Shown here piece by piece: positions 1 to 64,000 of a stretch of 64,000 bases of DNA; within the stretch, counting starts at the first letter, position 1; each line of letters opens with the position of its first letter. The notes beneath the pieces were generated by a model. The model saw nothing but the letters and a program-made list of their open reading frames with translations. It made no database searches and was not told the origin of the DNA. The position numbers were made by a program, and so were the translations under genes. This stretch comes from Falsiroseomonas tokyonensis (GTDB taxonomy: Bacteria; Pseudomonadota; Alphaproteobacteria; Acetobacterales; Acetobacteraceae): contig NZ_JAFNJS010000004.1 in NCBI RefSeq assembly GCF_019024325.1, positions 558,001 through 622,000 of the forward strand, read 5' to 3'.

Positions 1-28
1 GCATGCGCCGGGACCTGGGATCGGGTCG

Positions 29-601
29 TCAGGCCTCCGGCGCCAGCTGCGCCGGGGTGATGCGCCAGGCGGCGTCACCGGCGCCCGGCGGCTCCATCCA
101 GAGCGGCAGCGCATTGGGGGTGCGCACATTCGCCTCCAGCCCCGCCGCCTGGCGCAGCGCGCGGAACAGCGCCCCATGCGCCACCACCAGCACCGGGCCC
201 GGCAGCGCCAAGGCGCGGTTCACGCCGCGCACCGCACGGTCGCGCAGTTCCGCGAAGGTCTCGGCGCCATCGGGCGTGTAGTCGCCGGCGATCCAGTCAT
301 CGTACCAGTCGCCCATCGGCAGGCCTTCCTGGCTGCCGAAATTCACCTCCGCCAGATCCGCATCCAGCGTCACCGGCAGGCCGAGCGCCGCCGCCGCCAC
401 CTCCGCCGTCCGGTGCGCGCGCACGAGGGGCGAGGCGACGATGCTGGCGATGGCAATGCCCGCCAGGGTGCGCGCGGCCCGCGCGGCCTGGGCCTCTCCC
501 ACATGGTTCAGCGGGATATCGGTGCGGCCCTGCGACAGGCCCTGGGCATTCCAGTCCGTCTCGCCATGGCGCAGGAACCAGAAGGCGGTGGGGTGCAGCA
601 T
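29..601 (-). CDS. histidine phosphatase family protein (phosphoglycerate mutase-like)
   Basis: A 190-residue protein of the histidine phosphatase superfamily. The signature RHGE is at residues 11-14 with H12 as the expected phospho-acceptor, and the second catalytic histidine is in VVAHGALFRALR (H142). Family members remove phosphate from small metabolites or, less often, act as mutases; nothing here fixes the substrate. The ATG overlaps the stop of the upstream GST gene (TGATG), which decides the start and implies translational coupling. A longer in-frame reading through the GST gene is only an out-of-frame extension. Cytoplasmic, with no signal peptide. Confidence 0.88.
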   Translation of the reverse strand: MLHPTAFWFLRHGETDWNAQGLSQGRTDIPLNHVGEAQAARAARTLAGIAIASIVASPLVRAHRTAEVAAAALGLPVTLDADLAEVNFGSQEGLPMGDWYDDWIAGDYTPDGAETFAELRDRAVRGVNRALALPGPVLVVAHGALFRALRQAAGLEANVRTPNALPLWMEPPGAGDAAWRITPAQLAPEA

Positions 602-1224
602 CAGGCCGGGAGACCTTCCTGCTGCAGCGCCCGCTGCACCGCCGGCCGCGCCAGCATGGCGTCCAGGTGCTTGGCGAGGTGCGAAGGCAGGGTCATGCCG
701 GACCGCCGCGTCGCCCAGTATTCCACGAAGAACAGCGCCGCATCGGCCACCGAATAGCCGGAGGCCAGCACATAGGTGCCGCCGGTCCAGTTCTTCTCCA
801 GCGTCTCGAAGTACTTGGCGGCCAGCGCCTTGCCCTGCTCCACCACCTTGGGCTGGTCGGCCTCGGTCGGCGTGAAGTTGGCGGCGCGGAACTGCCGGGT
901 GAAGCCCTGCGGGTGGATGGTGCCGCAGACATAGTCGAGCATTTCCAGGCAGCGGGTCTCGGCCTCGAAATCCGTCGGCATCAGCCCGGCCTCGGGGTTC
1001 GACTTGCCCAGCCACCAGGCGATCACCGGGAATTCCGTCAGCACCCGCCCATCGCCGCGATCCAGCGCCGGCACCTTGGACTTCGGGTTCACCGCCTGGA
1101 ATTCCGGCTTGTGCTGCGCGCCTTCCTTCAGCGCCACCAGCGACAGCTCATAGGGCTTGCCGATCTCCTCCAGGATGATGTGGATGCCGAGCGAGCAGGC
1201 GCCGGGGGAATAGTACAGCTTCAT
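601..1224 (-). CDS. glutathione S-transferase family protein
   Basis: A 207-residue GST. The N-terminal thioredoxin-like fold begins MKLYYSPGACS, and S11 is the likely glutathione-activating residue of beta-class-like bacterial GSTs; the motif KVPALD matches the cis-proline glutathione-binding loop. The C-terminal half is an all-helical domain with the usual GYSVADAALFF N-capping box. It probably conjugates glutathione to electrophiles in the cytoplasm. ATG at 1224 was chosen because it gives the canonical family N-terminus; the frame stays open upstream but with no homology. It forms a two-gene operon with the histidine phosphatase, which overlaps its stop codon. Confidence 0.9.
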   Translation of the reverse strand: MKLYYSPGACSLGIHIILEEIGKPYELSLVALKEGAQHKPEFQAVNPKSKVPALDRGDGRVLTEFPVIAWWLGKSNPEAGLMPTDFEAETRCLEMLDYVCGTIHPQGFTRQFRAANFTPTEADQPKVVEQGKALAAKYFETLEKNWTGGTYVLASGYSVADAALFFVEYWATRRSGMTLPSHLAKHLDAMLARPAVQRALQQEGLPA

Positions 1225-1391
1225 CGAGGACGCTCCGGGGGTAGGGTTTGCCGGGATGCTAGGCTGCGCCGCCGGGTGCGTCACCCCCTTGCCATCCCCG
1301 GGCGGCGAAGGCAGCGATGACGCCCGCGCATCGCCTCGCCATGCCGCAGCGGCTTGCCTAGGCTCGCCCCGCAAGACGGAGGGAGCGAGCC

Positions 1392-2825
1392 ATGTCCGAG
1401 ACACTGCTGATCGTGAACGGCCTGGTGGTCACCATGGACCCCGACCGCCGCGTGATCGAGGGCGGCGCGGTGCTGGTGGCCGATGGGCGCATCGCCGCGG
1501 TCGGGGATACCGCCGCGCTGCGTGCCGCGCATCCCGGCACGGCGGAGTTGGATGCCAGCGGCAAGGCCGTGCTGCCCGGGCTGATCGATGCGCATGCCCA
1601 TGCCGGCCATACGCTGGTGAAGACGCTGGGCGGCGGCGATGGGGCGCGCTGGACGGAAGCGGTGGAGGCCATCTATCCGCGCGGCGCGACGCCCGATTTC
1701 TGGGGCGCGGATGGCGCGCTCGCCGCGCTGGAACGGCTGAAGGCCGGCGTCACCACGGGGCTTTCCATCTTCGGCGCCTACGGCTCCCGCACCGACGATG
1801 CCGCGCATGCGGAGGCGCATGCGGCGGGCTATCGCCGCATCGGCGTGCGCAGCGTGCTCTGCCCCGGCGTCTCCCCGCCGCCCTATCCGAACCGCTTTTT
1901 CGAATGGCAGGGCACGACGCATCGCGAGCGGCAGATCGGGCTGGAGGACCAGCTCGCCGTCTGCACCACGCTGATCGAGCGGCTGCACGATACGCGGGAC
2001 AGCCAGATCCGCATCATGCTCTGCGCCCCCGTCGGCTATCCCGGCCGCCACGGCGTCACGCCGGAAACCGCAAAGATCTACCCCGAGGTCGCGAAGCAGG
2101 TGCGCGCGCTGTCGCGGGCCAAGGGCGTCGGCTTCACCCAGGACGGGCACAAGGGCGGCACGGTGCGGGATGCGATGGAGCAGGGCATCCTCGGCCCCGA
2201 TGCGCTGCTCTCGCACTGCATCGATCTGGCCGAGGACGAGATCCGCATGGTGGCGGAGACCGGCACGAAGATCGCGCACAACCCCTCCGCCAATATGTCC
2301 ATCATCGGCCGCTGCCCGGCGATCGAGTTGATGGAGGCCGGCGCCACCGTTGCCATCTGCTCGGACGGCACGGCGCCCGACCGCAGCTTCGACATGTTCC
2401 GCCACATGACCCAGGCCATGCACTACCACCGCCGCCACTTCCGCGACGCGAAGGTGCTGCCGCCCGGCAAGGCGCTGGAGATGATCACCTGCGACGCCGC
2501 CGCCGCGCTCGGACTGCAGGACGAGATCGGCAGCCTGGAGTTGGGCAAGCGCGCCGACATCGCCATCATTGACCTGCGGAAGCCGCATCTCTGGCCCGGC
2601 GACATGCCGCTCTATCGCCTGGTCTGCTTCGCGCTGGGGTCGGATGTGGACACGGTGCTGGTCGGCGGCCGCGTGCTGATGCGCGACCGCAGGCTGGCGC
2701 ATGTCGAGGAGGCAACGGTGATGGCGGAGGCGACGCGCGAGATCGGCCTGGCGCTGCAGCGCACCGGCCTGCAGGCGATGACGGCAACGCCGCCCGGCTT
2801 CTGGAAATCGACGCGCTACGGCTGA
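1392..2825 (+). CDS. amidohydrolase family protein (cytosine/SAH-deaminase-like)
   Basis: A 477-residue metal-dependent hydrolase of the amidohydrolase superfamily, close to the TrzA/MtaD/AtzB type deaminases and chlorohydrolases. The beta-sandwich N-terminus is followed by the metal-ligand motif HAH at residues 68-70, later by SHCIDL and KIAHNPSANM, and by CSDGTAPDRS with the catalytic metal-binding aspartate. It probably hydrolyses an amino or halide group on a purine, pyrimidine or triazine-like ring; the true substrate cannot be read from sequence. A GGAGCGAGCC ribosome-binding region sits just before the ATG. It stands alone, divergent from the GST gene and convergent with marR, whose stop overlaps its last codons. 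Confidence 0.85.
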   Translation: MSETLLIVNGLVVTMDPDRRVIEGGAVLVADGRIAAVGDTAALRAAHPGTAELDASGKAVLPGLIDAHAHAGHTLVKTLGGGDGARWTEAVEAIYPRGATPDFWGADGALAALERLKAGVTTGLSIFGAYGSRTDDAAHAEAHAAGYRRIGVRSVLCPGVSPPPYPNRFFEWQGTTHRERQIGLEDQLAVCTTLIERLHDTRDSQIRIMLCAPVGYPGRHGVTPETAKIYPEVAKQVRALSRAKGVGFTQDGHKGGTVRDAMEQGILGPDALLSHCIDLAEDEIRMVAETGTKIAHNPSANMSIIGRCPAIELMEAGATVAICSDGTAPDRSFDMFRHMTQAMHYHRRHFRDAKVLPPGKALEMITCDAAAALGLQDEIGSLELGKRADIAIIDLRKPHLWPGDMPLYRLVCFALGSDVDTVLVGGRVLMRDRRLAHVEEATVMAEATREIGLALQRTGLQAMTATPPGFWKSTRYG

Positions 2826-3313
2826 GGCGCGGTCTCGTCCGCCGTCGCGTCCTGCGCGTGCTCAGTCGCGTCCCGCGCGCGGTCCAGCGCGCCGCGCAGG
2901 CGGCGCAGCGGCCCGAGCAGGTCGGCGATCTCCTCCGCCGTCAGCCCATGCGGCACCGGCGCCAGGGCGGTCGCCATGACCGCCACCGCCTGGCCGCGCA
3001 TGGCGCGCCCTGCCTCCGTCAGGAAGACCAGCTTGCCGCGCCCGTCCCGCGGGTTCGGCGCGCTGCGCACCAGGCCGCGCGCCTCCAGCTTCTGGATGGT
3101 ATTGGTCATCGCCGGGCGCTCCACTTGCACGGCCCGGGCGATGCGGGCCAGGCTGCGCCCGTCGCCCAGGCGCACCAGATGGTTCAGCACGGTGAAGTGG
3201 GACAGGCGCAGCCCGTCGGGCAGCACCCGTTCCACCTGGTTGCGGGCCAGATGCTCGATGATGGCGATCTCGTTCAACAGCACGAAGATCGCCGGATCGG
3301 CCGTCCCGTTCAC
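2816..3313 (-). CDS. MarR family transcriptional regulator
   Basis: A 165-residue winged-helix regulator. The central DNA-binding part includes LARIARAVQVERPAMTNTI and the wing with DGRGKLVFLTEAGRA, typical of MarR. It probably binds the palindrome at 4469-4500 upstream of the operon and is displaced by a phenolic or oxidant-type ligand; this is inferred from family behaviour and position. The GTG start overlaps the stop of the upstream nitroreductase gene (GTGA), so the two are translationally coupled and the regulator would autoregulate. The last ten bases overlap the convergent amidohydrolase gene. Confidence 0.9.
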   Translation of the reverse strand: MNGTADPAIFVLLNEIAIIEHLARNQVERVLPDGLRLSHFTVLNHLVRLGDGRSLARIARAVQVERPAMTNTIQKLEARGLVRSAPNPRDGRGKLVFLTEAGRAMRGQAVAVMATALAPVPHGLTAEEIADLLGPLRRLRGALDRARDATEHAQDATADETAPQP

Positions 3314-4455
3314 GCGGTGCGGATGCGGCTCATGGCCGGCCAGCGCGGCGTCGGCGGCACGGCGGGGCCGTAGCCGAGGCGCCCCATCATCTGCACCACG
3401 CCGCCCTCGCCGAGCTCCCGCTGCGCCTCGCGATAGGGACCGTCCATCTCCGGATACTCCTGCAGGGCCTGGCTGACCGGCTGCAGCGCCAGCCCCGCCG
3501 CCGTCGCCGCCAGGTTCACGCGCAGCCAGTCACGGCCGGCCTGCAACTGGTCCGCCCGGCCGGCGCCCGGCGTCGTGGTCCAGACGAAGGCCGGCGTCGC
3601 CGTCATCATCGCACGGTAGCGGGAGACCATAAAGTCGTAGCCCGGCTGGCCCGGCAGCATGGCCGCGTGGGTGATCTGGCCGCTGGCCACCGCCGCGTCC
3701 AGGCCGGGGCCGTAGATGCTGATGCCGTCCGGCTGCGCCGTCACCGCCTCGCGACCCAGCCGCATCAGGTCCACGCTTTCCAAATGCGCCGCCGGCGTCG
3801 TCGCCTCCACCATCCAGGCGCGCCAGACCAGGTCGCGCAGCGCGGCCACGCGCGACGCCTCAGCCGTCACCAGGCAGCGTCCGGGCGGGGCCACCGCGCT
3901 GGCCACCGCCTGCAGCGCGGCGGCGGGCACCGGGCGGTCCATGTCGTAGGGCGCTTTCACGGAGCGTCGGCGATCCGCCACGGCGAAAAGCGGATCCGCC
4001 ACCCCGCCGGGGACCAGCCGCAGCCGCGCCACCGGCCGGCCGTCCAGCCGCGGCTGGGCCGCGCCATCGGGGAAGGGCGTCACCACCAGGTCCAGCCCTT
4101 CGGCGGCCGCGGCCATGCGGAACAGTTCGATGAAGCAGCCCAGGCCGATGGTGATCTGCCGGTCGAGCGGATCGGTCACCGGCAGGCGGCGGTCCAGGTC
4201 GCAGAACAGCAGCATGGTGTCAGGCGTCGCCGCCGGCAGTTCCGCCACCCAGGGCTGGCGGTTGTGCGGATTGGGCGCCAGCACCGCCCAGGCCAGGGCG
4301 CGGATGCGCGGATCCGCATGCGCGGCGGCCAGCGGCGCCTCGGACCAGGGGGCGGAGGGATCGCTGCGCAGCTGCTGGCCGCGCGCCCCGAGGGGCAGCA
4401 GGGCCAGGCCGGCGGCGCCGGCGGAGCGGAGGATCTGGCGACGGGAGGTGGACAT
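3310..4455 (-). CDS. Tat-exported nitroreductase family protein (Acg-like)
   Basis: A 381-residue protein related to the Acg branch of the nitroreductase superfamily (FMN-dependent flavoproteins). A twin-arginine signal starts with TSRRQILR, followed by a hydrophobic alanine/leucine stretch to about residue 25, suggesting export in folded form with bound flavin. NPHNRQPW near residue 60 matches the N-terminal flavin-binding part of the family. The ATG at 4455 has AAGGAG at six bases' spacing, which decides the start over longer readings. It is the first gene of an operon with marR; an operator-like inverted repeat lies just upstream. Role unknown, perhaps reduction of quinones or nitroaromatics in the periplasm. 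Confidence 0.8.
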   Translation of the reverse strand: MSTSRRQILRSAGAAGLALLPLGARGQQLRSDPSAPWSEAPLAAAHADPRIRALAWAVLAPNPHNRQPWVAELPAATPDTMLLFCDLDRRLPVTDPLDRQITIGLGCFIELFRMAAAAEGLDLVVTPFPDGAAQPRLDGRPVARLRLVPGGVADPLFAVADRRRSVKAPYDMDRPVPAAALQAVASAVAPPGRCLVTAEASRVAALRDLVWRAWMVEATTPAAHLESVDLMRLGREAVTAQPDGISIYGPGLDAAVASGQITHAAMLPGQPGYDFMVSRYRAMMTATPAFVWTTTPGAGRADQLQAGRDWLRVNLAATAAGLALQPVSQALQEYPEMDGPYREAQRELGEGGVVQMMGRLGYGPAVPPTPRWPAMSRIRTA

Positions 4456-4468
4456 CGGAAGCTCCTTG

Positions 4469-4500
4469 TTCGATGTCGAACTATGTAGTTCGACGTCGAA
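4469..4500. promoter_or_regulatory. candidate MarR operator (nested palindrome)
   Basis: The sequence contains TTCGATGTCGAAC, a six-base spacer TATGTA, then GTTCGACGTCGAA. The arms are inverted repeats matching at 12 of 13 positions, and the right arm core TTCGACGTCGAA is itself a perfect palindrome. It lies 14 bases before the nitroreductase ATG, where a repressor would block transcription of the nitroreductase-marR operon. Binding by the MarR protein encoded downstream is inferred. Confidence 0.65.
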
Positions 4501-4549
4501 CATTCCGCAAGGCCAAAATCGGGACCGGGCGACCACCTGTTTGTCGAAG

Positions 4550-6964
4550 CTATTCCGAGCCGGAGGCGCCCGGCGCCGCATCCATCAGGCGGCTGATCGC
4601 GCGGGCGAGATCGGCCAGCCGATAGGGTTTCGGCAGCAGTAGGAAGCCTTGCTCCAGGTCGCCCGGCTCCGGCGCCACGCCCTCCTGGTAGCCGGAGGTG
4701 AAAAGCACCCGCAGCCGCGGCCGCAGCACCATCGCCTGGCGCGCCAGCTGGTGCCCGTTGAGACGCCCCGGCATGACGATATCGGTGAAGAGCAGGTCGA
4801 CCGGCGCGCCGCCCTGCAGCAGCGCCATGGCGGCCTCCCCATCCTCGGCCAGCAGCACCTGGTAGCCCAGCCGCTGCAGCTGCGCCCGGCCGGTCCGCCG
4901 CAGGGTGGCATCATCCTCCACCAGCAGCACCCGGCCGCGGCCGCCTTCCAGCGCGATCGGCGGCGCCTCCGCCTCCTCCGGCTCCGGCACCGCGGCGGCC
5001 TGCGGCAGATACAGGGTCACGGCGGTGCCGCGGCCGGGCGCGGTGCGGATCCGGACATGGCCCTGCGACTGGCCGACGAAGCCGAAGACCATGCTAAGGC
5101 CGAGGCCACTGCCCTTGCCGAAGGCCTTGGTGGTGAAGAAGGGCTCGAATGCTCGCTCCGCCACCTCCGGCGGCATGCCCGTGCCGGTGTCGGAGACGGT
5201 GATGGTGACGTAGTCGCCCAGCGGGACATCCGCCTGCGCCGCGGCCAGCGCCGAGGCCGAGATCCGGTCGGTCTCGATCCGCAGCAGGCCGCCCTCGGGC
5301 ATCGCGTCGCGCGCATTGATGCAGAGGTTGAGCACCGCATTCTCCAGCTGCGGCCCGTCGATCACCACCGGCGCCGGGCCGCGGCAGGGCAGGAAGGCCA
5401 GCTGGATGCCGGCGCCGATCAGCGGCCGCACCAGCGCCTCCACCTCCCGCAGCAGGCGGTTCACGTCCAGCGCCTTCGGCGCCAGCGGGTGCAGCCGCGC
5501 GAAGGTCAGCAGCCTGGCGGTCAGCGCCGCGCCGCGTTCCGCCGCCGCCAGGATCACCTCCAGGAAGCCGCGCAAGGCGGGGTCCTGGACCGTGGCCTCC
5601 GCCATCAGCTCCACATTGCCGATGATGACGGCCAGCAGGTTGTTGAAGTCATGCGCCACGCCACCGGTCAGATTGCCCAGCGCATCCAGGCGTTGCGACT
5701 GGCGCAGCTGTTCCTCCATGGCGCGCGGGCGGGTGATATCCACCATGCTGCCCACCATGCGCAGCGCCGCACCCTCCGCATCCTGGATCAGGAAGCCGCG
5801 GTCCAGCACCAGGGCCAGGCTGCCATCGGCGCGGCGCAGACGGTATTCCTCCCGCCAGGGCCGGCCGGCGGCGATGGCGGCCTGGCGGCTGGCCAGCACG
5901 CGGTCGCGATCCTCCGACGCCACCAGCGCCGCCCACCAGCCGAGGCCGGGCGGCGGGTCCGGCAGGGCATGGCCGAATTGCTCGCGGAACTCCTCCCCCA
6001 GCCAGAGCCGGTCGATGGCCAGGTCCAGGTCCCAGACGATCTCCGCCGTGGCGCGGGCCACCAGGCGGAAGCGCTGCTCGTTCAGCGCGATCTCCTCCGC
6101 ATCGCGCAGCCGGCGCAGCAGCGGGCGCAGCGTGCCGGCCAAAGCGCGCATCCTCTCCGCCAGCGCCGCCATGTCGCGATCATCCGAGGCGAAGCCGATG
6201 CTGAAGGCATAGCGTTCCCCGCCCACCGAGACCGGCGTGACGACCTGCGCGCCGATGCGCTGCGAAACCGACAGGCTGATGGCCGGGTAGCGCCGCTGCA
6301 TCGCGTCATCGATGTGCGTGATCACCTGCTGCTCGCCGCTGACTGCCACCTGGCCGATCAGCGAATTGTCGATGCGCACGTCGATCTGGCGCAGATGGCT
6401 GAGATAGGCCTCGGTCAGCGCCGGCGTGCTGGCCTGGCCCGCCACCAGCTGCATATGCACGCCATCCGGCGCCAGGCGGAAGAACAGGCAGAGCATGCCG
6501 CAGGTGGCCTCCCGCACCGCGGCCATGGCCTTGTCCACGGCGACGGCGAAGCTGGGCGCATCGGCCACCACCCGCAGCAGCTGCTCGCGCCAGGCGAGTG
6601 CGAGGAATTCCGCGTGCCGTTCCAGCGCCTCCACCGCCGTGGCGGCGAGATCGGCCAGCACCGCCTGCTCGGCCGCGCCCAGCGCCGCGCGCGGACCGTC
6701 ATGGCGCAGCCAGAGCGTGCCGAGCCGGGTGCCGTCGCGGCCCAGCAGCGGCGTGTCCAGGGCGAAGCCGGCCGGATCATCCTGCGGCGGCGCGGTGGCG
6801 CTGGCGGCCTGGCAGATGCCGGCCCGCGCCACGCCCAGGCTGTTGCACGCCAGCCGCGCGATCCGTTGCAGCGCCTGGTCCAGCAGGGTGTCGCTGGGCG
6901 CGGCCGGATCCGGCGCGGGCTGCCGGCCGCCCCGCGAATCCTCATAGTCGGGAAGTGTCGGCAT
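4550..6964 (-). CDS. hybrid sensor histidine kinase/response regulator
   Basis: An 804-residue cytoplasmic hybrid kinase with no obvious membrane segment. In order: a GAF-like region about 25-120, a second GAF-like region about 125-285, a PAS domain about 295-412, HisKA with the phosphorylated His438 (GGVAHDFNNLL), HATPase with N box around ENAVLNLCINARDAM and G boxes DTGTGMP and GSGLGLSM, and a C-terminal receiver about 678-795 with acceptor D728 in FTDIVMP. Such proteins autophosphorylate and pass phosphate to their own receiver. No separate response regulator or phosphotransferase gene is adjacent, so the output is unknown. It lies 22 bp downstream of the LacI-type gene on the same strand and may be co-transcribed. 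Confidence 0.9.
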   Translation of the reverse strand: MPTLPDYEDSRGGRQPAPDPAAPSDTLLDQALQRIARLACNSLGVARAGICQAASATAPPQDDPAGFALDTPLLGRDGTRLGTLWLRHDGPRAALGAAEQAVLADLAATAVEALERHAEFLALAWREQLLRVVADAPSFAVAVDKAMAAVREATCGMLCLFFRLAPDGVHMQLVAGQASTPALTEAYLSHLRQIDVRIDNSLIGQVAVSGEQQVITHIDDAMQRRYPAISLSVSQRIGAQVVTPVSVGGERYAFSIGFASDDRDMAALAERMRALAGTLRPLLRRLRDAEEIALNEQRFRLVARATAEIVWDLDLAIDRLWLGEEFREQFGHALPDPPPGLGWWAALVASEDRDRVLASRQAAIAAGRPWREEYRLRRADGSLALVLDRGFLIQDAEGAALRMVGSMVDITRPRAMEEQLRQSQRLDALGNLTGGVAHDFNNLLAVIIGNVELMAEATVQDPALRGFLEVILAAAERGAALTARLLTFARLHPLAPKALDVNRLLREVEALVRPLIGAGIQLAFLPCRGPAPVVIDGPQLENAVLNLCINARDAMPEGGLLRIETDRISASALAAAQADVPLGDYVTITVSDTGTGMPPEVAERAFEPFFTTKAFGKGSGLGLSMVFGFVGQSQGHVRIRTAPGRGTAVTLYLPQAAAVPEPEEAEAPPIALEGGRGRVLLVEDDATLRRTGRAQLQRLGYQVLLAEDGEAAMALLQGGAPVDLLFTDIVMPGRLNGHQLARQAMVLRPRLRVLFTSGYQEGVAPEPGDLEQGFLLLPKPYRLADLARAISRLMDAAPGASGSE

Positions 6965-6986
6965 CCGGCGATCCTAGGCATATCCA

Positions 6987-8090
6987 TCAGCCAGGGCGAG
7001 GTCTCGGCACCTTCCGGGCGGCCTGGCCCGCCGGCGGTGGGGCGGTGGCGCCGCGCAGCGGCGGGGCAGTGGCGCCGCGCAGCGGCGGGGCGGTGCTGCC
7101 GCGCAGCATCAGGCCCGGCGCCAGCGCCCCGGCATGGGCCTGACCCTCAGCCTCCCCCTGGCGGGGCACCGCGCGCAGCAGGTCCACCAGATGGCTGCCG
7201 CAAGCCTGCGCCAGTTCGCGCGCCGGCAGCGCCACCGTGCTCAGGCCGGGGCCCCACCAGCGCATCCAGGCGCGATCGCCGAAGCCCACCAGGGACAATT
7301 CGCCCGGGACGTTGAGGCGCAGCTCGGCCACCGCCTCCGCCGCGCCGAGCGTGATGCGCGGCCCGCCGAGCACGATGGCGCTGGGCCGCGCCGCCTCGAA
7401 CAGAAGGCGGAAGGCGCCGGCGGCGGCCGGGCCATGCGGCGCCACGGTGGAGACCAGGGCCGGATCCTCCGCCAGGCCCGCCTCGCGCAGCGCGCGGCGA
7501 TAGCCGGCCAGCCGCGCCGCGCCGGTGCTGACCGTCTCGCTACCGCCGACATAGCCGATCCGGCGATGGCCGAGGGCGAGGAGATGCGCCGTGGCCTCCT
7601 GGATCCCCGCCTCGTCGTCAAAGACGAAGGCCTCCGCCGCCAGCGCCGCCACCCGCCGTACCAGCTGCACCGTCGGCAGCCGGCCGAGCAGCGCGAGGGT
7701 CTCCGGCAGCGGGTTCTCGCTCGGCATCAGCACCAGCGCCGCGGCCCGCGCGCCAACCAGCGCGCGGACATGCGCCAGCTCCCGCTCCGGCGCATCGCCG
7801 CTGCAGGCGACGACGAGCTGGCGACCCGTGGCATTGACGCATTCGGCGATCGCCTTGGCCATCGCCGCCATGTCGTTCTCCTCGATGTCGGGAACGACGA
7901 AGCCGACCAGCGCGCCGCTCTGCACCCGCAGGGCGCGGGCGGCGGCATTGGCGATATAGCCATGCGCCTCCGCCGCCGCGCGCACGCGCGCCTTCACCGC
8001 GGGCGTGATGGCCGGATGGTCGTTGAGCGCCCGCGCCACCGTGGAATGCGAGACGCCGACGATGCCGGCGAGGTCCTTGATCGTGGTCAC
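6987..8090 (-). CDS. LacI family transcriptional regulator
   Basis: A 367-residue LacI/GalR repressor. The N-terminal helix-turn-helix is TIKDLAGIVGVSHSTVARAL, followed by the hinge region and a periplasmic-binding-protein-like effector domain ending near residue 330 (LSLVGFGDRAW is the usual SIVGFDD region). A GTG start is used. Divergent from the 8266-11151 catabolic operon with two palindromes between them, it is almost certainly the local repressor. The C-terminus is odd: it ends in three near-identical copies of an LRG-x-TAPP unit produced by a 24-bp tandem repeat, then a basic proline-rich tail, beyond the usual family length. Confidence 0.92.
   Translation of the reverse strand: MTTIKDLAGIVGVSHSTVARALNDHPAITPAVKARVRAAAEAHGYIANAAARALRVQSGALVGFVVPDIEENDMAAMAKAIAECVNATGRQLVVACSGDAPERELAHVRALVGARAAALVLMPSENPLPETLALLGRLPTVQLVRRVAALAAEAFVFDDEAGIQEATAHLLALGHRRIGYVGGSETVSTGAARLAGYRRALREAGLAEDPALVSTVAPHGPAAAGAFRLLFEAARPSAIVLGGPRITLGAAEAVAELRLNVPGELSLVGFGDRAWMRWWGPGLSTVALPARELAQACGSHLVDLLRAVPRQGEAEGQAHAGALAPGLMLRGSTAPPLRGATAPPLRGATAPPPAGQAARKVPRPRPG
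7039..7110 (-). repeat. 24-bp tandem repeat, about three copies, in the lacI-type gene
   Basis: Two nearly exact 24-bp units (7039-7062 and 7063-7086, one mismatch) are followed by a third diverged unit to about 7107. The unit length is a multiple of three, so the frame is kept and the protein gains repeated LRG(S/A)TAPP blocks. Copy number could vary by slippage. Confidence 0.85.
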
Positions 8091-8164
8091 GCGGCGAAGA
8101 TGCCGCAGGGCCGGGGGGCCTGCAAACCGCCCCTTGACGCGGGTCGCCGGGCCCGGCCATCATC

Positions 8165-8180
8165 GTGCCAACGTTGGCAC
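8165..8180. promoter_or_regulatory. LacI-type operator O1
   Basis: A perfect 16-bp palindrome, GTGCCAACGTTGGCAC, with the central CG typical of LacI/GalR operators. It lies between the divergent repressor gene and the catabolic operon, centred 29 bp from the second palindrome, a spacing near three helical turns that would allow two dimers on similar DNA faces. Repressor identity is inferred from position. Confidence 0.85.
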
Positions 8181-8187
8181 AACCAAC

Positions 8188-8216
8188 TAGGCAATGCCAA
8201 CGTTGGCATTTATAAA
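8188..8216 (+). promoter_or_regulatory. promoter of the catabolic operon with operator O2 in its spacer
   Basis: TAGGCA (8188-8193) as a -35 and TATAAA (8211-8216) as a -10 are separated by 17 bp. The spacer is almost exactly the palindrome ATGCCAACGTTGGCAT (8194-8209), extended to 18 bp as AATGCCAACGTTGGCATT at 8193-8210. Repressor bound there would directly exclude RNA polymerase. The palindrome is seen; the promoter hexamers are a visual match. Confidence 0.75.
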
Positions 8217-8265
8217 GGGACCCGAGGATGCGTCCACAGACCCAGGCCGAAGCGGCCCCGCGCCG

Positions 8266-9264
8266 ATGACCGCCAAGCTGCCCCTCACCCTGGCCTGCAA
8301 CCTCTACGACCGCTCCCTGCCCCTGCTGACCGGCCAGGTGGAGATCGAGGGCTGCGCGGTGAACTTCGTGCCGATCGCGCCCGAGGAAGCCCATGCGCGC
8401 GCCTTCAACGGCGCAGATTTCGACGTGACGGAAATGTCGCTCAGCAGCCATCTGCTGGCGACCTCGCGCGGCGGATCGCCCTATCTCGCCTTGCCCGCCT
8501 TCATCTCCCGCGCCTTCCGCCATTCCTGCATCTACATCCGAAAAGACAGCGGCCTGCGCACGCCGGCGGATCTGCGCGGCAAGGTCATGGGCGTGCCGGA
8601 ATACCAGATGACGGCGGCGGTCTGGACCCGCGGCATCATCTCCGACGACTATGGCGTGCGGTCCGAGGAGATCGCCTGGCGCACCGGCGGCCTGAATATG
8701 GGCGGTCGCAAGGAACGCATGGCGCTGGACCTGCCCGCCGGCTTCGACGTTCGGCCGATCGGCGACGCGACGGCGCTGTCCGATGCGCTGGTGGATGGGC
8801 GGATCGACGCGCTGCTCACCGCCCGTGCACCCGCCTGCTACGACAACGGCCACCCCGACATCATCCGCATGTTCGAGGACTACCGGCCGCTGGAGGAGGA
8901 CTGGTTCCGCCGCACCGGCATCTTCCCGATCATCCACGCCATCGGCCTGCGGCGTGACCTGGCGGAGCAGCATCGCTGGCTGCCGCGCAGCGTCTTCAAG
9001 GCCTTCCTGCAGGCCAAGACCCTGGCGCAGCGCAATATGTGGGAAATGGGCTTCCTCACCACCAGCCATCCCTGGCTGGGCGACGAGGCGCGGCGCCTTC
9101 GCGACATCATGGGGGAGGACCCCTGGCCCTATGGCCTGGAGCCCAACCGGAAGACCGTGGAGACCCTGATCCGCTACGCGCGCGAACAGGGGCTGATCCA
9201 TCGCGCGGTGACGGCGGAGGAGCTCGTCTTCCCGCATGTCTCCGACAAGGCTTTCGCGATCTAG
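8266..9264 (+). CDS. 4,5-dihydroxyphthalate decarboxylase-like / substrate-binding-fold protein
   Basis: A 332-residue protein resembling the Pht5 group annotated as 4,5-dihydroxyphthalate decarboxylases, which share the periplasmic binding protein fold. MTAKLPLTLACNLYDRSLPL is followed by FDVTEMSLSS, LPAFISRAFRH and DLRGKVMGVPEYQMT, characteristic of that group. It lacks a signal peptide, so it is probably a cytoplasmic enzyme or binding protein. ATG at 8266 was chosen: the longer frame from 8194 would begin inside operator O2 and upstream of the likely transcript start. It is the first gene of an operon with an FAH-family hydrolase and a TTT receptor, suggesting breakdown of an aromatic or carboxylated compound. 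The specific reaction is not established. Confidence 0.75.
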   Translation: MTAKLPLTLACNLYDRSLPLLTGQVEIEGCAVNFVPIAPEEAHARAFNGADFDVTEMSLSSHLLATSRGGSPYLALPAFISRAFRHSCIYIRKDSGLRTPADLRGKVMGVPEYQMTAAVWTRGIISDDYGVRSEEIAWRTGGLNMGGRKERMALDLPAGFDVRPIGDATALSDALVDGRIDALLTARAPACYDNGHPDIIRMFEDYRPLEEDWFRRTGIFPIIHAIGLRRDLAEQHRWLPRSVFKAFLQAKTLAQRNMWEMGFLTTSHPWLGDEARRLRDIMGEDPWPYGLEPNRKTVETLIRYAREQGLIHRAVTAEELVFPHVSDKAFAI

Positions 9265-9295
9265 CCCGCGCCCGACAAGACAGAAGGAAACACGC

Positions 9296-10141
9296 ATGAA
9301 GCTGCTGCGATACGGCCCGCCGGGCGCCGAGAAGCCGGGAATGCTGGATGCGGAGGGCGCGATCCGCGACCTCTCCGGCATCATCGACGATCTCTCCGGC
9401 GCCGCGCTCTCGCGCGAGGGGCTGGCACGGCTGGCCGCGCTCGACCCCGCCTCCCTGCCCCGCATCGAGGGCCAGCCGCGCCTCGGCATCCCCTTTGCCG
9501 GCACGCGCAACTTCGTCTGCATCGGGCTGAACTACGCCGACCACGCGGCGGAGACCGGCGCGCAGGTGCCGAAGGAGCCGATCGTCTTCCTGAAGTCGCT
9601 CAGCGCGCTGTGCGGCCCGACGGACGACATCATCGTCCCACCCGGCTCACGCCACACGGATTGGGAGACGGAGCTCGCCATCGTCATCGGCAGCGTCACC
9701 ACCCGCGTCAGCGAAGCGCAGGCGCTGGACCATGTCGCGGGCTATGCGGTGGCCAATGATGTCTCCGAGCGCGACTGGCAGAACAATCGCGGCGGCGCCT
9801 GGGACAAGGGCAAGGGCTTCGACACCTTCGGCCCGCTCGGCCCCTGGCTGGTTACCAAGGACGAGGTGCCGGATCCGCAGGCGCTGGACATCTTCCTCGA
9901 CCTCGACGGCCAGCGCATGCAGGACGGCAATACGCGCACCATGATCTTCGGCGTGCGGACGCTGATCAGCTATGTCAGCCAGTTCTTCACCCTGCACCCC
10001 GGCGATGTGATCAGCACCGGCACGCCGCCCGGCGTCGGCTTCGGCCGCAAGCCGCAGCTCTTCCTGCGCCCGGGCCAGACCCTGCGCTTCGGCATCGCGG
10101 GCCTCGGCGAGCAGCAGCACAGGACCATCGGCGTGGACTGA
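9296..10141 (+). CDS. fumarylacetoacetate hydrolase family protein
   Basis: A 281-residue FAH-family enzyme. The N-terminal small domain leads to FVCIGLNYADHAAE, then the metal-binding core HTDWETELAIVIG, VANDVSERDWQ, the KGFDTFGPLGPW segment and the closing GDVISTGTPPGVGFGRKP, all hallmarks of ureidoglycolate lyase/acylpyruvase/2-hydroxyhepta-2,4-diene-1,7-dioate isomerase-type proteins. It cleaves or isomerises 2-oxo acids from aromatic or sugar catabolism using Mg or Mn. ATG at 9296 has AGAAGGA before it. It lies 31 bp downstream of the decarboxylase-like gene in the same operon and probably acts after it in the pathway. Confidence 0.9.
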   Translation: MKLLRYGPPGAEKPGMLDAEGAIRDLSGIIDDLSGAALSREGLARLAALDPASLPRIEGQPRLGIPFAGTRNFVCIGLNYADHAAETGAQVPKEPIVFLKSLSALCGPTDDIIVPPGSRHTDWETELAIVIGSVTTRVSEAQALDHVAGYAVANDVSERDWQNNRGGAWDKGKGFDTFGPLGPWLVTKDEVPDPQALDIFLDLDGQRMQDGNTRTMIFGVRTLISYVSQFFTLHPGDVISTGTPPGVGFGRKPQLFLRPGQTLRFGIAGLGEQQHRTIGVD

Positions 10142-10170
10142 CGCCGCACCACCAAAGGGAGGAAACAACA

Positions 10171-11151
10171 ATGAAGCTCAGGATTCTCGTGGCGGGGTTT
10201 GTCGCCTGCGCGCTGGCGACGGCTGCCGTGGCGCAACCTGCGCCGGGCGCCGACACCTATCCCAACCGGCCGATCCGCCTGATCGTACCCTCCGGCCCCG
10301 GCAGCGCCACCGACCTCGCCGCCCGCATCTTTGCCGAGGAGGCGGGCCGTCGCCTCGGCTCCCCCGTGGTCGCGGACAACCGCACCGGTGCCGGCGGCCG
10401 CATCGGGCCGGAGACGGCGGCGCGCGCGCCGGCCGATGGCTATACGCTGATCTGGGCCAATTCCATCGGCTTCGGCGTGCTGTCCACCACCGCCGGCAAC
10501 CTGCCCTACGACCCGGTGCGCGACTTCGACCCGATCGCGCCGATTGCCTGGTTCCAGATCACGCTGGTCTGCAATCCGCGCCTGGTGCCGGCGCAGAACC
10601 TGCAGGAGCTGATCGCCTATATGAAGGCGCGGCCGGGCGCGGTGCGGGTCTCCTCCGCCGGCGTCGGCTCCGGCAACCACTTCGCGCTGGAGCTGTTCAA
10701 CTGGAAGGCCGGCGTGGAGACGCTGCACGTGCCCTATCGCAACCCGATCCAGGGCATCCAGGATGTGGTGGCGGGCAATCTCGAATGCACCATGGACAGC
10801 CAGGTGGTCTCGCAGATCGAGGCCGGGCAGCTGCGCGCCTTCGCCGTCACCGGATCGCAGCGCGACCCGCGGCTGCCGCAGGTGCCGACCATGGCGGAGG
10901 CCGGGCTGGCCGGCTACGACCTCACCTGGTTCCAGGCCATCGCCGCCCCCGCCGGCACGCCGCGCGCTGCGATCGACCGCCTGCAGGCCGTGGCGCGGGA
11001 GATTGCGGAATCGCCCGCCTTCCGCAATCGGATGGCCACCGCCGGCCTGACCGTGCTGCCCGGCACCTCCGAGGATCTGGCGCGGATGATCCGGTTCGAG
11101 ATCGACCGCTACCGCAGCATCGCGACCCAGGCCAATCTGCGTTTCGAATAA
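10171..11151 (+). CDS. tripartite tricarboxylate transporter substrate-binding protein (Bug family)
   Basis: A 326-residue periplasmic receptor. A Sec signal peptide (MKLRILVAGFVACALATAAV) ends near residue 22; the mature part starts with the family segment YPNRPIRLIVPSGPGSATD and contains RTGAGGRIGPETAARAPADGYT, typical of Bug proteins. These bind carboxylated ligands for a TctAB-type secondary permease. No permease genes are nearby, as is common for orphan Bug receptors. It follows the FAH gene by 29 bp with AAAGGGAGG before the ATG and is the last gene of the LacI-controlled operon, so it probably captures the operon's substrate. Confidence 0.92.
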   Translation: MKLRILVAGFVACALATAAVAQPAPGADTYPNRPIRLIVPSGPGSATDLAARIFAEEAGRRLGSPVVADNRTGAGGRIGPETAARAPADGYTLIWANSIGFGVLSTTAGNLPYDPVRDFDPIAPIAWFQITLVCNPRLVPAQNLQELIAYMKARPGAVRVSSAGVGSGNHFALELFNWKAGVETLHVPYRNPIQGIQDVVAGNLECTMDSQVVSQIEAGQLRAFAVTGSQRDPRLPQVPTMAEAGLAGYDLTWFQAIAAPAGTPRAAIDRLQAVAREIAESPAFRNRMATAGLTVLPGTSEDLARMIRFEIDRYRSIATQANLRFE

Positions 11152-11168
11152 CCGCCCCGGAACGCGAA

Positions 11169-11202
11169 GGGCCGGACCCCTGCTCGCGCAGCGGTCCGGC
11201 CC
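11169..11202. terminator. hairpin between convergent Bug-receptor and glnA genes
   Basis: GGGCCGGACC (11169-11178) pairs perfectly with GGTCCGGCCC (11193-11202) around a 14-base loop. It lies just after the Bug gene stop. No T-tract follows, as is usual in very GC-rich genomes; it could act on either strand. Confidence 0.6.
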
Positions 11203-11215
11203 CAGGTCGTCCGGG

Positions 11216-11241
11216 TGCCGGATGGCGCGGGCCATCCGGCA
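11216..11241. terminator. second hairpin, next to the glnA stop
   Basis: TGCCGGATGG (11216-11225) pairs perfectly with CCATCCGGCA (11232-11241) around a six-base loop. It sits seven bases beyond the glnA stop codon on the minus strand, so it is probably the glnA terminator, forming a bidirectional pair with the preceding hairpin. Confidence 0.6.
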
Positions 11242-11247
11242 GGAACG

Positions 11248-12687
<1,440 letters not shown>

Positions 12688-12736
12688 CGTGTGCGGTCCT
12701 GTGCCTTTGTTCGTCCCGGTCCCATTGCCGCGCGAC

Positions 12737-12792
12737 GGGGACCGGTCCCCGCCACGCGCCCGGATGGTGCCGCCACCCCCGCGAAGGGGGTG
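12737..12792. promoter_or_regulatory. palindrome and hairpin in the glnB-glnA spacer
   Basis: Two strong structures lie in the 242-bp spacer: the perfect palindrome GGGGACCGGTCCCC (12737-12750) and a hairpin with 7-bp stem CACCCCC/GGGGGTG around GCGAA (12774-12792). They could attenuate or process the glnBA transcript, or belong to the glnA leader. No sigma-54 element was recognised here. Confidence 0.4.
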
Positions 12793-12929
12793 CCCCGGCC
12801 ATCCGGTCAGCCTTCCCCGGCGCATCGCCGGTCCGGCCCGTCTTCGCCCATCCGGCGTCATGCCGGGCAAGGCGAGAATTCCACTTGGAGCAAGCGAAGC
12901 GCCCGTGGGCCACTTCCTGCGCCCGGTCC

Positions 12930-13601
<672 letters not shown>

Positions 13602-14795
13602 GTGAAGCCCCAGAACAACCTGCTTTCCGCCACCGGGACCACCATCTTCACGGTGATGTCGGCGCTTGCCGTGGAACACGGCGCGATCAATCTCGGCCAG
13701 GGCTTTCCGGACTATGACGGGCCGGAGGATGTCATCGAGGCCGCCGCCGCCGCCCTGAAGGACGGCCGCAACCAATACCCGCCTATGAGCGGCCACCCGG
13801 ACCTGCGCCAGGCGGTCGCAGCCCACAACCGCCGCTTCTACGGGCTGGAGGTGGATGCGAACGCCGAGGTCATCGTGACCTCCGGCGCGACGGAGGCGAT
13901 CACCGCCTGCCTGATGGCCGTGCTGAACCCCGGCGACGAATGCGTGCTGATCGAGCCGCTCTATGACACCTACCTGCCGGTGGTGAAGCTGCTGGGCGCC
14001 ATCCCGAAGCTGGTGCGCCTGACCCCGCCGAAGTGGGAACTGCCGCGCGCCGAGCTCGCGGCCGCCTTCGGGCCGAAGACCAAGGCCATCCTGCTCAACA
14101 CGCCGATGAACCCCACCGGCAAGGTCTTTACCAACGCCGAGCTGGCCTTCATCGCGGATCTGCTGGAGCGGCACGACTGCTACGCGATCTGCGACGAGGT
14201 CTACGAACACCTGACCTTCGACGGCTGGAAGCATGTGCCGCTGATGACCCTGCCGGGCATGCGCGAACGCTGCATGCGCATCGGCTCGGCCGGCAAGACC
14301 TTCAGCCTGACCGGCTGGAAGATCGGCTATGTCACCTGCGACCGCTCGCTGGCCGGCAATGTCACCAAGGCGCACCAGAACCTGACCTTCACCACCGCGC
14401 CCAATCTGCAGCGCGGCATCGCGGTGGGCCTGGCCAAGGACGATTCCTATTTCGCCGGCCTGTCCAGCAGCCTGGAGGCGAAGCGGGACCGGCTGGCGGC
14501 GGGGCTCGCCCGACTCGGCTTCGGCGTGCTGCCGACCCAAGGCAGCTACTTCGTCACCACCGATTTCCGGCCGCTTGGCTTCAACGGGGATGACGTGGCC
14601 TTCTGCCGGACATTGACCACCGAGGCGAAGGTCACGGCCATCCCCGTCACCGCCTTCTACGCTTCCGCCGATGCGCCCAGCCATTACGCCCGCTTCGCCT
14701 TCTGCAAGGGCGATGCGGTGCTGGACGAGGCGCTGGCGCGGATCGAGGCCTGGCTCGCCACCCGCACCGGCGAAGCCCGCGCGGCCGCCGGCTGA
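13602..14795 (+). CDS. PLP-dependent aminotransferase class I/II
   Basis: A 397-residue fold-type I aminotransferase. NLGQGFPDYDGPEDV, NQYPPMSGHPDLRQAV and VTSGATEAI define the N-terminal part; NTPMNPTGKVF and CDEVYEHLTFDG line the cofactor pocket, and GSAGKTFSLTGWKIGY carries the Schiff-base lysine. The pattern resembles the methionine/kynurenine aminotransferase (YbdL/KAT) group rather than aspartate aminotransferases. A GTG start at 13602 (VKPQNNLLSATGTT) is preferred because homology begins there; upstream codons look non-coding. Its stop TGA is followed directly by the cytidine deaminase ATG, so the two are co-transcribed. Confidence 0.88.
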   Translation: MKPQNNLLSATGTTIFTVMSALAVEHGAINLGQGFPDYDGPEDVIEAAAAALKDGRNQYPPMSGHPDLRQAVAAHNRRFYGLEVDANAEVIVTSGATEAITACLMAVLNPGDECVLIEPLYDTYLPVVKLLGAIPKLVRLTPPKWELPRAELAAAFGPKTKAILLNTPMNPTGKVFTNAELAFIADLLERHDCYAICDEVYEHLTFDGWKHVPLMTLPGMRERCMRIGSAGKTFSLTGWKIGYVTCDRSLAGNVTKAHQNLTFTTAPNLQRGIAVGLAKDDSYFAGLSSSLEAKRDRLAAGLARLGFGVLPTQGSYFVTTDFRPLGFNGDDVAFCRTLTTEAKVTAIPVTAFYASADAPSHYARFAFCKGDAVLDEALARIEAWLATRTGEARAAAG

Positions 14796-15200
14796 ATGGA
14801 CCTCGCCGCCCTGATGGAACGGGCGGAGGCGGCCCGCGCCCAGGCCTATGCGCCCTATTCCCGCTTCCAGGTGGGCGCCGCCCTGCTCTGCGAGGACGGC
14901 AGCATCCAGACCGGCTGCAACATGGAAAACGCCAGCTTTGGGGCCACCATCTGCGCCGAGCGCGTGGCCCTGGGTGCGGCCATCGCCCGCGGCCAGCGCC
15001 GCTTCCGGGCCATCGCGGTGGCCGGCCCGGCGGGCGTGGCCCTCTCGCCCTGCGGCCTCTGCCGGCAGGTGATCTCCGAGTTTTCGCCGGATGGCGGCCT
15101 GGTGGTCGCGATGCGTGACGCCGAGGGCCGCCTGCGCCAGGCCTCCATCGCCGCCCTGTTGCCCGATAGCTTTGGTCCCGCCCAGCTTCGCCCCGGTTGA
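14796..15200 (+). CDS. cdd: cytidine deaminase
   Basis: A 134-residue homotetrameric-type cytidine deaminase, converting cytidine or deoxycytidine to uridine for pyrimidine salvage. The zinc site is complete: C53 and catalytic E55 in CAE, with C86 and C89 in PCGLC. NMENASFGATICAE binds the ribose. Its ATG directly follows the stop of the aminotransferase gene, indicating coupled translation. Confidence 0.95.
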   Translation: MDLAALMERAEAARAQAYAPYSRFQVGAALLCEDGSIQTGCNMENASFGATICAERVALGAAIARGQRRFRAIAVAGPAGVALSPCGLCRQVISEFSPDGGLVVAMRDAEGRLRQASIAALLPDSFGPAQLRPG

Positions 15201-15260
15201 CGCGACCGGCCGCCTCGCCCTATCACGCGCAGCCCGGGGCAGCTCGGATGTGGGACGTGT

Positions 15261-15336
15261 GGCGGTCGTAGCTCAGCTGGTAGAGCGCCAGGTTGTGGTC
15301 TTGGATGTCGCGGGTTCGAGCCCCGTCGATCGCCCA
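15261..15336 (+). tRNA. tRNA-His (anticodon GTG)
   Basis: It folds as a full cloverleaf. Acceptor GCGGTCG (from 15262) pairs with CGATCGC (15327-15333), the D arm is GCTC/GAGC, the anticodon stem CCAGG/CTTGG encloses TTGTGGT (anticodon GTG), and the T loop is TTCGAGC. A G at 15261 faces the discriminator C at 15334, the extra G-1:C73 pair specific to tRNA-His. The CCA tail is not fully encoded (CAT follows), so it must be added by the nucleotidyltransferase. Confidence 0.95.
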
Positions 15337-15363
15337 TCCACACGTCCCAGGAAGCCATAAATC

Positions 15364-16149
15364 ATGCAGATCCGCCTCGATGGCCGCACCGCCCTGATCA
15401 CGGGCGGCTCCAAGGGTCTCGGCCTCGCCATTGCCGAAAATTTCGTTGAATCGGGCGCCGCCGTGGCGCTGGTCGCCCGCGGGGCGGAGGCGCTGGCCGC
15501 CGCAAAGGCCCGCATCGCCGGAAAATTCCAGGGCGCCCGGGTGGCCACCATCGCCGCCGATGTCGGCACGGCGGAGGGCTGCGCCCGCGCCGCCCAGCAG
15601 GCCGCGGCGGAGCTCGGCCCCATCGACATCCTGGTGAACAATGCCGGCACCAGCCAGCGCGGCCCCTTCATGGAGGTGGACGACGCCCTCTGGCAGGCCG
15701 ATCTCGACCTGAAGCTCTTCGCCGCCATCCGGCTGACCCGCGCCGTCTGGCCCGGCATGCAAGAACGCCGCTGGGGCCGCATCATCAATGTGCTGAATGT
15801 GGGCGCCAAGGCGCCGGCGGCCGGCGGCGCCCCCACCGCCGTCTCCCGCGCCGCCGGCATGGCATTGACGAAAATCCTGGCCGGCGAGGGTGCGCCCCAC
15901 AATATCCTGGTGAACGGCATGCTGGTCGGCATCATCGAGAGCGACCAATGGGTGCGCCGCCACGCCGCCGACCCGCGCGGCATTTCCTGGGAAGACTGGA
16001 AGGCCGAGCAGGGGAAGGGCGTGCCGTTGGGCCGCATCGGCAAGGCCGAGGAATTCGCCGCCATGGCCACCTTCCTCGCCTCCGAGCAGGGTGGCTATGT
16101 CACCGGCACGGCCATCAATGTCGATGGCGGGCGCAGCCCGGTGGTCTGA
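15364..16149 (+). CDS. SDR family oxidoreductase lacking the catalytic triad
   Basis: A 261-residue short-chain dehydrogenase/reductase fold. The nucleotide-binding TGGSKGLGLA (residues 13-22), NNAG (92-95) and the C-terminal GTAINVDGGRSPVV are intact. The active site is not: the family Ser-Tyr-x3-Lys aligns with N145, T158 and R162 (PTAVSRAAG), so the normal hydride-transfer chemistry is unlikely. It may be a divergent subfamily with another activity or a binding role. It starts 28 bp after tRNA-His and ends just before the zinc peptidase gene, probably co-transcribed with it. Confidence 0.85.
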   Translation: MQIRLDGRTALITGGSKGLGLAIAENFVESGAAVALVARGAEALAAAKARIAGKFQGARVATIAADVGTAEGCARAAQQAAAELGPIDILVNNAGTSQRGPFMEVDDALWQADLDLKLFAAIRLTRAVWPGMQERRWGRIINVLNVGAKAPAAGGAPTAVSRAAGMALTKILAGEGAPHNILVNGMLVGIIESDQWVRRHAADPRGISWEDWKAEQGKGVPLGRIGKAEEFAAMATFLASEQGGYVTGTAINVDGGRSPVV

Positions 16150-16155
16150 CCCGCG

Positions 16156-16836
16156 GTGGTCCTGCTCGGCATCCTCGGCTTCCTGCTGCTGCTGGCCCTG
16201 ATCTTCGGGCCGCAGCTCTGGGTGCAGCATGTGCTGGCCCAGGCGCAGGCGGAGCGGCCAGACCTCGCCGGCACCGGGGCCGAGCTGGCGCGCCACCTGC
16301 TGGATGAGGCCGACCTCCGCCAAGTGAAGGTCGAGGAGACCGACCAGGGCGACCATTACGACCCGGAGGCCGGCGTGGTCCGCCTGACCGCGCCGCATTT
16401 CCACGGCCGCTCCATCGCCGCGGTGGCGGTGGCGACGCATGAGGTGGCGCATGCCGTGCAGCATGCCCGGGGCGAGCCCGGGTTTCGGCGTCGCGTCGCG
16501 CTGATCCGCCTCATCACGCCGCTGGACCGCATCGCCCAGCTGGTGCTGGTCTCCATGCCGCTGGTCTTCGCCGCGGTGCGGTCCCCGGCCCTGCTAATGG
16601 TTCAGCTGGCGCTGGTGGTGGTGCTGTTTGCCGGCCGGCTGGCGGTGCATGCGGTGACCCTGCCGGTGGAGCTGGATGCCAGCTTCCGCAAGGCGCTGCC
16701 GGTGCTGGAACAGGGCGGCTACCTGAAACCCGCCGACCTGCCGCAGGCGCGCCGCGTGCTGCGCGCCGCGGCGCTGACCTATGTGGCGGCGGGGCTGATC
16801 ACGCTGATCAACGCGCTGCGCTGGTTCCGGCCCTGA
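16156..16836 (+). CDS. membrane zinc metallopeptidase (YugP family)
   Basis: A 226-residue integral membrane protein of the putative neutral zinc metallopeptidase family (YugP/DUF2268-like grouping uncertain). One N-terminal hydrophobic segment spans about 3-20, the HExxH zinc motif is H95-E96-V-A-H99, and further hydrophobic segments follow at about 120-150, 155-170 and 205-222. The family resembles M48-like proteases acting on membrane proteins; natural substrates are unknown. The GTG start is six bases beyond the SDR stop, giving a likely two-gene operon. Confidence 0.85.
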   Translation: MVLLGILGFLLLLALIFGPQLWVQHVLAQAQAERPDLAGTGAELARHLLDEADLRQVKVEETDQGDHYDPEAGVVRLTAPHFHGRSIAAVAVATHEVAHAVQHARGEPGFRRRVALIRLITPLDRIAQLVLVSMPLVFAAVRSPALLMVQLALVVVLFAGRLAVHAVTLPVELDASFRKALPVLEQGGYLKPADLPQARRVLRAAALTYVAAGLITLINALRWFRP

Positions 16837-16915
16837 ACTTCCGCCGCGCCGCCCGCTTTCCTCCGCCGGCATCCTGCTGTAGCCCGACCACTGATTTCAT
16901 CCGGGGGCGCCGCAC

Positions 16916-17725
16916 ATGGCTCGTGAACTGACCGTCGCAATCGCTGGCCTCGGCGCCATTGGCCTGCACCTGGCGCGCGCGCTGGATGCCGGCGTGGAAG
17001 GCCTGCGGCTGGTCGCCGTCTCCGCCCGCGACCAGGACAAGGCCCGCGCCAATCTCGCCGGCTTCCGCAGCCAGCCGGCCCTGGTGGGGCTGGCCGAGCT
17101 CGCCCAGGCCGATGTGGTGGTGGAAGCCGCCCCGGCCGCCGTCTTCGAGGAGGTGGCGGTCGCTGCCATCGAGGCCGGCCGCATCTTCGTCCCCAGCAGC
17201 GTCGGCGCGCTGCTGCCGCGCATGCATCTGGTGGAGCGGGCGCGGGCGACCGGCGCGCGCATCATCGTGCCGACCGGCGCGCTGCTCGGCCTGGATGCGG
17301 TGCGCGCCGCGGCGGAAGGCGAGGTCGCCTCCGTCACCATCGAGACGCGCAAGCCGCCGCGCGGCCTGGTGGGCGCGCCGTATCTCGACCAGCACAAGAT
17401 CGACGTGACCAGCATCACCACGCCGACCCTGATCTTCAAGGGCAATGCCTTCGACGCCGCACAGGGCTTTCCGGCCAATGTGAATGTCGCCGCCGCGCTG
17501 GCACTCGCCGGCATCGGGCCGGAGCGCACCACGGTGCAGATCTGGGCCGACACCACCGTGACGCGCAACACCCACACCATCCGCGTGGAGGCCGCCAGCG
17601 CGCGGCTGACCATGACGATCGAGAACGTGCCGAGCGAGGAAAATCCCCGGACCGGCAAGATCACGCCCCTGTCGATCCTGGCCTGCCTGCGTGGCCTGAC
17701 CAGCACGCTGAAGGTCGGCAGCTGA
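16916..17725 (+). CDS. nadX: L-aspartate dehydrogenase
   Basis: A 269-residue NAD(P)-dependent aspartate dehydrogenase. The N-terminal Rossmann motif is GLGAIGLHLA (residues 11-20); VPTGALLGLDAVRAA and FPANVNVAAALALAGIGPERT are family signatures, followed by ENVPSEENPRTGKITPLS near the C-terminus. It oxidises aspartate to iminoaspartate, an alternative first step of NAD biosynthesis replacing NadB, or simply degrades aspartate. No other NAD genes are adjacent. Its stop codon lies in the first copy of a 26-bp tandem duplication. Confidence 0.9.
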   Translation: MARELTVAIAGLGAIGLHLARALDAGVEGLRLVAVSARDQDKARANLAGFRSQPALVGLAELAQADVVVEAAPAAVFEEVAVAAIEAGRIFVPSSVGALLPRMHLVERARATGARIIVPTGALLGLDAVRAAAEGEVASVTIETRKPPRGLVGAPYLDQHKIDVTSITTPTLIFKGNAFDAAQGFPANVNVAAALALAGIGPERTTVQIWADTTVTRNTHTIRVEAASARLTMTIENVPSEENPRTGKITPLSILACLRGLTSTLKVGS

Positions 17726-17772
17726 AACAGCGCGGCGTGGGGCTTAGCTGAAGCAGCGCGGCGTGGGGCTTA
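17721..17772. repeat. 26-bp tandem duplication at the nadX/PH-gene junction
   Basis: The 26 bases at 17721-17746 are repeated immediately at 17747-17772 with one mismatch (A/G at the eighth base). The first copy contains the nadX stop, the second ends with the stop codon of the convergent PH-domain gene. Confidence 0.9.
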
Positions 17773-18147
17773 CTTGAGAACGCCTTCCGACAGCATGCGA
17801 TGTACGGAAAGGTATTCGCTGCCTTTGGGGAAGCTCTTGACGATCGGCTGCGCCTCCCCGCGCAGCCAGATCTTCAGCTCCGCATCCATGTCGAAGCTCC
17901 CAGCGGACTCGACGGAGTAGCGCGCGATGTCCTGGTAAGGGATGCTGAGATACTCGGTCTTCCGGCCGGTGACGCCCTGCCGATCCACAAGGATGCACCG
18001 CTTGTTCGTGAAGACGAACATGTCGCGTACCAGGCGATAAGCGCCCTTGAGCTCCTCGCCTGCAACCAGCAGCGGAGAGAACTCCTCCGCGAGCTTCACA
18101 AGGTCCACCTTGGAGGAATTGCCCATCAGGGCATCGAAGATGCTCAC
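17770..18147 (-). CDS. PH domain-containing protein (bacterial PH, bPH_1 type)
   Basis: A 125-residue protein matching the bacterial pleckstrin-homology-like family: an N-terminal amphipathic helix, then strands including FTNKRCILVDRQG and KTEYLSIPYQDIARYSVESAGSFDMDAELKIWL. Function is unknown; no membrane anchor is visible. GTG at 18147 is preferred to an upstream TTG because AGGGAG lies six bases before it. Base composition is less extreme than that of neighbours, and it sits between a duplicated junction and a less GC-rich spacer, which together hint at acquisition. Confidence 0.75.
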   Translation of the reverse strand: MSIFDALMGNSSKVDLVKLAEEFSPLLVAGEELKGAYRLVRDMFVFTNKRCILVDRQGVTGRKTEYLSIPYQDIARYSVESAGSFDMDAELKIWLRGEAQPIVKSFPKGSEYLSVHRMLSEGVLK

Positions 18148-18399
18148 CTGTTTCTCCCTCAATTTGACGGCGGATCGCCTCGGCTAGAGCACGCGATCCG
18201 TCCTCTCGGACGGACCTCGGGCTCTAGAAATTATTGTTTCTAAATCACGAAATCCGTAGCGCTGATTCAGTGTTATCGGCTAGTGCTTTAGCCGCAGCGT
18301 CAACAGCACGATGCGTTATCCGTTGCGCTGCTCCAGGCTAAATTACTTCGAGATCGCGAGATACGTCTGTTCGGAGAGATCATGCTCTGGACGCCCCCC
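18148..18399. other. less GC-rich intergenic region with hairpin
   Basis: This 252-bp region lies between the PH gene and the ABC exporter stop. The sequence from about 18183 to 18228 is flanked by CTAGAGC and GCTCTAG and holds GATCCGTCC/GGACGGA complementarity, forming one long stem. It is followed by the A/T-rich AATTATTGTTTCTAAATC, a plausible promoter for the PH gene on the minus strand. No gene recognised. Confidence 0.45.
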
Positions 18400-21978
<3,579 letters not shown>

Positions 21979-22086
21979 CCCTGGGCCGCGGTCGACTCCG
22001 CCTGGGCCCCGGCGGCAGGCTGGCCCCGCGCGGGCGTGCCCGCAAATGCTGGTTTCTCATTCGCTGTTGAGCAATGTTGCACGGCG

Positions 22087-22983
22087 ATGCCTCCCCGCCT
22101 CCCGCCCCTCGCCGCGCTGCGCGCCTTCGCCGCCGTCGCCCGCCAGGGCGGCTTCGCCCGCGCCGCGGCCGCGCTGAACGTCAGCACCAGCGCCATCAGC
22201 CACCAGATCCGCGCGCTGGAGGCGGAGCTCGGCACGCCGCTGCTGACCCGCGCCCGCAATGGTGCTGGCCAGACCGAGCCCACGGCCGAGGGCACCGAAC
22301 TGCTTGGCGCGGTGGAGGCGGCGCTGGCGCGGCTCGGTGAGACCTGCGACTCCATCCGCGGTCGCGCCCACCAGGCCCGCCCGCGGCTGACGGTGGCGGC
22401 CAATGGATCCTTCGCCTCGCTCTGGCTGGCCCCGCGCCTGGCCGCCTTCGCCGGGCGCCATCCGAGCACCGCCTGGACCATGCGCTCGGTGGAGGAGGAA
22501 AGGCCCGACCTTCAGCGGGAGGGTATCGACCTGGCCATCCTGCGCCTGCGCACCGGCACGGTGCGGCCGCCGGACCAGATCCTGTTCGAGGAGGTGATGT
22601 TCCCGGTCTGCAGCCCGGCCCTGGCCGGGATCGACACGCCGGAGAAACTGCTGGGCCAGAGCCTGCTGGAGGAAGCGCATGGCGCCAATCCGGAAATGGA
22701 CTGGCGCCACTGGCTGGGCCTGCTCGGCCTGCCGCCGGCGCAGGGTCGGATCATCCGCTTCAGCAGCTTCAACCAGGTGATCGCGGCGGCGCTGGCGGGT
22801 GCCGGCGTGGCGCTGGGCCGCGTGCCGCTGCTGGATGCGGAACTGGCCGCCGGCCGCCTGGTGCGGCTTTTCGCACCACGCCAACTGCCGGGGTCCTGGG
22901 CCTTCGTGCTGCACACAAGACCGGGGCTGGCGAGGGACCCGCATGTGGCGCAGCTGCGGGACTTCTTGCTGACCGGGGGCTGA
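22087..22983 (+). CDS. LysR family transcriptional regulator (GcvA-like)
   Basis: A 298-residue LysR regulator. The N-terminal winged helix (LAALRAFAAVARQGGFARAAAALNVSTSAIS region, residues 8-40) is followed by a substrate-binding effector domain starting RPRLTVAANGSFASLWLAPRL, the pattern of the GcvA/AmpR subgroup. Divergent from the fused ABC exporter with a 108-bp spacer, it may control that gene. The spacer holds CTCA-N8-TGAG (22056-22071), a weak candidate for a LysR box. Long frames running in from the left are antisense to the exporter and not real. Confidence 0.9.
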   Translation: MPPRLPPLAALRAFAAVARQGGFARAAAALNVSTSAISHQIRALEAELGTPLLTRARNGAGQTEPTAEGTELLGAVEAALARLGETCDSIRGRAHQARPRLTVAANGSFASLWLAPRLAAFAGRHPSTAWTMRSVEEERPDLQREGIDLAILRLRTGTVRPPDQILFEEVMFPVCSPALAGIDTPEKLLGQSLLEEAHGANPEMDWRHWLGLLGLPPAQGRIIRFSSFNQVIAAALAGAGVALGRVPLLDAELAAGRLVRLFAPRQLPGSWAFVLHTRPGLARDPHVAQLRDFLLTGG

Positions 22984-23082
22984 ACGAGGGCCCGTCCTCT
23001 CGCTTCGGAAGCCGCGCGTCGGAAGGCAGCCGCGGCCACCACCCGATCCGGTGGTCATGATTTGGGGCAATGATCGGGCAAA

Positions 23083-23157
<75 letters not shown>

Positions 23158-23258
23158 GCACCAATAGCGGCGCCTATAGCCTTCCGCGCGCCGGGGGACA
23201 ACCCGCCTCCGAAGCCTCCCATGACCGCGCCGCGCCAAGCTGCTAGACCCTTGGGCAG

Positions 23259-24329
23259 ATGCGTCGGCTTCTTCTCCTCCTCGTCCTCCTCGCCGCGGCG
23301 GGGGCGGCGGCCTGGGTCCGGTACGGGCTGCCGCCGCGCGTGGCGATCGCGCTGGCGACGCAAGGCATGGCGCTGGAGGCCGTCTATGCCACCGGCAATG
23401 TGGAGCCGGTGAACTTGGCCCGCATCGGCCCCGCCACCCGCGCCCGGCTGACCGAGGTGCTGGTGCAGGAAGGCGAAAGGGTCGCGGAAGGCCAGCCCAT
23501 GGCCCGCCTCGATGACCGCCAGGCCCGTTCGCTGGCGGCGGAGGCCGAGGCCCGCGCCCGCTTCGCGGTGGAGGACCTGGCCCGCACCCGCACCCTGGTC
23601 GCCCGCGACATCACCGCCCGCACCAGCCTGGAACGCGCCGAGCGCGACGCCCAGGCCGCCGAGGCCACCGCCCGCGCCGCCCGCCAGCGCCTCGATGACT
23701 ATGTGGTGCGCGCGCCGATGGAGGGCGTGGTGCTGCGCCGGGACGCCGAGGTGGGCGAGGTGGTGGACACCCCCGCCTCGCTCTTCTGGGTCGGCGAACC
23801 GCGGCCGCTGCGCCTGACGGCGGAGGTGGATGAGGAGGATATCGCCCGCATCCGTCTCGGCCAGCGCGCCCTGCTGCGCGCCGATGCCTTTCCGGGCCGC
23901 GCCATGACCGGAGAGGTCGCCCAGATCACGCCCAAGGGCGACACGGTGCGCAAGGCCTATCGCGTGCGCATCTCCCTGCCCGAAGACACGCCCCTGCTGA
24001 TCGGCATGACGGTGGAGGCCAATATCGTGCTGCGGGAGGCGCCGGAGGCCGTGCTGGTGCCGCCCGCCGCCGTGGTGCTGCCGCCGGCGCCGCGCGATGC
24101 CTCCCCGACCGCACCGCCCGCCCCGCCGCCAGGTGCGACCCGCCGCGCCCATCTCTGGGTGGTGGAGAAGGAGGTGGCGCAGCGGCGGGAGGTGGAGATC
24201 GGCGTGCAGGCGCCGCGCAGCATCGAGATCCGGCGCGGCCTGGCCGCCGGCGAAGCGGTGGTGCTGAACCCGCCGGAGGGGCTGCGGGACGGCATGCCGG
24301 TGCGGCTGGAGGCCGAAACCGCACCATGA
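23259..24329 (+). CDS. efflux periplasmic adaptor (HlyD/DevB type)
   Basis: A 356-residue membrane fusion protein. A signal-anchor (LLLLLVLLAAAGAAAWV) is followed by the lipoyl/barrel-sandwich halves around GNVEPVNLARIGP and VVRAPMEGVVL, separated by a coiled-coil hairpin about residues 85-145 rich in Ala, Arg and Glu. The beta-barrel and membrane-proximal domains follow. It would link an inner-membrane ABC transporter to an outer-membrane channel. It is the first gene of a three-gene adaptor-permease-ATPase operon, in the order of DevBCA exporters; no TolC-type gene is adjacent. Confidence 0.9.
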   Translation: MRRLLLLLVLLAAAGAAAWVRYGLPPRVAIALATQGMALEAVYATGNVEPVNLARIGPATRARLTEVLVQEGERVAEGQPMARLDDRQARSLAAEAEARARFAVEDLARTRTLVARDITARTSLERAERDAQAAEATARAARQRLDDYVVRAPMEGVVLRRDAEVGEVVDTPASLFWVGEPRPLRLTAEVDEEDIARIRLGQRALLRADAFPGRAMTGEVAQITPKGDTVRKAYRVRISLPEDTPLLIGMTVEANIVLREAPEAVLVPPAAVVLPPAPRDASPTAPPAPPPGATRRAHLWVVEKEVAQRREVEIGVQAPRSIEIRRGLAAGEAVVLNPPEGLRDGMPVRLEAETAP

Positions 24330-24339
24330 GCCAAGGGGC

Positions 24340-25584
24340 ATGAGACTGCTGCTGGACCTGGCGCGCGGCATGCTGACGCGGCGGTTGCGGCAGACCCTGG
24401 TCTCGGTCACCGGCATCGCCCTCGGCGTCGCCTTCTTCATCGCCACCGCCGCCATCATGCGCGGCTTCCAGACCTATTTCGTCACCCAGATCATCGACGT
24501 CTCGCCGCATATCACCATCAAGGACGAGACCCGCCGCCCCGCCGCCCAGGCGGCGGAGCTTGCCCATCCGGACGGCGCGGTGCTGGTGCATGGGGTCAAG
24601 CCGCGGGACCGGGTACGCGGCATCCGCAATGCCGGCCAGAAGGTGGCGATCCTGGAGGCTATGGAGGGTGTGGCCGCCGCCCCGGTGCTGCAGGCGCAAT
24701 CCCTGCTTCGCTACGGATCGCGGGATGTCTCCGCCGTGCTGACGGGGCTGGAGCCGGAGCGGCATCGCCGCGTCTCCAATATCGAGAAGGACATGATCGC
24801 CGGCCGGCTGGAGGATCTGCGCCGCTCCGCCAATGGCATCATCCTGGGGGAGGCGCTGGCCTGGCGGCTCGGCATCGGCCTGGGCGACACGCTCTCCGCC
24901 GTGGCGCCCAGCGGCACGGTGCTGTCGATGAAGGTGGTCGGCCTGTTCCGCACCGGCATCCAGGCGGTGGACCAGGGCCATGCCTTCGCGCTGCTGAAGG
25001 TGGCGCAGGTGCTGGCGGACCGGCCGAATGTGGTGAACCAGATCCTGGTCCGCCTGGCCGACGTCACCCAGGCCGAACCCCTGGCGCGGCAGATCGAATC
25101 CCGCTTCGGCGACCGGACGGAGAGCTGGGAGGAGCAGTCGGCCAATATCCTCACCGTCTTCGTCATCCAGAACGCCATCATGTTCTCGGTCACCGGCGCC
25201 ATCCTGCTGGTCGCCGCCTTCGGCATCTACAACGTGATCTCCACGGTGGTGATCGAGAAGACGCGCGACATCGCCATCCTGAAGTCGCTCGGCTTCACCG
25301 AGGGCGATATCCAGCTGCTGTTCCTGGTGCAGGGCATCGTCGCCGGGCTGATGGGCGCGGCGCTGGGCTGCGTGCTGGGGGCGCTGATGATCGAGGGCCT
25401 GGCGCTGGTTCGCTTCGGCGTGCAGACGCCCTCCGGCCAGGGGCAGTTCCTGCTGGACCGGGATGTCCGGGTCTATCTGCTGGCCAGCCTGTTTGCGCTG
25501 ATCGCCGCGGCGCTGGCCTCCGTCATTCCGGCGCGGCGGGCCAGCCGGCTGGATCCGGTGCAGGTGGTGCGGGGCGCGGCGTGA
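24340..25584 (+). CDS. ABC transporter permease (MacB/DevC-like, FtsX domain)
   Basis: A 414-residue FtsX-type permease: an N-terminal membrane segment (QTLVSVTGIALGVAFFIATAAI), a large periplasmic MacB-like domain about 40-275, then three segments including VTGAILLVAAFGIYNVISTVV and a C-terminal helix before ARRASRLDPVQVVRG. These mechanotransmission exporters move lipids, peptides or glycolipids without a classic channel. It follows the adaptor gene by 10 bp and overlaps the ATPase start (GTGA), so the three work as one exporter. Confidence 0.9.
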   Translation: MRLLLDLARGMLTRRLRQTLVSVTGIALGVAFFIATAAIMRGFQTYFVTQIIDVSPHITIKDETRRPAAQAAELAHPDGAVLVHGVKPRDRVRGIRNAGQKVAILEAMEGVAAAPVLQAQSLLRYGSRDVSAVLTGLEPERHRRVSNIEKDMIAGRLEDLRRSANGIILGEALAWRLGIGLGDTLSAVAPSGTVLSMKVVGLFRTGIQAVDQGHAFALLKVAQVLADRPNVVNQILVRLADVTQAEPLARQIESRFGDRTESWEEQSANILTVFVIQNAIMFSVTGAILLVAAFGIYNVISTVVIEKTRDIAILKSLGFTEGDIQLLFLVQGIVAGLMGAALGCVLGALMIEGLALVRFGVQTPSGQGQFLLDRDVRVYLLASLFALIAAALASVIPARRASRLDPVQVVRGAA

Positions 25585-26270
25585 GCGGCCCCCCGCTGCT
25601 GGAAGCGCGCGCCGCCACCCGCCAGCTGGCGGAGGGCGTGGTGCTGGTGCGGGATGTGTCGCTGGCCATACAGCCCGGCGAGTTCATCGCGGTCACCGGC
25701 CCCTCGGGTTCGGGAAAATCCTCGCTGCTCTATTTGCTCGGCCTGCTCGACCGGCCGAGCCGGGGCGAGGTGATGCTGGAAGGGCGCGACACGGCCCGTC
25801 TGCCAGCGGCGGAGCTGGCCGGGCTGCGCCTGGCGAAGCTCGGCTTCGTCTTCCAGTTCCACTTCCTGCTGCCGGAATTCACCGCACTGGATAATGTGCT
25901 GATCCCCATCCGGCGGCTCGGCCGCCTGCACGGCGCCGCCGCGCGGGACCGCGCCATGGGACTGCTGGCGGCCTTCGGCCTGGCGGATGCATGGCAAAAA
26001 CTGCCGGAGCAGCTTTCGGGCGGCATGCGCCAGCGCTGCGCCATCGCCCGCGCCCTGGCCAATGACCCGGCGCTGATCCTGGCGGATGAGCCGACGGGCA
26101 ATCTGGACAGCGCGAATGCCGCCGGCGTCTTCGACATCTTCGAGAGGCTGACGCGGGAGGAGGGGCGTTCGATCGTGGTGGTGACCCACGACGCCAGCCT
26201 GGCCCGGCGCGCGACGCGCCAGATCCGGCTGATGGACGGCGTGGTGGTCAGCGACCAGGCGCAGGGCTGA
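25581..26270 (+). CDS. ABC transporter ATP-binding protein (LolD/DevA-like)
   Basis: A 229-residue ATPase of the MacB/LolD class. Walker A is GPSGSGKSS, the signature LSGGMRQR, Walker B LILADEPTGNLD and the switch histidine is in VVVTHD. The GTG start overlaps the permease stop codon. It provides ATP hydrolysis for the adaptor/permease pair immediately upstream. Confidence 0.93.
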   Translation: MSGPPLLEARAATRQLAEGVVLVRDVSLAIQPGEFIAVTGPSGSGKSSLLYLLGLLDRPSRGEVMLEGRDTARLPAAELAGLRLAKLGFVFQFHFLLPEFTALDNVLIPIRRLGRLHGAAARDRAMGLLAAFGLADAWQKLPEQLSGGMRQRCAIARALANDPALILADEPTGNLDSANAAGVFDIFERLTREEGRSIVVVTHDASLARRATRQIRLMDGVVVSDQAQG

Positions 26271-26376
26271 GAGCCTGGCCCGGAAGATCGGCGGCGTTCC
26301 CCTCCTGGCCGGGACGAAACATCCGCGACCGGCCCTCAGCCACCGACCTTATGGGGCAGGCGACCAGACCTGACGG

Positions 26377-27021
26377 TCAGGAGTCGCGCTCGTCCCGGTC
26401 CTCGCGGTCGTCCGTGCCGCTATCCTCGCGGTCCCGGTCCATCGCCCGGTCGAGCGCCCGGTCCAGGCCGCGGTCGCCACCGCGGTCCCCGCCCCGATCG
26501 GCGCTGCGCTCGGGGCCGCGCTCCGCATGCCGCTCACGGTCCTGGCCATTGCCATTCTGGTGGCCATAGGGTGCGGACTGGGTGACCTGCACGGCCCCCT
26601 CGCCGCCTTCGCCCTGCGGCGCGCCGGCCTCCCCGCCCTCCTGCTCGGTGCCATTCGGGTAGCGGCGCTGCGGCGGATAGGGCTGGCCGCCCTGCTGCTG
26701 CTGCGCCTGGCTCATGGCGTTCAGGATGCGGAAATAGTGCTCGGCGTGCTGGAAGTAGCTTTCCGCCATCACCCGGTCGCTGGCGCCGGTCGCGTCGCGG
26801 CCCAGCTGCAGATACTTCTCGAACAGCTGCTGCGCCGTGCCGCGCAGGCGCATATCCGGGCCGTTGCTGTCGAAGATGTGGTTGCGGTTCATCGGCTGGT
26901 GGCCACCGCCACCTCCGCCGCCGCCCCCGCCGCCACCGCCCTGGCGATACGGCCCACCGCCGCCGCCGCCCCCGCCGCCGTGGCGATTGCCGCCACGGCC
27001 GCGCATGCGTTTCATGTTCAT
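26377..27021 (-). CDS. DUF4167 domain-containing protein
   Basis: A 214-residue protein with the alphaproteobacterial DUF4167 region: NRNHIFDSNGPDMRLRGTAQ, followed by QLFEKYLQLGRDATGASDRV and the AESYFQHAEHYFRILN helix, about residues 45-115. The N-terminus is MNMKRMRGRGG followed by long glycine runs broken by PYRQ; the C-terminus is a low-complexity tail of DRG, DRA and DRE repeats. Such tails suggest RNA binding or phase separation, but function is unknown. It follows the hisS-prfA-prmC genes on the same strand, a conserved neighbourhood. ATG at 27021 was chosen because upstream in-frame codons lack homology. Confidence 0.88.
   Translation of the reverse strand: MNMKRMRGRGGNRHGGGGGGGGGPYRQGGGGGGGGGGGGGHQPMNRNHIFDSNGPDMRLRGTAQQLFEKYLQLGRDATGASDRVMAESYFQHAEHYFRILNAMSQAQQQQGGQPYPPQRRYPNGTEQEGGEAGAPQGEGGEGAVQVTQSAPYGHQNGNGQDRERHAERGPERSADRGGDRGGDRGLDRALDRAMDRDREDSGTDDREDRDERDS
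26905..26993. repeat. polyglycine-coding GGN repeat tract
   Basis: Two runs of CCGCC/CCACC-type triplets (glycine on the minus strand) of roughly nine and thirteen codons, interrupted by a short PYRQ-coding segment, in the DUF4167 gene. Such tracts are prone to slippage. Confidence 0.8.
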
Positions 27022-27214
27022 CGTGATGGCGTTCGCCGTCTCGCAATCGCGCCGCCGGAACGGGGCAGGCCCCACCGGAAACGCTGGATTATCGGGTTGC
27101 GTCGTCGCGGCTGGCCGGCATGCGAAAAGGGCCAATGGCCCCGCATCGCCTACGCCCGGCCGCTTCTGCCGGCGGAGGGGGGCCGCATCGCAGGCCCCAC
27201 GCCGCCTGCATAGC

Positions 27215-28104
27215 TTAATCCGCTATGGCCGGACCGCCAACCGGTTTTTTTGCGAGAACCAGCGCACGTTCCACGCCGCCGAGGTCCCGGCGGCAGGAAA
27301 GCGGCGCCAGTCCCGCCGCCAGGGCCAGCCCTTCCACCGTCTGGCGCTGCCCCTGGCCCAGTTCCAGCACCGCGACGCCGCCCGGCGCCAGCAGCCCCGG
27401 CAAGGCCTGGGCCAAAGCGCGGTAGGCAGCCAGCCCATCCGCCCCGCCATCTAGCGCCAGCGCCGGCTCGTAGCGCGCCACCTCCGGCATCAGGCCGGGA
27501 ATGGCGGCGGATTCGATATAGGGGGGGTTGGAGAGGACCAGGTCGAAGCGCCCGTCCAGGGCGGTGGCCCAGTCGCCGGCCAGGAAGGCGCTGCGCCCGG
27601 CTAGGCCATTCGCCGCCGCATTGGCCGCGGCCAGGGCGGCGGCGGCCGGGGCCCGGTCCAGGCCGATGCCGAAGGCGCGCGGACGCTCGGACAGCACCGC
27701 CAGCAGCAGGCAGCCCGTGCCGGTGCCGAGGTCCAGGATGTGCAGCGGGGCGGCGACGTCCGGAAAGGCCTCCAGCGCCGCCTCGACCAGCGATTCGGAA
27801 TCGGGGCGCGGGATCAGGCTGGCCGGGGAGACCGCCAGGTCCAGCGTCCAGAACCCCTGCCGGCCGAGGATATGCGCCATGGGCACATGCGCCAGCCGGG
27901 CGGCCAGCCCAGCCCGGAAGCGCGCCACGGCCTCCGGCGGCACGGCGGCGCGGCTGTCGCGCAGAAGCTGCTCCGGCGTCGCGCCCATGGCATGGCCCAG
28001 CAGCAGCCGGGCTTCCAGGCGCGGACTTTCGATGGCGGCCGCGCGCAGCATCTGCCCGGCCTGGCAGAGGAAGGCGCCGACCGACTCGCCCGGCTCGCAG
28101 GCGC

Positions 28105-28108
<4 letters not shown>
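27215..28108 (-). CDS. prmC: peptide chain release factor N5-glutamine methyltransferase
   Basis: A 297-residue HemK/PrmC enzyme that methylates the GGQ glutamine of release factors. An N-terminal helical bundle precedes the SAM-binding DLGTGTG (126-132) and the catalytic NPPY (194-197). RPDSE near 101-105 corresponds to the RPDTE signature with T changed to S. Its ATG overlaps the stop of prfA (ATGA), so it is made together with its substrate. Confidence 0.95.
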
Positions 28109-29156
<1,048 letters not shown>

Positions 29157-29160
<4 letters not shown>

Positions 29161-30404
29161 GCGGACAGGCGGGCGACCGCCTCCGCCAACGGCACCGTTT
29201 CCTGGCTGCCGGCATCGAGGTCGCGCAGCTGCACCTGGCCCTGCGCCAGCTCATCCTCGCCCAGGATCAGCGCGGCGCGGGCCGAGAGCTTGTTCGCACG
29301 CTCCATCCGCCGCTTGAGATTGCCCTTATAGGCAATCTCCGCCACCACCCCGGCGCAGCGGAGGTCCTGCAGCAGGCCCAGCGCCGCAGCCTCCTGCGCC
29401 TCCCCCACCGGAATCACCGCCACGGGGCGCGGCGCCGGAGGTGCCGCGGCCAGCAGCATGGACAGCCGCTCCACCCCCGCCGCCCAGCCGACGCAGGGGG
29501 TCGCGGGGCCGCCCATCTCCTCGACCAGCCCGTCATAGCGGCCGCCCGCCATCACGGTGCCCTGGGCGCCGAGCCGGTCCGTGACGAATTCGAAGGCGGT
29601 GTGGCTGTAGTAGTCCAGCCCCCGCACGATCCGCGGATTTTTCCGAGTTGGCACGCCGAGCGTGCCCAGGTGCTTCAACACGGAATCGAAGAAGGCCGAG
29701 GCTTTTTCGGTCAGGAAGGGCTCGATGGTCGGCGCGGTGGCGACGATGCGCCGGTCGCCCTCATCCTTGCTGTCCAGGATCCGCATCGGGTTCTTGTCCA
29801 GCCGGATCTTGCTGTCGGCCGAGAGGCTGTCCTGGTGCGCGGTGAAGTGGGCGACCAGCGCGGCGCGATAGGCGTCGCGGCTTTCCGCGTCACCCAGCGT
29901 ATTGATCTCCAGCACCACGCCCTCGCTGATGCCAAGTTCACACAGGATGTGCCAGCCGGCGGCGATTACCTCGGCATCGGCCAGCGGCTCCGCCGCCCCC
30001 AGCACCTCGGCGCCGATCTGGTGGAACTGCCGGTAGCGGCCCTTCTGGGGGCGCTCGTAGCGGAACATCGGGCCGGCGTAGAAGACCTTGCGCGGCAGGT
30101 TGGACTGGGTGAGGCCGTTGGAGACCAAGGCGCGGCAGATGCCGGCGGTATTTTCGGGCCGCAGGGTGATGGAATCGCCGCCGCGATCCTCGAAGGAATA
30201 CATCTCCTTGGAGACGACGTCGGAGGTCTCGCCCAGGCTGCGGGCGAAGACGCCGGTCGCCTCGAAGATCGGCGTCGCCCATTCCTCATAGCCATACAGC
30301 GCGGTGACGCGCCTTGCGGCCGAGATCACGTGGTGATGCGCCCGGAAATCCTCGCCGATGAGGTCACGGGTGCCACGGACGGGCTGAAGCGCAGGGTTTG
30401 CCAT
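29157..30404 (-). CDS. hisS: histidyl-tRNA synthetase
   Basis: A 415-residue class II synthetase. Motif 1 follows PVRGTRD; motif 2 is [20 protein letters not shown]; the histidine-specific region is [16 protein letters not shown]; motif 3 includes GVERLSMLL; and a C-terminal anticodon-binding domain follows. ATG at 30404 ([14 protein letters not shown]) gives the usual N-terminus. It is the first gene of the hisS-prfA-prmC operon. Confidence 0.97.
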
Positions 30405-30485
30405 GGCGAGGCGGGTAGAACGCCGCGCGGGCGACGGCAAGGGGCCAGCAGGCGGTGCCGGCCGGCCGTCCCCGCAGAGCGCCCT

Positions 30486-31163
30486 TCAGCCCCGCAGCAA
30501 CCCCGGCAATTCGTCCAGCGAATGGATCATGCGCGCGGGGGTGCCGGGCAGCCGCTCGGGGGGCTGCCCCTGCCGGTTGCACCAGACCGCCTGCATGCCG
30601 AAGGCCGCCGCCGCATGCGCGTCCCAGGCATTGGAGGAGATGAAGGCCACCGCCTGTTCCGGCAGGCCGAGGCGATCCAGCGCCAGCTGATAGACAAGCG
30701 GGTCCGGCTTGAAGGACTGCACCGCATCCACGGACAGCACCGCCTCGAAGTCCGCGTCCAGTCCGGCGGCGGAGACCGCGCTCGCCAGCATGTCCGGCGA
30801 ACCGTTGGACAGGACGGCAGCCCGGAAGCCGCCCTGCCGCAGGGCGGCGAGCGTGGCCGGCACCTCCGGGAAGGCGCCCAATGTCCGGTACAAATCCATC
30901 AGCCTGTCCCGCAGGCCCGGCTGTCCTGCCAGGTCCAGCGCATCAAGCGCATGGTCCAGCGCGTCCCCGGTCACCTGCCAGAAGGGCACGTAGCGGCGCT
31001 GCAGGCCGCGGAGCCAGGAATACTGAAGCTGCTTGTCGCGCCACAGCGCCGTCAGCGCGCCGGCCTTGTCACCCAGGGACGCGGTGCAGCCGGATGCGGC
31101 GGAGGCAAAGTCGAACAGCGTGCCATAGGCATCGAAGACGCAGGCGCGGATGCCCGTCAGCAT
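30486..31163 (-). CDS. haloacid dehalogenase type II
   Basis: A 225-residue HAD-superfamily protein of the L-2-haloacid dehalogenase type. The nucleophile D11 is in CVFDAYGTLFD, followed by AVLSNGSPDML and SFKPDPLVYQLAL, and the dehalogenase-specific SSNAWDAHAAAAFGMQAVW. It would hydrolyse short (S)-2-haloacids to (R)-2-hydroxyacids, though many relatives have other natural substrates. It lies between ispG and hisS on the same strand, separated from each by short gaps. Confidence 0.9.
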   Translation of the reverse strand: MLTGIRACVFDAYGTLFDFASAASGCTASLGDKAGALTALWRDKQLQYSWLRGLQRRYVPFWQVTGDALDHALDALDLAGQPGLRDRLMDLYRTLGAFPEVPATLAALRQGGFRAAVLSNGSPDMLASAVSAAGLDADFEAVLSVDAVQSFKPDPLVYQLALDRLGLPEQAVAFISSNAWDAHAAAAFGMQAVWCNRQGQPPERLPGTPARMIHSLDELPGLLRG

Positions 31164-31182
31164 GCCAGGACCTGCCGGGGCA

Positions 31183-32328
31183 TCATTCCGCCGCCTGTGC
31201 CGGCTCGGCCGCCGCCGCCACTTCCGCCGCCTTCTCGGCCTTCATCTTGGCCGCCCGTGCTTCCACCAGCTGCACGATGTGCTCGACCATCTCCTCGGTC
31301 TTCACCGTATGGCTGGTCTTGCCCATGCCATAGACCATGTGGGTGCCCGCCCCGCCGCCGGTCAGGCCGATATCGGTCATCAGCGCCTCCCCCGGCCCGT
31401 TCACCACGCAGCCGATGATGGACAGGCTGATCGGCTGGTCGATATGGGCCAGCCGGTCCTCCAGCTTCTCCACCGTGCGGATCACGTCGAACCCCTGCCG
31501 GGCGCAGGAGGGGCAGGAGATCACCTTCACCCCGCGATGCCGGATGTGCAGCGACTTCAGCAGGTCCCAGCCCACCGCGACTTCTTCCTCGGGCTCGGCA
31601 CTCAGCGAAACCCGCAGCGTATCGCCAATCCCGGCCCAGAGCAGCGAGCCCAGCCCGATGGCGGATTTCACAGTCCCCGCCCGGCGCCCACCAGCCTCGG
31701 TGATGCCGATATGCAGCGGATGGTCGCAGGCCTCGGCCAACTGCTGATAGGCGGCCACGGCCAGGAAGACGTCGGAGGCCTTCACGCTGATCTTGAACTC
31801 GTCGAACCCCTCCTGCAGCAGGTGGTCGGCGTGCCACAGGGCGGATTCCACCAGCGCCTCCGGGTTCGGCTCGCCGTATTTCTCCAGCAGGTGCTTTTCC
31901 AGGCTGCCGGCATTCACGCCGATGCGGATGGAACAGCCATGGTCGCGGGCGGCCTTCACCACCTCCTTCACCCGTTCCTTGCTGCCGATATTGCCCGGGT
32001 TGATGCGCAGGCAGGCGGCGCCGGCCTCCGCCGCCTCGATGGCGCGGCGGTAGTGGAAATGCACATCGGCGACGACCGGGACATTCACCTCCCGCACGAT
32101 CTCGGCGAGTGCCGCGGTCGCCTCCTCGGTCGGGACGGAGACGCGGACGATGTCCACACCCGCCAGCTCCGACTTGCGGATCTGCGCGATGGTCGCCGCC
32201 GCATCCTCGGTCGGCGTATTGGTCATGGTCTGCACGGTGATCGGGCTGTCGCCGCCCACCGGGACCCGGCCGACATGGATCAACCGCGACTTGCGGCGGG
32301 TGATCTCCTGGTAGGGGCGGTAGGACAT
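31183..32328 (-). CDS. ispG: 4-hydroxy-3-methylbut-2-enyl diphosphate synthase (flavodoxin)
   Basis: A 381-residue IspG of the methylerythritol phosphate isoprenoid pathway, reducing MEcPP to HMBPP with a 4Fe-4S cluster. RINPGNIG and the TIM-barrel part are intact; cluster ligands are in SCPSCARQG and [11 protein letters not shown]-terminal alanine/glutamate-rich tail of about 20 residues exceeds the core family length. RodZ-like and ispG are commonly neighbours in proteobacteria, as here. Confidence 0.97.
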
Positions 32329-32406
32329 GGGCTTTCCCTGATCTCTGCCGTGTTCCCCCTCAGCATAAGGTGCCGAGGCCCCCTCTCACAGGGGTTGCGC
32401 GCCCAG

Positions 32407-33453
32407 CTATCGCGCCGGCGTGACGGCGGCGGTGGCGCCGTTCGGCCGCTGGCGCAGCCGGTCCGGGGCCAGGGAGATGTTGCGGCGGACGCCCACCTGC
32501 CCCTCCAGCACCTCGGAGACGACGCCATCGACCACGATATCCAGCCCCTGGGCGCGGCCGGTATCCAGCAGCAGATTGTCCCGCAGCGGCACGCCCCAGG
32601 CCTCGCCCGGGCGCAGCACGCGGTTCAGCAGCACCTGGCCGCTGCGCGCATCCCGCACCTGCACCCAGGACCCGTCCGGACTGTCGGACCGGGCGCGCAG
32701 CGCGACGCGGGTGCCTTCGGGCAGGCCGGGGATGACGACGGCCGGCTCCGCCGCCGGGGCCGGCGCGGCCGCCACGGGCGCGGGCGGCACCACGGGCGGC
32801 GGCGGCACGGTGGCGGCCTGGGCGGAGGTATTGGCGGCAGGTCCCGACGACGTCGCGGCCAGCCCGCCCGGCGGCGGCAGCGCGCCCATCGGCAGCGCGC
32901 CCACAGGCGATGCACCGGTTGGGGTGGAGGGACGGGCGGGCTCGCGCCCCGGCAGCTGGCTGCGGCCCTGCTCCACCGCGGCCTCCAGCCGCTGCGGCAC
33001 CGGCGGCACCACATCCACCGTGCGATTGCCCGATCCCGAGACATTGTACCAGGCGACATAGGCGCCGATCGCCAGCACCGCGCCCACCACCACCACGGCA
33101 CCCGCCGGCACGCCGCGTTCCGGCACCGGCTCGGGGAAGACCAGGTTGGTCTTGCGGTTCACCGCGGCGCCCGAAAGGTCGCGGAAGCGCCGCACCATCT
33201 CATCCGCGTCGAGGCCCAGCGCCACCGAATAGGCGCGCACGAAGCCCACCGCATAGGCCGGCCCCGGCAGGTCGCGGATGCGGCCTTCCTCCAGCGCCTC
33301 CAGATACGGCCTTCGGATGCGCAGGCGCTGCGCCATCTCCTCGACGGAAAGGCCGAGCGAGAGGCGCGAATCGCGCAGCTCCTCGCCCACACGGGCCGCC
33401 TCGGCGCCGCTTGTCTCGTTCTGACGGGGGGTGCGTTTCAGGTCATAAGCCAC
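32407..33453 (-). CDS. RodZ-like helix-turn-helix membrane protein
   Basis: A 348-residue protein. An N-terminal cytoplasmic HTH (LRDSRLSLGLSVEEMAQRLR region, residues 27-95) precedes a single membrane segment near 117-135 (AVVVVGAVLAIGAYVAW), a long proline/alanine-rich linker about 150-235, and a C-terminal DUF4115-type domain (EGTRVALRARSDSPDGSW). This is the RodZ architecture, linking MreB filaments to the membrane in cell-shape control. It lies directly upstream of ispG on the same strand. Confidence 0.88.
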   Translation of the reverse strand: MAYDLKRTPRQNETSGAEAARVGEELRDSRLSLGLSVEEMAQRLRIRRPYLEALEEGRIRDLPGPAYAVGFVRAYSVALGLDADEMVRRFRDLSGAAVNRKTNLVFPEPVPERGVPAGAVVVVGAVLAIGAYVAWYNVSGSGNRTVDVVPPVPQRLEAAVEQGRSQLPGREPARPSTPTGASPVGALPMGALPPPGGLAATSSGPAANTSAQAATVPPPPVVPPAPVAAAPAPAAEPAVVIPGLPEGTRVALRARSDSPDGSWVQVRDARSGQVLLNRVLRPGEAWGVPLRDNLLLDTGRAQGLDIVVDGVVSEVLEGQVGVRRNISLAPDRLRQRPNGATAAVTPAR

Positions 33454-33570
33454 GGTTGTGACACCTACCGCGCGGCCACTTGGCCCGCAAAGCGATTCCG
33501 GTGGCCCCGGTCCGGAATCTCAGTCGCCTGCCTTCGGCCAGGCGCCGCACCCGTCTGCCACCGGAGGGTT

Positions 33571-34620
33571 TTAACCTTGCCGGGCCGCCAAGGCCATGGC
33601 GGCTTGTGTGACGAGTTCCTGCACGATCTCCGCCACCGGCTGTTCCCGCGTCACCAGCCCGACGCTCTGGCCCGCCATCAGCGACCCGTTCTCGACATCG
33701 CCGTCGATCACCGCGCGGCGCAGCGCGCCGGCCCAGAAATGCTCGATCTCGAGCTGCGCCGCGCCCTTCTCCACCTCGCCCGCCAGGAAGCGGCGGATGG
33801 TTTCCGCCTGATGCTCCAGGAAGCGGCGCGTGCCGCCATTCTGCAAGGCGCGCACCGGGATCACGGGGAAGCGTTCGTCCAGCTGCACCGTGGGCAGCGC
33901 ATCCCGCGCCGCGCCGCGGATGAAGGCCTTCTTGAAGTTCGGATGGGCGATGGATTCGGTGGCGCAGACGAAGCGCGTGCCGAGCTGCGCACCTGCCGCC
34001 CCCATCTCCAGGTAGGAGAGGATCGCCTCCCCCCGCCCGATGCCGCCGGCGACGAAGACCGGGACATCGCGGATATGCGGCAGGATTTCCTGCGCCAGCA
34101 CGGTCAGCGAGACGGGGCCGATATGCCCGCCGGCCTCGCTGCCCTCGATCACCAGCGCATCGGCGCCCGATCGCACCAGCTTTTTCGCCAATGCCAGGGC
34201 CGGGGCGAAGCAGACCACCTTGGCGCCGCCATCCTTGGCCGCCTTGATGGCGGAACCGGGCGGGATGCCGCCGGCGAAGACGATGTGACCCACCTTGTGG
34301 TCGATGCAGGTCTGGACGAGTTGTTCCAGCCGCGGGTGCATCGTGATCAGGTTCACGCCGAAAGGTTTTTGGGTCAGCGCCTGGGTGGCGGCGATTTCCT
34401 CCGCCAACCGCGGCGGCTCCATTGCGCCGCAGGCGATGACGCCGAAGGCGCCGGCATTGGACAGCGCCGCCACCAGGTTGCGCTCGCTGACCCAGGACAT
34501 GGCGCCGCCCATGATGGCATAGCGGCTGCCGAAGAAGGCGGCACCGCGCGCCATCAGCGCATCGATCGCGGCCAGCGCCTCGGCCGGCGGGGGGGCGGTG
34601 GCCTGGGTCAGCGCATCCAT
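33571..34620 (-). CDS. NAD(P)H-dependent flavin oxidoreductase / nitronate monooxygenase
   Basis: A 349-residue FMN-binding TIM-barrel protein of the 2-nitropropane dioxygenase family. GGAMSWVSERNLVAALSNAGAFGVIA opens the barrel; EGSEAGGHIGP carries the usual active-site histidine; PVFVAGGIGRGEAI and GAQLGTRFVCATES bind FMN phosphate. It may oxidise nitronates or act as an NADH:quinone reductase. ATG at 34620 starts four bases after the lysC stop, so it is probably co-transcribed with lysC. Confidence 0.9.
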   Translation of the reverse strand: MDALTQATAPPPAEALAAIDALMARGAAFFGSRYAIMGGAMSWVSERNLVAALSNAGAFGVIACGAMEPPRLAEEIAATQALTQKPFGVNLITMHPRLEQLVQTCIDHKVGHIVFAGGIPPGSAIKAAKDGGAKVVCFAPALALAKKLVRSGADALVIEGSEAGGHIGPVSLTVLAQEILPHIRDVPVFVAGGIGRGEAILSYLEMGAAGAQLGTRFVCATESIAHPNFKKAFIRGAARDALPTVQLDERFPVIPVRALQNGGTRRFLEHQAETIRRFLAGEVEKGAAQLEIEHFWAGALRRAVIDGDVENGSLMAGQSVGLVTREQPVAEIVQELVTQAAMALAARQG

Positions 34621-34624
34621 CGCC

Positions 34625-35866
34625 TCAGCCCTCGCCGCGGCGGGCGGGCTCGGGCCCGTCCAGCCCATAGGCGGTGTGCAGGGCGCGCACCGCCAGCTCC
34701 GTATAGTCGGCGGCCACCAGCACGCTGACCTTGATCTCGCTGGTGGAGATCACCTGGATATTGATGCCCTTCTCCGACAGCGTCTTGAACATGGTCGACG
34801 CCACGCCCGCATGGGTGCGCATGCCAATGCCGACGACGGAGATCTTGGCGACATCCGGATCGGCGACCAGCGCCTCGAAGCCGATCTGCGCCTGCTCCTT
34901 CTCCAGCAGGTCGCGCGCCCGCGGCAGGTCGGTGCGGCCGAGGGTGAAGGTCATGTCCGTGGTGCCATCGGCGCCCAGGTTCTGGACGATCATGTCCACA
35001 TTCACATTGGCTGCCGAAAGCGGGCCGAAGACGGAGGCGGCGATGCCGGGCCGGTCCGGCACGCGGCGCAACGTCACCTTGGCCTCGTCCCGCGAATAGG
35101 CGATGCCGGACACGATGGGCTGTTCCACGATCTCATCCTCATCCACGACAAGCGAGCCTGGCTTGTCCTCGAAGCTCGACAGCACCTGCACCCGCACCCG
35201 CTGCTTCATGGCGAGTTCGACGGAACGGGTCTGCAACACCTTGGCGCCCACCGAGGCCAGTTCCAGCATTTCCTCGTAGGAAATCTTCTCCAGCTTGCGG
35301 GCGCGGGGGACGATGCGCGGGTCGGTGGTATAGACCCCGTCGACATCGGTGTAGATGTCGCAACGGTCGGCCTTGACCGCCGCGGCGATGGCGACCGCCG
35401 AAAGGTCGGACCCGCCGCGGCCCAGCGTGGTGACGCGGTTGTCCGGGCCGATGCCCTGGAAGCCGGCGACGACCGGCACCTGGCCCATCTTCATCCGCTC
35501 GATCAGCAGCGCACCCTCGATGGTGTCGACGCGGGCCTTGCCATGCGCATTGTCGGTGCGGATCGGCACCTGCCAGCCCTGCCAGGAGCGCGCATCCACG
35601 CCGATGGTCTGCAGCGCGATGGCCAGCAGGCCGATGGTCACCTGCTCACCCGTGGCGACCACCGTGTCGTATTCCCGCGCATCATGCAGCGGCGACAGCT
35701 CCTGGCACCATTTCACCAGCTGGTTGGTCACGCCGGACATGGCGGAGACCACCACGGCGACCTCATGGCCGGCCTCCACCTCGCGCTTCACGCGGCCGGC
35801 CACGTTGCGGATACGGTCGAGATCGGCGACGGAGGTGCCGCCGAACTTCATCACGATGCGGGCCAT
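34625..35866 (-). CDS. lysC: aspartate kinase
   Basis: A 413-residue monofunctional aspartokinase, the first step to lysine, threonine and methionine. KFGGTSVAD opens the kinase domain, with DVDGVYTTDPR and GRGGSDLSAVAIA further on; tandem ACT domains follow from about residue 265, giving feedback control by lysine and/or threonine. ATG at 35866 yields the canonical MARIVMKFGG start, and the upstream frame is non-coding. Divergent from ubiG; a leader hairpin lies in the spacer. Confidence 0.96.
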   Translation of the reverse strand: MARIVMKFGGTSVADLDRIRNVAGRVKREVEAGHEVAVVVSAMSGVTNQLVKWCQELSPLHDAREYDTVVATGEQVTIGLLAIALQTIGVDARSWQGWQVPIRTDNAHGKARVDTIEGALLIERMKMGQVPVVAGFQGIGPDNRVTTLGRGGSDLSAVAIAAAVKADRCDIYTDVDGVYTTDPRIVPRARKLEKISYEEMLELASVGAKVLQTRSVELAMKQRVRVQVLSSFEDKPGSLVVDEDEIVEQPIVSGIAYSRDEAKVTLRRVPDRPGIAASVFGPLSAANVNVDMIVQNLGADGTTDMTFTLGRTDLPRARDLLEKEQAQIGFEALVADPDVAKISVVGIGMRTHAGVASTMFKTLSEKGINIQVISTSEIKVSVLVAADYTELAVRALHTAYGLDGPEPARRGEG

Positions 35867-35898
35867 GCTCGGGTCCGGGGGGTGGGTCCAAGGGATCG

Positions 35899-35926
35899 GG
35901 CGAGGCAACCCCTGTTGCGCCTCGCC
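35899..35926. promoter_or_regulatory. hairpin in the lysC/ubiG spacer
   Basis: GGCGAG (35899-35904) and GCAAC (35905-35909) pair with GTTGC (35914-35918) and CTCGCC (35921-35926), with a CCCT loop and a two-base bulge, giving an 11-bp stem. It lies 33-60 bases before the lysC ATG. It may be a leader attenuator or part of the promoter region; no lysine riboswitch was recognised. Confidence 0.4.
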
Positions 35927-35999
35927 GGGGCGCGGACAGATAACGGGGGCAGGGCCGGCGGGCAACCATGTCCCGGCCTCCAGGCGGGGGATTGCAGCC

Positions 36000-36701
36000 A
36001 TGAGTGGCACGACGCTGGCGGCGGAGCGGGCCAAGTTCGACGCGCTGGCGGACCGCTGGTGGGACCCGGACGGCCCGATGAAGCCGCTGCACCGGATGAA
36101 CCCGCTGCGCACCGGTTGGATCGCGGACCGCCTGGGCGGGCGGAACCTGGCGGGCAAAACCATCCTGGATGTCGGCTGCGGCGCCGGCCTCGCCTCCGAA
36201 GCCTTTGCCCGGATGGGCGCCAGCGTGACGGGGCTGGACGCCGCCGGCGCGGCGCTGGCAGCCGCCCGTGCCCATGCGGTGGCCGGGGGGCTGACCATCG
36301 ACTACCGCCAGGGCGGGCCGGAGGACCTGCTGGCCGAGGGTGCGCGCTTCGATGCCGTGGTGGCGCTGGAGGTGATCGAGCATGTGGAGGACCGCGCCCA
36401 GTTCCTGGCCGCGCTGGCCACCCTGGCCAAGCCGGGCGCGCCGATCTTCCTCTCGACGCTCAACCGCACGGCGAAATCCTTCCTGATGGCCAAGCTCGGC
36501 GCCGAATACCTGCTGCGGCTGCTGCCCATCGGCACGCATGACTGGCGGATGTTCGTCTCGCCCGGGGAGCTCGGCGCCGCGCTGCGCCCTGCCGGCTACC
36601 GCATCACGGAGCTGACCGGCATGGCCATGACCCCCGGCGGCCAGTGGCGGGAGACGCGGGACCTCGCCGTGAACTACCTGGCGATGGCCCTTCCGACCTG
36701 A
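36000..36701 (+). CDS. ubiG: 3-demethylubiquinone-9 / 2-polyprenyl-6-hydroxyphenol O-methyltransferase
   Basis: A 233-residue UbiG, catalysing both O-methylations of ubiquinone biosynthesis. FDALADRWWDPDGPMKPLHRMNPLR is the characteristic N-terminus; LDVGCGAGLASE (56-67) binds SAM; VIEHVED and STLNRTAKS follow. ATG at 36000 gives the full family length. Divergent from lysC, a common alphaproteobacterial neighbour. Confidence 0.96.
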   Translation: MSGTTLAAERAKFDALADRWWDPDGPMKPLHRMNPLRTGWIADRLGGRNLAGKTILDVGCGAGLASEAFARMGASVTGLDAAGAALAAARAHAVAGGLTIDYRQGGPEDLLAEGARFDAVVALEVIEHVEDRAQFLAALATLAKPGAPIFLSTLNRTAKSFLMAKLGAEYLLRLLPIGTHDWRMFVSPGELGAALRPAGYRITELTGMAMTPGGQWRETRDLAVNYLAMALPT

Positions 36702-37206
36702 CGGGTGGCGTCAAGCCACGCTTATCCCCCGAAGCGGTGGATGGAGCTGTGGACAAGTCGAGGATGGCGCTGTGGGATCCCTGGCGTCAGCTTCCCTCGC
36801 CGCGAGGTTCTTCCAATGTTCGCGCGCACCGCGAAAATATAAAGCAGCCACACCCTGTATCCAATAAGCAACAGCGAGACTTATCCCCATTCGCGGGGGT
36901 AAAGCTGTGGAGAAGGGGCCCGGAAAGTTCAGCTTCGATTGACGCCGCGGCGACTTGACTCGCAGAGCTTGCCGAAACGCCAAGGCGTCCTGCGCGGCGT
37001 TCAATCCCACGGCACGGTGATATTTCGAACTGCCAATGGCAGGGGCGGGCCGCTGAGAGACCGTTCGAGAATGCCGGCGGCTGAGGGACCGCAGGCGATT
37101 TTTCGTCCCCGCAAGGCGGGCGGTGCGGCCGATGCTGGGTGCATCGGCAAGCCGCCCAACGCCGCAGGGGCGGAAAAGCGCCACGGAACCGACCCGTCCG
37201 GTGTTC
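36702..37206. other. 505-bp convergent intergenic region with DnaA-box-like cluster
   Basis: No gene was recognised between ubiG and the sulfotransferase. It holds TTATCCCCC (36722), TGTGGACAA (36748), TGTGGGATC (36771), TTATCCCCA (36881) and TGTGGAGAA (36906). Compared with the DnaA consensus TTATCCACA or its complement, three match at 8 of 9 positions. A relatively A/T-rich stretch (36831-36880, including GAAAATATAAAG) sits between them. Sigma-70-like TTGAC elements occur near 36939 and 36954. It could be a replication-origin-like region, a DnaA-regulated site or a small-RNA locus. Confidence 0.4.
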
Positions 37207-37902
37207 TCAAACGGTCTCTTGGCCGGGCAGCCATCCCGCAAAAGCCTGCCGCAGCTGCTCCGCCTGCTCAGGCATCAGCTCCGCCTCATGCCGGGCGGGC
37301 ACCGCCTTGTTGCGATAGGTGAAGGCGAAGCGCTGCACCCAGACCCGCACCAGCCAGCTGGGGCAGGCGATGCCGAAATCGGCCTTGATGGCGGCAATGG
37401 CCGCATCGGTGCGGAAGGCGCAGGTGGCATAGTCCAGCTTCAGGGTGGCCGGCAGCCCGGCCCAGATTGCGTGCTCGCCCAGGTAGCGCCGGACGCCTGC
37501 CGCCGCATCCTCCAGCGTCTCGAATTCGGAAAAGGCCCGCTCGCCCCGGCTGCGGGCCAGCCGCCCGGCATCGAGCAGGGAGAGGCAGATATCGCGCGGG
37601 TCGCGCCAGTTCACATGCGCCGAGACCAGCCCCTGCGCCGCCAGCGCTCGGTATTCCGCCACCCAGTCCGGCCCGGGGCAGGCATGGGTCTTCACCACCA
37701 GGATGCGCGACCCTGCCGCCGAGACCAGCCCGCGCAGCGCCTCCGCCGTCAGCTCCTGCGCGAAATTGACCTTATGCCCGCCGGGCAGCAGCGCCGCCGG
37801 CAGCTTCGGCTGGCGATGCCCACCGAGCCGCGCCACGCCTTTGGCCAGTTCGAAGGCGAGCGTGCTGCCGGATTTGGGGATGCCGTAGCTGAAGACGAGC
37901 AT
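37207..37902 (-). CDS. sulfotransferase domain-containing protein
   Basis: A 231-residue P-loop sulfotransferase-like protein. The 5'-phosphosulfate loop is IPKSGSTL (residues 8-15) and the 3'-phosphate-binding segment is RDPRDICLSLL, both expected for PAPS-dependent sulfotransferases. The acceptor cannot be predicted. It is the last gene of a minus-strand series (rhodanese, comF, grxC, DUF1178, sulfotransferase), 17 bp after DUF1178. It is shorter than many family members. Confidence 0.8.
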   Translation of the reverse strand: MLVFSYGIPKSGSTLAFELAKGVARLGGHRQPKLPAALLPGGHKVNFAQELTAEALRGLVSAAGSRILVVKTHACPGPDWVAEYRALAAQGLVSAHVNWRDPRDICLSLLDAGRLARSRGERAFSEFETLEDAAAGVRRYLGEHAIWAGLPATLKLDYATCAFRTDAAIAAIKADFGIACPSWLVRVWVQRFAFTYRNKAVPARHEAELMPEQAEQLRQAFAGWLPGQETV

Positions 37903-37919
37903 GGCGCCCCCCCCCGTCC

Positions 37920-38438
37920 TCAGCCGTCGGCGCGCGGCACCCAGGGCAGGCGGGCGATGTCGATCCCGTCCTCGGCCAGGGCCTCGGCCTCGGCCTCCGT
38001 CGCCTCGCCATAGATGCCGCGGGCCTCGACCTCGCCATTATGGATCTTGCGCGCTTCCTCGGCGAAACCGTCGCCGACATAGTCGCAGGACTTCTCCACC
38101 TCGGCCCGCATCCGCTGCAGCATCGCCAGAAGCTGGGCCGGGATCGGCCCGGCGGCGACTCGCTGGGACATGCCGCCGCCCGACTCCGCCGGCGGTGCGG
38201 ACGGTGCGGCGGCCGGCGCCTCGGCGGGCTTGGCCTCCGGCGCTTCCTGCGGCACGGGCGCCGCCTTGCGGCGGGACTTGCGGACGGCCGGCGCCATCAG
38301 GGCGCGCGTCACCTGGGTATTGCCGCAATGCGGGCATTCCACCAGGCCGGCGGCGGCCAGCTTCTCGAAGCCGGCACTGTCCTGGAACCAGCCATCGAAT
38401 TCGTGGGGGCTGCTGCAGCGCAGCTGGTAGTGGATCAT
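37920..38438 (-). CDS. DUF1178 family protein
   Basis: A 172-residue DUF1178 protein. MIHYQLRCSSPHEFDGWFQDSAGFEKLAAAG and the CPHCG zinc-knuckle-like pair (with the earlier Cys8) are the family N-terminus; a variable alanine/proline linker spans about 55-90; the C-terminal helix region KSCDYVGDGFAEEARKIHNGE and EARGIYGEA is conserved. Function unknown, possibly zinc binding. It lies between grxC and the sulfotransferase in one operon, a typical alphaproteobacterial neighbour of glutaredoxin 3. Confidence 0.92.
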   Translation of the reverse strand: MIHYQLRCSSPHEFDGWFQDSAGFEKLAAAGLVECPHCGNTQVTRALMAPAVRKSRRKAAPVPQEAPEAKPAEAPAAAPSAPPAESGGGMSQRVAAGPIPAQLLAMLQRMRAEVEKSCDYVGDGFAEEARKIHNGEVEARGIYGEATEAEAEALAEDGIDIARLPWVPRADG

Positions 38439-38463
38439 GCCGCGCCGCCCCTTCTGCCCGGCA

Positions 38464-38721
38464 TCAGCGCGCCAGCAGCGGGTCGAGCCCGCCCTGGCGG
38501 TCCAGCGCCATCAGGTCGTCGCAGCCGCCGATATGCCGGCCGTCGATGAAGATCTGCGGCACGGAGGTGCGCCCGCCGGAGCGGGCATTTGCCTCCCGCC
38601 GCGCCTCGGAGCCGTTCGGGGCGTACTTCTCCTCGAACTCCACGCCCTTGCGCGTCAGCAGGGCCAGCGCGCGGGCGCAGTAGGGGCAGAAATCCTGGGT
38701 GTAGATCTCGATCTTGGCCAT
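38464..38721 (-). CDS. grxC: glutaredoxin 3
   Basis: An 85-residue dithiol glutaredoxin. The active site is CPYC (C12-C15), with TSVPQIFIDG holding the cis-proline and GGCDDL binding glutathione. It reduces protein disulfides and mixed glutathione disulfides in the cytoplasm. ATG at 38721 gives the standard length. It follows comF and precedes DUF1178. Confidence 0.96.
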   Translation of the reverse strand: MAKIEIYTQDFCPYCARALALLTRKGVEFEEKYAPNGSEARREANARSGGRTSVPQIFIDGRHIGGCDDLMALDRQGGLDPLLAR

Positions 38722-38752
38722 GGTGCTGAAATCGGGCCGCGCGGGGCCGCGG

Positions 38753-39535
38753 TCAAGCCTCTGCCTGCAGGCGGGGGTCGGGCACCCGGGCGGCGGCCAG
38801 CACATCCACGGCCGCGGCCCCGGCTTCCAACAGGGCCCGGGCGCAGGCCTCCGCCGTGGCGCCGCTGGTCATCACGTCATCCACCAGCAGCACCCGGCGC
38901 CCCGTCACAAGCCGCGACCCGGCGGCGGTCAGGCGGAAGGCGCCGGCCAGCAGCGCCGCGCGCTCCGCCGCGCCGCGATCGCCGAGCGGCGGCGTGGCGC
39001 GCGGCCGGCGCAGCAGGTCCGGGATGCAGGGCTTCTGGGACAGCGCCGCCAGCCGGCGGGCCAGCAGCGCCGATTGGTTGTACCGGCGGGCCAGCAGCCG
39101 GCGCCAATGCAGCGGCACGGGGGCCAGCAGATCGGCGCGGGCCAGCAGCGCGGCGCCGGATTGCGCCATCATGGCCGCCAAAGCGGTGGCGAGTTCCGGC
39201 CGGTCCGCATGCTTGAAGGGCAGGATCAGCCGCTGCGCGCCCGCATCGTAGCGCAGCGCCGCGCGGGCGGCTTCGAAGGCCGGCGGCCGTGCCAGGCAGC
39301 CGGGGCAGAGCCCGCCGGGCCCCGCCTGGCCGGCATGGATGAAGGGCACGCCGCAGCGCGGGCAGAAGGGGGCGGTGATGCGGTTCAGCCCGCGGAAGCA
39401 GTCGCCGCATTGCGTGCCCTGGCGCTCGACCGGTTGTTCGCAGGTCAGGCAATGCGGCGGCAGCAGCGCATCCAGCACGCCGCGGCCGAGCCGCCGGACC
39501 AGCCTGCTACCAGGCGCCGAAGGGGGCATCGCCAT
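38753..39535 (-). CDS. ComF family protein (phosphoribosyltransferase-like)
   Basis: A 260-residue ComF/GntX-type protein. Two zinc-ribbon-like cysteine pairs (CLTCEQP...CGDC and CPRCG...CPGC) occupy residues 29-80; a phosphoribosyltransferase domain ends with VLLVDDVMTSGATAEACARALL. ComF proteins are tied to DNA uptake and possibly recombination. ATG at 39535, with GGTGGA five bases upstream, overlaps the end of the rhodanese gene by 29 bases; an ATG six bases later is possible. It is co-transcribed with grxC downstream. Confidence 0.88.
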   Translation of the reverse strand: MAMPPSAPGSRLVRRLGRGVLDALLPPHCLTCEQPVERQGTQCGDCFRGLNRITAPFCPRCGVPFIHAGQAGPGGLCPGCLARPPAFEAARAALRYDAGAQRLILPFKHADRPELATALAAMMAQSGAALLARADLLAPVPLHWRRLLARRYNQSALLARRLAALSQKPCIPDLLRRPRATPPLGDRGAAERAALLAGAFRLTAAGSRLVTGRRVLLVDDVMTSGATAEACARALLEAGAAAVDVLAAARVPDPRLQAEA

Positions 39536-41081
39536 CGCGTTCCACCGCATGGACCAGGTCGATTTCCCAGGCGAGGTAGGCGCGCATGGCCGCCTCGATG
39601 CCGCTGTTGCGGTCATAGGGCCGCAGATGGGCGTCGATGCAGGCCTCATCCGGCGGGGTTTGGCGGTCCGAGGCCAATGGGAAGCCGGCCGCCTGCCAGG
39701 CCGCCGTGCCGCCTTCCAGCACCGCGACCTCCGCCAGGCCGAGCCCGCGCAGCTCCGCCGCCCCCAGCGCGGCGAGGTCGTCGGAGGGGGCCGCGACGGC
39801 GACGGGCCGCCCGGCCGGCAGCCGCGGCAGCAGGGCGGCGAGCCGGGTCCGCACGCCCCAGAGGGCGCCGGGAATATGCCCGGCCCGGAAAGCCAGCGAG
39901 CGGGCGAGATCGACCACCGCCACCCGCCCGCCCCGCACCGCATCCGGCGCCACGCGCGGCATCTCGGGTCGCAGGGGTTCGGGTAGGCGCGGCACCATGG
40001 CGCCGGCCTCGAGCGGTCCTTCCAGCCCGCCGGCCAGCACAAAAACCTCCCAACCGCCCAGCTGGCGCAGCCAGCCGGCGGTCATGGCGGCGCGGGTGCC
40101 GGTATCGTCCACCAGTACCAGGCGGGCGCCGCGCACCGCGACAAAGCCATCCGACGCCTGCACCAGCTGCCCGCCCGGCGCGCTGACCGCGCCCGGCAGG
40201 TGTCCCGCCACGAATTCGGCGGGGTCGCGCACATCCAGCAGGTAGGTGCTGCGCCCGGCCTCGGCCTGCATCGCCGCCAGGCCGGCGCGATCGGTCCAGC
40301 GCACCCCCACCCCCTCGGCAAATATCTGGGCCCGCGCAAAAGTCGCGGCGGCATCGGCGGGCGTGCCCTCGGCGTAGCGGTCCTCGCGGCCGCGGCGGCA
40401 CGAAAAACCGGCCAGCTCCCAGCCCATGGTGCCGTTGCGCAGCGCCACCACGCGGTTCGGCAGGCCGGCGCGGCGCAGGGTCTCGGCGCCCAAAATGGAG
40501 CGGGTGCGGCCGGCGCAGTTCACCACGACGGTGGTTTCGGGCCGGGCCAGCATGGAGGGCACCCGATAGGCCAGCTCCGCCCCCGGCACGCAGGTGGCGC
40601 CGGGGATGGACATGGCGCGGAATTCCGCCAGCGGACGGCTGTCCACCACCAGCAGGTCCGCGCCCGCCGCCTGCATGGCGGCGAGTTCCGCCGCATCGAC
40701 CGAGGGGGTTGCGTAATGGTGCTCCACCCACTCGCCAAAAGCCTTGGAGGGCACGTTGACGCCGGAAAACAGCTCGTAGCCCGCCGCCGCCCAGCCGGGC
40801 GCGCCGCCCTCCAGCACCGCGACATCCGTGCAGCCAAGGCTTTGCAGAACGGCCGCCAGGCGCTCGGCCAGGCCCTCACCGCCATCGGTGCAGACCACGC
40901 GCACATCGCGGCGCGGCAGCAGCAGGGGCGCACGCAGTTCCGCCTGGGACAACGGACAAGGCACCGCCCAGAAGAGGTGGGAGGCGCCGAACTCCCCTTC
41001 CTCCCGCGCATCCAGGATGGCGAGTTCCTGCCCGTCCCGCAGCCAGGCCTTCAGGGTGGCGGGGGCGATGTCTGGCGTCAT
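39507..41081 (-). CDS. four-domain rhodanese-like protein
   Basis: A 524-residue protein with four successive rhodanese-homology domains at about 5-105, 125-225, 260-355 and 375-470. Only domain 2 has a full active loop (C189 in NCAGRTRS). Domain 1 has C64 in an altered loop, domain 3 replaces cysteine with aspartate (VDDTGTR), and domain 4 has no cysteine. It may transfer sulfur with domain 2 while the others are structural, or deliver sulfane sulfur to a partner. It is the first gene of the minus-strand comF-grxC series and divergent from a methyltransferase gene. Confidence 0.88.
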   Translation of the reverse strand: MTPDIAPATLKAWLRDGQELAILDAREEGEFGASHLFWAVPCPLSQAELRAPLLLPRRDVRVVCTDGGEGLAERLAAVLQSLGCTDVAVLEGGAPGWAAAGYELFSGVNVPSKAFGEWVEHHYATPSVDAAELAAMQAAGADLLVVDSRPLAEFRAMSIPGATCVPGAELAYRVPSMLARPETTVVVNCAGRTRSILGAETLRRAGLPNRVVALRNGTMGWELAGFSCRRGREDRYAEGTPADAAATFARAQIFAEGVGVRWTDRAGLAAMQAEAGRSTYLLDVRDPAEFVAGHLPGAVSAPGGQLVQASDGFVAVRGARLVLVDDTGTRAAMTAGWLRQLGGWEVFVLAGGLEGPLEAGAMVPRLPEPLRPEMPRVAPDAVRGGRVAVVDLARSLAFRAGHIPGALWGVRTRLAALLPRLPAGRPVAVAAPSDDLAALGAAELRGLGLAEVAVLEGGTAAWQAAGFPLASDRQTPPDEACIDAHLRPYDRNSGIEAAMRAYLAWEIDLVHAVERDGDAPFGAW

Positions 41082-41158
41082 GCGCGGCGAGTCCTTGATC
41101 CCTGGGCAAAAGGCTAGACCCGCTTGCCGCCGGGGCGAAGCGGGCGCATCTGCCGGGG

Positions 41159-42040
41159 ATGGATGCGATGCAGGTTTTCGACCGCCGGCTGGTGCGCCGC
41201 CGGCGCGACCGGGCGGTGGCCACGGTGGATCAGGTGGCGCCGATCCTGGCGGATTGCGCGGAGCGGCTGCTGGATCGGCTGGACGATACGACGCGCCGCT
41301 TCAGCCGGGCGCTGGAGATCGGTGGCCGCGGCGTGGTGGCGCCGATGCTGCAGGCGCGCGGCATTTCCTCGGTGATCTCCGCCGACCTCTCGCCCGCCAT
41401 GGCGGCGAAGGCCGGCGGCCTGGCAGTGGCGTCGGATGAGGAATTCCTGCCCTTTGCCCCCGAAAGCTTCGACCTGATCGTGGCCTCCCTGTCCCTGCAT
41501 TGGGTGAACGATCTGCCGGGGGCGCTGATCCAAATCCGGCGGGCGCTGGCGCCGGATGGGTTGTTCCTGGCCTCCCTTCCCGGCCTCGGTACCTTGCAGC
41601 CGCTGCGCCAGGCCTTGGCAGAGGCGGAAAGCACCCTGCGCGGCGGCCTTTCGCCCCGCATCTCACCCTTCCCGGAGCTGCGCGATGCCGCCGGCCTGCT
41701 GCAGCGCGCCGGCTTCGCCCTGCCGGTGGCGGATATGGAGGAGGTGGCAATCGCCTATCGCACCCCCTTCGCCCTGCTGGCCGATCTGCGCGCAGCCGGC
41801 GAGGGCAATGCCGTGCTGGCGCGCGACAAGCGCACCCCGCCGCGGGCCCTGTTCCCCATGGCGGCCGCGGCCATGCCGGATGGCCCGCAGGGCATCGCGC
41901 CCAGCCTGCGCCTGCTGATGCTGACCGGCTGGGCGCCGCATGACAGCCAGCAGAAGCCCGCCCGCCCCGGCAGCGCCACGCATCGACTGGCGGATGCGCT
42001 GGGCACGGTGGAGCGCAAGGCGGGCGAGGTCCCCAACTAG
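41159..42040 (+). CDS. SAM-dependent methyltransferase (BioC/NDUFAF5-like)
   Basis: A 293-residue class I methyltransferase of the BioC-like group that includes mitochondrial NDUFAF5. VFDRRLVRRRRDRA is the diagnostic N-terminus, ALEIGGRGVVAP is a degenerate SAM motif I, and FDLIVASLSLHWVNDLPGAL the motif IV region. NDUFAF5 modifies an arginine of a respiratory complex I subunit; the bacterial partner is not shown here. The start may be ATG 41159 or the one nine bases later. Confidence 0.85.
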   Translation: MDAMQVFDRRLVRRRRDRAVATVDQVAPILADCAERLLDRLDDTTRRFSRALEIGGRGVVAPMLQARGISSVISADLSPAMAAKAGGLAVASDEEFLPFAPESFDLIVASLSLHWVNDLPGALIQIRRALAPDGLFLASLPGLGTLQPLRQALAEAESTLRGGLSPRISPFPELRDAAGLLQRAGFALPVADMEEVAIAYRTPFALLADLRAAGEGNAVLARDKRTPPRALFPMAAAAMPDGPQGIAPSLRLLMLTGWAPHDSQQKPARPGSATHRLADALGTVERKAGEVPN

Positions 42041-42135
42041 CAGCCCAGCCCTGCAGCGCCGCGCCTTGCATCCCCGGGGGGCGCAGCGCACATTCAGGGC
42101 CTTGTTTGCAGCAGTCTCGGGCGGTCCAAAGCATC

Positions 42136-42939
42136 ATGGAGCAGCAGGGCGGCGAAAGCCGTCGCATCACGATCCACAGCCCCGCGGATTTCGAGGGGAT
42201 GCGTCGCGCCGGCCGCCTGGCGGCCGAAACCCTCGACATGATCACCCCGCATGTGCAGCCGGGGATCACCACCGAGGCGATCGACCGGCTGATCCACGAC
42301 TTCATCCTGGCGCATGACGCGATCCCGGCGACGCTGGGCTATCGCGGCTACACCAAATCCTCCTGCACCTCGATCAACCACGTGGTCTGCCACGGCATCC
42401 CGGGTGAGCGCGTGCTGCTGGAGGGCGACATCGTCAATATCGACGTGACCGTCATCCTGGATGGCTGGCACGGCGATACCAGCCGCATGTACGTCGCCGG
42501 CACGCCGTCCACCAAGGCGCGGCTGCTGATGGATGTCACCTACGAATCCATGATGCGCGGCATCGGCGCCATCAAGCCGGGCGCCACGCTGGGCGATATC
42601 GGCCACGCCATCCAGGCCTATGTGGAGCGCAACCGCTTCTCCGTGGTGCGGGATTTCTGCGGCCATGGCATCGGCCGGCGCTTCCATGAGCCGCCGAACG
42701 TGCTGCATTTCGGCCGCCCCGGCGAAGGCCCGGTGCTGCGGCCCGGCATGTTCTTCACCGTGGAGCCGATGGTGAATGCCGGACGGCCGGAGGTGAAGGT
42801 GCTGGACGATGGCTGGACCGCCGTGACCCGCGACCGCAGCCTCTCGGCCCAGTTCGAGCACATGGTCGGCGTCACCGAGGACGGGGTGGAGATCTTCACC
42901 ATCTCCCCCATCGGCCAGCACCGCCCACCCTACGCCTGA
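42136..42939 (+). CDS. map: type I methionine aminopeptidase
   Basis: A 267-residue MetAP, removing N-terminal methionine. The dinuclear metal ligands are visible in NIDVTVILDGWHGDTSRM, CGHGIGRRFHE and FFTVEPMVN, with the final glutamate in QFEHMVGVTEDG. ATG at 42136 is preferred over an upstream in-frame TTG. Map and radC are frequent alphaproteobacterial neighbours, as here. Confidence 0.96.
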   Translation: MEQQGGESRRITIHSPADFEGMRRAGRLAAETLDMITPHVQPGITTEAIDRLIHDFILAHDAIPATLGYRGYTKSSCTSINHVVCHGIPGERVLLEGDIVNIDVTVILDGWHGDTSRMYVAGTPSTKARLLMDVTYESMMRGIGAIKPGATLGDIGHAIQAYVERNRFSVVRDFCGHGIGRRFHEPPNVLHFGRPGEGPVLRPGMFFTVEPMVNAGRPEVKVLDDGWTAVTRDRSLSAQFEHMVGVTEDGVEIFTISPIGQHRPPYA

Positions 42940-43000
42940 ACCCCCTGCCAGGCGCCGTCGGGCCAGGAAACTGGCTTGACGGCGCCGTTGCGTCGACGGT

Positions 43001-43019
43001 ATGTGAATGTTCATCACAT
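43001..43019. promoter_or_regulatory. inverted repeat ATGTGA-N7-TCACAT upstream of a small membrane gene
   Basis: ATGTGA (43001-43006) and TCACAT (43014-43019) form a symmetric CRP/FNR-like site but with seven rather than six spacer bases. A TTGAC (42976) lies upstream and the site overlaps where a -10 would be. It may be a regulator-binding site for the 43034 gene. Confidence 0.35.
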
Positions 43020-43033
43020 TTGCATAGCCAGCC

Positions 43034-43423
43034 GTGACCCTTGCCCCCCTGCTCTCCGCCGCCCCCGTCATCCAGCTGCATGCCTTCGCCGCCCTCGGCG
43101 CCCTGGCCCTCGGCGGCATCCAGCTGCTGGCGCCCAAGGGCGGCGGCCGCCACCGTGCCATGGGCTGGGTCTGGGTGGCGCTGATGGCCGTCGTCGCCCT
43201 CTCCTCCTTCTGGATCGCCACGCGCGGGCATCTCTCCTGGATTCATCTCATCTCGGGCTGGGTCCTGCTGCTGCTGCCGATCGCGGTGCTGGCCGCCCGG
43301 CGCGGCCGGATCCGGTCGCATCGGCGGGCCATGGCCTCGCTCTTCCTGGGCGGACTCATCATCGCCGGCGGCTTCACCCTGCTGCCCGGCCGCATCATGG
43401 GCGCCGTGGTCTTCGGCTGGTGA
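43034..43423 (+). CDS. DUF2306-like small membrane protein
   Basis: A 129-residue protein with four hydrophobic segments (about 10-30, 43-60, 66-84 and 100-125) and the pattern HAFAALGALALGGIQLLAPKGGGRHRAMGW, followed later by HLISGWVLLLLP and RRAMASLFLGGLIIAGGF. This fits the DUF2306 family of small membrane proteins with histidines that could bind haem; function unknown. It uses a GTG start. It lies between map and radC. Confidence 0.78.
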   Translation: MTLAPLLSAAPVIQLHAFAALGALALGGIQLLAPKGGGRHRAMGWVWVALMAVVALSSFWIATRGHLSWIHLISGWVLLLLPIAVLAARRGRIRSHRRAMASLFLGGLIIAGGFTLLPGRIMGAVVFGW

Positions 43424-43485
43424 CCGCAACGGTTGAATATCCCGCCCCCTCGTTGCACCATCCTCTCGGGGTGCAGGGGGACAGG

Positions 43486-44253
43486 ATGGCCCGCAAGCCG
43501 CAATTCGCGCCGCAATTCTCCGAGGCCAGCGCCGGCTTCGCCGGGCTCTTCACGCCCACGCCCATGGCGGAGGAGGCGCCGCCGCCTGGTCATCTCGGCC
43601 ATCGCGCCCGCATGCGCGCCCGGCTGTTGAATGCCGGGCCGGACAGCCTGCTGGACCACGAGATGCTGGAAATGCTGCTGTTCCAGGCCCTGCCGCGCCG
43701 CGACACCAAGCCCATCGCCCGCGCCCTGCTCACCCGCTTCGGCAGTTTTGCCAATGCCATCGCCGCGCCGGTGCGCGAATTGACTGAGGTCGAAGGCATG
43801 GGGGAGGCCGGCGCGGCGGCGCTGAAGACCGTCCACGGCGCGGCGCTGCGGCTGATGCGGGCGGAAATCCGCGACCAGCCGGTGCTGAACAACTGGGACC
43901 GGCTGATCGCCTACCTCAACGCCGCCCTGGCCCGCGATTCCATCGAGCAGTTCCGCCTGCTCTTCTTGGATTCGAAAAACCGCCTGATCGCCGACGAGGC
44001 GCAGGCGCGCGGCACCGTCAACCACACGCCCGTTTACCCGCGGGAGGTGGTGAAGCGCGCGCTGGAGCTGCAGGCCACGGCGCTGATCCTGGTGCACAAC
44101 CACCCCTCCGGCGATCCCACCCCCTCCCGCGCCGATATCGAGATGACGCGGGAGGTGAAGGCCGCCGCCAGCGTGCTCGGCATCGCCCTGCACGATCATC
44201 TGATCGTCGGCAATGGCCGCCACCTGTCCTTCCGGCGGGAGGGGCTGCTGTAG
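43486..44253 (+). CDS. radC: RadC family JAB-domain protein
   Basis: A 255-residue RadC. A helix-hairpin-helix region (LTEVEGMGEAGAAALKTV) precedes the MPN/JAB metalloprotease-like domain with HNHPSGDPTPSRAD beginning at H204. The name suggests DNA repair, but the true role of RadC proteins is unsettled. ATG at 43486 has GGGGGACAGG before it; a longer upstream frame overlaps the previous gene and is not real. Confidence 0.92.
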   Translation: MARKPQFAPQFSEASAGFAGLFTPTPMAEEAPPPGHLGHRARMRARLLNAGPDSLLDHEMLEMLLFQALPRRDTKPIARALLTRFGSFANAIAAPVRELTEVEGMGEAGAAALKTVHGAALRLMRAEIRDQPVLNNWDRLIAYLNAALARDSIEQFRLLFLDSKNRLIADEAQARGTVNHTPVYPREVVKRALELQATALILVHNHPSGDPTPSRADIEMTREVKAAASVLGIALHDHLIVGNGRHLSFRREGLL

Positions 44254-44307
44254 CGCACGCCCCCCGCGATTGACCGCCCGGGCCAGGCTTCGGCACACTG
44301 CACGCAC

Positions 44308-45156
44308 ATGCACCGCTCCCTCACGCTGATCCCCGCCCTGCTGCTCGGCCTGCTCGTCGGCGGCGACGCGCTCGGGCAGGGGAAGCCATCGCCGGGGCAA
44401 CCGGGCGCCAGGTCCGGCTTCCCGCCGCTGCCCACCACCAAGCCGCCTGCCCTGCCGCCGGTGGGGGCGCCAGGACCGCAGGCTGGCAATTCCGGCAAGC
44501 CCGGCGGCCCGCCCGCCGCCGGCACCGGGCGCATGGTCTCCTCCGGCACCGGCTTCGTGGTGGCGCAGGGGCGGGCACTGACCAATGCCCATGTTGTGGA
44601 GCGCTGCCGCGCCATCCGCGTACGCACCGCCTCGGGCCAGGATGTCACCGCCCGCGTGCTGCGCGCCGACCGCCAGCGCGACCTGGCGCTGATCGAGGTG
44701 CCGAACGACGCCGGCCCGCCACTGGCCTTCCGGCGGGAGATGAACATCCGCCGCGGCGAGGGCGTGGTGACCTACGGCTTCCCGCTGGCCGGCATGCTCT
44801 CCTCCGGCCCCACCCTGACCACCGGGGAGGTCTCGGCCCTGGCCGGCCTGGCCGACGACCAGCGGCAGTTCCAGATCTCCGCCCCCGTGCAGCCCGGCAA
44901 TTCGGGCGGGCCGCTGCTGGACCTGTCCGGCCAGGTGGTGGGGGTGATCGTCTCCAAGCTCAACGCCGCCCGCGTGGCGCAGCGCACCGGCGACATTCCG
45001 CAGAACGTGAACTTCGCGGTGAAGGGGAATGAGGCGGTGGAATTCCTGCGGGGCGCCGGGGTGACGCCCACGCTGCGCGACGGCCCGCCGCGCACGGCCG
45101 CGGAGGTGGGCGAGATCGCCCATCCCTCCACCCTCTTCATGCGCTGCATGGGCTAG
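44308..45156 (+). CDS. secreted trypsin-like serine protease (S1C/HtrA-like)
   Basis: A 282-residue exported protease. A signal peptide spans about 1-23, a proline/glycine-rich linker runs to residue 72, then a trypsin-like domain holds H95 (TNAHVV), D125 (RDLALIEV) and S199 (QPGNSGGPLLD). No PDZ domain follows, unlike DegP. It probably acts in periplasmic quality control or processing. It ends four bases into the convergent O-antigen ligase-like gene. Confidence 0.88.
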   Translation: MHRSLTLIPALLLGLLVGGDALGQGKPSPGQPGARSGFPPLPTTKPPALPPVGAPGPQAGNSGKPGGPPAAGTGRMVSSGTGFVVAQGRALTNAHVVERCRAIRVRTASGQDVTARVLRADRQRDLALIEVPNDAGPPLAFRREMNIRRGEGVVTYGFPLAGMLSSGPTLTTGEVSALAGLADDQRQFQISAPVQPGNSGGPLLDLSGQVVGVIVSKLNAARVAQRTGDIPQNVNFAVKGNEAVEFLRGAGVTPTLRDGPPRTAAEVGEIAHPSTLFMRCMG

Positions 45157-46367
45157 CGTTTCCGCACCGCCCCCGCGACCACCGCAGCCAGCAGCACCGA
45201 GGCCACCCACCACGGCTGCCAGACGCCGAAGGACAGCTGCCCCGTCACCACGGCCGAGATCGCCATGCCGAAGCCGGCCGGGCTGGCGCCGGCCGCCAGC
45301 AGCGCCGCCGCCCCCAGCGCCGCCGCCAGCACCGCGCCCACCAGGCCCAGCTCCAGCCAGATCTGCAGCGCCGCGTTATGCGTATGCAGCGGCAGGCGCC
45401 GCGCCGCCGGCACGCCGAACCACTGGCGCGCCTCCGGCGAGTTCAGCCCATACTGCGCCAGCTTGTCGGCCGGGAAATTCTCGCTGCCGCCGGGAATGGA
45501 CCGGCTGGATTCCATGCCCCAGCCGAGCAGCGGCTTCTCGGCGATGCGGTCCACCACGAAATCCCAGATCAGCACCCGATGCGCGGCGGAACGCGGAATC
45601 GGCTCCAGCGAGGGCGCCCGCTCCAGCGCCAGGGCAAAGACCAGCGGCGCCGCCAGGCTGAAGGCGGCAAAGGCCAGCGCGGCCAGGCGCGGTGCCGCGC
45701 GCGGCAGCAGCGCCACGGCGCCCGCCGCCAGGATCCCCGCCACGGCTGCAATCTTCGCCGAATCCGCCGGCAGCCACAGCGCCACCGCCAGCCCCGCCGA
45801 CACCAGCACGGCCCGCAGCGCCCAGGCCATCGGCACCGCCAGCACCAGCGGCAGCAGCAGCACCATCAGCGACACGGCCGGCTTCAAGCCGAAGCTAATG
45901 GCCGGCATGTCCGGAAAGCCGCGCACCGCCAGCCGCAGCCAATTGCCGCTCGCATGATCCAGCGCCGCCAGCAGGATCCCCACCGCCAGCCCGCCCGCCA
46001 GCGCCAAGGCCAGCCGTCGCCCGGCCGCGGGCTCCTCCGCCAAGGCGCGCGCCGTCATCAGTGCCAGGCCCAGCAGCGCCGCCAAACCGCCGATCGTCTG
46101 CAGGGCGCGCGCAGGCTCCGGCGACCACAGCGCCGCCACGCCGCACCAGCCCAGCAAGGCCACTGCCAGCCAGGCCACCAGCCCCATCCGCGGCCAGGGC
46201 CACACCCCGCGCACCAGCCGATGCGTCGCCACCGCCGCCACCAGCGCCAGCGTCACCGCCAGCGCCATCGTCCGGAACTGCAGCACCGCAATGCCCGGCG
46301 CCACCGCCAGCAGCACCGCCACCGGCGTGGCCGCGCTCCGCCGCCAGGACATCACCTCAGCCTTCAT
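45153..46367 (-). CDS. O-antigen ligase-like membrane protein
   Basis: A 404-residue polytopic membrane protein with about ten to twelve segments. A periplasmic region between 240 and 330 contains HRVLIWDFVVDRIAEKPLLGWGMESS and PLHTHNAALQIWLELG, the pattern of the Wzy/WaaL (O-antigen ligase-like) family, with the typical conserved H-NxxLQ. It probably ligates or polymerises a surface polysaccharide. Its ATG overlaps the stop of the upstream glycosyltransferase gene (ATGA), so they form one operon. Confidence 0.85.
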   Translation of the reverse strand: MKAEVMSWRRSAATPVAVLLAVAPGIAVLQFRTMALAVTLALVAAVATHRLVRGVWPWPRMGLVAWLAVALLGWCGVAALWSPEPARALQTIGGLAALLGLALMTARALAEEPAAGRRLALALAGGLAVGILLAALDHASGNWLRLAVRGFPDMPAISFGLKPAVSLMVLLLPLVLAVPMAWALRAVLVSAGLAVALWLPADSAKIAAVAGILAAGAVALLPRAAPRLAALAFAAFSLAAPLVFALALERAPSLEPIPRSAAHRVLIWDFVVDRIAEKPLLGWGMESSRSIPGGSENFPADKLAQYGLNSPEARQWFGVPAARRLPLHTHNAALQIWLELGLVGAVLAAALGAAALLAAGASPAGFGMAISAVVTGQLSFGVWQPWWVASVLLAAVVAGAVRKR

Positions 46368-47146
46368 GAACGGCGCCCCCCATGCCGCTCCGGCTCCAGC
46401 CGCGCCTTCAGATAGGACAGCAAGGGGAAGGCCCCCGTGCAGAAGGCCAGCAGCACGCCCCAGGCGCCCTCCCGATACCCCTTGCGGCTGACATAGGACT
46501 TGAAGGCGCGGGAGACGAAACGCCGCAGATTGCCGGCCAGGGACCCGATCTCTCCGCTCGCCAACAGATCCGCCGCCTTGGCCGAGGAATACTTGTCCAG
46601 CCGCCGCAGCATGTCCGACACATCCCGGTCGACCAGATGCACCAGCGCCCCCTGCTCGATCCGCGGCCCCTGCTCCCCCACCCAGTCCAGCCCCGGATGC
46701 ACCCGCTGCGCCCGCCACCGCTTGGCACCCCGCAGGAACAGCCGCGGCACCGAGGTCGTGCCGAAACTCCCGGCCCAACCATGGCGGATCAGCCGGTCAC
46801 CCACATAGTTGTCGACCATCACCTGATGCCAGGCGAAGCGGGACTCACCGATCACCCGCCGCACCGCCTCCGCCAGATCCGGACTGACCCGCTCATCCGC
46901 ATCCACCTCCAGCACCCAGTCCCCGCCACACGCCGCAATCCCCGCATTGCGACGCTCCCCCTCCAGCTCCCAGGCCCCCTCCAGGACCCGCGCTCCCGCG
47001 GCTCGCGCCAATGCCGCAGACCCATCCGTGCTGCGATCCAGCACCACCACCACCTCATCCGCAAAGGCCACCGACGCCAGACACGCCGGCAGTCGCTGCT
47101 CCTCATTCCGCGCGACGATCAGCGCGGACAGGCGGGGGTGGGACAT
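46364..47146 (-). CDS. glycosyltransferase family 2 (WaaE/KdtX-like)
   Basis: A 260-residue GT-A fold enzyme. LSALIVARNEEQRLPACLASV binds the nucleotide, VVLDRSTDGS and the metal-binding VDADERVSP motif follow, and a C-terminal helical part near 225-245 (GAWGVLLAFCTGAFPLLSYL) may contact the membrane. The pattern resembles LPS-core glucosyltransferases. ATG at 47146 gives a standard N-terminus. It is first gene of the operon with the O-antigen ligase-like gene. Confidence 0.88.
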   Translation of the reverse strand: MSHPRLSALIVARNEEQRLPACLASVAFADEVVVVLDRSTDGSAALARAAGARVLEGAWELEGERRNAGIAACGGDWVLEVDADERVSPDLAEAVRRVIGESRFAWHQVMVDNYVGDRLIRHGWAGSFGTTSVPRLFLRGAKRWRAQRVHPGLDWVGEQGPRIEQGALVHLVDRDVSDMLRRLDKYSSAKAADLLASGEIGSLAGNLRRFVSRAFKSYVSRKGYREGAWGVLLAFCTGAFPLLSYLKARLEPERHGGRRS

Positions 47147-47247
47147 CGGGGTCGGCCTCGGCAGGGCGTGAAGGTGGCGCGGGTTATGGCAGGCGGCGCT
47201 GCCCCCTGCACCCCCGCCGAAGGGAAAGGGGGTTTCCCGGAATCCCA

Positions 47248-47263
47248 TGAGGCTGCAGCCTCA
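47248..47263. promoter_or_regulatory. 16-bp perfect palindrome in the GT2/ftsK spacer
   Basis: TGAGGCTGCAGCCTCA is a perfect palindrome in the 294-bp divergent spacer (47147-47440). It could be an operator for either gene. Nothing else distinctive was recognised in the spacer, apart from a G/A-rich stretch at 47220-47235. Confidence 0.35.
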
Positions 47264-47440
47264 CCGAGATCCATCCGATCAGCATGGCGGCCATGGCGAC
47301 GGCTGCCCCCCCAGGACCTCATGGGCTTCGAGCCCTGGAACCTGCAAGGGCCCGCACCTTCCCCTCCCGCCCCCGCCCTTCTGCTTCAATCCGAACGGCT
47401 TCCGGTGTAGAGTTGCGGCAAAGCTTCAGGACGCACCTCC

Positions 47441-50002
47441 ATGGCCCGCATGGTCAGCAATCCGGGCGGCAGCAATCCGGCCGTGGGCGACCGGATCGCC
47501 GCGGCCGGCCGCCGCTTCGCCTCGCCCGCCGTCAAGGCCGCCATGAAGCGGCGGCTGGCGGAGCTGGTGGCGCTGGTGCTGGTCCTGTTCGGCCTGGTGC
47601 TGGGCCTGGCGCTGGCCAGCTATGACCCGGCCGATCCCTCCTTCTCCACCGCCACCAGCCAGCTGACCACCAACCTGGCCGGGCCGATCGGCGCGCATGC
47701 GGCGGATCTGCTGCTGCAGGGCTTCGGCTATGCCGCCTTCCTGCTGGTGGCTTGCCTGATGACCTGGGCCTGGCGGCTGGCGACGCATAGGGGCCTGTCT
47801 CCCTTCGCGCTGCGGCTGGCCTGCCTGCTGGCGGCGCTGCCGCTGCTGGCGGCGACGCTGATCCTGCTGCCGCTGCCCAGCGAAGCGCCGGCCGCGGCCG
47901 GGCCGGGCGGCGCCGCGGGCCCTGTGGTGGCGCAGGCGGTTCTGGGGCTGCTGCGCGACCTGCTGGGCCCGGTCGGCGCCGGCATCGCGCATATCGTGCT
48001 GGCTGTGCTGACCGGGCTGATCGCCTTCGTCGCGCTGGGGCTTTCGCTGGGCGAATGGCGCCGCGCCGGATCGGTGGCCGGCAGCGCCGCAAGCGCCACC
48101 GCGCGGACCGCGGCCGCCCGCGCCCGGCAGGTGGGGGAGCATGTGCCGCCCGGCCTGGTCGCCCGCGTCCTGTCCTGGCCCTTCCTGGCAGTAGGCCGGG
48201 CCGTGGGCGGCGCCGTGCGGCGGCGGCGGGAGCGGGAGACACCGCTGGCCGAGATGCTGCGCAATGCCGATGCGCTGGTCGAGGATGCGCCGGCTGCCGC
48301 GCCGCGCCGGCGCGAACCCTCCTTCGAGGGAGGTGCCGCGGAGGCCGCCCCGCAGCCGGCACCCCGCGCCGCCGCGCCGGCCGCCCCCGCCGCGACGCGG
48401 GGCAAGCCCGCCGCGCCGCGCGTGGCGGACCGCGCCGCGCCGCCCAAGCCGGTGGCCAATGCGCGCCAGGGCATGCTGGATCTGCCCGATGGCAGCTGGC
48501 GCTTCCCACCGCTGTCGCTGCTCGCCGCGCCACCCGCCCGCCGCGCCACCGGCCCTTCGGAGGAGGCGCTGCAGGGCAATGCGCGGATGCTGGAGACGGT
48601 GCTGGAGGATTACGGCGTGCGCGGCCGCATCGCCGAGATCCGCCCCGGCCCGGTGGTGACGCTGTATGAGCTGGAACCCGCCCCCGGCACCAAGTCCGCC
48701 CGTGTCATCGGCCTGGCGGACGATATTGCCCGATCCATGTCCGTCACCGCCGTGCGCATCGCGACCGTGCCGGGCCGCAACGTGATCGGCATCGAGCTGC
48801 CGAACAGCAAGCGGGAGATGGTCTATTTCTCCGAGATGATGATGGCGGAGGACTGGCATCGCCACCAGGCGAAGCTGCCCCTGGCCTTGGGCAAGGATAT
48901 CGGCGGCGCGCCGGTGATCGCCGACCTCGCCCGCATGCCGCATCTGCTGATCGCGGGCACCACCGGCTCGGGCAAGTCGGTCGGCATCAACACTATGATC
49001 CTGTCGCTGCTCTACCGCTTCACGCCGGATGAGTGCCGCTTCATCATGATCGACCCGAAGATGCTGGAACTGTCGGTCTATGACCGCATCCCGCATCTTC
49101 TCGCCCCGGTCGTCACCGAACCGGCCAAGGCCATTGGCGCCTTGAAGTGGACGGTGCGGGAGATGGAGAAGCGCTACCGCGCCATGTCCCAGCTCGGCGT
49201 CCGCAATATCGGCGGCTACAACGAGAAGGCGGAAGCGGCCCGCGCGCGCGGCGAGGTGCTGACGCGCCGCGTGCAGGTCGGCTTCGACCCCGAGACCAAC
49301 AAGCCGCTCTTCGAGGACCAGCCTTTGGCGCTGGAGCCGCTGCCGATGATCGTGGTCGTCATCGACGAGATGGCCGACCTGATGATCGTCGCCGGCAAGG
49401 ATATCGAGGCCGCGGTGCAGCGCCTGGCGCAGATGGCGCGCGCCGCCGGCATCCATGTGATCATGGCCACCCAGCGCCCGTCCGTGGATGTCATCACCGG
49501 CACCATCAAGGCGAACTTCCCGACCCGCATCAGCTTCCAGGTCACGTCGAAGATCGACAGCCGCACCATCCTCGGCGAAATGGGCGCCGAGCAGCTGCTG
49601 GGCCAGGGCGACATGCTGCACATGGCCGGCGGCGGCCGCATCAGCCGCGTGCACGGCCCCTTCGTCACGGATGACGAGGTGGAGGCCGTGGTCGCCTTCC
49701 TGCGCGAGCAGGCCGAGCCTTCCTATATCGAGGAGGTGACGGAGGTGGACGAGGATGCGGCCGGGCCGGATCTCTCCGGCATGCTCGGCGGCAATACCGA
49801 TGGCGAGGCTTCGCTCTATGACCAGGCGGTGGACCTGGTGACGCGAGAGGGCAAGGCCAGCACCAGCTTCGTCCAGCGCCACCTGAACATCGGCTACAAC
49901 CGTGCCGCCAAGCTGATCGAGCAGATGGAGAAGAACGGCGTGGTGGGGGCTGCCAACCATGTCGGCAAGCGCGAGGTGCTGGCGCCGGGGCCGCGCGACT
50001 AG
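47441..50002 (+). CDS. ftsK: DNA translocase FtsK
   Basis: An 853-residue FtsK. An N-terminal 4-TM-like membrane region spans about 35-205, followed by a proline/alanine-rich linker about 260-345 and the motor domain with Walker [13 protein letters not shown] (about 507-518) and Walker [14 protein letters not shown]-terminal winged-helix gamma domain (from about residue 790, ending [17 protein letters not shown]) recognises KOPS-type DNA motifs. It pumps DNA through the septum and activates XerCD at dif. Confidence 0.97.
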
Positions 50003-50055
50003 CCGAGGCCGCGCCGCGACACTGATGCGCCTGCCTCCGCGCAGGGCATCGGGCC

Positions 50056-50400
50056 CTACCTCGGTCGGCCTGCGCCCGTCGGGCCCGCCGGCGGCCTAGG
50101 TGCGCAGCCTGGCCAGATAGGCGCCGAGCTCGCTACCCAGACCAGGCGGCGCAGCGCCTCGGCCGCGCCGGGCTCGGCCGTGGCCTGCACCAGCCGGCCG
50201 AGATCGGCGCTGGCGGTGGCCATGCGGGCGCTGAAGATCGCGGCCTTGGCGTCGCGGAACAGCAGGTCGTCATAGCCGCGCTGCAGCCCGGCCAGGTGCC
50301 AGCCGCCGGCGATGGCCGCGGCCAGGGCGACGAAGGCGGTCAGCAGGGCGGGCAGCAGGATCTTGGCTGCGATCGGCAGGTTGCGCAGGGGGTCGGGCAC
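50056..50400 (-). pseudogene. truncated chemoreceptor N-terminus (remnant)
   Basis: The frame encodes RNLPIAAKILLPALLTAFVALAAAIAGG, a membrane segment, then a helix (YDDLLFRDAKAAIFSARMATASADLGRLVQATAEP) resembling the four-helix-bundle sensor of methyl-accepting chemotaxis proteins. After about residue 88 the frame loses sense; a one-base shift would read SELGAYLARLRT and then stop. There is no HAMP or signalling domain. It appears to be a decayed, truncated chemoreceptor gene with a GTG start. The family identity is a weak inference. Confidence 0.4.
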
Positions 50401-50463
50401 CGGCGGGGACCTTGGCTCGGATGCCGCAGTCTGCGCCCCCAGCCTTGCGTCCGGGTAAGCCGC

Positions 50464-50877
50464 TCAGTCGGCCGGTGGCCGGGTGTTGCGCAGCTTCTTC
50501 ACGCCGGAGCGCAGCTTCTTGCCCTCCAGCCGCCGCAGCTGCGACCCGTAGCTGGGTTTGGTGGCGCGGCGCACGGGTGGCGGCGGCTCGGCCGCCTTGG
50601 CCAGCAGTTCGTCCAGCCTTGCGCGAGCATCGGCGCGGTTGCGGTCCTGGGTGCGGAAGCGCTGCGCCTGGATCACCAGCACGCCATCCTGGGTGATGCG
50701 CCGCCCGGCCAGGGTCATCAGGCGGCGGGCCATGTACTCGCCCAGGTCGAGCCGGTTCAGGTCGAGCCGCAGCTCCACCGCCGTCTCCACCTTGTTGACG
50801 TTCTGCCCGCCGGGGCCGGAGGAACGGACGAAGCGTTCCTCCAGCGCGCCATCGGGGATTTCCGGGATGCGGGCCAT
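50464..50877 (-). CDS. arfB: alternative ribosome-rescue factor / peptidyl-tRNA hydrolase
   Basis: A 137-residue ArfB (YaeJ/ICT1 type). The catalytic GGQ is at residues 23-25 (SSGPGGQNVNKV), followed by the RF-like domain and a basic C-terminal tail (KLRSGVKKLRNTRPP) that enters the empty mRNA channel of stalled ribosomes. It releases nascent peptides from ribosomes lacking a stop codon. ATG at 50877 gives the standard MARIPEIP start. Confidence 0.94.
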   Translation of the reverse strand: MARIPEIPDGALEERFVRSSGPGGQNVNKVETAVELRLDLNRLDLGEYMARRLMTLAGRRITQDGVLVIQAQRFRTQDRNRADARARLDELLAKAAEPPPPVRRATKPSYGSQLRRLEGKKLRSGVKKLRNTRPPAD

Positions 50878-50970
50878 GCGGCGCCTCATGACGCGGCGCG
50901 CGGGGCGGCGCAAATGAAAAGGGCGCCGGAGGTCTCCCCCCGGCGCCCCTTCCCATCGAAGCCGGATGGC

Positions 50971-52299
50971 TCAGCCCAGGCGCTCGCCGTGCAGCGTCAC
51001 GTCCAGGCCCTCGCGCTCTTCCTCCTCGGTCACGCGGAGGCCGACGATGGCGTCCACGATCTTGAGCAGGATGAAGGTGGCCACCGCCGTGAAGACGAAG
51101 ACCGCCGCCACCGCATAGACCTGCAGCATGAACTGGTCGAAGGACCCGCTGATGCCGTCCGGGGAGGCCGGGGTGGCGGACAGCGGGCCATAGGCGAAGA
51201 TGCCGGTCAGCAGCGCACCGGCGATGCCGCAGACGCCATGCACGCCGAAGGCGTCCAGGCTGTCGTCATAGCCGCACCAGTGCTTCAGCGCGGTCGCGCC
51301 CCAGAAGCCGGCGAGGCCCGCGACCACGCCGATGACCAGCGCGGAGCCCGGCAGCACGAAGCCCGCCGCCGGGGTAATGGCGACCAGCCCCGCCACGGCG
51401 CCGGAGATGGCACCCAGGACCGAAGGCTTGCCCTTGGTGGCCCATTCCGCGACCAGCCAGGCCAGCACCGCGCCGGCGGCCGCGATCTGCGTCACCAGCA
51501 TGGCCATGCCGGCGCGCGCCCCGGCGCCCACGGCGGAGCCCGCATTGAAGCCGAACCAGCCCACCCACAGCATGCTGGCGCCGATCACGGCGAAGCCCAG
51601 GTTGTAGGGGGACATGTTCTCCGTCCCGTAGCCGACCCGCTTGCCCAGCACCACGGCCGCCACCAGGCCGGCCACGCCGGCATTGATGTGCACCACCGTG
51701 CCGCCGGCGAAGTCCAGCGCGCCGAGGGCGAAGATCCAGCCGTTCGGGTGCCAGACCCAGTGCGCCACCGGGGAATAGACCAGCAGCGTCCAGAGTGTGA
51801 CGAAGACCATCAGGGCGGAGAACTTCATGCGGTCCGCCACCGCGCCGGTGATCAGCGCCGCGGTGATGATGGCGAAGGTCATCTGGAACATCACGAAGAC
51901 GCTTTCCGGGATGGTCGTCGCCACCGCCGCATCGCCCGAGCCCAGGGTGAAGGGCTTGTCCCAGTTTTCCGCCATGCCGGACAGCAGCAGGCGGGAGACG
52001 TCGCCGATGTAGGCGTTCCCCTCGCCGAAGGCGAGGCTGTAGCCCAGCACCATCCACAGCACGCCGACCAGGCCGCAGATCGCGAAGGACTGCATCAGGG
52101 TGGCCAGCACGTTCTTCTTGCGGACCATGCCCGCATAGAACAGCGCCAGGCCCGGCACCGTCATCATCAGCACGATGGCGGAGCTGATCAGCATCCAGGC
52201 GGTATCGCCGGTATCGATGGTCGCATCCTGCGCGAAGGCCGCGCCCGACACGAGCAGCGCCGGCAGCGCCATGGCAGCGGCGCGCGCAATCCTCGTCAT
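50971..52299 (-). CDS. amt: ammonium transporter
   Basis: A 442-residue Amt/MEP channel with a signal-like N-terminus (ALPALLVSGAAFA) and eleven expected membrane segments. DTAWMLISSAIVLMMTVPGLALFYAG, DFAGGTVVHINAGVAGLVAA (pore histidine) and DDSLDAFGVHGVCGIAGALLTG (second pore histidine) are family signatures. The start is ATG at 52299, with further in-frame ATGs 15 and 18 bases upstream. It follows glnK by 43 bp, so GlnK can plug the channel when nitrogen is plentiful. Confidence 0.96.
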   Translation of the reverse strand: MTRIARAAAMALPALLVSGAAFAQDATIDTGDTAWMLISSAIVLMMTVPGLALFYAGMVRKKNVLATLMQSFAICGLVGVLWMVLGYSLAFGEGNAYIGDVSRLLLSGMAENWDKPFTLGSGDAAVATTIPESVFVMFQMTFAIITAALITGAVADRMKFSALMVFVTLWTLLVYSPVAHWVWHPNGWIFALGALDFAGGTVVHINAGVAGLVAAVVLGKRVGYGTENMSPYNLGFAVIGASMLWVGWFGFNAGSAVGAGARAGMAMLVTQIAAAGAVLAWLVAEWATKGKPSVLGAISGAVAGLVAITPAAGFVLPGSALVIGVVAGLAGFWGATALKHWCGYDDSLDAFGVHGVCGIAGALLTGIFAYGPLSATPASPDGISGSFDQFMLQVYAVAAVFVFTAVATFILLKIVDAIVGLRVTEEEEREGLDVTLHGERLG

Positions 52300-52342
52300 T
52301 CCCCCGGTCCTCATCATGGGTGTGTCATTGCCCGGCATGCGG

Positions 52343-54159
<1,817 letters not shown>

Positions 54160-54314
54160 GGCGGCACGCCCCATGGACGCCGAAGCGCCGCTTCGGCACC
54201 CTGGCGGCATGATGCGCTTGCCCGGCTGCTGGCGCTGAAATCTGGAACGGGCGGCGGCGCAGGGGTGAATAGGGGGCGAAAGCTCTACGAAGCGGGAGAT
54301 CGGCCCCCACCCAA

Positions 54315-54347
54315 CCCTCCCCCGCGGAAGAGCGGGGGAGGGCTTTT
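54315..54347 (+). terminator. rho-independent terminator of the ubiH-like gene
   Basis: CCCTCCCCCGC (54315-54325) pairs perfectly with GCGGGGGAGGG (54332-54342) around a six-base loop, followed by CTTTT on the plus strand. It is the clearest intrinsic terminator in the window. Confidence 0.75.
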
Positions 54348-54712
54348 CAGCCCCGCTTCGGCGGATCCCGGCTAAGCCCCTTCGCGGCCAGCGCGGCCTC
54401 GTAGGCCGCCCATCGCTCGGCCTGTTGCTCGCCAAGCACCCGGAAAAAGTCCCAGCTGTAGATGCCGCTGTCATGCAGGTCGTCGAAGATCAGGCGCACG
54501 GCGTAGTGCCCCACCGGCTCGATCCGCATGATGCCGACATGGCGCCGCCCCGGCACCGTCACGCGCTGACCCGGCCCATGCCCCTGCACCTCGGCGGAGG
54601 GGCTTTCGACGCGAAGGTATTCGGCGGGCAGGGCGAAGGTCACGCCGTCGTCCCAGGCCAGGTGTAGAACCTGCTCCGCCCGGGCGAGGCGGATTTCCGT
54701 CAGCTTCGGCAT
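54347..54712 (-). CDS. DUF971 domain-containing protein
   Basis: A 121-residue protein matching DUF971, the N-terminal domain type of gamma-butyrobetaine hydroxylases and of ApbC-associated proteins: LHLAWDDGVTFALPAEYLRVESPSAEVQG, followed by HVGIMRIEPVGHYAVRLIFDDLHDSGIYSWDFF. It may bind iron-sulfur or metal cofactors. It is the last gene of a minus-strand series with Trm112, LON-domain and CnoX genes. Confidence 0.9.
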   Translation of the reverse strand: MPKLTEIRLARAEQVLHLAWDDGVTFALPAEYLRVESPSAEVQGHGPGQRVTVPGRRHVGIMRIEPVGHYAVRLIFDDLHDSGIYSWDFFRVLGEQQAERWAAYEAALAAKGLSRDPPKRG

Positions 54713-54726
54713 CGGGCGCCTGTCCT

Positions 54727-54930
54727 TCAGGCCGGCAGCTTGCGCGCCTCGTCCGGCAGCATAATGGGGATGCCGTCGCGCACCGGATAGGCGAGGCCCG
54801 CCTTCTCACTGACCAGCTCGCCGGCCTCCCGGTCGTAGCGCAGCGGGCCCTTGCTCACCGGGCAGACCAGGATTTCCAGCAGCCGCGGGTCCACCGCGCC
54901 CGGAACGCCCGTATTCGTCTCACTCGCCAT
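54727..54930 (-). CDS. Trm112 family protein
   Basis: A 67-residue Trm112-like protein ([22 protein letters not shown], then [23 protein letters not shown]). The second pair of zinc cysteines seen in eukaryotic Trm112 is absent, as in most bacterial members. Trm112 proteins activate methyltransferases; the bacterial role is not well defined. It lies 14 bp upstream of DUF971. Confidence 0.92.
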
Positions 54931-54960
54931 GGCCGAAATCCCTTATCCGTCCGGGAAAAT

Positions 54961-55620
54961 CTAGCTCGGCCGGCCCTCCGGCGCCATGCCATGGCTGTCC
55001 ATCTGCATCAGCGCCACCAGCATCGCCGCCCGGTCCTCCACCGAGGCCGCCTCCAGCAGCGCCTGCTTCTCCCGCACCTCGAAGGGGCAGAGCATGGACA
55101 GCGTGGTCACCAGCATGGCGTCGCCGGTATTCTCCACCGCCTCCCAATTCGCCTCGATCCCGCGGGCGCGGAAATAGGGGCGGAGCGCGCCCAGCAGGCC
55201 GGCGCGGTCGATGGAAGGCGGCGGGCCTTCCTGCACCAAGTCCGGGCCGTAGTCGCCATATTCCACCCGCGCGCGCCGATAGCCGCGGCGCAGCTCCACT
55301 TCCTCCAGGATGCGGTAGCGGATCACGCCGGTCAGGCTGATCAGGTAGCGCCCATCCTCCGTCTCGGCGAAGGAGGAGATGCGCCCGAGACAGCCGATGC
55401 GATAGGTCTGGCTGCCGAGTTCCGTGCGCGGCAGGCCCGGGTCAGGCTGCACCATGCCCAGGAAGCGTCCCGCCGCCAGCGCATCCTCGGTCATCGCCAG
55501 GTAGCGAGGCTCGAAGATGTTCAGCGGCAGCCGGCCGCCCGGCAGCAGCAGCGCGCCGCCGAGCGGGAAGATCGGAATTTCCGATGGCAAGGCGTCGAAG
55601 GCAGGGTGAAAGGCGGGCAT
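54961..55620 (-). CDS. LON peptidase substrate-binding domain protein
   Basis: A 219-residue stand-alone LON N-terminal (PUA-like) domain: IPIFPLGGALLLPGGRLPLNIFEPRYLAM and later GCLGRISSFAETEDGRYLISLTGVIRYRI. It lacks the ATPase and protease parts. Possibly an adaptor or protein-binding factor. ATG at 55620 is preferred to a GTG 18 bases upstream. It belongs to the CnoX-LON-Trm112-DUF971 cluster. Confidence 0.92.
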   Translation of the reverse strand: MPAFHPAFDALPSEIPIFPLGGALLLPGGRLPLNIFEPRYLAMTEDALAAGRFLGMVQPDPGLPRTELGSQTYRIGCLGRISSFAETEDGRYLISLTGVIRYRILEEVELRRGYRRARVEYGDYGPDLVQEGPPPSIDRAGLLGALRPYFRARGIEANWEAVENTGDAMLVTTLSMLCPFEVREKQALLEAASVEDRAAMLVALMQMDSHGMAPEGRPS

Positions 55621-55706
55621 CGGCTCCGTTTCAGCCACCGGGCGCGAGGGGCGCGCCCGATGGACCGTGTTACCCCCGCGCGGCTCGCGCCTCCGGCCGG
55701 GTCGGC

Positions 55707-56657
55707 TTATCGGAACAGAAGGGTGGAGAGCTTCCGGCGTCCCGCAAGGGTGGCGGGGTCGTCGAATCCCCAGGCCTCGAAGAACTTCAGCAATTGCTTG
55801 CGCGCCGCCTCCTCGTTCCAGGTGCGGTCGCGCTTGATGGCGACCATCAGCGCGTCCACCGCCTCCGCCCGCTTGTCCATGGCGTTCAGCGCGACGGCCA
55901 GGTCGATGCGGGCGGCGTGGTCATCGGGGTCGGCTTCCAGTCGGCGTTCGAATTCGCCCAGCTTCTCCCGCGCCTCCCGGCCCTCCCGCGCCAGTTGCAG
56001 CTGGCTGCGGACGGAGGCGATCTCGGCATGGCCCGCGATCTTCTCCGGCACCTGATCCAGCACCTCCTGCGCCTGCTCCTCCTCGCCGAGGGCCATCAGG
56101 CAGCGGGCGAGGCCGGCCATCGCCTCGGGGTTCTCCGGCTCGGCCTGGGCGAGGGCGGCGAACAGCTCCACCGCGCCGGCATGGTCGCCGGCCTCGACCA
56201 GGGCCTTGGCCTCGGCCAGCAGGTCGGCGCCGGGCAGCTGGCCGCCGGAGACCTTCAGCAGGTTCTCGATGAACTTCTTCACCTCGCCTTCCGGCAGGGC
56301 GCCCTGGAACAGGTCCGCGATCTGGCCTTGCGCGAAGCCGACCACGGTGGGGACGGATTGCAGCGGCAGGCCCATCTGCGCCAGCTGCTGGACCAGCTGG
56401 CGGTTCTTGTCGATGTCGATCTTCACCAGCTTCACCCGGCCGCCGGCGGCGCGCACCACCTTCTCCAGCGTGGGCGTCAGCGTCTTGCAGGGGCCGCACC
56501 AGGTGGCCCAGAAGTCCACCAGCACGGGGGTTTCGCGGCTGGCCTCGATGACATCGGCCATGAAGGTGCGCTGGTCGCCGTCCTTCACGGGGTCCGGCGT
56601 GCCGGCGGGAAGGCCGCCGGGCGCGGCCTGGCGGGTCGGGTCGAAGATCAGGTCCAT
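55707..56657 (-). CDS. cnoX: chaperedoxin (thioredoxin-TPR protein, CnoX/YbbN)
   Basis: A 316-residue protein with a thioredoxin domain at about 25-135, active site WCGPC (C54, C57), and TPR repeats in the C-terminal half (ELFAALAQAEPENPEAMAGLARCLMALGE and DPDDHAARIDLAVALNAMDKRAEAV). CnoX holds oxidised clients and passes them to GroEL. Unlike E. coli CnoX, both active-site cysteines are present here, suggesting redox activity. ATG at 56657 fits the family start. Confidence 0.92.
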   Translation of the reverse strand: MDLIFDPTRQAAPGGLPAGTPDPVKDGDQRTFMADVIEASRETPVLVDFWATWCGPCKTLTPTLEKVVRAAGGRVKLVKIDIDKNRQLVQQLAQMGLPLQSVPTVVGFAQGQIADLFQGALPEGEVKKFIENLLKVSGGQLPGADLLAEAKALVEAGDHAGAVELFAALAQAEPENPEAMAGLARCLMALGEEEQAQEVLDQVPEKIAGHAEIASVRSQLQLAREGREAREKLGEFERRLEADPDDHAARIDLAVALNAMDKRAEAVDALMVAIKRDRTWNEEAARKQLLKFFEAWGFDDPATLAGRRKLSTLLFR

Positions 56658-56728
56658 GGCAGGCAATTCCTCTCGCTTGGCCGCATAGATGCGTGATGTG
56701 GGGCGCGAAGCAAGCGGGTTGGGCCAGA

Positions 56729-57235
56729 TCACGCCGGATTGGGCATCTCCAGCAACTCCGGCGCATGGCCGAGCGCGCGCAGGAAGCGCAGCAGGTCCTC
56801 GGGCCGGATGGCGGTGGTCATGGTATTGGTCAGCGGGTGGATGTTGATCCAGCCATGCTCCTGCATCAGCGCCCGGTCGAAGACCGCCCGCACCGCGCCC
56901 GGGGCGGCATTGACCAGGCCGAAGGGGGTGACGGAGCCGGGCTCCACGCCCAGCTGCGCCCGCAGCGCCTCGGCCTCCGCGAAGACCGAGCGCGGCAGGC
57001 CCAGGGCGCGGACCAGCGCGTTCACCTTCACCGGCCGGTCCTCCTCGATCGAGGCCAGCAGGAAGGGCCCGGCGGCCTTTTCCGGCCGCAGGAACAGGTT
57101 CTTCACATGACCCCCGGGCAGGTCCGGCCGCAGCGCCTTGCTTTCGGCGACGGTGAAGACCGGCGGGTGGCTGACGGTGCGGGCCTCGATGCCGAGCGCG
57201 GCCAGGCGCGCCAGCAGGCCTTCGGGGGTTTCCAT
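56729..57235 (-). CDS. YbaK/ProX-type aminoacyl-tRNA deacylase
   Basis: A 168-residue trans-editing protein (LPGGHVKNLFLRPEK, ASIEEDRPVKVNALVRALG, GSVTPFGLVNA, HPLTNTMTTAI). Members of the ProX-DD group hydrolyse Ala- or Cys-tRNA misacylated by prolyl-tRNA synthetase. ATG at 57235 gives the full domain. It stands between cnoX and apaG on the same strand. Confidence 0.92.
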   Translation of the reverse strand: METPEGLLARLAALGIEARTVSHPPVFTVAESKALRPDLPGGHVKNLFLRPEKAAGPFLLASIEEDRPVKVNALVRALGLPRSVFAEAEALRAQLGVEPGSVTPFGLVNAAPGAVRAVFDRALMQEHGWINIHPLTNTMTTAIRPEDLLRFLRALGHAPELLEMPNPA

Positions 57236-57326
57236 CAGCGGGGGGCGGGACCGGGCGAGAGGGATGGGCGAGCGGGACCATGCAGGTGTTGAACGCGACC
57301 CATCATCTCGACGCCCCCTCACCCTT

Positions 57327-57353
57327 CCCTCTCCCCCCTGCGGGTGGAGAGGG
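57327..57353. terminator. GC-rich hairpin after apaG
   Basis: CCCTCTCC (57327-57334) pairs perfectly with GGAGAGGG (57346-57353) around an 11-base loop. It lies just beyond the apaG stop on the minus strand and is probably its terminator, without a T-tract. The flanking CCTCACCCTTCC text looks like a dispersed intergenic element common in GC-rich genomes. Confidence 0.45.
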
Positions 57354-57362
57354 TATCCTTGA

Positions 57363-57776
57363 TCAATGCAGCCGGCTGGCCGGCTGGTGCGGGCTGTCCA
57401 GGCTGAAGGCGGGCACGGCCACATCGAAGGCCTCCCGCGTCTCGGTCACCACCATGTGGTAGGTGCCGGCCATGAAGCCGGAGGGCGTGTGCAGCGGCGT
57501 GCCCGAGGTGTACTCGAAATGCTCGCCGGGCCCGAGCACCGGCTGCTCGCCCACCACGCCCTCGCCATGCACCTGCTGGCTGCGGCCCTGGGCATCCGTG
57601 ATGCGCCAGCTTCGCTTCAGGAGCTGCACCGTTTCCGTCCCCTCGTTGCGGATGGCGATGCGATAGGCCCAGACGAAATGGCCACGCTCCGGCTCCGACT
57701 GGTCTTCCAGGTAGAAGCTGCGCACCGTCACGCGGATGCCGCGGGTGGTCTCGCTGAACTCATCGGCCTTGGCCAT
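57363..57776 (-). CDS. apaG: ApaG family protein
   Basis: A 137-residue ApaG (fibronectin III-like, DUF525). The core YRIAIRNEGTETVQLLKRSWRITDAQG and VHGEGVVGEQPVLGPGEHFEYTSGTPL is intact. In E. coli it is linked to Co/Mg resistance; it may bind pyrophosphate-type ligands. In alphaproteobacteria it commonly sits near metZ, as here, though a GMC oxidoreductase and a LysE gene intervene. Confidence 0.95.
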   Translation of the reverse strand: MAKADEFSETTRGIRVTVRSFYLEDQSEPERGHFVWAYRIAIRNEGTETVQLLKRSWRITDAQGRSQQVHGEGVVGEQPVLGPGEHFEYTSGTPLHTPSGFMAGTYHMVVTETREAFDVAVPAFSLDSPHQPASRLH

Positions 57777-57852
57777 CGCATGGTCTCCCCGGCCCGATCA
57801 CGCTGAGCCGGATCATTCTCGGCCGGATCGGTCCTGCGTCAACCGGGCTCAG

Positions 57853-59427
57853 TCAGTGGGGTGCCCCCTCCGCCCGCATGCGCCGGGCCAGGGCCTCGCC
57901 GATCATCACGCAGGTGAAGTGCAGATTGGCGCGGCAGTCCGACGGCATGATGGAGGCATCGGCCACGCGCAGCCCCGCCACGCCGCGCACCCGCAGATCC
58001 GGGTCCACCACGCCGCGCGGTTCCTCATGCGCCGTCATGCGGCAGGTGCCGGCGGCGTGCTGGATATCCGCGGCCTCGGCCAGCATGATGGCGTCCAGCG
58101 CGTCATCCGGCAGCGCGGCGGCGGCGGGCATGGAGAGCGTGGTCTCGCCGAAGGTGATCCGCTGGGCCAAGTCGCGCAGCGGCGCCATGCCGGTGAGCCG
58201 CGCCAGGCGGCGGATGCCGTCGCGCATCCGGGCGCGGTCGCGCGGATCGTCCAGCATGTTCTCCTCCACCACCGGCTGCGCCTCCGGATCGGCGGAGGTC
58301 AGCGCCAGCGTGCCGCGGGAGAAGGCGTCGTAGAGCGCGAGGCCCACCGCCCCGCCCTCCGCCGGGCTGCCATCGGTGGTCAGGCCGCGATGGTTGTAGG
58401 CGATCATGATCATGTCGCGCTCGCCCCCCATGCCGCTGCTATAGGTCAGGCAGCAATTGGTGTGGCGCGCATCGGCGCCCTGCGCGCGGTGCTCCGGCTT
58501 CAGCGCCAGGGTCGCGCGCAGGATCGGGTGGTCCATCAGGTTCTGGCCGACCCAGGGCAGGTCCTGCACCACCGGAATGCCGAGCCCGGCCAGCGCCGCC
58601 GCCGGGCCGATGCCGGAGCGCATGAGGATCGCCGGGCTGTGGATGGCGCCGGCGCAGAGCACCACCTCCCGCCCCGCGATCTCCTCCCAGTCGCCGCCGC
58701 CGAAGCGCACGCGGACGCCGGTGGCGCGGCCCTGCGAGACCAGCACGCGATCGACCAGCGCCTCGCCCCTTATGGTCAGGTTCGCGCGGCCGCGGGCGGG
58801 CTCCAGATAGCCGTCATTGGTGGTGACGCGCTGGCCGTCGCGCTGGTTGATGGGGTTGCAGGAAATGCCCTCCCCTTCCGGCGCGTTAAGGTCCGGCTTC
58901 CAGCGATAGCCGGCTTCCAGCGCCGCATCGCGCAGGCCGAGATCGACGGCGCCCCAGCGGTCGATCGGCATCCGAAAGACCGGCAGCGGGCCGCCCTGGC
59001 GGATGCCGGGGGCGGTGCCGGTATCCGCATCATCCTCGATGGCATCGAAGATCGGCAGCACATCGGCGGCCGACCAGCCCTCGCAGCCGGCTTCCGCCCA
59101 GGCGTCGAAGGCGGCCGGCACGCCGCGGATGGCGATCTGGGCATTGACGGTGGAGGAGCCGCCCAGCGCCTTGCCGCGCCAGTAGAAGCGCGGTTCCTGC
59201 ACCGGCGTCCGCCGCGTCATCAGGCCCGGCCATTGCCAGGCGGCCTGGTGGGCCGGGTCGTGCATGAAGGGGATGATATTGGCGCTGCGCAGCGCCGCCG
59301 GCGCCTCCGCCGCGCGCCAGTCCCGCCCGGCCTCCAGCAGCAGGACCTTGCGGTGCCCATCCTCGGAGAGTCGCGCGGCGAGCGGGGCGCCGGCGGAACC
59401 GGCACCCACCACGATCACGTCATACAT
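57853..59427 (-). CDS. GMC family oxidoreductase (choline dehydrogenase-like)
   Basis: A 524-residue FAD-dependent alcohol oxidoreductase. The N-terminal VVGAGSAGAPLAARL binds FAD, WRGKALGGSSTVNAQIAIRG is GMC signature 1 and GAIHSPAILMRSGIGPA signature 2. The active-site pair is His in HAAGTCRM and His in ANLHFTCVMIGEAL, where choline oxidase-type enzymes have Asn at the second position. Substrate unknown. It may be co-transcribed with lysE and metZ upstream. Confidence 0.9.
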   Translation of the reverse strand: MYDVIVVGAGSAGAPLAARLSEDGHRKVLLLEAGRDWRAAEAPAALRSANIIPFMHDPAHQAAWQWPGLMTRRTPVQEPRFYWRGKALGGSSTVNAQIAIRGVPAAFDAWAEAGCEGWSAADVLPIFDAIEDDADTGTAPGIRQGGPLPVFRMPIDRWGAVDLGLRDAALEAGYRWKPDLNAPEGEGISCNPINQRDGQRVTTNDGYLEPARGRANLTIRGEALVDRVLVSQGRATGVRVRFGGGDWEEIAGREVVLCAGAIHSPAILMRSGIGPAAALAGLGIPVVQDLPWVGQNLMDHPILRATLALKPEHRAQGADARHTNCCLTYSSGMGGERDMIMIAYNHRGLTTDGSPAEGGAVGLALYDAFSRGTLALTSADPEAQPVVEENMLDDPRDRARMRDGIRRLARLTGMAPLRDLAQRITFGETTLSMPAAAALPDDALDAIMLAEAADIQHAAGTCRMTAHEEPRGVVDPDLRVRGVAGLRVADASIMPSDCRANLHFTCVMIGEALARRMRAEGAPH

Positions 59428-59491
59428 GCGGCCTTCGCGTCCAAGGGGGGCGCGCCGAGACTAGGGAGGGCAATCCCGGCCGTAAACCGCG

Positions 59492-60100
59492 CTAGCCGCG
59501 CCGCAGCGCCACCGCCAGCCCCGCCCCCATCAGCACGCCGCCGCCCAGCCGGTTCAGCAGGCGCCGCACCGAGGGCCGCCGCACCGCGCCGGACAGCCGG
59601 CCCGCCAGCGCCGCATAGATCGCGGCATTCGCGGCGGCCAAAGTGACGAAGGTGGCGACCAGCAGCGCGGCCTGCGTCACGAAAGGGCGCGCGGGATCGA
59701 TGAACTGCGGCACGAAGGCCACGAAGAAAACAATGCCCTTCGGGTTCAGCGCGGTGACCAGCCAGGCCTCCCGCATCGCGCGGCCGGCGGGCAGCGGCGG
59801 CGCTGCGCTGGCCTCCACCGGCGCGCGCCACATCTTCACGCCCAGCCAGATGAGATAGCCGGCGCCGATCCATTTCAGCGCGGTGAAGAGCGTGGCGGAG
59901 GCGGCGAGCACCGCCCCCAGCCCGGCCAGCGACAGCGTCATGGCCGTGAGGTCGCCCAGCGCCACCCCGGCCACCAGCGGCAGCGCATTGCGCGCGCCGC
60001 CGCCGAGACTCTGGCCGATCACCAGCAGGATGGTCGGCCCCGGGATCAGCAGCATGACCAGCGCCGCGGCGCAGAAGGCCAGCCAGGTGGCGAGGTCCAC
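59492..60100 (-). CDS. LysE family exporter
   Basis: A 202-residue membrane protein of the LysE/RhtB family with about six segments. LLIPGPTILLVIGQSLGGG is the N-terminal signature and GVKMWRAP, then ALNPKGIVFFVAFVPQFI, follow. These proteins export amino acids or their analogues. A GTG start lies three bases after the metZ stop, so translation is coupled to metZ, suggesting possible export of a sulfur amino acid or homoserine derivative (inference). Confidence 0.92.
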   Translation of the reverse strand: MDLATWLAFCAAALVMLLIPGPTILLVIGQSLGGGARNALPLVAGVALGDLTAMTLSLAGLGAVLAASATLFTALKWIGAGYLIWLGVKMWRAPVEASAAPPLPAGRAMREAWLVTALNPKGIVFFVAFVPQFIDPARPFVTQAALLVATFVTLAAANAAIYAALAGRLSGAVRRPSVRRLLNRLGGGVLMGAGLAVALRRG

Positions 60101-60103
60101 GAC

Positions 60104-61474
60104 CTACTCCTTGCGGCGCGGCGCTTCCGGCAGGTCGCCGGCCAGTTCGAACAGCGTCGCATCCGGCACCGCGGCCGGGCGGGCCTTGGCCGGCTTTTTC
60201 GGCACGGGCGCCGGGGCGGGCTCGGCGCCGACGGGCGGGTCGATCACCACCTTGGCGCGGCGCGTCGGCTTCGGCGCCGGGGCGATGGCGTCCAGCGCCT
60301 CCGACAGGTCCGCGATCAGGTCCGCCACATCCTCCAGCCCGACCGAGAGGCGGATGGTGCCGTCCGTGATGCCGAGGCGCGCGCGTTCCTCGGCGCCCAC
60401 GCGCATATGCGTGGTGGTCGCCGGATGCGTCACCAGGGACTTGGCATCGCCCAGGTTGTTCGAGACGTCGACCAGCTTCAGCGCATCGAGGAAGCGGAAC
60501 GCCTCCTGCTTCCCGCCCTTCACGTCGAAGGTCACCAGGCTGCCGCCGGCGGCCATCTGCGCCTTGGCGAGCGCCTGCTGCGGATGGTCGATGCGGAAGG
60601 GGTAGAGCACGCGCGCGATCTCCACCCGCTCCGCCAGGAAATCGGCGATGGCGGCGGCGGAATGGCACATGGCGGGCAGGCGCAGGTGCAGCGTCTCCAG
60701 CCCCTTCAGGATGACCCAGGCGTTGAAGGGGCTGATGGAGGGGCCGGTATTGCGGATGAAGGGCTGCAGCACCTCATCCACCCACTTCTTGCGCCCGAGC
60801 ACGGCGCCGCCCAGCACGCGGCCCTGGCCGTCCATGTGCTTGGTCAGCGAATAGACCACGACATCGGCGCCGAATTCGATCGGCTTCTGCAGCAGCGGCG
60901 TGGCGAAGACATTGTCCACCACCACCAGCGCGCCGGCCGCATGCGCCAGGTCGCAGACCGCGGCCAGGTCCAGCACGTCCAGCATGGGGTTCGACGGCGT
61001 CTCCAGCAGCACCAGCGCCGTGGGCTCGGACAACGCCGCCCTCCACTGCGCCAGGTCCCCGCCATCGACGAAGACCGAGGTGATTCCGTAGCGCGGCAGC
61101 AGGGTGGAGACGATCCAATGGCAGGAGCCGAACAGCGCGCGCGACGCCACGACGCGGTCGCCCGCCTTCAGATGCGACAGCATGGCGGCATGCACCGCGG
61201 CCATGCCCGTGGCGGTCAACCGGCAGGCCTCCGCGCCCTCCAGCGCCGACAGCCGGTCCTCCAGCATGGTGACGGTGGGATTGCCGAAGCGGGAATACTG
61301 GTAGTGCTGGGTGGTGCCGAGGAAGGTGTCCTCCGCCTGGCCGGCGCTCTCATAGACGAAGCCGGAGGTGAGGTAGAGCGCCTCCGAGGTCTCGTCGTGG
61401 TTGGAGCGCATCTGCCCGCCGCGGACCAGAAGGGTGGCGGGGCGGAGCGGGCGGTCGGGCAGGGTCTTGGCCAT
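60104..61474 (-). CDS. metZ: O-succinylhomoserine sulfhydrylase
   Basis: A 456-residue PLP enzyme forming homocysteine from O-succinylhomoserine and sulfide. LYLTSGFVYESAGQAE, YSRFGNPTVTMLE and ETPSNPMLDVLDLA bind substrate and cofactor, and K212 in YSLTKHMDGQGR forms the Schiff base. Residues beyond about 395 are a Pro/Ala/Lys-rich extension of some 60 residues not present in usual members. A GAGGTG ribosome-binding site precedes the ATG. A SAM-II riboswitch lies 96 bases upstream, so expression should fall when SAM is abundant. Confidence 0.95.
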   Translation of the reverse strand: MAKTLPDRPLRPATLLVRGGQMRSNHDETSEALYLTSGFVYESAGQAEDTFLGTTQHYQYSRFGNPTVTMLEDRLSALEGAEACRLTATGMAAVHAAMLSHLKAGDRVVASRALFGSCHWIVSTLLPRYGITSVFVDGGDLAQWRAALSEPTALVLLETPSNPMLDVLDLAAVCDLAHAAGALVVVDNVFATPLLQKPIEFGADVVVYSLTKHMDGQGRVLGGAVLGRKKWVDEVLQPFIRNTGPSISPFNAWVILKGLETLHLRLPAMCHSAAAIADFLAERVEIARVLYPFRIDHPQQALAKAQMAAGGSLVTFDVKGGKQEAFRFLDALKLVDVSNNLGDAKSLVTHPATTTHMRVGAEERARLGITDGTIRLSVGLEDVADLIADLSEALDAIAPAPKPTRRAKVVIDPPVGAEPAPAPVPKKPAKARPAAVPDATLFELAGDLPEAPRRKE

Positions 61475-61553
61475 CGGGACACCTCATGTTGCAGCCTTCG
61501 CTGCGACGTGTTGGGCGCCCGGCCCCACCAGAGGGCGTCGAGGATTCGCGCAT
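61350..61553 (-). CDS. possible leader reading frame overlapping the metZ start
   Basis: An ATG at 61553 with GGGGTG four bases before it opens a frame beginning MRESSTPSGGAGRPTRRSEG and running 67 codons, 125 bases into metZ in another frame. It starts 17 bases after the riboswitch core, where SAM-II elements usually control the first start codon. Whether it is translated is not known; only the part before the metZ ATG could be under its own selection. Confidence 0.25.
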   Translation of the reverse strand: MRESSTPSGGAGRPTRRSEGCNMRCPDGQDPARPPAPPRHPSGPRRADALQPRRDLGGALPHLRLRL

Positions 61554-61569
61554 GGCGCACCCCGCGACC

Positions 61570-61663
61570 CTTTAGCGCGCTTGTTTTCGGAAGGGGTTTT
61601 GGGAGACCTTCCGCCCGGCACACCGGGACCTCGCCGCAATCAGGCCGGACAAATCGCGAGGGG
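61570..61663 (-). ncRNA. SAM-II riboswitch (long-loop form) in the metZ leader
   Basis: On the minus strand: stem CCTCGC (61661-61656) with conserved GATTTG, then CCGG and TTGC, closing stem GCGAGG (61634-61629). About 41 bases with two hairpins follow (CCCGG/CCGGG; CGGAAGG/CCTTCCG), then AAAACAAG and the invariant GCTAAAG (61576-61570). TTTGT in the loop can pair with ACAAG, giving the pseudoknot. Order and conserved blocks match the SAM-II (metA) family; the insert makes it a long-loop variant. It should repress metZ expression when SAM binds. Confidence 0.8.
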
Positions 61664-61745
61664 CGCTGGCGCGCCTGGGGCGAAGGCTTAGGGGTGGGGC
61701 GGGCGGCGGTCAAGGATGGCGTGGGAGGGCCGGCGCTGGGGCCGC

Positions 61746-61775
61746 TTGCGGGCCGGGGCCGGGGCCGGATATAGA
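61746..61775 (+). promoter_or_regulatory. promoter of the interrupted tRNA-Gly gene
   Basis: TTGCGG (61746-61751) and TATAGA (61770-61775) separated by 18 bp lie ten bases before the tRNA 5' end. The promoter is still in place although the tRNA is cut. Confidence 0.5.
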
Positions 61776-61784
61776 GGCAGGGCT

Positions 61785-61822
61785 GCGGGCGTAGTTCAGA
61801 GGTAGAACGTCAGCTTCCCAAG
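61785..61822 (+). other. attachment site: 5' half of tRNA-Gly(CCC)
   Basis: Thirty-eight bases match the 5' half of tRNA-Gly: acceptor GCGGGCG, TA, D arm GTTC/GAAC, anticodon stem TCAGC and loop TTCCCAA with anticodon CCC. The next bases should be GCTGA to close the stem but read GGACG, and no T arm or acceptor 3' strand follows. The gene is therefore interrupted at the anticodon loop by the adjacent integrase element; the missing 3' half should lie at the other end. Confidence 0.8.
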
Positions 61823-61842
61823 GACGCTCGACGTTCCGCCTG

Positions 61843-63309
61843 TCAGCCCGAAACCCCGCAGATTTCCTCATCTTCTGCCGCCTCGACGGCCTCCGGCACC
61901 AGTGCTGGTTGCCTACCCGTGAGCGTGGAGTCTGGGTCCTGACGCGGCTGGTCCGCCCCTTGATCCAGTACCGGCGCTTTCCGGCCGGGTTTGGCTTTCT
62001 TTCTGGCGACGAACTTCGGCTTGCTGCGGTATCGCAGGTCCTCCGGCAGGGCCGCCCTGTGACGGGCCTCGGCGTCGCCGGGTGAGCGTCTCCCCTCCAC
62101 CACATCGGCCACATAGCTCTGCCAGACCCGTAGGGCGGTGATGGCGGAGGCCGATGGCCCGGAGTGGTCATAGGTGGCCACCAGCTTGCTGCGGCCGGTC
62201 ACGTGGTTCAGGGCGGCCTCTGCATCGGCCTCGGTCACGTTCAGGTAGGTCATCCCGGTCCGGGCGGTGCGGCGCAGGTCATGCCATGTCCATCCCGCTG
62301 TGCCGGAGGCTTCGAACAGGCGCCGCAGGAGCTTGCCGTTCCCGGTGAACCCCTGTGTGGGCGACCGGCCGAGCAGCATCCATGCCGGGCCCAGCGCGCC
62401 GGTATCGGGCGGCCAGACCAGTCGCAGTTCGCGCTGTGCCAGTTGGCTCAGTGGCAGGATGTGCTCACGCGAGTTCTTGGTTCGCGCCGCCGGGATCGCC
62501 CAGATGGCGCCATCGGCCATGATCTCGCCGACGCCGATGTTGGCGACCTCAGACACCCGGCAGGCGGTGAGGATCAGCAGGCGGGTGAATGCGCGGAGTT
62601 TCACGGGCTCCCGCTCGGCGGCGTTCCAGACCGCCAGCCATTCATGGTCGTCCAGAACCCGGGTTCGGGGTGGCACATGTGGGGCGATCAGGGTGCGGCC
62701 ACGGCGCGGCAGAGGATGGGTCTCGATCCAGCCCATGGCCTCCGCGTAGCCGAGGAACGACGACACGACGGTGTACAGGAATGCACCCGCACCCGGTGTC
62801 GACTGCGCCACGCCCGCCAGCAGCCGCGTCCATGTCTCGCGCCGGATGTCTCGAAGTGGCTGGAGCCGGATGCGGCGAGGGATATGGACCCGCAGCGCGC
62901 TCTCGACCCGATACGCGTAGGTCCGCGACCATGGCCGCTCCGCCGAGTAGATGCGCGCCCGCTGCCAATCCGTTAGGGCTTGGTCGACCGTGATGGCCGC
63001 TGCTGCTGCTCGACGAACTTCCCGGGCAGCGCGGCGCTCCCCGATTGGATCACGGCCCTGCTGGACGGCACCAAGCTGGACGAGGGCGAGCCTGCGGGCG
63101 TCGGCCACCTTGGTCGAGGGATGTTCGCCAATCTTGATCGAGGTGCGGCGTCCATCGGCGGTCCATGCGCGGACCGACCATGACGCGCGCCGGGATGGCA
63201 GGATGCGCAGCACGAGGCCGCGCACCGTGGCGTCCCATACATCGAGCAGCCGCGTGCGGGTCTCGCGCTGGAGGTCGGCGATGACCGCCTCGGTGACCGC
63301 GATACGCAC
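61843..63309 (-). CDS. tyrosine-type site-specific integrase
   Basis: A 488-residue phage-type integrase. The N-terminal arm-binding domain (DUF4102-like, about 1-90: WSVRAWTADGRRTSIKIGEHPSTKVADARRLA), a SAM-like core-binding domain (about 100-200) and the catalytic domain follow. Catalytic residues are Arg in TACRVSEV, His and Arg in WHDLRRTART, and Tyr in VATYDHSG. A charged C-terminal extension of about 90 residues follows the catalytic domain. It ends 20 bp from the tRNA fragment, the standard position for an integrase next to its att site. Confidence 0.92.
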   Translation of the reverse strand: MRIAVTEAVIADLQRETRTRLLDVWDATVRGLVLRILPSRRASWSVRAWTADGRRTSIKIGEHPSTKVADARRLALVQLGAVQQGRDPIGERRAAREVRRAAAAAITVDQALTDWQRARIYSAERPWSRTYAYRVESALRVHIPRRIRLQPLRDIRRETWTRLLAGVAQSTPGAGAFLYTVVSSFLGYAEAMGWIETHPLPRRGRTLIAPHVPPRTRVLDDHEWLAVWNAAEREPVKLRAFTRLLILTACRVSEVANIGVGEIMADGAIWAIPAARTKNSREHILPLSQLAQRELRLVWPPDTGALGPAWMLLGRSPTQGFTGNGKLLRRLFEASGTAGWTWHDLRRTARTGMTYLNVTEADAEAALNHVTGRSKLVATYDHSGPSASAITALRVWQSYVADVVEGRRSPGDAEARHRAALPEDLRYRSKPKFVARKKAKPGRKAPVLDQGADQPRQDPDSTLTGRQPALVPEAVEAAEDEEICGVSG

Positions 63310-63439
63310 GAGCTACCGCGCAGTGTGCTGGTCGAGGTTCTGGTGGATTGGTGCATCGAGATGGCTTGGAGTCATGCGGAGATGATCTCACGCCGTCATC
63401 CGAGAACCGCCGTGCCAAAACTCGGTAGTTGGTGACCGC

Positions 63440-63479
63440 CTGACCATCCTGACCACGACGGCATGGTCAGCCCGGTCAG
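63440..63479. promoter_or_regulatory. inverted array of TGACC / GGTCA half-sites
   Basis: CTGACCATCCTGACC (63440-63454) and GGTCAGCCCGGTCAG (63465-63479) are inverted copies matching at 12 of 15 positions, each holding two half-sites 9 bp apart, with a ten-base centre. A further TGACC lies at 63433. Set between the divergent integrase and regulator-like genes, it could be an operator controlling both or a set of arm-type recombination sites. Confidence 0.55.
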
Positions 63480-63581
63480 GATGAGGTGGTTTTAAGTACC
63501 TGCTGAGCGAGGACAGCCAGTTCGGTGCTGTTTTGCGGGGTGCCGACTATGTTGCCGTCGATAGCAATTCACGGAGACATC

Positions 63582-64000
63582 ATGGCCCGCCCGATCACCC
63601 TCAAGCCTGCCAAGGCTGCCGACGACTACTTCACCGGCCGCGCCCGCGTATGCCGCATCCTTGAAGATGCCTTCGCCGATGACGGTCGCACCCAGTCCGC
63701 CGTCATCGAGGCCGCAGGCGTCGGACAGGATGGTAGGGGGGGCGGCAACAACTTCACCGCCATCAAGCATATCGCAGTTGGCGCGCAGGTCACCGGCCCG
63801 TCCGACGAGGCGCTGCTGCGCATCGCAGAGGCGCTCGGCCTTGACCCGCTGCTGCCCTACCTCGCGCTGCTCCTGTCGGAGGATGCAACCCCGGTCATGC
63901 ACCGCGCCCTTATCAAAGTGGTGGACCGGGATACGGGCTACTGGACGAGCGTCGTGCGCGACTACGCCGACCACATCGGCGGCAACAGCACAACTGGCGA
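63582..64000 (+). CDS. small phage/element protein, possibly DNA-binding (partial)
   Basis: An open frame from ATG 63582 to the window end, at least 139 codons without a stop, with ACGGAG seven bases before the start. The visible protein begins MARPITLKPAKAADDYFTGR and contains SDEALLRIAEALGLDPLLPYLALLLSED, a helix pattern like phage-related DUF3693/HTH proteins. Divergent from the integrase, it could be the element's repressor or excisionase regulator. Identification is tentative and the 3' end is missing. Confidence 0.6.
   Translation, partial: MARPITLKPAKAADDYFTGRARVCRILEDAFADDGRTQSAVIEAAGVGQDGRGGGNNFTAIKHIAVGAQVTGPSDEALLRIAEALGLDPLLPYLALLLSEDATPVMHRALIKVVDRDTGYWTSVVRDYADHIGGNSTTG

Follow-up and report, generated by a model that had tools for sequence, protein, structure and literature searches.

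The window, a stretch of 64,000 nucleotides of the Falsiroseomonas tokyonensis genome, carries on its minus strand the gene metZ, with a SAM-II riboswitch aptamer in its leader and an exporter gene 3 nt behind it, next in the likely operon (Table 1). The gene lies 90 nt downstream of the aptamer, its start codon being at 61474. That the element stands ahead of metZ and that a lysE-type gene is coupled to it had both been proposed in a first-pass annotation of this DNA, and the profile matches bear this out. An exporter relative follows metZ in at least 35 of 80 related loci, at gaps of -75 to 573 nt, one of these being a match of 44 residues and some loci being incomplete. The encoded MetZ extends some 60 residues past the family profile in a C-terminal tail rich in proline and alanine (residues 395-456; window 60104-60292); in relatives, the match reaches residue 455-456 in 11 of 80 loci and ends at 387-435 in the others. 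Elsewhere in the window, a tRNA-His of 96 nt called by ARAGORN (46066-46161) falls under the Rfam tRNA cut-off and is likely false.

Upstream of the aptamer lie a probable promoter and the hairpin P0. As a raw count, 70 of 81 metZ leaders have TTGAC at some point within 75 nt upstream of P1. Stems like P0, of at least 5 bp and no more than 2 nt from P1, occur in 50 of 77 upstream stretches (the distinct ones of the 81) against 16.6% of mononucleotide shuffles, compared with 12 among 30 further members of the family (17.7% of shuffles) and 3 of 25 leaders outside the family (12.5%). Further upstream, the 5' half of a tRNA-Gly gene (window 61785-61822; Rfam tRNA 21.8 bits, below the cut-off) breaks off, by eye, near the anticodon and adjoins an integrase gene (61843-63309), the two probably marking where an integrated island ends, some 120 nt upstream of the riboswitch. 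Among seven relatives scanned, a whole tRNA-Gly(CCC) gene occupies this place in L032, L033, L036 and L038, one such gene lies further off in L039, and none is seen in L034 and L037; contig C58 of the window genome also carries a whole tRNA-Gly(CCC) gene.

Table 1. Features of the metZ locus in window coordinates, with the basis of each assignment
Feature	Position	Strand	Basis
Promoter, TTGACC 61713-61708, 17 nt, TAAGCC 61690-61685	61685..61713	-	sigma-70-type, probable; read by eye
P0 hairpin GGCGC-GCCA-GCGCC, flush against P1 5' strand	61662..61675	-	stem statistics across leaders
SAM-II aptamer, whole	61565..61661	-	RF00521 61661-61628, 29.4 bits; model R1 61661-61563, 91 bits
P1 5' strand CCUCGC, partner 61634-61629	61656..61661	-	RF00521 match; CG/GC changes, wider set
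L1 GAUUUG	61650..61655	-	invariant in 35/35 rows of alignment A1
P2a 5' strand CGGCC, partner GGUCG 61569-61565, one G-U	61643..61647	-	91% of A1 cells paired
P2b 5' strand UUGCG, partner CGC(U)AA 61577-61572	61635..61639	-	invariant in A1
P1 3' strand GCGAGG	61629..61634	-	RF00521 match
Insert, 41 nt, P1 to AAAACAAG	61588..61628	-	insert at same place in 64/80 metZ relatives
P3 hairpin CCCGG-UGUG-CCGGG	61614..61627	-	fold; 3 core pairs, 90% of cells paired, 1 both-sided change
P4 hairpin CGGAAGG-12 nt-CCUUCCG	61588..61613	-	both-sided changes 7/7 pairs, 80% of cells paired, 35 rows
L3 AAAACAAG	61580..61587	-	letters; alignment A1
P2b and P2a 3' strands CGCUAAAGGGUCG	61565..61577	-	letters; alignment A1
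Platform block GGCCGGGCGCC	61514..61524	-	complementary to aptamer loop and ribosome-binding site
Ribosome-binding site GAGGUGUCC of metZ	61477..61485	-	read from sequence
metZ, O-succinylhomoserine sulfhydrylase	60104..61474	-	TIGR01325 567.8, cut-off 510
LysE/RhtB-type exporter gene	59492..60100	-	PF01810; below NCBIfam cut-offs for named exporters

The aptamer core and its class

Read along the minus strand, the aptamer runs from the P1 5' strand CCUCGC through L1 (GAUUUG), UCCGGCCUGAUUGCG and the P1 3' strand GCGAGG into a 41-nt segment, followed by AAAACAAG and CGCUAAAGGGUCG. The blocks GATTTG, CCGG, TTGC, AAAACAAG and GCTAAAG thus occur in the order in which they had first been noticed, and the letters of the SAM-II pocket (GAUUUG, UUGC, GCUAAA) are all present. 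In SAM-II, L1 is the strand lying along P2b, according to the portion of the source available (PMC5352136). P1 closes with six of six pairs, the perfect helix CCUCGC/GCGAGG of the first-pass annotation, and P2 with five of five in P2a (one G-U) and five of five in P2b. The pseudoknot first proposed, TTTGT/ACAAG, does not hold: it can be written here with one G-U, but GATTTGT stays unchanged while AAAACAAG becomes AAAAGAAG in L040, AAAATATT in L068 and AAACATG in L094, and with the 3' letters varying while the 5' letters stay, it is not a kept pairing. The P2 of SAM-II is instead formed by CGGCC/GGUCG together with UUGCG/CGC(U)AA, so that the low end of the element, placed too high at first, has to reach 61565 to take in P2a, the high end standing at 61661.

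Compensatory changes, which the earlier annotation had named as a check, are found in part of the core. In 182 loci, which give 32 distinct P1/P2a combinations, P1 pairs 1, 2 and 4 are seen both as CG and as GC, and the middle pair of P2a is GC, AU or GU, the outermost pair being open in 11 of the 32. Two combinations fail at P1 pairs 1, 2, 3 and 5, which we take to be out-of-register reads with one extra G; one more has A-G at pair 6, and the P1 of L074 is mismatched at its inner end. P2a shows no both-sided change within alignment A1 (35 rows), and P2b, nearly invariant in general and invariant in A1, is uninformative on compensation there. A1 holds 35 of the 49 dereplicated insert-bearing leaders (59 distinct, 65 in all including the window) and omits 14 (L034, L041, L042, L054, L074, L075, L076, L080, L082, L086, L095, L098, L102, L107), among them several of the longest inserts and two single-hairpin inserts; P1 is invariant in A1 partly because rows with other P1 letters (L074, L080, L082, L086, L098) were left out.

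The local match to the Rfam model SAM_alpha (RF00521; E 7e-4 in 4 kb) upholds the SAM-II class assigned at first, and the 3' half of the aptamer gives a separate local match to this model of 13.8 bits. The gathering score of RF00521 is 36 bits, which is a search cut-off and not a biological trait, and at the Rfam gathering threshold the whole window yields two tRNAs only, SAM-II being absent. Throughout the genome, RF00521 at E ≤ 1 finds the metZ leader alone, with no match above the cut-off. R1, a model trained on 35 sequences with the insert, likewise has its sole genome match at E ≤ 1 in this leader, the E-value of 1e-16 being flattered because the window belongs to the R1 training set. The SAM-V model, which we take to be RF01826, gives no match at E ≤ 10 when 266 bases are scanned against all of Rfam. 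Nor does the long-loop SAM-II model (RF01726), with which the element had been identified at first, match anywhere in the genome at E ≤ 10, while the positive control, Bacteroides ihuae, scores above the cut-off; the proposed covariance-model search thus returns SAM-II, albeit under the gathering score, and not the long-loop family. RF01726 shares the core letters GAUUUG, UUGC and GCUAAA, but its consensus has only about 10 nt from P1 to GCUAAA and different joints inside the P1 loop, inserts of single members being invisible in a consensus. Membership in RF01726 is rejected on both grounds, and what remains of the long-loop reading is the enlarged segment itself. In the portion of the literature available, long-loop SAM-II is listed for Bacteroidetes and marine samples (PMC2864571).

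The insert and its occurrence among relatives

As had been read from the letters, the enlarged segment holds two hairpins, P3 and P4. It folds in the window as two adjacent hairpins of -17.2 kcal/mol (ViennaRNA), a mild excess in stability with z -2.2 and 4% of 200 dinucleotide shuffles as stable; over the 65 insert-bearing leaders, the window included, the mean z is -1.57, with p ≤ 0.05 in 24 and not in 41. In A1, pairs were counted on the named structure, since RNAalifold put P2 pairs in place of P1. On this structure, 92.0% of cells are paired against 84.3% in shuffles, 78 cells are changed on both sides against 36.5, and the covariation score is 0.233 against 0.106, with 0 of 500 shuffles attaining any of the three values; the score falls to 0.058-0.108 when partners are slid. 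The both-sided changes fall in all seven pairs of P4, one of three in P3 and none in P2a, P1 and P2b being invariant; as the number of such pairs, 8 against 7.2, does not exceed that of shuffles (169 of 500 reach it), support lies in the cell counts and the score. The P3 arms CCC/GGG are fairly constant. Inserts otherwise measure 24-51 nt with free sequence and length and unconserved loops, and mostly form two hairpins, with one in L080, L082, L052 and L058. A repeat or mobile origin of the insert was rejected, the genome having no second copy and three other matches at E 0.1 or worse.

A MetZ search of named genomes confirmed 408 relatives, the best 80 of which were kept; by title these come from Roseomonas-like genera or are MAGs assigned to Acetobacteraceae, Rhodospirillales or Alphaproteobacteria. 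The SAM-II core stands ahead of metZ in all 80 kept relatives, and the insert at the P1-L3 joint is present in 64 and absent from 16, the spacing from P1 to GCUAAA being 12 nt in 15 loci, 13 nt in one and 36-63 nt in 64 (52 in the window). Four close pairs with and without the insert score 28.2/48.8, 31.4/56.2, 33.9/59.8 and 31.4/56.3 bits with RF00521, and in all four only the insert-bearing member fails the Rfam cut-off, which shows that in these pairs the insert decides passing. Within the family, RF00521 at E ≤ 0.01 has matches in 127 of 150 genomes (above the cut-off in 109) and R1 in 328 of 397. Among the R1 matches listed, to E 4.6e-10, those of 76-110 nt come from at least 60 of the 328 matching family genomes and the remaining ones measure 58-60 nt, match length serving as a proxy for the insert with letters inspected for part of the matches. 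Each of the 13 genomes sampled from the window's genus has an R1 match of insert length. Of 385 genomes sampled across the class, 27 gave R1 matches under stricter filters, by which others may be lost, and all these matches except the window's own are 57-60 nt long, with no insert. The insert is not peculiar to the window locus; many Acetobacteraceae carry it. The family of the window genome presumably belongs to neither Rhizobiales nor Rhodobacterales. In the part available of an earlier survey, SAM_alpha is reported only from these two orders among the genomes covered (PMC4239095).

Other arrangements also occur. In genus g69 (L169-L172, L182), an insert after P1 resembling one hairpin occupies the same joint, and in L169 and L170 a U-run follows a GGCCGGACG or GGCUGGACG block, which could mark a different platform. 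A second insertion site is seen in L180 (about 95-230), where the 3' strand of P2b in a SAM-II is interrupted by a hairpin that separates CGC from GCUAAA.

The history of the insert was followed on a MetZ tree of 118 rows, made by a quick method with SH-aLRT support only, and comprising the window, L032-L111, L002-L031 and seven of ten loci from the class search (L116, L121 and L122 gave no MetZ). Rows L002-L031 are the 30 best-scoring RF00521 loci, all without the insert, a choice that favours insert-free rows. On this tree the insert state must change 12 times or more (5 or more if only starred branches are counted), compared with 39 changes for shuffled states. All insert-bearing rows fall in one clade of 81 (support 91), inside which 16 insert-free rows are scattered; since the outside rows were chosen by SAM_alpha score and g69 is off the tree, confinement to this clade is not shown. 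L085 and L105, from one subclade, have inserts similar to those in six rows of the other (63-81% identity, z 4.8-9.4 in 12 comparisons), the rows having been picked by eye and one of the 12 scores not lying above the best of 500 shuffles. As the inserts of the two subclades are alike, the insert would most simply be ancestral to the Roseomonas-like Acetobacteraceae clade and have been lost repeatedly, transfer of leaders between lineages being a possible alternative account of its distribution.

The downstream platform

No U-run of five or more lies between the aptamer and the start codon in any of the 81 roseomonad metZ leaders; outside the metZ set, where a fixed stretch of about 97 nt past the aptamer was scanned instead of the distance to the start, such runs occur in one of the 30 other leaders from the family and in 18 of 25 from outside it, groups that differ in composition, fewer U-runs being expected in GC-rich leaders from composition alone. 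The leaders carry in this place a block that reads GCCGGAC or nearly so, about 35-50 nt before the start (median 35 nt), which could pair in two directions. In the window, 61524-61517 is complementary to 61650-61643 of the aptamer at eight of eight positions (one G-U; p 0.1), and 61520-61514 to the ribosome-binding site at seven of seven (two G-U).

Measured against the octamer starting from the G of GAUUUG, the best complementarity is 8/8 in 59 and at least 7/8 in 80 of the 81 metZ leaders, and is significant at p ≤ 0.01 in 31, most GC-rich leaders being individually non-significant; as 22 of the 30 other leaders from the family and 10 of 26 class loci, which have other platforms, also reach 7/8, the number alone proves little. 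L084, L088 and L100 seem to lack the block, their matches elsewhere looking like chance. As to the second pairing, block and ribosome-binding site vary in concert in some leaders. A ribosome-binding site AAGGGCC goes with a block ending in GGCCC (L007, L015, L019), and AAGGUGUCC with GGACGCC or GGACACC (L067, L096). A leader's own block pairs with its ribosome-binding site at -12.39 kcal/mol against -10.77 for permuted partners in 112 leaders (87 beat the swapped mean; 0 of 2000 permutations as low), at -11.8 against -10.13 in 75 dereplicated leaders (57; 0 of 2000), and at -12.17 against -11.48 in 44 dereplicated metZ leaders (25; 20 of 2000). These permutations ignore relatedness, use start codons set by hand-written patterns and cover 112 of 115 leaders, L028 (an empty ribosome-binding-site stretch) and two with fewer than 8 nt being omitted.

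Folding was also computed for those 105 leaders (79 in the metZ set) in which the block can be recognised and lies 22 nt or more from the start. In 64 of these 79, no other stretch pairs with the ribosome-binding site as much as the block does; the pairing probability is above 0.5 in 37 of the 79, 0.40 in the window and 0.01 in L033, the window's nearest relative. Accessibility of the Shine-Dalgarno sequence shows no difference whether the constraints are free or bound-like (0.304 and 0.308, 112 leaders), or whether the block or control stretches are masked (0.315 and 0.315, 105 leaders), in calculations with a nested folding model that cannot hold P1 and the loop-block pairing at once.

A probable SAM-II switch with a peripheral module

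With SAM-II as modelled in RF00521, the element shares P1, L1, P2b with its bulged U, a 5-bp P2a, L3 and a methionine gene downstream, here metZ; it differs by an insert of 24-51 nt after P1, by P0 flush before P1, by the lack of a downstream U-run and by a score under the cut-off. Known SAM-II switches mostly have a 5-bp P2a and terminators, and rarely control translation, as far as the portions available of three sources go (PMC6061858, PMC2258182, PMC1273637). With SAM-V it has in common a stem-loop between the P1 3' end and the A-rich strand that faces the P1 minor groove, in the part available of its description (PMC6061858), which also calls this joint hairpin P3 absent in SAM-II, as well as translational control, here inferred. 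P3/P4 is alike in site only, however: there are two hairpins rather than one 3-bp P3, P2a has 5 bp rather than 2, and the ribosome-binding site lies far from P2a. Sinorhizobium meliloti has a SAM-II ahead of the same gene; the passages available of its study describe translational control for the metA switch, with the Shine-Dalgarno sequence in the P2 region, and a predicted terminator for metZ (PMC9373788), whereas here a separate block about 35-50 nt before the start would cover the Shine-Dalgarno sequence. No description of a SAM-II insert of this kind was found in the part of the open literature searched.

We consider it probable that this is an Acetobacteraceae SAM-II riboswitch with an autonomously folding peripheral piece, P3/P4, and that binding of SAM to the aptamer would turn off translation of metZ. 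The insert would lie outside the pocket, whose letters in L1 and P2b are unchanged, and would bring its own ends together, so that L3 could still run back along P1 and P2 could form; it would be tolerated and not required. With SAM bound, the loop segment GUCCGGCC would be held in L1 and P2a, leaving the block GGCCGGRC free, the 3' part of which could pair with the ribosome-binding site GGUGUCC and thus lower translation of metZ and of the exporter behind it. Without SAM, the loop segment could instead pair with the block, which would then be withheld from the ribosome-binding site. The pairing swaps speak for such a translational OFF switch, the accessibility calculations do not.

Control by transcription termination, as in most SAM-II and as predicted for S. 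meliloti metZ (PMC9373788, in the part available), would agree with the U-runs of SAM-II leaders outside the family, but the absence of such runs from every metZ leader makes it unlikely here. About as improbable is an insert that works in the switch by tuning the SAM response; the routes considered, delayed folding ahead of synthesis of the P2 3' strand or an interaction with either P1 or P0, we rate likewise as doubtful. The match of insert length throughout the window's genus, the compensatory changes in P4, the near-constant P3 arms and the SAM-V hairpin at the same joint (PMC6061858, available part) favour a working insert, yet it is missing in close relatives that keep the rest, and its sequence, length and loops are free. 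A degenerate remnant, a switch broken by the island and the insert, is very improbable: the Rfam score is below the cut-off and an integrase gene and half a tRNA gene lie less than 200 nt away, but the core blocks and the TTGAC box are intact, P2a holds with one G-U, and L033, the nearest MetZ relative (96% identical), has the same form beside a whole tRNA-Gly gene. That short blocks fell into this arrangement by chance in GC-rich DNA can practically be dismissed, short as they are, since the core precedes metZ in every kept relative and the compensatory changes seen in the comparison refute chance.

For the riboswitch with a peripheral P3/P4 piece, the practical consequence is that inserted forms score under the standard cut-off, the genome's only SAM-II match being below the curated score. 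Close pairs with and without the module represent a natural experiment on peripheral hairpins added to a small pseudoknot aptamer. More tentatively, and with slightly more doubt than confidence, we suggest that the open end of P1 is, in SAM-II and SAM-V alike, a site where further structure is optional, that the Roseomonas-like Acetobacteraceae may have gained a two-hairpin module there once, with several clean losses, and that the family switched SAM-II from a terminator to a translational platform. On this platform, one loop segment would be claimed alternately by P2a, when SAM stabilises it, and by a remote anti-ribosome-site block. The family may be a case of an aptamer class moving from transcriptional to translational control.
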